A DNA stretch of 22,451 nt from a virus. Positions 1 to 22,451 of this stretch are shown in pieces. Under the pieces are notes generated by a model. It saw only the letters and a program-made list of their open reading frames with translations, had not been told where the DNA came from and ran no database searches. Each line of letters starts with the position of its first letter. Positions within the stretch are counted from its first letter, which is position 1. Both the position numbers and the translations under genes were made by a program. The stretch spans positions 1-22,451 of IMG/VR virus record IMGVR_UViG_3300042988_000167; one strand, written 5' to 3'.

Positions 1-1
1 T

Positions 2-160
2 AACACTCCGATTCGTTATGTGATTGGGTTCAGGGCAGTCGGTCCAGGTTCTCAACCACAGGTAAGACCAGTTGCCTTTTTCGTTCAAAAGGATGAAGCT
101 GAGACCTACATTCAAAACTGTAGAAACCCCGGTCTGTCCCTTTTCAAAATCACTGACTGA
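2..160 (+). CDS. C-terminal end of an unrecognised protein (5' truncated)
   Basis: The frame starting at base 2 stays open for 52 codons and ends at the TGA at 158-160. The visible part reads NTPIRYVIGFRAVGPG..., with a mixed alpha/beta look and the ending SLFKITD. The start lies outside the window. I do not recognise the family, and 52 residues are too few to assign a function. The stop is followed at once by a TAAATAG sequence and then by the tmRNA, so this is probably the last gene of the preceding unit. In T4 the genes upstream of 33 are rnh and dsbA; I see no convincing match to DsbA. Confidence 0.6.
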   Translation, partial: NTPIRYVIGFRAVGPGSQPQVRPVAFFVQKDEAETYIQNCRNPGLSLFKITD

Positions 161-167
161 TAAATAG
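160..167 (+). promoter_or_regulatory. late-promoter-like ATAAATAG upstream of the tmRNA
   Basis: ATAAATAG resembles the T4 late promoter core TATAAATA, read by gp55 with gp33 and the gp45 clamp. It begins right after the stop of the preceding gene. A start about 6-7 bases beyond the core would fall near 172, close to the expected 5' end of the tmRNA acceptor piece. Short AT-rich octamers occur by chance, so this is an inference. Confidence 0.4.
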
Positions 168-490
168 AATTGCCGTAGGTCGTTGAGAGACGAAGCATAG
201 ACGCTTAGGACGGGAGTGCAATACTCCCCGCCTCCACCATAAACACATCGCCCTGACTGTGAAGAAGGGAACCGGTAACTCATAGTAGAAAAGTTGGAAC
301 AAGCGAATTGACGGTCCAACGGTGTGTTTTTGATGGGGGCGAAATAGGTTCGACTGAGTGTAGTAAGGTCGTAAGGAGACCAAAGGCGATAATAGGTGCA
401 AACGATAACTTTGCCCCACTTGAGGAAATCGCTCTAGCAGCGTAACCTCATTGGGTATGGGCTCCACCTCGAAACAGAACGGGCCCACAT
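168..490 (+). ncRNA. ssrA: circularly permuted two-piece tmRNA (acceptor piece, intervening spacer, coding piece)
   Basis: tmRNA rescues stalled ribosomes together with SmpB and adds a degradation tag. The order here is permuted, as in alphaproteobacteria. The acceptor piece comes first: T stem 212-216/224-228, 7-base T loop 217-223, discriminator A236 and encoded CCA at 237-239. A spacer (240-334) follows, then the coding piece from 335. GGGGGCG (335-341) pairs with 229-235 to form a 7-bp acceptor stem with the alanine-type G3-U70 wobble. The conserved GGTTCGAC follows at 347-354. UGAGUGU (355-361) pairs with ACGCUUA (201-207) as helix P2. GGTC/GACC (367-370/378-381) fits a PK1 hairpin. The tag reads ANDNFAPLEEIALAA from GCA398 to the stop TAA at 443-445, preceded by AATAGGT. 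P5 encloses the tag end (421-425/446-450, inner stem 430-433/439-442). Outer ends are estimates. The T loop TGCAATA deviates from TTCRANY at its second base. No smpB is visible in the window. Confidence 0.93.
240..334 (+). other. intervening transcribed spacer of the permuted tmRNA
   Basis: This segment must be removed to free the CCA end at 239 and the coding 5' end at 335. Bases 241-249 pair with 321-329 (9 bp, one G-U), bringing both processing sites together at the base of a helix. Inside it two further hairpins can form: CCCT 251-254 with AGGG 266-269, and GTTGGA 293-298 with TCCAAC 315-320. The fold was drawn by eye and not scored. Confidence 0.6.
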
Positions 491-518
491 TACACACAAA
501 CACAAACAGGAGAAAATC

Positions 519-758
519 ATGGACGCATACGAAATCAGACTTGAGCTATTGAAGCTCGCCCGAGACATTGAGACCGACAAAATCCAGGCCGACCGCGAAC
601 GCCTTCAGTATGACTGGAACAGCAAGCACGAAGCATGGCTTGTAAATCATGAAGGTCAGCCCAATCCACCGGCATATCCGTTTCTTCCTTCCGCCACATG
701 GAAGAGTGTTATAGACACAGCCAACGAACTCAATAAGTTCATTTCAAAGAAGGACTAA
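519..758 (+). CDS. small hypothetical phage protein (79 aa)
   Basis: This is a hydrophilic, charged 79-residue protein. The N-terminal half (about residues 4-45) looks largely helical and rich in Leu, Arg, Asp and Glu. A Pro-rich segment with an aromatic patch (about 48-61) and a C-terminal helix ending KKD follow. The start is supported by AGGAG seven bases upstream of the ATG. It is the first gene after the tmRNA and leads the gp33 operon, in the position where T4 has dsbA, but it does not resemble DsbA as I remember it. No catalytic motif, signal peptide or membrane segment is visible, and I do not recognise the family. Confidence 0.75.
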   Translation: MDAYEIRLELLKLARDIETDKIQADRERLQYDWNSKHEAWLVNHEGQPNPPAYPFLPSATWKSVIDTANELNKFISKKD

Positions 759-762
759 TCAC

Positions 763-867
763 ATGACATACCCGAACGAAATCAAACCCAAGATCACCTG
801 GCCTGGTGGCGTATGGTTCCGCGAGACAGACCCCGGATACAATTGGTGTAAGAGTTACGCGATATGA
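763..867 (+). CDS. very small hypothetical protein (34 aa)
   Basis: ATG at 763 opens a 34-codon frame, MTYPNEIKPKITWPGG..., that ends in a TGA overlapping the ATG of the gp33-like gene (ATGA at 864-867). The product is rich in Pro, Gly and Trp (three Trp, one Cys) and has no membrane segment. The upstream ribosome site is weak. The evidence that it is translated is the exact stop-start overlap, typical of this operon, and the gap-free fit between its neighbours. It may serve mainly to couple translation into gp33. Function unknown. Confidence 0.5.
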   Translation: MTYPNEIKPKITWPGGVWFRETDPGYNWCKSYAI

Positions 868-1088
868 GCCCCGAGGATATCAATAAGTTTAGTATGGCGA
901 TTGAAGAGCGAGTGTATATGGATGACATACCTTACATTGACGCTGTTGTGCTATACTGTGAAGAAAACAACTTTGAAGTAGAAGTGGCCGCCAAACTAAT
1001 CTCTGGTGTCCTCAAATCCAAAATCCAAATGGAGGCCGAAAGCCTCCATTTCTTACCTAAGTCCGAAACCTCCAAACTGCCGATATGA
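864..1088 (+). CDS. 33: late transcription coactivator, gp33-like
   Basis: T4 gp33 bridges RNA polymerase, carrying the gp55 sigma factor, and the gp45 sliding clamp at late promoters. This 74-residue protein matches the core of gp33: an FSMAIEERV helix (about 9-17), then IPYIDAVVLYCEENN (about 23-37, compare T4 MSYLEATTAFLEENS), then AAKLISGVLKSKIQMEA (about 42-58). It is shorter than T4 gp33 (112 residues), lacking the N-terminal extension. It ends in SETSKLPI rather than the hydrophobic-acidic clamp-binding tail of T4. It overlaps both neighbours by ATGA. The order 33-59-32 that follows is as in T4, with insertions. A perfect 10-bp hairpin lies inside the coding sequence at 1027-1051. Confidence 0.85.
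   Translation: MSPEDINKFSMAIEERVYMDDIPYIDAVVLYCEENNFEVEVAAKLISGVLKSKIQMEAESLHFLPKSETSKLPI
1027..1051 (+). other. perfect 10-bp hairpin inside gene 33
   Basis: AAATGGAGGC (1027-1036) and GCCTCCATTT (1042-1051) are exact reverse complements around a CGAAA loop. The RNA hairpin would be stable and sits 35 bases before the stop of gene 33. No run of T follows, so it is not a classical terminator. It could be an RNA-processing or mRNA-stabilising element, or simply a result of codon choice. Confidence 0.6.
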
Positions 1089-1792
1089 GATACAACTTCA
1101 ACCCTCTATATGATGTGTTCAACGATACTGTGCCGGGACATGAAGCATGGCGAGAGAACATCTATAACTACTTTCACAATGAGACCTATGACCAGGACCT
1201 CCTTGATGATTACTATGATGCTCTGATCTGCGACATTCACAAACTTCCTGCCCTTCTAGCCAATGGTTACCTGATCGACAGTTACTCTGGGCTGTTCACT
1301 TTGAATGATCCAGAACTTGTCGGTAAGCATACCTTCAACATGGCCAACTTTGTGAGGCGCAATCATCCCAGGTTCGGTTCCAAGACACTCTTTACGGTGT
1401 GTGTTGATTATGGCATTCTGAATGTCCAAATCAGGCTGTGTGGATTGTCCCTATGTCATGCGACCATTCCGGCCAAGAACCGTGCTGGTCAGGCGCTGGT
1501 TACCATTGGTAATCATTGCGCTCCTTACAAGAACCGGGACTATCGCCAGTTTGATGTGGTTTTCGCCAGCAACATCTTCCAGGATAACCCCTCGGATATA
1601 TGGAACACCCTGTGCCACTACCGAGGATTAGGAAAAGAGGTATACTTGACCACGGATACATTTTCTCGCTTGACTAATGTGATCGACTATGATAGATTAG
1701 AACTTGCTGAGAACCCCGCGGTCCTTTACGATAAGGACACATACGCGGACCTCAATCTAGGATACATGTATAAAATCTACCGCCTGAAGTGA
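1085..1792 (+). CDS. hypothetical protein (235 aa)
   Basis: This is a 235-residue soluble protein, translationally coupled to gp33 by an ATGA overlap. The N-terminal third is rich in Tyr, Asp and Asn (many Y/D pairs, residues 3-50). The middle (about 85-135) has alternating hydrophobic beta-like segments with several Cys, and the C-terminal part again looks mixed alpha/beta. No membrane segment, signal peptide or recognised catalytic motif is visible, and the Cys are not spaced as a zinc ribbon. It lies between gp33 and the nucleotidyltransferase-like gene, inside what in T4 is the adjacent 33-59 pair, so it is an accessory insertion in this operon. I do not recognise the family. Confidence 0.8.
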   Translation: MRYNFNPLYDVFNDTVPGHEAWRENIYNYFHNETYDQDLLDDYYDALICDIHKLPALLANGYLIDSYSGLFTLNDPELVGKHTFNMANFVRRNHPRFGSKTLFTVCVDYGILNVQIRLCGLSLCHATIPAKNRAGQALVTIGNHCAPYKNRDYRQFDVVFASNIFQDNPSDIWNTLCHYRGLGKEVYLTTDTFSRLTNVIDYDRLELAENPAVLYDKDTYADLNLGYMYKIYRLK

Positions 1793-1805
1793 AAGAGGAT
1801 TTGTT

Positions 1806-2723
1806 ATGAGAGCTGAGGAAGTGTTTACCCCTAGCCAGTTGAATGAGCTTGAAAGTGTTAAGATTGACCTGCTAAAGTTCCTTGGTAGGTCTCTGGTTAT
1901 GGGACCTGTTCCATTCAAGAGATACGAGAACATCGTGTTTGCTGGTGGTGCCTTTACGTCTCATTTTCAAAAAGAGCCGATGAAGGACCTGGACATGTTC
2001 GTCCTTAACAACGACGAGGCCATTGTTAAGTCTCTTACCGGCGTAACAGGCCATTTCAAGCCAGGCCCGGACATTAACGAAAGCCCGATTGGTTATCAGA
2101 ACAACCCTCGCATTCTTAGGGTTGTCACAAACACCAAGAGCGGCATTCAGCTTATCATCACTGACTACAAGACCCGCGAGGAGTTGATTGACCATTTCGA
2201 CTTCATGCATTGTCGTGTGTCAATGGTGTATGAGAGAACCGCCGCCGGCACAAATCATTTCAAGAATGTCATGTATATCTCCAAGAATGTTTTCAAATAC
2301 ATCAAGGAGAAGACACTGGTTCCGAACCCCAAGGCCAGCCCTGCCCCGCAGCAGTGGCGATATGATAAGTTCATGAAGCGTGGGTGGAAGTTGTCCAACC
2401 CGGAAGATTATCCGATCTCATTTCAAGCGATGAATCGGCGCCCATACGGTCTTGGTCCTTGGACAGGTGGCGTTGCTGCGCCTCTCAATATGAAACATGT
2501 TCGTACGAATGGTCTGAAAATCACAAATGGTGGCAATCCTTGTAGCGAGGTTGTCCTTGACAATGAGACCTATGAAGCTAAGCCTTTTACTATGAAGGAT
2601 GCCGAAGATTGGGCCCAGGCCGTCGAGCAACAATCCCAGCAGCGTCTCGCCAAGTATGATGAAGACGGCGACTTTGACGAACTGTTCAAGATACTTTCGG
2701 ATGACTGGAAAGATATGAGATAA
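1806..2723 (+). CDS. nucleotidyltransferase-fold protein (305 aa)
   Basis: The N-terminal half shows a minimal nucleotidyltransferase pattern of the DNA polymerase beta superfamily. IVFAGGAF (residues 43-50) gives the GG loop on a hydrophobic strand. After a short helix, KDLDMFVL (60-67) gives the two metal-binding aspartates D61 and D63. A strand GIQLIITD (113-120) could carry the third acidic residue. HFDFMHCRVSMVYE (130-143) and WRYDKFMKRGWKL near 185-197 are further recognisable patches that I associate with related phage proteins. The substrate cannot be read from the sequence. Possibilities include tRNA or tmRNA 3' ends, a nucleotide or a protein. Start: GAGGA seven bases upstream. The stop overlaps the start of gp59 (TAATG). 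It could be an inactive structural relative. Confidence 0.65.
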   Translation: MRAEEVFTPSQLNELESVKIDLLKFLGRSLVMGPVPFKRYENIVFAGGAFTSHFQKEPMKDLDMFVLNNDEAIVKSLTGVTGHFKPGPDINESPIGYQNNPRILRVVTNTKSGIQLIITDYKTREELIDHFDFMHCRVSMVYERTAAGTNHFKNVMYISKNVFKYIKEKTLVPNPKASPAPQQWRYDKFMKRGWKLSNPEDYPISFQAMNRRPYGLGPWTGGVAAPLNMKHVRTNGLKITNGGNPCSEVVLDNETYEAKPFTMKDAEDWAQAVEQQSQQRLAKYDEDGDFDELFKILSDDWKDMR

Positions 2724-3337
2724 TGGAACACCTGAGTGGATATGGAGCCTATCAGTTATACCTGGCCATTCGCACTCACTTCAACTCCGACTCGTATGAC
2801 TTCTTCAAGTTTGGTGGCAAGACAAATGCCACCAAACACTCCTACATGAAGCGCAGAGACAAGCAGTTCTTTGAGGCGTTGGCTAAGCGTTATAACTTCC
2901 AAGAGTTGAAAGACCTGTATGTGTCTAACTTCATTGAGGGGAGACACTATCCGGTCAATCTGGTTGAGGAAGAAGCCCATAGCACCTTCTTTGAGTATTG
3001 CCGAAAGAGAGACGCACTTGGTTATGTCTTTGGTGACGAACTGGGTAAGGTCTTTGTCAAAGGCGTGAAGGAGAGCATATCGGTCAATCGTGGTGAGTAT
3101 CCCCGCATTCTGTTGCTCTATATGCAGCATGAAATCGGATTGGAGACATTGGTTCTGTTCAATGAGTATCTACCTTTCATACCAATGTTTGACAAGGCGC
3201 TGGGTAAGCAAGACATTCTTTGGAGTGTCATTAGGCAGCAGATGCTGAAGTTCAAGCCTTTTATGAAGTATGACGCCGAGAAGATCAAGGGCATTTTGAA
3301 ACGCAAAGTGAGTGAGGAACTCAATGACAAAGATTAA
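2723..3337 (+). CDS. 59: DNA helicase loader gp59
   Basis: T4 gp59 loads the gp41 replicative helicase onto gp32-coated forked DNA and helps recombination-dependent replication. This 204-residue product is close to the T4 length (217). The N-terminal region matches in order: AYQLYLAIRTHF (about 9-20, compare T4 VYKLYLMIKQHM), YDFFKFGGK, then the strongest patch, KRRDKQFFEALAKRYNFQEL (about 43-62, compare KRRDKYFFQKLSEKYKLKEL), then SNFIEG. The C-terminal domain is helical and basic, consistent with DNA and gp32 contacts. The start overlaps the preceding stop (TAATG). It sits upstream of gp32 as in T4, though separated here by small genes. Confidence 0.88.
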   Translation: MEHLSGYGAYQLYLAIRTHFNSDSYDFFKFGGKTNATKHSYMKRRDKQFFEALAKRYNFQELKDLYVSNFIEGRHYPVNLVEEEAHSTFFEYCRKRDALGYVFGDELGKVFVKGVKESISVNRGEYPRILLLYMQHEIGLETLVLFNEYLPFIPMFDKALGKQDILWSVIRQQMLKFKPFMKYDAEKIKGILKRKVSEELNDKD

Positions 3338-3638
3338 GTATGTGATGACATGTGGTGCCTGCCCAGAGCAGTATGATGCCTTCTATGAGGACATTTGCAT
3401 TGGTTACCTGCGCCTAAGGCATGGTCGTTTCATCTGTGAGTATCTACCGACTGGTGCAACCGTCTATTCGGCATACACCGACGGTGATGGTATCTTTGAG
3501 GATTATGAGCGCGAGAAGTATCTGGAGTATGCGGCTCTTGCATTGATTGCTGCACATACACCAAAAGAAGCTTCTAAGGAACTGCATTACACCATTGAAG
3601 GTGAGAGTGTCAAGGAGTGGTGGGGGATTGACGAATGA
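3324..3638 (+). CDS. hypothetical protein (104 aa)
   Basis: I chose the ATG at 3324 over an earlier in-frame GTG at 3312 because GAGGA lies just upstream of the ATG and the gene then overlaps the end of gp59 by 14 bases. The protein begins MTKIKYVMTCGACPEQYDAF. The first half is a Tyr-rich, probably beta-stranded domain (IGYLRLRHGRFICEY), followed by an acidic helix with DGDGIFEDYEREKYLEYAALALIA and a WWGIDE end. There are three Cys but no clear metal-site spacing. The layout suggests a small phage accessory protein. I do not recognise the family. The stop overlaps the next gene by ATGA. Confidence 0.75.
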   Translation: MTKIKYVMTCGACPEQYDAFYEDICIGYLRLRHGRFICEYLPTGATVYSAYTDGDGIFEDYEREKYLEYAALALIAAHTPKEASKELHYTIEGESVKEWWGIDE

Positions 3639-3811
3639 CAGGTGATGTAATCCTAGCCTATTGGATAGGTGCAGTAGTAGTTCTAGGCACATTCGGTGCC
3701 TGGTATATGTTCGTTGAGTATGTGGCCAAGAAGATGGAATGGGATATGTATATCACAGGCATTGCAATGGTCCTGCTCTATGAAGCCTTTTGGAAGTTGG
3801 TGCTAAGATGA
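3635..3811 (+). CDS. small membrane protein with two predicted transmembrane segments (58 aa)
   Basis: ATG at 3635 overlaps the preceding stop (ATGA) and opens a 58-codon frame that ends by overlapping the next ATG (3808-3811). Two hydrophobic stretches are visible: residues 5-27 (VILAYWIGAVVVLGTFGAW...) and about 38-56 (YITGIAMVLLYEAFWKLVL), joined by a short charged loop (EYVAKKMEWD). This is a small hairpin membrane protein. The shape is compatible with a holin- or antiholin-like role, but no lysis gene is adjacent, so this is only a possibility. Confidence 0.6.
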   Translation: MTGDVILAYWIGAVVVLGTFGAWYMFVEYVAKKMEWDMYITGIAMVLLYEAFWKLVLR

Positions 3812-3981
3812 CGCCGTTTGAACATTTTGTGTTTGTGGGCTGGATACTGACCTGTGTCCTGTTCTACCTTTGGGAGAAGAAGGCCAAGAAGCGTATCAAG
3901 CGCCACTACAAGAAGAAGTATAGAAAGAAGCTGGCCAAGGCCAAATCCTGGAAGCGTAAAATGGGAGTTGATGGTGAGTAA
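3808..3981 (+). CDS. small single-span membrane protein with a basic tail (57 aa)
   Basis: I chose the ATG at 3808 because it overlaps the preceding stop (ATGA); an in-frame TTG at 3790 is less likely. Residues 3-23 (PFEHFVFVGWILTCVLFYLW) form one hydrophobic span. They are followed by about 30 residues dominated by Lys and Arg (KKAKKRIKRHYKKKYRKKLAKAK), ending in a short acidic tail. By the positive-inside rule the basic tail should face the cytoplasm, where it could touch nucleic acid or phospholipid heads. It pairs with the two-span protein just upstream. Function unknown. Confidence 0.6.
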   Translation: MTPFEHFVFVGWILTCVLFYLWEKKAKKRIKRHYKKKYRKKLAKAKSWKRKMGVDGE

Positions 3982-4162
3982 TAAGAAGCTCTATCTCTGT
4001 GACTTTGGTGTTCGATCAGAGCATGGCTATGATGCAAAGACACGACTGGTCTGGGCCGGTCCTGACGAGAGTATCAGTGAGAAGATTTTCGAGTACTTCG
4101 ACTGTCAGTACACCACTGAAATTCAGATTGTAAACCTAAAATTTGACGAGGCAATAGAATGA
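3971..4162 (+). CDS. hypothetical protein (63 aa)
   Basis: The frame is open from further upstream, but the ATG at 3971 is preceded by GGGAG at a good distance and overlaps the previous gene by only 11 bases; a GTG one codon later is an alternative. The product, MVSNKKLYLCDFGVRSEHGY..., has a beta-like N-terminus, a central WAGPDESISEKIFEYFDC helix and a C-terminal EIQIVNLKFDE strand, so it could be a compact alpha/beta domain. I do not recognise the family. The stop overlaps the next gene (ATGA at 4159-4162). Confidence 0.65.
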   Translation: MVSNKKLYLCDFGVRSEHGYDAKTRLVWAGPDESISEKIFEYFDCQYTTEIQIVNLKFDEAIE

Positions 4163-4548
4163 GTAACGAAGACTGGCGTAAAGGATACCAAGAAGGTTTC
4201 AATGACGGATACGATAAGGCCAAGAAGGAATGGCAACATGCCATGGACTTCTGGAAGCTTCCTAATCCTTTGACTTTGAACCCAGTGATTGGCACAGGAC
4301 CGACCAAGTGTAGCGTCTGTGGTATGGAGTATGTAGACTCCTTGGGTCGATTGAAGACCATGGGTTATGTCTGTAATAATCCGAAATGTCCTGGTAAGGT
4401 CATGTGTTCTACACAGGCCGCCGGTATGGCCAACAACACCGTATGGCCGCAAGGATCGGTGCTTTGCAACCAATCGACATTCATCGTTAAGGACCCAGGC
4501 GCAGAAACTTTCAATGAAACTTTCGCAATGTCCCTGGATGTGACCTAA
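4159..4548 (+). CDS. putative zinc-ribbon protein (129 aa)
   Basis: The protein starts with a charged, amphipathic region (DWRKGYQEGFNDGYDKAKKEW, residues 5-25) and has a zinc-ribbon-like set of cysteines: C51-x2-C54 and C72-x4-C77, plus C83. The last third is Asn/Ser/Thr-rich and probably not part of the finger. Such proteins often bind nucleic acid or a protein partner, but no partner can be named here. It is the last gene of the operon before the gp32 promoter. Its stop TAA is part of the CTAAATAG sequence at 4545-4552. Confidence 0.7.
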   Translation: MSNEDWRKGYQEGFNDGYDKAKKEWQHAMDFWKLPNPLTLNPVIGTGPTKCSVCGMEYVDSLGRLKTMGYVCNNPKCPGKVMCSTQAAGMANNTVWPQGSVLCNQSTFIVKDPGAETFNETFAMSLDVT

Positions 4549-4552
4549 ATAG
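4545..4552 (+). promoter_or_regulatory. late-promoter-like CTAAATAG upstream of gp32
   Basis: CTAAATAG overlaps the stop codon of the zinc-ribbon gene and lies just ahead of the sigma70-type promoter at 4555-4583. The same octamer recurs at 11453 and 17623. It may let gp32 be made late as well as early. It could also be a chance product of a TAA stop. Confidence 0.35.
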
Positions 4553-4554
4553 AC

Positions 4555-4583
4555 TTGACAGAACGAGATTGTTCTGTTATAAT
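4555..4583 (+). promoter_or_regulatory. consensus sigma70 promoter for gp32, with a palindrome in the spacer
   Basis: TTGACA (4555-4560) and TATAAT (4578-4583) are separated by exactly 17 bases, a perfect match to the housekeeping consensus. Transcription would start near 4590 and read into gp32 with a leader of about 65 bases. The spacer and the end of the -35 box form a perfect inverted repeat, ACAGAAC (4558-4564) and GTTCTGT (4571-4577), with a 6-base centre, which has the form of a repressor or activator operator. Confidence 0.85.
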
Positions 4584-4610
4584 ACAAACATCATTCGGAG
4601 ATTGATCCGG

Positions 4611-4658
4611 ATGACATACACTGCACATACGCTGCTAATACAAAGGAAATACATATGA
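4611..4658 (+). CDS. possible 15-codon leader peptide coupled to gp32
   Basis: ATG at 4611 opens the frame MTYTAHTLLIQRKYI, whose TGA (4656-4658) overlaps the gp32 start by ATGA. A CGGAG sequence lies 11 bases upstream. The overlap is the same kind that links the other genes here, so translation of this leader could feed or regulate gp32 synthesis. It may also be chance: gp32 has its own good ribosome site, AAAGGAAA. Confidence 0.3.
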   Translation: MTYTAHTLLIQRKYI

Positions 4659-5626
4659 CAAACTTTTCAAACCTCAAGAAATCATCCTCCCAGAACTTCG
4701 ATAAACTCCTAAAGCAGGTCGAGAAGCTTTCAGCTCCGCCAACCTTTGAGAAGGAAGATACCGACAACTATTGGAAGCCAACCCCTGATAAGGCTGGTAA
4801 CGCAGTTGCGGTCATTCGTTTCCTTCCTGGTGGTCCGGTTGATGGCGACGATGCTGTGCCATTCGTGCGTTTCTTCGACCACGGATTCCAGAGCAAGAAG
4901 ACCGGCAAGTGGTACATCGAGAAGTCCCTAACCACCTTTGACGAGAAGGACCCGGTTACAGACTTCAATTCTGGTCTATGGGGTGATCGTACTGATCCTA
5001 CCGAAACACCAGAGCGTCAGCAGGCACGTAACCAGAAGCGTCGTCTTCATTATGTGTCCAACATCTACGTTGTGACTGATCCGGCCAAACCAGAGAACGA
5101 AGGCAAGGTCTTCCTTTTCAAGTATGGCAAGAAAATCCATGACAAGATTTTGAAGATGATGCATCCGGACCTTGAGTCCGAGCCAAGGGTCAATCCTACC
5201 GACCTGTGGCTGGGTGCCAACTTCAAACTGAAGCAGACCCGTCAGACTGCCAACATTGGTGGTCGTCAGGTTTCCTTTCCGAACTATGATGAGTCTGTAT
5301 TCCTACAGCCTGCACCACTGTTCAAGGATGACAAGGAAATCGAGAAGGTCTGGCAGGCACAGTACTCGCTTCTTGAGATTATCGACCGCAAGAACTTCAA
5401 GACCTATGACGAACTGAAGCGCAAGCTTGATGACGTTCTGGGCCTGACTGGGCGCTCGACTCCTGTCCGCGAGACTACGCAGACAGCAGCACGATCCGCT
5501 GAAATTCGACACAGCGAAGACGAGGAAGATGCACCATGGGCAACAACGGACCTGCCAAAGGTTCCTGTTGATGATGGTGAGACTGATCCTGATCTGGCAA
5601 TGTTCGAAAGACTTGCAAACGAGTAA
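4655..5626 (+). CDS. 32: single-stranded DNA-binding protein gp32
   Basis: gp32 coats single-stranded DNA at the phage fork and in recombination and binds gp59. The length, 323 residues, is near T4 (301). The N-terminal cooperativity segment includes the LAST-like motif KKSSS (8-12). The core OB region matches T4 at WKPTPDKAGNAVAVIRFLP (40-58), FVRFFDHGF (70-78), KWYIEKSL (85-92), and DPAKPENEGKVFLFKYGKKI (142-161). The C-terminus is acidic and ends DPDLAMFERLANE, as expected for the regulatory tail. The T4 zinc ligands are gone: the protein has no cysteine, with S91 and the DPVT at 99-102 where T4 has its three Cys. AAAGGAAA supports the start. It has its own consensus promoter and a terminator right after the stop. 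Confidence 0.95.
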   Translation: MTNFSNLKKSSSQNFDKLLKQVEKLSAPPTFEKEDTDNYWKPTPDKAGNAVAVIRFLPGGPVDGDDAVPFVRFFDHGFQSKKTGKWYIEKSLTTFDEKDPVTDFNSGLWGDRTDPTETPERQQARNQKRRLHYVSNIYVVTDPAKPENEGKVFLFKYGKKIHDKILKMMHPDLESEPRVNPTDLWLGANFKLKQTRQTANIGGRQVSFPNYDESVFLQPAPLFKDDKEIEKVWQAQYSLLEIIDRKNFKTYDELKRKLDDVLGLTGRSTPVRETTQTAARSAEIRHSEDEEDAPWATTDLPKVPVDDGETDPDLAMFERLANE

Positions 5627-5636
5627 TGAAAGAGAA

Positions 5637-5665
5637 AGAGGGGGCTTTCCAGTCCCCTCTTTTTT
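5637..5665 (+). terminator. rho-independent terminator after gp32
   Basis: AGAGGGG (5637-5643) pairs with CCCCTCT (5654-5660), a 7-bp GC-rich stem with a 10-base loop, followed by a run of T through 5665. It ends gp32 transcription. The stop codon of the converging 922-residue gene lies in the T run. Read from the other strand the hairpin is followed by a weaker pyrimidine tract, so it may act both ways. Confidence 0.85.
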
Positions 5666-8432
5666 AGCTTAGGTTTTGGTCGCCGTATGTGTAATGGCCA
5701 TGAATAGGCGATCCAACATCCGCAAAGTTGATCCTTGCTACTGCACGAAACATCGTTTCATTGTGTGCGATAAACTTTGATGCCTCGGCAACGACCTGGG
5801 CCAGTTCATTAGGCTTATACTGTGCGGTTGGTGCGTCGGGTGCACCTGTTGAAGGACCAGTCTTCAATCCTGGAACATCATTAGACTCGGCAGTCATATC
5901 AATCATCGGCTCTTGAGGAGGCAACGGACCCACGTTGGCCTCCTTATTTTTTGGCCTGACGGATGCTACACCATCCTTTACAGATAGGTTCTCATTCGAC
6001 TTCATGGTGAATAGAGGATCGCCATTTCTCTTGGCCACAACCGTATTGTCACCATTCAGTTCGCCAATAGGCTTGGCTATAATGTCCTGTGCGCCGACAT
6101 TGAAGTCACCGCCCTTGGATGCGGTCGGAACTGGCTTGGCTGCTTTGGTCTCTGGCTTGGCATCTTCTACCTTCTTGGATTCAGCCTTCTTGGCTTCTTC
6201 CTTTTTCTTTTCCTCGATTGGTGTCATGAACGACCTGGTGTTCATGGCAGACATGACTTGCTTGACCCTTGGATCATTTGGATTGTCCATTGTCAGTTTA
6301 CCAGTGGCTGCGTCATAATGAACACCCGCGGCCTTCACCTCTGCATCATTGGCAAACCCATCTAGAATTTGCTGTTCTGATGCCATCCATGATAGAGGAT
6401 GGTTCTTGAATTGTGGTGTGGCCTTGATGGCTGCAATCAATCCTGCCCTGTCAACCTGGTATTTGTTTGGTGTGGCAGTTACCTTGGGTGTGCTATCATT
6501 CAGCTTACCAGGATTCATCTTGATCTGTTCGGCATTAGGATCAGGTGTATTGACCGAAGGACCAACGCCTCTCTTTTGCTGTTCGACTGGTTGACCGTTA
6601 GAGGTTACCTTGGTTGCGTTGTCGCCGTTTGGATCGTTGTTATCAACCTTGAGTTCGATCTTCTGTGGCGGAACACCGCTAGACTGCAATGCGGCAACGT
6701 CTGGCTGAGCCGTTCCACCTCCAGTCTTATCCATCTGGTTGATGCTATTTTGGATTTGTTCTCTATAGTTCTCTGCACCTCTGGCAGTCAACGCGAACTG
6801 TAAGGCTTCTCTGGATCGTTCTGTGTGTCCATTGATGATACCCCAATAGTTACCTTGAATCTCTGGGTGTTTGCCGTTGTAGTTATAGTTGTTTACGTTC
6901 ACCGTGGTTATGCTTGGTTTGCTACCAGCGGACTGGTTCAGGATTTGAAAGTTTCCATCCTTGTCTGGTGCAGACAGAGCAACGCCTGTGTGAAATCCTC
7001 CTGCATGTCGGCTTGGACCGGTGTTATACATTTGCGTTGCAACAACCACACCAGGCTGGATCGCGCTGTCATTTCTAGATACCTTCCATCCAGAGGCTCG
7101 ATCAATTGCAGGATTGAATGCCTTACCAAGTGTGGCACACTCTTGTGCGTTGCCAGGTTCATAAAGGCTGCTGTTTTTAGGCACAACGAAACCGTCTGAA
7201 GTTGTGAACGTGTCGCCGGACTTCATGACTGCGCCTACACTGACACCCTGTCCTTCCAGGAATGTTGCGAGCTTCTGCTGGCGCATCTGATTTGTTTCTC
7301 TCGCGTAAGCTTCTTTTGCCTTCTCTATCTGCGCTTGAGAGTATTGGCCGTTGTCGCCCTGTGGCTTTTCTGACGATCCACCGAAAGCTTTCTGAGCATA
7401 GCTGACACTTGGTCCATAATGTTCAATTCTTGGTCTCAAAAAACCAGATCGGGTTGCTTCTGATCCTGTAAAAGTTCTGGCAGCATCTTCTACTGTTGAA
7501 GTTTGCTTAAGTTGTTGTAGCGCTCTATTCTCTGTTGTCTTGAGTTCATGAACCAGAAACTGATAGTTTGCTTCGTCAGAGTAAATTGATAATCCACGGG
7601 CGGCCGCGAAACTTTCAAACTGATCCCTTCTCGGACCAGTCCATTGGGCCCATCCAAATCCTCCGCGACTATTAGCCACAACCGGACGTTCTTCGTTTAC
7701 GGCGCGAAGACCACTTGTTTCTGCGCCAAGACTTCCTATAATACCTGATGCTTGCGCTTTCGTAATACCCAAGTCACTTTGAAGTCTATTAACAAATGGA
7801 GCAGCCCTTGTGCCAAATGAACCGCCGCCGCTTCCACCTTCCTTCAACCTAGACGTTGCCTGTTCATCTGTAAGTTCAGGACGACTGTAATGGAACATCA
7901 TCTTACCATCGGCACCGGCAACCTTAGAGATACCAAGGGACCTCAACTGATCGTCTGTCAGCTTACCAAAGGTGTGTTGCATGATACCAGAGTCCACAGG
8001 ATTATCACCTGCCACCAGGATATCAAATGCATGTTGCTGCTCGGGCGTCAACTGTGGTGGTGGCTTAACATATCCACCGCCCACATGTGCAGACCTTTCG
8101 CGCCTCATGTTCTCTCTATACTGTTTCACATAGCCCCGACTGTCAAAGTTCGAGCCGGCGGCACTCCCACTTGCCGTCTGTGCAAGCTGTGCCTCTCTCG
8201 CCTGCTGTTGTGCAGCCGTCAGTTTAGAGGGCAATGCCTTCATAAACCCGTCAATGTCAGGTTTAGCCTCTCGCCAATAACGAGGAAACAACTCTGCGAA
8301 CTGGGTTGGTGTCAATGCGGAGAACATGGTATAAGTCAACGGACTCGATGAAATCGCTTTCATCGCCTTCAGTCGATTAGCCATTGTCATCTTTCGAATG
8401 GCCTGGAAGTTTAGTTCTCTTAGCTTAATCAT
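5664..8432 (-). CDS. tail/baseplate protein with two cell-wall hydrolase domains (922 aa)
   Basis: Residues about 212-345 match the phage tail lysozyme family: SGIIGSLGAETSGL (229-242, E238 the likely catalytic acid), GGFGWAQWTGPRRDQF (257-272), then FLVHEL and EHYGPSVSYA. Residues about 424-535 look like a CHAP/NlpC-type cysteine hydrolase resembling the BPSL0067 family: NAQECATLGKAF with C432, SGWK, a G-x-VVAT strand, RHAGGFHTGVAL with H476, then FQILNQ. The N-terminal 200 residues are helical and Ala/Gln-rich with a Gly-rich linker at 199-205. The C-terminal 380 residues are Pro/Asn-rich with a Lys/Glu/Ala segment at 740-765 and may be extended. It probably supplies peptidoglycan cutting during injection, a job done in T4 by gp5. 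Its place right after a gp26/51-like pair resembles a tape-measure locus, which is an alternative. It overlaps the upstream gene by ATGA. Confidence 0.82.
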   Translation of the reverse strand: MIKLRELNFQAIRKMTMANRLKAMKAISSSPLTYTMFSALTPTQFAELFPRYWREAKPDIDGFMKALPSKLTAAQQQAREAQLAQTASGSAAGSNFDSRGYVKQYRENMRRERSAHVGGGYVKPPPQLTPEQQHAFDILVAGDNPVDSGIMQHTFGKLTDDQLRSLGISKVAGADGKMMFHYSRPELTDEQATSRLKEGGSGGGSFGTRAAPFVNRLQSDLGITKAQASGIIGSLGAETSGLRAVNEERPVVANSRGGFGWAQWTGPRRDQFESFAAARGLSIYSDEANYQFLVHELKTTENRALQQLKQTSTVEDAARTFTGSEATRSGFLRPRIEHYGPSVSYAQKAFGGSSEKPQGDNGQYSQAQIEKAKEAYARETNQMRQQKLATFLEGQGVSVGAVMKSGDTFTTSDGFVVPKNSSLYEPGNAQECATLGKAFNPAIDRASGWKVSRNDSAIQPGVVVATQMYNTGPSRHAGGFHTGVALSAPDKDGNFQILNQSAGSKPSITTVNVNNYNYNGKHPEIQGNYWGIINGHTERSREALQFALTARGAENYREQIQNSINQMDKTGGGTAQPDVAALQSSGVPPQKIELKVDNNDPNGDNATKVTSNGQPVEQQKRGVGPSVNTPDPNAEQIKMNPGKLNDSTPKVTATPNKYQVDRAGLIAAIKATPQFKNHPLSWMASEQQILDGFANDAEVKAAGVHYDAATGKLTMDNPNDPRVKQVMSAMNTRSFMTPIEEKKKEEAKKAESKKVEDAKPETKAAKPVPTASKGGDFNVGAQDIIAKPIGELNGDNTVVAKRNGDPLFTMKSNENLSVKDGVASVRPKNKEANVGPLPPQEPMIDMTAESNDVPGLKTGPSTGAPDAPTAQYKPNELAQVVAEASKFIAHNETMFRAVARINFADVGSPIHGHYTYGDQNLS

Positions 8433-8650
8433 CTTCTTTGACGCCTATTGATTGATTGCATTGTAGCTTTATGTTGCGCTTCTAGTTCCTTGCGCCTTAC
8501 TTCTTCTTCCTTGATCCATGATGATAGGAGTTCCATATACACATAGCGTTCCCATGGCATCATGGCCTCGATGATATCCAGGCTCCATTGATGGTGCTTC
8601 CATAGGGCGAAGTTGGTGTTGAAGTAACTGGCCAACTTCTCATGCCCCAT
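8429..8650 (-). CDS. small tail-assembly-chaperone-like protein, -1 frame relative to the gp26/51-like gene (73 aa)
   Basis: This is a 73-residue helical protein. FNTNFALWKHHQWSLDIIEAM (about 10-30) and PWERYVYMELLSSWIKEEE (about 32-50) form a pattern I associate with small proteins downstream of gp26-like genes in T4-like phages, and it is chaperone-like in character. The tail is basic (INRRQRR). Its ATG lies two bases after the preceding stop (TGATAATG) and has no Shine-Dalgarno sequence. The frame is open upstream to the T7 run at 8659-8665, so it is probably made by -1 frameshifting, by reinitiation, or both. It overlaps the next gene by ATGA. Confidence 0.7.
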   Translation of the reverse strand: MGHEKLASYFNTNFALWKHHQWSLDIIEAMMPWERYVYMELLSSWIKEEEVRRKELEAQHKATMQSINRRQRR

Positions 8651-8652
8651 TA

Positions 8653-9381
8653 TCAGGTAAAAAAATCTTCGAAATCTGAATACCTCACATGATGTTCAAA
8701 CCCGCACTTGGGACACTTCGCATCGATAACAGCCAGGAATGTCGGAAAGTCCTTGGTCCATGCCTCTAGCTTTTTGAAGTTGGACTCGGACAACTGTTCG
8801 ATAAAGGCTTTCAGGTCTGCAATCGAATGGTCCTTGGCAGGATACACATTGTCCTTATCGTAAATCTTATCGATGCAATGGATAATCATCATGATTGTTT
8901 TATCGATTGGCTGCTTCTCCTCCTCGATGCTCTTGATGGCCGAGTATGGAGGATACTTCATAATCACGCCCTTGCCCTTGTCTAGCTTTATATCGAAGTC
9001 TAGGTCAGGGTTCTTGACAACCTCAACATCGTTCATATCGACAAAGGCCGGTATGGTGGCACCACACTCATTCACCTCGTCTGGCTTGTTTCTACAGTTG
9101 AGTTGTATCTCCTGCTTCTCACCGATGCTCTTGGCTCTTAGGTAGATGAAGGCATAATCGATATCAAAGAAGGGAACATTCTCCACATCAAACTTACCAC
9201 TGATGATGCAGTTGTTAATCACCTGCTTGACTGTATTGGTTACGTCCTTGATGTTGCCACTCTCGGCGGCCATCAGTAATAGCTTTTCCTCTTTCACTGT
9301 GAATGGTCGGACCTTGATGGTCTCGCCCGATGATGGTATCTTCATTTCGTAGATTGGCATATCTATAGTTGGCAATGTCAT
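8653..9381 (-). CDS. 26: baseplate hub assembly protein, gp26/gp51 family (242 aa)
   Basis: The N-terminus LPTIDMPIYEMKIPSSGETIKVRPFTVKEEKLLLMAAES (3-41) has the signature of the T4 gp26/gp51 baseplate hub family (Pfam T4_baseplate type). T4 gp26 and gp51 are hub assembly factors of 208 and 249 residues. Four cysteines, C96 and C106 plus C223-x2-C226, could make one zinc site. The rest is mixed alpha/beta with many charged residues. The choice between the names 26 and 51 is uncertain because the family is shared. GGAG lies about ten bases before the ATG. The gene ends GAT TTT TTT ACC TGA, a slippery run next to the stop. Confidence 0.82.
   Translation of the reverse strand: MTLPTIDMPIYEMKIPSSGETIKVRPFTVKEEKLLLMAAESGNIKDVTNTVKQVINNCIISGKFDVENVPFFDIDYAFIYLRAKSIGEKQEIQLNCRNKPDEVNECGATIPAFVDMNDVEVVKNPDLDFDIKLDKGKGVIMKYPPYSAIKSIEEEKQPIDKTIMMIIHCIDKIYDKDNVYPAKDHSIADLKAFIEQLSESNFKKLEAWTKDFPTFLAVIDAKCPKCGFEHHVRYSDFEDFFT
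8658..8665 (-). promoter_or_regulatory. candidate -1 ribosomal frameshift site T_TTT_TTT_A
   Basis: On the minus strand a run of seven T (8665 down to 8659) is phased as T_TTT_TTT in the gp26/51-like frame, one codon (ACC) before the stop. A -1 slip continues as TAC CTG ATA ATG GGG, directly into the next ORF, giving a fusion of about 317 residues. No downstream hairpin was modelled. Confidence 0.6.
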
Positions 9382-9400
9382 TCAAATAGTCTCCATTGTG

Positions 9401-10042
9401 TTATAGTCCTGATGGTGTGATCGATATCTGTCCCTGTGTGCCTGTTGCATCCTTACCTGGCCTATACCAGTTCTTATAAGAGAACCTGACACTCAGTCTT
9501 AGAATGTCCGAGCTGTCTGCCCAGGTGATAGGCTGTGGATTAACCAAGATAGGCCAGCATTGCAGCAGAGTCCATTGATAGACAGGCTTTGGCGCCGCAT
9601 CATTAGCGACCTTCGCATAATCCGCAAACTGAAACACCTGTATCTCACACATGTAGTCCTTGGCATACTTGAAGTTGAATGTCGATGAAGGATTGACTAA
9701 CTCCATCCAGTTGTCAAAGAACTCTCGCTCATAGCTTTCGGTTCGACAAATGAATGTGAAGTCTGTTTGCTTGGTATAGGCTGGCGCGTATGGTCGCTCG
9801 AATGATGGACCATAATAGGTGATTGGAATAGGATCGAAACCACGACCAGGAAACTCGGCTGCTTCACATAGATACGTTAGGTCTTGAACTAAACCGAGGT
9901 TACCTAATAGCATCGCGGTTGGTGGTAATAGTCTGACGGCAAACCTACACTGTTTGGCGGGCCCGCCCATCTTATCAACGGCCGCGCGAAAGTGGGCCAT
10001 TGTAACAGATGCAGGCGCATTCTGTGGTGTAAAGCTAGCCAT
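9401..10042 (-). CDS. 54: baseplate tail tube initiator, gp54-like (213 aa)
   Basis: gp54 sits on the hub and starts polymerisation of the gp19 tail tube. This 213-residue protein shows the tube-like beta fold expected of that family: LTYLCEAAEFPGRGF (about 55-69), DFTFICRTESYEREFFDNWMELV (about 93-115), FNFKYAKDYMCEIQVFQF (about 121-138), and a last strand block LRLSVRFSYKNWY (about 180-192). T4 gp54 is longer (320 residues); its C-terminal extension is missing here. The call rests on this pattern and on position directly after gp48, as in T4 (48-54). The start overlaps the gp48 stop (TAATG) with GGAGG five bases upstream. Confidence 0.75.
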   Translation of the reverse strand: MASFTPQNAPASVTMAHFRAAVDKMGGPAKQCRFAVRLLPPTAMLLGNLGLVQDLTYLCEAAEFPGRGFDPIPITYYGPSFERPYAPAYTKQTDFTFICRTESYEREFFDNWMELVNPSSTFNFKYAKDYMCEIQVFQFADYAKVANDAAPKPVYQWTLLQCWPILVNPQPITWADSSDILRLSVRFSYKNWYRPGKDATGTQGQISITPSGL

Positions 10043-10959
10043 TAGAATCCTCCATTCAGGATCATATCGCGATGGACGATTTCCATTTCAGAGAAGCTAA
10101 GGGTCAACATGCATGACACGGGATGGCCATTCTCGAATGTGGCCCAGTCACCCGCAGGCGCGTAGTTGGCGGTAACGTCTGTCAGGACGCAGGCACGGAT
10201 TTTAGGAATGTTTGTATTCTCCTGCTTTTGATTGAAGAACTTAATCTGAAATAGGCATGGCGTCTTGAATGTCAGACCGGCTTTACCTTCTAGTTTTGGT
10301 GCAGCATATCCACGCAGCTTGGTGATAATGTTTTTCATTGACTGTGACTCCTTCTCTGATGAAGGTGCCATCATGAATGCGAATGTGAAGTTTCTTAGAT
10401 TGGTGTTATTGAAGATGACCTCAAGCCTAGGATTGATTGGATGGCCCAATGCATTTGGTAGTATAGAGCCAATGCTACCCTCGTTTCCGCCGCCACCAGA
10501 AGCTCCGGCCAGGCCGCCACCTAATACAAGGTTGGTCAGTTTGATTTCAGAGTATCGATGCTCATGCTTATACTCCATACCGCCTGCGTTACCTGAACCA
10601 GTGGGAATGAACATGGCAACTCCATAGACAGGAGAGAATGTTCCGAATCCAAAACCACCGCCGGCCGTTGAACCTGTACCTCCATTGAATAAGCTTGATC
10701 CTTCATAGGCCGTTATACTCATCCAGTGTCCATACCAGGATGATCCCAGGTCCTCGGGAAATGCGTCTGATCCTTGCCAGGTTGGTGCCTGACCCATCAT
10801 CAATCCCGCGCCCTGGTTTAGAAGTCCACCGATCTGCCAGGGAATGCTTGCCACACTACCCAAGGCTCCTGCCACGGATGACACAGGATGTTGAATGAAG
10901 TCTCCAATAGAACCAAGAGTGTTTTGAATTGTATCGCCAGGTACATTAGACTCGGGCAT
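10042..10959 (-). CDS. 48: baseplate tail tube cap, gp48-like (305 aa)
   Basis: In T4, gp48 binds the hub and carries gp54 and the growing tube. The diagnostic parts are NPRLEVIFNNTNLRNFTFAF (about 176-195), SSEKESQSMKNIITKLRGYAAPK (about 200-222) and the C-terminus CMLTLSFSEMEIVHRDMILNGGF, which lines up with the end of T4 gp48 (FTLEITMREIITLNRASLYTGTF). The N-terminal 150 residues are Gly/Ser-rich (GGTGSTAGGGFGFG and GGGLAGASGGGGNEG) and differ from T4. AGGAGA precedes the ATG, and two late-promoter-like sequences lie within 50 bases upstream on this strand. It is the first gene of the leftward unit 48-54-26-chaperone-lysozyme. Confidence 0.85.
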   Translation of the reverse strand: MPESNVPGDTIQNTLGSIGDFIQHPVSSVAGALGSVASIPWQIGGLLNQGAGLMMGQAPTWQGSDAFPEDLGSSWYGHWMSITAYEGSSLFNGGTGSTAGGGFGFGTFSPVYGVAMFIPTGSGNAGGMEYKHEHRYSEIKLTNLVLGGGLAGASGGGGNEGSIGSILPNALGHPINPRLEVIFNNTNLRNFTFAFMMAPSSEKESQSMKNIITKLRGYAAPKLEGKAGLTFKTPCLFQIKFFNQKQENTNIPKIRACVLTDVTANYAPAGDWATFENGHPVSCMLTLSFSEMEIVHRDMILNGGF

Positions 10960-10968
10960 TTTTATCTC

Positions 10969-10991
10969 CTAAATGACTACGTAGTATTTAG
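10969..10991. promoter_or_regulatory. inverted repeat in the divergent 48/4 spacer
   Basis: CTAAAT (10969-10974) and ATTTAG (10986-10991) flank the perfect palindrome ACTACGTAGT (10976-10985); only G10975 is unpaired. The outer arms are the late-promoter core read in both directions. The 44-base spacer thus has a near-symmetrical control site between divergent units. Confidence 0.6.
10984..10991 (-). promoter_or_regulatory. late-promoter-like CTAAATAC for the gp48 unit
   Basis: On the minus strand CTAAATAC ends 24 bases before the gp48 ATG. This leaves room for a start site about 6 bases downstream and for the AGGAGA ribosome site. It is the best-placed late promoter candidate for the leftward operon. 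Confidence 0.5.
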
Positions 10992-10997
10992 CGGAGA

Positions 10998-11005
10998 CTA
11001 TTTAT
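10998..11005 (-). promoter_or_regulatory. second late-promoter-like ATAAATAG for the gp48 unit
   Basis: On the minus strand ATAAATAG lies 14 bases upstream of the CTAAATAC copy and overlaps the gp4 start codon on the other strand. Together they could be tandem late promoters. Overlap with a coding start makes chance more likely for this copy. Confidence 0.3.
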
Positions 11006-11456
11006 GGCAAAAGGCGATTATGAGCAGGGTCCTTTCGCACCCACCAACCCAGAGAAATACAAAGGCAACATCAAGAACATTGTGTATCGTTCTGGATGGG
11101 AAAAGAGAGTTATGAAGTGGCTTGACACCAATCCCTCGGTGCTGCGTTGGTCCTCCGAGGAAATCATCATTCCCTATAGGTCACCAGTTGATAACCGACT
11201 ACACCGATACTTCGTGGACTTCTATGTGGAAACAAGGGCCAAGGATGGATCAGTCAAGGTCTATATCATTGAGGTGAAACCGCAGAAGCAGACACAGTTG
11301 CCAAAGAAACCAAAGAGGCAGACCAAGCGTTATATTACCGAGGTTATGACCTATGGCGTCAATCAAGCCAAGTGGGATGCAGCCAGGGACTATGCCCGTC
11401 ATAAGGGGTGGGAGTTCAAGATACTCACTGAAAAGGGCTATCAGGATCACATCTAA
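11004..11456 (+). CDS. 4: head completion protein gp4 (nuclease-fold)
   Basis: In T4 gp4 (also named gp50) acts at the end of DNA packaging to complete the head before tail joining. The length, 150 residues, is that of T4. Matches in order: KYKGNIKNIVYRSGWEKRVMKWLD (18-41, compare T4 KYRGDPKKITYRSNWEKFFFEWLD), RWSSEEIIIPY (48-58), HRYFVDFYV (67-75), IIEVKPQKQTQLPKKP (88-103), and EVMTYGVNQAKWDAA. E33, D72 and E90-x-K92 have the spacing of a restriction-endonuclease-like active site, known for this family. GGAGAC lies upstream of the ATG. It starts the rightward structural unit. Confidence 0.93.
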   Translation: MAKGDYEQGPFAPTNPEKYKGNIKNIVYRSGWEKRVMKWLDTNPSVLRWSSEEIIIPYRSPVDNRLHRYFVDFYVETRAKDGSVKVYIIEVKPQKQTQLPKKPKRQTKRYITEVMTYGVNQAKWDAARDYARHKGWEFKILTEKGYQDHI

Positions 11457-11460
11457 ATAG
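11453..11460 (+). promoter_or_regulatory. CTAAATAG motif after gp4
   Basis: CTAAATAG contains the gp4 stop codon and ends five bases before the next ATG. A start of transcription from it would fall at or after that ATG and remove the ribosome site. It is therefore less likely to be a promoter for the next gene than the copies at 4545 and 17623. Confidence 0.2.
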
Positions 11461-11464
11461 GAAT

Positions 11465-12007
11465 ATGGAAAAGTATACCGACAAAGAACTGAGAGAATGG
11501 CTGGTAAAGAAGGCCCAGGAAACCGCCAGGTCCACCAAGCCTACAGTGGTGCGGGACGTTACCGGTAATGTCACACGAAAGACCGTTATCAACTTCACCA
11601 ACCGTAGTCGGGATAACACCATCATTGGTAAGATGTACTTTTTCAGGTACGATCCCAAGTTCAAGCATATGCTACCAAAGTATGACAAGTTTCCAATGGC
11701 CATACCGATTGAAATGTATGCCAATGGTTTTTTAGGATTGAACCTACACTATCTCAGTGTCGGACAGAGAGACATTATGACCACTCTGCTTCTCGATTAC
11801 AAGAACAATAAATATATGGATGAAAGAACGCGAATGAAGATCAACTATGATATCATCACTGCATCGCGTAAGCTAAATGGTATCAGCCGTCCCTGCATTC
11901 ATCGTTACCTATACAACCATTGCATGTCCAAGTTCATCGAGATTTACCCCGAGGAATGGGACATGGCCATACAACTACCAACAGAAGACTGGGTTTTCAA
12001 ACCATGA
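11465..12007 (+). CDS. conserved T4-like hypothetical protein between gp4 and gp53 (180 aa)
   Basis: This is a basic 180-residue protein with a charged helical N-terminus (MEKYTDKELREWLVKKAQE). A central block follows, GKMYFFRYDPKFKHMLPKYDKFPMAIPIEMYANGFLGLNLHYLSVGQRDIM (about 55-105), and then RPCIHRYLYNHCMSKFIEIYPEEWDMAIQLPTEDW near the end. I recall proteins with this central pattern next to gp53 in marine and rhizobial T4-like phages, where they are unassigned. T4 itself has 4 and 53 adjacent. Its position among late structural genes suggests a baseplate or assembly role, but no function can be assigned. TAGGA precedes the ATG, and the stop overlaps gp53 by ATGA. Confidence 0.8.
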   Translation: MEKYTDKELREWLVKKAQETARSTKPTVVRDVTGNVTRKTVINFTNRSRDNTIIGKMYFFRYDPKFKHMLPKYDKFPMAIPIEMYANGFLGLNLHYLSVGQRDIMTTLLLDYKNNKYMDERTRMKINYDIITASRKLNGISRPCIHRYLYNHCMSKFIEIYPEEWDMAIQLPTEDWVFKP

Positions 12008-13293
12008 CTTATACTCCGTTTCTAGGCAAGTTTCCGAAGATCAAGTACAAAATGGATAACACCATCTATGGCGACTCGGAAACGCTGACAAACCTTTTCT
12101 TTAGGGTCGACCTGGTCAAAAAGACCATTGACAATGCATCAGCCTACTACACATACATTCTGAATGAGGGTGACACACCAGAAATCCTGGCTGATAAGAT
12201 TTATGGTGACCCCGGTGCTTTCTGGATGATCCTCTATGCCAATGACATTTTTGATCCACAGTTCGATTGGCCTCTGAGTGAGGAAGGATTGATCCACTAT
12301 GTTGCCGAGAAGTATCGTCCAGTAACTCAGACCGCCTCGGTTAAGCAGGTGAAGATCAAGAATGCAGGCACCGGATACAAGGATGGAGATGCCGTTGTCT
12401 ATGACGGACATGGCAGTGGTGCTTCAGTGTCAATCAAGGTGGACGAGTATGATGGCAGCATTTTGTATGCCAATGTAGAGTATAGCGGCTCTGGTTATTT
12501 CATGGGCGACATGGTGTCTTGTGATGTAACCTCTCTAAGAGACTATGACGGCGTTGATGCTGAACTTGAGGTTGTTCTAAAGGACCCTGATGATGCGGAC
12601 GTTCTATATTATGCGAAAGAAACTATTCATCATTATGAAAAGGTGGTTACCAGGGTCGATAGCCGCAATATAGATAGTCCGGACCAGAACCGTTACATCG
12701 TCTCCAAGGATCAGTTGTCAAATGGCGTTATCTACCTGGCGAATGTTTCTGGTGAGTTCTCTAATGCAGACTTCGCATTCGTCAAGGACAATGTTGAACC
12801 AGGTGGCGACACAAGCAATGCCACATTCTCTGGGTATGTATTGGAATGGAATCCAACAGACACAAATCCTGAGTTCGGTACATCTAATGGATGGATCACA
12901 TTGGTCGTCACAAAAGGCGACTTCGTTGAGTATGTGGATTTGAAAGGCAATACGACCGGCGCCATTGGCACCATTATGCATACATCATTCAATGATCCTA
13001 ACTATGTCCTACCAAATGACAGCGTTGCGCCATTCGAGTATTACAACAACCTACCCGAGACGCAGGCATATGAGTCCTTCAATATCGAGGACTATACTGT
13101 CACCGAGATTTACAAGCGCTTTGCTATTTCCATTTGGGACCATGAGAATGAGTTGAATGAGAAGAAGCGCATCATCAAGATCATCAAACCGATGTATCAT
13201 GCAAAAATCCTAAACGAACTTGAGAAAATCCTGTCTGCATATAAGGCTGATGGTTCTGTTCCTGTATACTCCTATAAGAGGCGATTGTTCTAA
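12004..13293 (+). CDS. 53: baseplate wedge protein gp53, enlarged (429 aa)
   Basis: gp53 joins wedges around the hub in T4. The N-terminal part MTYTPFLGKFPKIKYKM... and DLVKKTIDNASAYYTYILNEGDTPEILADKIYGDPGAFWMILYANDI (about 38-84) is the conserved gp53 core, with the LysM-like GDTPEILADKIYG segment. The C-terminus (IKIIKPMYHAKILNELEKIL...YSYKRRLF) also fits. The protein is more than twice the T4 size (196). The extra middle includes GxGY repeats at about 116-175 (KNAGTGYKDGDAVVYDG and EYSGSGYFMGD) and further beta segments to about 350. I chose the ATG at 12004 because it overlaps the preceding stop; the frame is open upstream to 11920 but has no better start. Confidence 0.85.
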   Translation: MTYTPFLGKFPKIKYKMDNTIYGDSETLTNLFFRVDLVKKTIDNASAYYTYILNEGDTPEILADKIYGDPGAFWMILYANDIFDPQFDWPLSEEGLIHYVAEKYRPVTQTASVKQVKIKNAGTGYKDGDAVVYDGHGSGASVSIKVDEYDGSILYANVEYSGSGYFMGDMVSCDVTSLRDYDGVDAELEVVLKDPDDADVLYYAKETIHHYEKVVTRVDSRNIDSPDQNRYIVSKDQLSNGVIYLANVSGEFSNADFAFVKDNVEPGGDTSNATFSGYVLEWNPTDTNPEFGTSNGWITLVVTKGDFVEYVDLKGNTTGAIGTIMHTSFNDPNYVLPNDSVAPFEYYNNLPETQAYESFNIEDYTVTEIYKRFAISIWDHENELNEKKRIIKIIKPMYHAKILNELEKILSAYKADGSVPVYSYKRRLF

Positions 13294-14564
13294 TGGCGGC
13301 TGATTATAAAAATGAAGGCACCAGTGGTGGTGGACGCGGTTACGTATCTATACTGGATTTCAAGATTGGTGATAGTGATGATCCCGAGCTTATTCAGTTC
13401 ACACCAAAAGAAATCCTACTGGGTGAGAGCCTACTGACACCTGGACTCCAGACGGTTGTGACTGCGCATTCTGCCATCTATATTCCACCTGGTAAGGACT
13501 TTGATAAACTCAAAGGTAAGGATATCTCGTTCACACTTGAATGGACCGAGGATGGCGCAGACGAAGCCACTAAGTCGGACAGACAACTCAAGATCAAGGA
13601 CAATCATGTTGTTTATAGGATGGACAATAGAAAGTTTCATCCTGTCAATACTGGTGGCGTTGAAGAGTTCTCCCTTCATGCAACCGATAAGACCATGCTA
13701 AATGATGCCAAGAAGCTGGTATCAAAGTCATGGAAATGCACCAAGCCGTCCGAGATTGTCGAGAAGATGCTAGACGAGGTTGAGGCCAAAGGCAAGAAGG
13801 TTGAGAAGGCTGATCCTGCCAGAGATTACATTGCAGAGAACATCCATCCATTCCAGGTTATTGCCCAACAGTCTAATGTGGCGTTGGCTGATGGCGATCC
13901 ATCTTTCATTCACTTCATGACCTATCCAGAAGGCAAGGATGGTAAGCCAACCCATCATTTCGAATCATTGAAGTCATTGTGTAAGGGAAAGTCGGTGCAG
14001 ACTTTCAAGTACTCAGAAACAGGACTGGGCATTGATGGTAATGATGCAAAGGGACATTATGGAACACCCGAGGCCATTCTATCATTTCAGTTTCCATGCG
14101 ACTGGGACCAACTTGCAGACATTCTAAATGGTATCAACGAGCAGGGTCAGAACAAGAACTCGGGATCATTCCTGGACCAGGCAGTCAAGAAGTTTGGTGG
14201 TATGTTTAATGGTGGAGACGCACCAGGTTTCAACATGAAAGAGGGACTATCCAATAAGGAATCAGGTAAAGACAGGGACTCCTGTAACCTGGACGTTGAA
14301 ACCCACTTACTCAAGAGGCAGGCCCGTATGTCCCTGCTTGAGAGAGACAAGATCGCCTTGCGTATTGTTGTGCCATGGAATCCATTGATGCACGCTGGTA
14401 AGATCATTACATTGGAATGGAAGAACAAATACAAAGACGACAAAGATGTGTATGGCCATGGTGACTATCTAATACTAAACATGACCCATACAATCCGTTA
14501 TGGTGGTTTCTCGACCACAACAATGGATTGTGTATCGCAAACAGTAGGCGGAGGAACGACCTAA
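13293..14564 (+). CDS. 27: baseplate hub protein, gp27-like (423 aa)
   Basis: T4 gp27 is a trimeric hub of 391 residues that carries gp5 and belongs to the tail-tube/gpD superfamily. This 423-residue protein has matching features: an N-terminal strand-rich domain, a central DPARDYIAENIHPFQVIAQQSNVALADGDPSFIHFMTYPEGKDG region (about 172-215) typical of late-control gpD/gp27 proteins (motif L.P...I..L...A followed by F..FYE...G..F.S), and a C-terminal tube-like block RIVVPWNPLMHAGKIITLEWKN (about 350-372) and GDYLILNMTHTIRYGGFSTTTMDC. Direct identity to T4 gp27 is not visible by eye, so the call rests on fold motifs and on position just before the gp5-like genes. The start overlaps the gp53 stop (TAATG). 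Confidence 0.7.
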   Translation: MAADYKNEGTSGGGRGYVSILDFKIGDSDDPELIQFTPKEILLGESLLTPGLQTVVTAHSAIYIPPGKDFDKLKGKDISFTLEWTEDGADEATKSDRQLKIKDNHVVYRMDNRKFHPVNTGGVEEFSLHATDKTMLNDAKKLVSKSWKCTKPSEIVEKMLDEVEAKGKKVEKADPARDYIAENIHPFQVIAQQSNVALADGDPSFIHFMTYPEGKDGKPTHHFESLKSLCKGKSVQTFKYSETGLGIDGNDAKGHYGTPEAILSFQFPCDWDQLADILNGINEQGQNKNSGSFLDQAVKKFGGMFNGGDAPGFNMKEGLSNKESGKDRDSCNLDVETHLLKRQARMSLLERDKIALRIVVPWNPLMHAGKIITLEWKNKYKDDKDVYGHGDYLILNMTHTIRYGGFSTTTMDCVSQTVGGGTT

Positions 14565-14567
14565 ACA

Positions 14568-16514
14568 ATGAGCAACCATTATCCTGATAAACCAAAGAGA
14601 GTAGCAGGTATTGTTGTCGGTGGACATGACGCCGATCCCGATCCACAGCAGACCTCTAACATGAGGGTTATGCTGCCTTCCTTACATGGACCTGATGTTA
14701 ATACCGAGGACATGGCGTTCTCTACAATGTCCAATGCACCAACAAACAACGGGCAGCAATCATTCATGGGCGCATTGGACCCAGGATCATTGGTCTATGT
14801 TCAAAAGACACTCGGTGAGAACCAGGTTCTAATCGAGGGATTGGCCAATGACCTATTCGGTAAAGACAAGGGTGGCTCCGGCGGCGGTGGTGGCAGTAAG
14901 GACCTATTGCAGGGAGACCAATATCAGAAGGCCATCAATACTGAACTCAATATCTTTGTTCCGCCCGAAGTCAAAGAAAAGGATATGGGCGATGGTGTTC
15001 GCGTTAAGGCACCAAAGGAAAAGGGTAAGAAGCATAAACATGCCCTGACCCAAGGTCTGCCAACTCACATTGCATTGTTTCCAATGTCTGGTTATAGGGT
15101 GCCCCAGGTCAAGAAGGTTCCAACCGCTAACACCAAATATGATAGCATTCCCAAGAAGGACATGCTAGGAAAGCTGCCTGGTGGTATTGGTTCTTTGTCA
15201 GGTATGATGAAGGGACTAATGGGCGGCATGGGTAAAGGTGGTGGCGGTGGTGGAGCCGGTGGAGCAGGTGGAGGTGGTTCCGGATCAGGAACATCGTCTC
15301 AATCTGGTTCTGGTAGTGCAACCAGTTCGTCAAATGTGAATAATTTTGATCCAACTAAGACTATTATAACTGATGTAAATCAAGTCTCGAATGTGTCGAA
15401 AGCAAACACACCAACTGGTCAGGTCCTAAACACAACCACAACAGTTGCGACCATCAAGGAGACTATACAGCAGGTCGATGAAAGCCATTATGATATTCAC
15501 GATCCCGAATCCTATAAGTTTGGTCGATCCTATGCGCGATACCTGGCTGTTCATGGTCCTAATAAGGGGAAGCTTCCTAGCCGTCTGACGATGGACAGTA
15601 CACGAGTTGAAACCTCTAATGTGTATTCCGATACGGTATTGAATGAGGCCAACTCCTATTACAAGACCACGACCACAACCGAAAAGACAATCAAGACTGC
15701 CAATACCACATTTGAGAACTTCACTGGCACCTATAAGGACTACTACGGCGCCAATACAAATGTGACCCGTATGGATATCATCTATGACAATGTGGACCCC
15801 CAGGTTGCCGTTGCATTGGACAATCTATCGGTGCTACTATCCGGTGATGCTGATGGCATTGGTGGTATGTCTATTACATCCGGCAGAGTTCATGAAGAAA
15901 CCTGGCTGGACAATGCAACCGATCTACTGAGCCAGTGTAAGAATGTTACTGACATTATGTCGGTGATGCATAGAATGATATCGGATGAAAGCCTATTCGG
16001 TCAGGATAAACTAGAGCCTGTAACGGTTCAGATAGAAACGGCTGATGGATTAGCCAATACCGTTCTATATGCCAATGGTGATATGCATCTGATCTACTCG
16101 GCCAATGCATTGGCTGAAATGTCAAACACCACCAATAACATGCTAAGTTGGGAGCAGAGTCCTTCCGGCACAGGTATGGATGCAAACACAGGTAATGCAA
16201 AAGCCGAATACGCCAACTCAAACACTAGCAGCTCCGGTTCCGGAGGAGGCGGCGGAGGAGGTGGAGGTGCTGGCGGAGGCATGGGTGCCTTGGGCCAACT
16301 CGGAAATATGTTTGGTAAGTCCGCGCCGATCCTACAGAGCATGATGAAGCGTATGAAGACACCACATGAAAAGGATGCAAAAGCATTGCAAAAGAAAGTC
16401 AATCAAAGTGAAGATGCCAAGAACATGTGGAAGCATGTAGAGAAGACGCACGAAGGCGGCAACCCAGTGGCATATGATCTATTCAAGACACTTAGTGGCG
16501 GAGGTATGGGATAA
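14568..16514 (+). CDS. gp5 OB-domain hub protein without lysozyme, with polyglycine linkers (648 aa)
   Basis: Residues 12-95 (GIVVGGHDADPDPQQTSNMRVMLPSLHG..., ending QVLIEGLAN) resemble the OB-fold at the N-terminus of T4 gp5 and of VgrG-like proteins: hydrophobic strand, variable loop, RVRV-type strand, late V.I.G.. strand. No lysozyme motif follows. Instead there are about 550 residues of largely unfamiliar sequence broken by low-complexity Gly/Ser segments at about 102-110, 222-257 and 553-580. A Thr-rich region (TTTTTEKTIKTANTTFENFTG) lies near 365-385 and a helical part (DNATDLLSQCKNVTDIMSVMHRM) near 445-468. It lies between the gp27-like hub and the separate spike gene, where T4 has the single gene 5, so I read it as the proximal half of gp5. 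The stop overlaps the spike start (TAATG). Confidence 0.7.
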   Translation: MSNHYPDKPKRVAGIVVGGHDADPDPQQTSNMRVMLPSLHGPDVNTEDMAFSTMSNAPTNNGQQSFMGALDPGSLVYVQKTLGENQVLIEGLANDLFGKDKGGSGGGGGSKDLLQGDQYQKAINTELNIFVPPEVKEKDMGDGVRVKAPKEKGKKHKHALTQGLPTHIALFPMSGYRVPQVKKVPTANTKYDSIPKKDMLGKLPGGIGSLSGMMKGLMGGMGKGGGGGGAGGAGGGGSGSGTSSQSGSGSATSSSNVNNFDPTKTIITDVNQVSNVSKANTPTGQVLNTTTTVATIKETIQQVDESHYDIHDPESYKFGRSYARYLAVHGPNKGKLPSRLTMDSTRVETSNVYSDTVLNEANSYYKTTTTTEKTIKTANTTFENFTGTYKDYYGANTNVTRMDIIYDNVDPQVAVALDNLSVLLSGDADGIGGMSITSGRVHEETWLDNATDLLSQCKNVTDIMSVMHRMISDESLFGQDKLEPVTVQIETADGLANTVLYANGDMHLIYSANALAEMSNTTNNMLSWEQSPSGTGMDANTGNAKAEYANSNTSSSGSGGGGGGGGGAGGGMGALGQLGNMFGKSAPILQSMMKRMKTPHEKDAKALQKKVNQSEDAKNMWKHVEKTHEGGNPVAYDLFKTLSGGGMG

Positions 16515-17626
16515 TGGCTGGCACACAACAGCAGGGTGGACAAGAAAGAGAATCGATTGATATTGGTCCAAAAGAGGACCAGCCTCGTCGTGGCACACCC
16601 GAAGAAGATAAGGGATGGGACGGATTTAAGGACATTCGTGGAGAGAAAGACGCCGGCGACTATCCTAACTATTGGTCACACAAGACCCGTTCCGGCCATT
16701 CATTCATTATGGATGACTCTGATGGTAAGGAAAGCGTAACGCTTCAGCATCGATCCGGTGCAGCCATTCAGATGCTACCAAATGGCGCTATGAATATGAC
16801 CACTCACAATGGCCAGTATAATGTCGTGTTTGGTGAGAACCGAGTGACAATCTCGGGTGCCCAGGATATCACGGTCAAGGGTGATGCATCAATGCGCGTC
16901 TATGGTGACTACAATATAACGGTCCATGGTAACATGAACACAACGGTCACTGGTGATTATAACATTACAGCCAAGAACCGCAATCAGTTGATCCGTGGTA
17001 ACATGGACACAATTGCCAAGAATAAGACTGAGAAACTATCAGGCAATAAGACAACCACTGTTCATGGTTCAAGGGCTGATGTGACAAAGAAGACCCACTC
17101 GGTGATATCACATTCCGAAACCTTACATCAGGGTGGTGCCACTGGTATGAATGCGGCCGTCAAGGAAGGCGATCATACAACCAACATCGAGAAGGGAAAC
17201 ACCTCTCACTCCAATGATGATGGCACCTATGATCTAAAGGTCAAGAATGCAATCAAGATATTGTCCGAGAGCGGTGCAATGCATATGATCGCACAAGAGG
17301 CTGCCAATATCCTATCAAAGCAGGGCAACCTCAACATGAAGGCCGAGCAGGGAGACTTCAATCAGCAGGCTGGTGGTGGTATGAACCAGTTGGCAGGTGG
17401 TGATATGAAGATCACGGCCGGCGGTGCAACTCACATGAAGGCCGCGGGTGGGCATCATCATGACGCCCAGCAGACACAGATGCACGAAGATACTGCGCAG
17501 CCAGCAAGTGAGGCTGAAAACCCATTGAAGGCCGTTCAATCATTCCTAAAGGGTAAGGGTGGAACATCCGAGCAGGCTGTGGATGATACAGACCACTTCG
17601 CGCCTGATCTTCCTCATGGTCCCTAA
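16514..17626 (+). CDS. 5: baseplate spike, gp5 C-terminal beta-helix (370 aa)
   Basis: The match to the T4 gp5 C-terminal domain is direct: DYPNYWSHKTRSGHSFIMDDSDGKESVTLQHRSGA (49-83, compare T4 EYPYVHTMETESGHIQEFDDTPGQERYRLVHPTGT), then ITVKGDAS, RVYGDYNI, TVHGNMNT and TVTGDYNI (119-151), the VxGxxxxx octads of the triple-stranded beta-helix needle. The octads degrade toward about 190, and a second repetitive block follows to about 310 (GDFNQQAGGGMNQLAGGDMKITAGG). Near 313-325 there is a histidine cluster (GGHHHDAQQTQMH). In T4 this domain is the end of gp5, separated from OB-lysozyme by a maturation cut. Here it is its own gene, with a start overlapping the stop of the OB-domain gene and preceded by GGAGG. 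Confidence 0.9.
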   Translation: MAGTQQQGGQERESIDIGPKEDQPRRGTPEEDKGWDGFKDIRGEKDAGDYPNYWSHKTRSGHSFIMDDSDGKESVTLQHRSGAAIQMLPNGAMNMTTHNGQYNVVFGENRVTISGAQDITVKGDASMRVYGDYNITVHGNMNTTVTGDYNITAKNRNQLIRGNMDTIAKNKTEKLSGNKTTTVHGSRADVTKKTHSVISHSETLHQGGATGMNAAVKEGDHTTNIEKGNTSHSNDDGTYDLKVKNAIKILSESGAMHMIAQEAANILSKQGNLNMKAEQGDFNQQAGGGMNQLAGGDMKITAGGATHMKAAGGHHHDAQQTQMHEDTAQPASEAENPLKAVQSFLKGKGGTSEQAVDDTDHFAPDLPHGP

Positions 17627-17630
17627 ATAG
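17623..17630 (+). promoter_or_regulatory. late-promoter-like CTAAATAG before gp25
   Basis: CTAAATAG includes the spike stop codon and lies 18 bases before the TTG start of gp25. A start about 6 bases downstream would just retain the AAGGAA ribosome site (17636-17641). Of the CTAAATAG copies this one is well placed for a wedge-gene unit 25-6-7. Confidence 0.4.
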
Positions 17631-17648
17631 CAGAAAAGGAATAGAAAC

Positions 17649-18062
17649 TTGGGTGTTGCAAACAAACTCTTCGAACAATTGGCTCCGCCATATTCGGACC
17701 TCGACCTGGACTTCTTCAAGCATCCCTATACAAAGGATGTGGCAAAGAAGACAGGTAACGAGGCTATCAAGCGTTCTATTCGCAACCTAATCTTTACTAA
17801 CTATTATGAGAGGCCGTTTCAGCCATCTATTGGATCATCCGTGACTGCAATGCTCTTTGAGAATGCAACCATGACAACCGAGAACTTTCTGAAAGATGCT
17901 ATCAGGGCTTGTATAAATAATTTTGAACCAAGGGTGAGACTAGAAGACATTATCATTGACACCGACTATGATCGCAATGGTTTCAATGTCACGCTGAAAT
18001 ACACCATCCTAGCCAGAGAGATTCCTGTGGTTACCACCCTATTCTTGGAGCGTATTAGATAA
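17649..18062 (+). CDS. 25: baseplate wedge protein gp25
   Basis: gp25 is a small wedge protein that anchors the first sheath ring and is shared with type VI secretion (TssE). The length, 137 residues, is close to T4 (132). Features seen: DVAKKTGNEAIKRSIRNLIFTNYYERPFQPSIGSSVTAMLFEN (30-72), the classic gp25 pattern, and the conserved EPR motif at 93-95 (NFEPRVRLEDI) that docks the sheath. The start is TTG: an in-frame TAG lies at 17628-17630, no ATG or GTG is available before the conserved region, and AAGGAA sits eight bases upstream. It is followed three bases later by gp6. Confidence 0.93.
   Translation: MGVANKLFEQLAPPYSDLDLDFFKHPYTKDVAKKTGNEAIKRSIRNLIFTNYYERPFQPSIGSSVTAMLFENATMTTENFLKDAIRACINNFEPRVRLEDIIIDTDYDRNGFNVTLKYTILAREIPVVTTLFLERIR
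17912..17919 (+). promoter_or_regulatory. internal TATAAATA inside gp25, upstream of gp6
   Basis: This is the exact T4 late promoter core, 146 bases before the gp6 start and within coding sequence (Cys-Ile-Asn-Asn). It could be an internal late promoter for gp6 or chance in an Asn-rich stretch. Confidence 0.25.
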
Positions 18063-18064
18063 CA

Positions 18065-20164
18065 ATGGCAACAGCAAACACCGCACTTCAGGTTGCAGAC
18101 CTAGACTTCTTTAGCATCAAAGAAAACCTGAAAGGGTTTTTGAAGAACCAGGATACGTTCTCTGACTATGACTTTGAGGGATCGGGACTACAGGTTCTAT
18201 TAGACCTACTGGCTTATAACACAGCCTATAATGGCTGGTATCTAAACATGGTGGCCAATGAGTCCTTCCTTGATACCTCCCAAATGCGTAACAACATTCT
18301 TTCACACGCAAAGGCCATTAACTATGTGCCTCAGTCGTCCCATGCGGCGATGGCCAAGGTCAACATTCGCGTCTTTCCTTCCTATGCAGAAGACCCATCA
18401 GACTCCATTCAACATATCGTCCTTGATAAGTATACCAAATTCTATGGCGTAGACTCCGAGGGCATTCACCGCACCTTCGTAACTGCACACGCAAACGACG
18501 CAGTTAAGGTGGCAGGTGTATTCAATTTCGCCAATGTGGTTCTAAAACAGGGAGACGTTATCACCCTACAGTTTAGTGCCACCACAGATAACGAGCAGAG
18601 ACGCTATGAAATTCCTTCTGCAAATGTGGATGTAAGCACCATTGAGGTCACTGTCCAGGCATCACCCACCAATACATGGACAGATGTTTACACACAGGCA
18701 ACCGACCTGACCGAGATTAAGGGCACCGATAATGTCTACTTCGTTGAGGAGAATGAAAACCTCAACTACACCATTTACTTTGGTGATAATGTCATTGGTC
18801 GGGCACCACAGAATGGCAGCATCATCAATGTGACATACCTTGATGTGGTTGGTTCCAGAGCCAATAACATTTCCAAGTTCTATCCTGTCGATCCTATCGC
18901 CAAGAGGTTCACGAATAAGATTGTCGTTACAGCCAAGTCATCCTCTTATGGCGGCACAGACAAGGAAGGTCTGGATCAGATCAGGTTTAGGGCACCCAAC
19001 TTCTACACGACCCAGAACCGTGCAGTGACCGAGAACGATTATGAAAGCCTTATCCTAAGAGACTATAACAATATCGAGGCTGTATCTGTATGGGGTGGAG
19101 AGACAAATGACCCACCTGTTTATGGTAAGGTGTTCATGTCTCTAAAGACCCGCGGTTACTTCACACTGACCGAGTTGGAAAAGGATGTCATCAAGAACGA
19201 GTTGATTGCCAACCGTAACGTCATGACCATCATTCCAGAAATCATTGATCCTAACTACTGCTTCATTCAAATCAGAGGATCGGTTACATACAATCCAAGC
19301 CTGACAACCAAGTCGGGTAACGAGTTGAAATCCATTGTCAAGCAGGCCATTCTTGATTACAACCAGACCGAGTTGAACACATTCAAGTCGACCTTCAAGA
19401 AGTCAAGGCTCCAGTATTACATCGACATTTGCGACAACTCAATCACTGGTTCCGACCTGCATATATTCCTACAGCAGCGCATCCCACTTGAGTTCAAGAA
19501 GGTTCGTAAGTATAACATTGACTTTGGTGCACCACTCCGTAAGGGATCGCTGGTCGATAAGCTATTCACCTTTCCTGAAATGGTTGTGGCCGACTCCGAT
19601 CAGACATTGCGCTCGGTCTACCTGGAAGAAATCCCATCCTCATTCACCGGCGTTGATGCCGTTGACATTACAGATGCAGGTTTCGGATACGAATACATAC
19701 CAGAGGTAGTCATCACCGGTGATGGTTCAAACGCACAGGCAGAGGCCGTGGTGGTCAATGGTCGTGTTACGAGTATCAATGTCATCAACCCAGGCGTAAA
19801 CTACACCAGAGCTACCGTTTCTATTATCGGTGGTGGTGGGCAAGGAGCCGGTAAAGGCGTTGCCAAGGCTACTGCTGTTCTGGCTGCACGTTATGGAACA
19901 TTGAGAGCATACTACTACAGAACAAATGGTGAGAAGGTTATCGTGCTTGACAAGATCGGCACCGTTGACTATGACACTGGTAAGATCGTTCTAAATAACA
20001 TCACCCCTCTGAATAATGTCGAGAACCCATTCTATGACCGAGAAATCCTGACCATCAGTGTTCCTCCCGAGAGTGAGATTATCCCACCACTCAGAAACAG
20101 GATTCTAACGATTGACGCATTGAATGCCCAGTCGATCCTGATTGACATGGTTCCAGAAAGCTAA
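18065..20164 (+). CDS. 6: baseplate wedge protein gp6
   Basis: gp6 forms the inner ring connecting wedges and is a J-domain-like protein (type VI TssF/TssG relatives). The length, 699 residues, is near T4 (660). Recognisable parts include VADLDFFSIKENLKGFLKNQDTFSDYDFEGSGLQVLLDLLAYNTAYNGWYLNMVANESFLDTSQMRNNILSHAKAINYVPQSS (10-93), the hallmark N-terminus of gp6 in T4-like phages, and FRAPNFYTTQNRAVTENDYESLI (about 310-332). At about 530-605 there is an inserted GxGY beta module (DITDAGFGYEYIPEVVITGDG, then INPGVNYTRATVSIIGGGGQGAG). The start is the ATG three bases after the gp25 stop, and the stop overlaps the next start (TAATG). Confidence 0.93.
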   Translation: MATANTALQVADLDFFSIKENLKGFLKNQDTFSDYDFEGSGLQVLLDLLAYNTAYNGWYLNMVANESFLDTSQMRNNILSHAKAINYVPQSSHAAMAKVNIRVFPSYAEDPSDSIQHIVLDKYTKFYGVDSEGIHRTFVTAHANDAVKVAGVFNFANVVLKQGDVITLQFSATTDNEQRRYEIPSANVDVSTIEVTVQASPTNTWTDVYTQATDLTEIKGTDNVYFVEENENLNYTIYFGDNVIGRAPQNGSIINVTYLDVVGSRANNISKFYPVDPIAKRFTNKIVVTAKSSSYGGTDKEGLDQIRFRAPNFYTTQNRAVTENDYESLILRDYNNIEAVSVWGGETNDPPVYGKVFMSLKTRGYFTLTELEKDVIKNELIANRNVMTIIPEIIDPNYCFIQIRGSVTYNPSLTTKSGNELKSIVKQAILDYNQTELNTFKSTFKKSRLQYYIDICDNSITGSDLHIFLQQRIPLEFKKVRKYNIDFGAPLRKGSLVDKLFTFPEMVVADSDQTLRSVYLEEIPSSFTGVDAVDITDAGFGYEYIPEVVITGDGSNAQAEAVVVNGRVTSINVINPGVNYTRATVSIIGGGGQGAGKGVAKATAVLAARYGTLRAYYYRTNGEKVIVLDKIGTVDYDTGKIVLNNITPLNNVENPFYDREILTISVPPESEIIPPLRNRILTIDALNAQSILIDMVPES

Positions 20165-22451
20165 TGGCATCAAATAACAAAACATCCATACTGATATCCT
20201 CACAGGTTCCGGCATTCGTTCGGGACCAGCATGAGTTGTTTATTGCGTTCATGGAGTCTTACTATAAGTTCATGGAACAAGAACTTGGTGTTATGGACGA
20301 AACGAAGATCATGCATCGTCGTCTTGACATTGACTTCGCAACCGAACAATACAATAATGCAATCAAGCTAAAGACAGACAAGTATCAGTATGTTTCTGCC
20401 GACACGACAGATTGGCTGGCTGATACTACACAGATCACAGCCGACATTGGTAAGCTTGTGGTCAAGCCATTATCGGCCCAGAAGATTGCCCATAACGAGA
20501 GATTGCTTCAAGAGCTATACGATCAGTATATCAAACTCATTCCTACCAATGTCATTGCAGACAAGGCCGTTATTCTAAAACACGCCAAGGACTTCTATAG
20601 GTCCCGTGGCGCAGAGAAGTCGGTACGATTCCTGACTCGCGCATTGTTTGGTAAGGAATCACAGTTCTATTACCCCAAGACAGACGTTCTCAAGGTATCT
20701 GATGGTAAATGGTTCATTCAAAAATCCTTGAAGGTGACTGATGTTATCGTTGGATTAGTGGATGCCAATGGCGACATGGATATGATGACCGTTGAGGCCA
20801 ATGCTGCAGCAGCCGTAAACTTCGTCAAGCATACCGTTCGAGGTGCATTAACAAACGCATCTGCAACTGTTGAAACAACCAATGCATTCTATGAGAGCAA
20901 CAAGTTCGTCATCGAACTAGAAACAACAAATCAAATCTCCGAGTTCGAAAACGGTGAAGATGTATTCGTTGACTTCGAGGAGAACGGTCTGGTCAAGCGA
21001 GTCCAGGCCAGACTCTACTCTGGTATCGTTAACTCGTATCTGATTATCAATCCTGGTGTCGGATACAGGGAAGGTGACTCCATTCCTCTTATACCTACTT
21101 CAGAAGGTGGAGAGGGTGCAGAAATCGTTATCAGTAAGGTCACAAAGGGTGGCATCAAAGGAGTTGGTATTACTAAGCAGGGTGCAGGATTCAAAGCCAG
21201 CGATCCCATCCTATTCACTGGTGGTGGAGGTGTCGGCGCTAGCGGCGTCGTTATTCAGGTCGACCCAAGCGGTAGAGTTCATCCAAACTCCTATAACATT
21301 ATTTCTGACACATTGTCAATGGAGGCTAATACGCCTCTGGGTAATGCTGTATATTCAAATCTAAGCGCAGCCAATGCCAATACGGTGATGGCAAATGCCT
21401 TTCACTACTGGCAATACTCAAACTGTGGTCCTTTGCTGGCCACTATCACGACCGGCGCCGGATATGGCTATTCGGCGCCGCCGTCAACGGATGTGGCCGC
21501 CAATACAATCGTTAGAGGTCTCGGTATACTCGGCAGGCTCGAAATCGTCAACGGTGGAGAGGGATATTCCAATGGTGATATCATTCAGTTTACCAATAAG
21601 CCGCAGACATTTGGTTCTGGGGCCGCGGCAAATGTTACAGTTAATGCAACTGGTGCTGTAGTCAAGACCAACTGGGTACAGATACCAGGCGAGTTCATTG
21701 GCGGCACAGGATACGTTCAAGAACTATTGCCACACGCTAATGTTATATCATCAACTGGATCGAATGCATATATAAATGTCGCATCTATCATTGGCGACGG
21801 TGAAGACTTGTTCTCATTCGCAGACCAGGCCGGCGCTATTCAAGAGCTAACCATTATATCTGGTGGATCAGGATATACTACTGCGCCTATTCTGGACTTT
21901 TCAACCCTACAGGGATCAGGGGCCAATGCAAACTGTAAGGTTGTCTCGGGTGTTTATACCTATCCTGGTCGATACATTACAGATGATGGTCATGTTTCCG
22001 CATTCAACTTCCTACAGGATCGCGACTACTATCAGAACTATTCTTATGTGGTCCGTGTAAACGAGTCCATCAATAAGTATCGTAAGCCTCTAATGGACCT
22101 GACACATCCTATCGGCACCAAGATGTTTGGTGAGTATATGGTGAACCTGCCAGAGACAATGAATGTGACAATCGCCACATCAGATAACACATCATTCCAT
22201 GCAATGAAGACTGCCAACTATGTGGTTCAGAACTATGCCGCAAGCCCTTTCAGAGTTCTTATGCTGCAAGCCAATGCCAATCCTTACATTTTCCGAGCCA
22301 TTTACTACGCGAACAATACGGCGAGCAACACATCGTACACTGTTGACAGGTTCAGTATCCAGATTGAGGACACATCCCACAGCTATAAGCCTGGTTCAAA
22401 TGTGTATCTGAGCTTCATTGATCCACCTGAGGCCAACATTTCAAACGGCAT
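20164..22451 (+). CDS. large baseplate/tail protein in the gp7 position, 3' truncated by the window (at least 762 aa)
   Basis: ATG at 20164 overlaps the gp6 stop and the frame is open to the end of the window. The N-terminus ISSQVPAFVRDQHELFIAFMESYYKFMEQE (about 11-40) and HAKDFYRSRGAEKSVRFLTRALFG with YYPKTDVLKVSDGKWFIQKSLKV (about 140-190) are patches I recall from large structural proteins directly after gp6 in non-T4-group T4-like phages. T4 has gene 7 here, which is why I suggest a gp7-type wedge role; sequence identity with T4 gp7 is not visible. Residues about 290-600 carry about six GxGY modules (PGVGYREGD, KQGAGFKASD, TGAGYGYSAP, GGEGYSNGD, GGTGYVQE, GGSGYTTAP). After that come YYQNYSYVVRVNESINKYRKPLMDLTHPIGTKMFGEY and beta-rich sequence. 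Confidence 0.75.
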   Translation, partial: MASNNKTSILISSQVPAFVRDQHELFIAFMESYYKFMEQELGVMDETKIMHRRLDIDFATEQYNNAIKLKTDKYQYVSADTTDWLADTTQITADIGKLVVKPLSAQKIAHNERLLQELYDQYIKLIPTNVIADKAVILKHAKDFYRSRGAEKSVRFLTRALFGKESQFYYPKTDVLKVSDGKWFIQKSLKVTDVIVGLVDANGDMDMMTVEANAAAAVNFVKHTVRGALTNASATVETTNAFYESNKFVIELETTNQISEFENGEDVFVDFEENGLVKRVQARLYSGIVNSYLIINPGVGYREGDSIPLIPTSEGGEGAEIVISKVTKGGIKGVGITKQGAGFKASDPILFTGGGGVGASGVVIQVDPSGRVHPNSYNIISDTLSMEANTPLGNAVYSNLSAANANTVMANAFHYWQYSNCGPLLATITTGAGYGYSAPPSTDVAANTIVRGLGILGRLEIVNGGEGYSNGDIIQFTNKPQTFGSGAAANVTVNATGAVVKTNWVQIPGEFIGGTGYVQELLPHANVISSTGSNAYINVASIIGDGEDLFSFADQAGAIQELTIISGGSGYTTAPILDFSTLQGSGANANCKVVSGVYTYPGRYITDDGHVSAFNFLQDRDYYQNYSYVVRVNESINKYRKPLMDLTHPIGTKMFGEYMVNLPETMNVTIATSDNTSFHAMKTANYVVQNYAASPFRVLMLQANANPYIFRAIYYANNTASNTSYTVDRFSIQIEDTSHSYKPGSNVYLSFIDPPEANISNG

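Follow-up and report, generated by a model that had tools for sequence, protein, structure and literature searches.

A two-piece tmRNA gene among T4-type genes

The window, that is, the whole stretch of DNA analysed, is a 22,451-base virus record. ARAGORN identified one gene in it, a permuted tmRNA on the plus strand (147-536) with the tag GANDNFAPLEEIALAA. Two Rfam models matched the same region of the plus strand above their gathering scores: RF04321, tmRNA_permuted (178-445, 95.6 bits, gathering 47, E 1e-17), and RF01849, alpha_tmRNA (138-489, 91.9 bits, gathering 50, E 4e-24). An earlier note on this DNA had proposed a permuted two-piece tmRNA in a T4-like phage and had named ARAGORN and the alpha_tmRNA covariance model as checks. 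Both programs, the second Rfam model and the surrounding T4 genes (PHROGs) bore this proposal out.

All parts of the gene lie on the plus strand. The acceptor piece (172-239), whose 5' end would fall at about 168-178 based on promoter spacing and helix P3c, carries the first strands of helices P3c (169-174), P3b (GGTC, 178-181), P3a (ACGA, 190-193) and P2 (201-207). These are followed by the T arm (212-228; stem 212-216/224-228, loop TGCAATA 217-223) and by the 3' strand of the acceptor stem P1 (229-235), A236 and CCA at 237-239. An intervening segment of 95 nt without an ORF (240-334), whose removal is expected, leads to the coding piece (335-489), which was delimited by ARAGORN and Rfam. By analogy with known two-piece tmRNAs, RNase P is expected to cut between 334 and 335, immediately before the P1 5' strand GGGGGCG (335-341). 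The coding-side strands of P2 (355-361), P3a (369-372), P3b (378-381) and P3c (385-390) together span 355-390. The tag frame (398-445) runs from the resume codon GCA (398-400) to the stop TAA (443-445) and encodes ANDNFAPLEEIALAA; the structured 3' end (446-489) has a hairpin in the two-strand fold (458-464/481-487) and a GAAACAGAA motif. The CCA, the P1 stem (335-341/229-235) with G337-U233 as its third pair, the P2 stem, the resume codon, the tag and the stop were all present as first described. A G-U third acceptor pair with CCA is the identity of alanine acceptors.

Downstream on the same strand are a 79-residue ORF with six relatives in viral contigs (519-758) and homologues of the late-transcription coactivator gp33 (864-1088; phrog_254, 1.2e-19; PF16805, 9.3e-20), the DNA helicase loader gp59 (2723-3337; phrog_269, 2.5e-47) and the single-strand DNA-binding protein gp32 (4655-5626; phrog_224, 7.5e-94). 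Further T4-type genes in the window, identified through PHROGs and Pfam, encode tail tube, head closure, DNA end protector and baseplate proteins. The window thus has T4 core genes and the shared order around the tmRNA that is found in its Melnitz and pelagimyophage relatives. A near-identity DNA search of the whole window against the phage collection gave no match; the nearest isolates, judged by the gp6-like baseplate protein (32-38% identity), were Pelagibacter phage HTVC008M and Methylophilales phage Melnitz. An Rfam search of the window gave no glutamine riboswitch. The gp53-like (12055-13290) and gp6-like (18065-20164) baseplate proteins have in common an additional stretch to which head-closure families and others of structural type (phrog_438, phrog_460) were also matched, which suggests a mobile structural domain.

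Gene order in related phages

The window's gene is not the first of its kind in a T4-like phage, as the earlier note had supposed it might be. A two-piece tmRNA directly upstream of the transcription coactivator was described in the T4-like phage Melnitz in 2022, in a study that put the number of two-piece tmRNAs in phage genomes at 53 and suggested roles for them (PMC9004378), and the window is a further member of that known kind. RF04321 matched Melnitz (113.4 bits), Mosig (93.6 bits), HTVC008M (90.6 bits) and Phosso (113.3 bits), and also Rhodobacter phage RcSimone-Hastad.

In Melnitz, whose host is OM43, and in the Pelagibacter phages Mosig and HTVC008M, the permuted tmRNA lies just upstream of the late-transcription coactivator, as in the window. 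The order tmRNA-gp33-gp59-gp32 was found in these three phages and in most related contigs; the Melnitz record reads tmRNA, gp33, gp59, gp32, and the Mosig record tmRNA, late-promoter gene, thyX, gp59, gp32. The HTVC008M tmRNA (KC465899.1:145161-145370), about 0.6 kb before the late-promoter gene, carries no annotation. Among contigs of the window's length class that extend at least 2.5 kb downstream, some of them fetched by gp33, 53 of 63 had gp33 within 2.5 kb downstream; the count was 37 of 47 when only contigs from the acceptor-end DNA-pattern scan were considered. Since the same tmRNA-coactivator order recurs in Melnitz, Mosig, HTVC008M and more than 50 related metagenomic contigs, gene order indicates that the tmRNA is an old inherited part of the tmRNA-gp33-gp59-gp32 block and not a recent capture from a host. 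It would then be a long-standing syntenic gene of a large T4-like phage group.

Helices joining the two pieces

Covariation was assessed in 59 distinct phage relatives, with slid partners as the control. P1 was 99.8% paired, and its third pair was G-U in 59/59 aligned relatives and in 148/148 distinct extracted genes. The T stem was 100% paired with double changes at 3 pairs, P2 was 87.5% paired with double changes at 5 pairs, and P3a (369-372/190-193) was 89.4% paired with double changes at all four of its pairs. For P3b (378-381/178-181) 100% of cells were paired, with one double change. Pairing dropped to 0-67% with slid partners, and each of these five helices stood well above that control. 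A PK1-like hairpin GGTC/GACC (367-370/378-381), proposed in the earlier note, was paired in 63.6% of cases in relatives, whereas its GACC strand paired with 178-181 in 100%; the hairpin was accordingly set aside in favor of P3b. The T loop TGCAATA, previously regarded as unusual, proved in a survey of loops to be a variant of the group norm [GT]GC[AG][AG]T[AT].

P3c (385-390/169-174) is a short helix whose changes are phylogenetically clustered. Its signal was absent at fixed register, the window having one extra base, and appeared once a shift was allowed: the observed mean was 4.73 bp, compared to a mean of 4.43 and a largest value of 4.63 in 500 partner shuffles. Relatives carry the compensatory versions GGC/GCC, AGC/GCT and GAC/GTC. 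An unconstrained two-strand fold of both pieces recovered P1, the T stem, P2, P3a, P3b and P3c. Together, covariation and folding support the joining of the acceptor and coding pieces by the three helices P3a, P3b and P3c.

Absence of PK1

To our knowledge, almost every bacterial tmRNA has a conserved PK1. In 37 of the 39 bacterial genes measured, P1 begins 82-90 nt ahead of the resume codon. Phage genes fell into three groups, of 78-87, about 55-67 and 47-48 nt, with the window in the second (mostly 62-67 nt). In the window P3b is followed by only 16 nt (382-397) before the resume codon, at the site of bacterial PK1 and too short for it, and this distance was 16-17 nt in 73/86 loci of its class. 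The Rfam alignments of the window have gaps at the PK1 region of the models. Based on these lengths and gaps, no PK1 pseudoknot was identified in the window after helix 2 and before the tag frame, and its clade seems to be without bacterial PK1.

Comparison with known tmRNAs sets this clade apart. Melnitz keeps a pre-tag segment of bacterial length, whereas the window's clade is about 20 nt shorter there. The Sinorhizobium jumbo phage Phosso, an alphaproteobacterial phage with a permuted tmRNA, gave the best blastn match to the 3' part of the window's gene; its tmRNA, however, is host-like, with a CCGGTATTGTACC...CGG segment marking bacterial PK1, and no gp33 homologue was found beside it. A complete PK1 is rarely missing from natural tmRNAs, and those of Oenococcus oeni and the Pavlova chloroplast (partial sequence) resemble the window's in having no PK1 pseudoknot (PMC1168896). 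These are non-phage genes that miss helix 4 only, whereas the window misses the whole PK1 segment. In E. coli tmRNA, PK1 could be replaced by a hairpin or a single strand with tagging kept, and the leader of the window, AUAG-GU-GCA, matches the AUAG/AUAA preference given in that study (PMC4236655). We found no paper describing a PK1-less phage tmRNA class in our literature collection, which is incomplete.

How such an RNA would present its tag can be proposed from the fold. A continuous inter-piece helix P2-P3a-P3b-P3c would reach the AUAG-type leader, a single strand preceding the resume codon, at the place of bacterial PK1, and we infer that P3c replaces PK1. A pseudoknot of an unforeseen kind, involving the tag or the other piece, may also form in this clade. 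We tentatively suggest, as a proposal that may well be wrong, that this is a phage-only PK1-less class in which the continuous helix positions the tag start and which, switched on with the late programme beside gp33, substitutes for host trans-translation late in infection. An old question is now testable, as a natural PK1-less clade with a covariation-backed replacement may show the minimal job of PK1.

The shorter class, in which the resume codon comes 47-48 nt after the start of P1, comprises loci L043, L044, L062, L067, L075, L077, L078, L083, L091, L093, L107, L109, L115, L117 and L128. No gp33 homologue was detected in the DNA around these tmRNAs.

A putative late promoter

Upstream of the acceptor piece, GATAAATA (159-166, plus strand) fits the T4-like late promoter NATAAATA, which is the late promoter of T4-like cyanophages (PMC2984593); no -35 box was found at the right spacing before it in the window. 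It occupies the same place as the TATAAATA of relatives, which lies upstream with little variation in spacing in 75 of 135 distinct phage tmRNA loci, in 3 after shuffling, and in 0/38 bacterial loci. The element TTGAC-N16-18 also precedes TATAAATA in 41 phage loci, and TATAAT is there instead in only 8. Across the whole window TATAAATA-like sites were at chance level, the window's match being a single weak site, so the assignment of the promoter rests on the conservation of its position in relatives. Based on that conservation, late expression of the window's tmRNA is likely.

Many relatives have an overlapping TTGACA-N17-TATAAATA, a sigma-70 early/T4-late composite promoter (e.g., L132:4045-4075). 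Overlapping early and late promoters have been described for T4-like cyanophages (PMC2984593).

Distribution and origin

The tag pattern was matched in at least 119 viral contigs, and the acceptor-end pattern of the window's group gave at least 119 matches; at the loci scanned, ARAGORN called 102 permuted and 2 standard tmRNAs. A blastn comparison of two related tmRNAs with isolates revealed no member of the window's class. With one of them the matches were all short and confined to Melnitz and an Erythrobacter phage, and with the other they fell in the neighbouring query region, partly annotated as tRNA-Arg.

In its architecture the window's gene resembles alphaproteobacterial tmRNA (RF01849; Caulobacter type), with which it shares the acceptor-then-coding order, G3-U70, a degenerate T loop, an ANDN...LAA tag and a GAAACAGAA-type 3' end. 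It differs in being without PK1, in having P3c join both pieces close to the resume codon, and in its RF01849 score of 91.9 bits. The main hits of sampled bacterial genomes scored 143-313 bits, versus 51-114 for the phage genes tested. A weakly resolved tree of 73 phage and 35 bacterial tmRNA genes (144 columns) separated phage from bacterial tmRNAs by one change (support 85) and placed the window inside well-supported all-phage sets (96, 99, 95). The best identity of the window's tmRNA was 80%, to another phage gene. Because of the tree split, this identity and the score gap, recent capture from a host is unsupported; of the host origin suggested in the earlier note, what can stand is at best an ancient capture, given the all-phage clades and the conserved gene order.

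In a MAG named Euryarchaeota archaeon SP339 (L176), a permuted tmRNA of the phage type is accompanied by matches to gp59, gp32 and, more distantly, gp33. Some database "archaeal tmRNAs" may be wrongly binned phage contigs.

Proposed function and alternatives

Phage tags ended in LAA in 122 of 139 cases. A comparison with bacterial tags, suggested in the earlier note, was run, and the exact tag ANDNFAPLEEIALAA was in no GTDB species genome; nor was it in any other viral contig. No SmpB was identified in 15 phage records, in a search that was positive in 10 of 14 control genomes, and host SmpB would therefore be needed.

We consider it likely that the locus encodes a functional two-piece PK1-less tmRNA of the phage, inherited in a T4-like lineage of (probably) alphaproteobacterial phages, expressed from a late-type promoter and acting in trans-translation with host SmpB. 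The gene, its covariation-based fold, its tag, the gene order and the absence of PK1 could be read from the sequences compared; from this anatomy we infer the function, and with it the transcription, processing, alanine charging, use of SmpB and benefit to the phage. The RNA would be transcribed from the promoter at 159-166 and processed by host enzymes, with RNase P cutting the precursor at 334/335 and trimming proceeding to the CCA at 239, and both pieces would be held together by P1, P2, P3a, P3b and P3c. Host alanyl-tRNA synthetase would charge the RNA via G337-U233, and host SmpB would bring it to stalled ribosomes, where ANDNFAPLEEIALAA would be added and the LAA-ended tag would mark proteins for ClpXP-type degradation. 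The phage would benefit by ribosomes being kept free late in infection. Ribosome rescue probably matters to T4-like phages with a long-standing syntenic tmRNA tied to the late-transcription coactivator.

A different role would be that of a decoy or re-programmer, with the RNA entering ribosomes or binding SmpB and so blocking host tmRNA, or with the tag steering the choice of degradation targets. Blocking of host tmRNA is reported for the tag-less tmRNA of phage DS6A (PMC11915505), and the absence of the window's tag from GTDB species genomes is in keeping with such a role. The tag frame of the window, however, is intact, unlike that of DS6A, and the ANDN...LAA pattern is kept in nearly all relatives, which is what retention of tagging and degradation would predict. 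The intact tag and LAA ends fit normal trans-translation rather than the inhibitory DS6A type, and we regard this alternative as unlikely.

It is also quite improbable that the gene is an ordinary bacterial-type tmRNA in which PK1 is present but was misread, its shortening being an effect of alignment. Other phage tmRNAs (Melnitz, Phosso) do have a segment of bacterial length at this site, but two interlocked helices do not fit into the 16-17 nt left between P3b and the tag frame, and P3a and P3b covary across both pieces. Least probable is that the gene is a recent passenger, a tmRNA gene that came from a host through transduction or imprecise excision and is unused by the phage. Although ssrA is a common integration site and ssrA fragments occur in prophages (PMC9004378), the gene is complete, with compensatory changes, its order with its neighbours is fixed across divergent phages, it falls in a phage-only clade, its tag has no match in GTDB species genomes, and the promoters are unlike bacterial ones. 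These observations largely refute a recent passenger.

Genes within the intervening segment

In three related loci (L132-L134) the intervening segment is 492 nt long and holds a 144-residue ORF, between the CCA and the coding piece (L132:4203-4637; also in L133 and L134), that matches HNH homing endonucleases (phrog_655, 7e-13). As the segment would be discarded anyway, extra genes may be able to nest there safely. Small, often hydrophobic ORFs were also observed in intervening segments of 235-499 nt in L069, L176, L038, L075, L036 and L127, and some of these are alike across phages, namely the L069/L176 pair and the L038/L075 pair.
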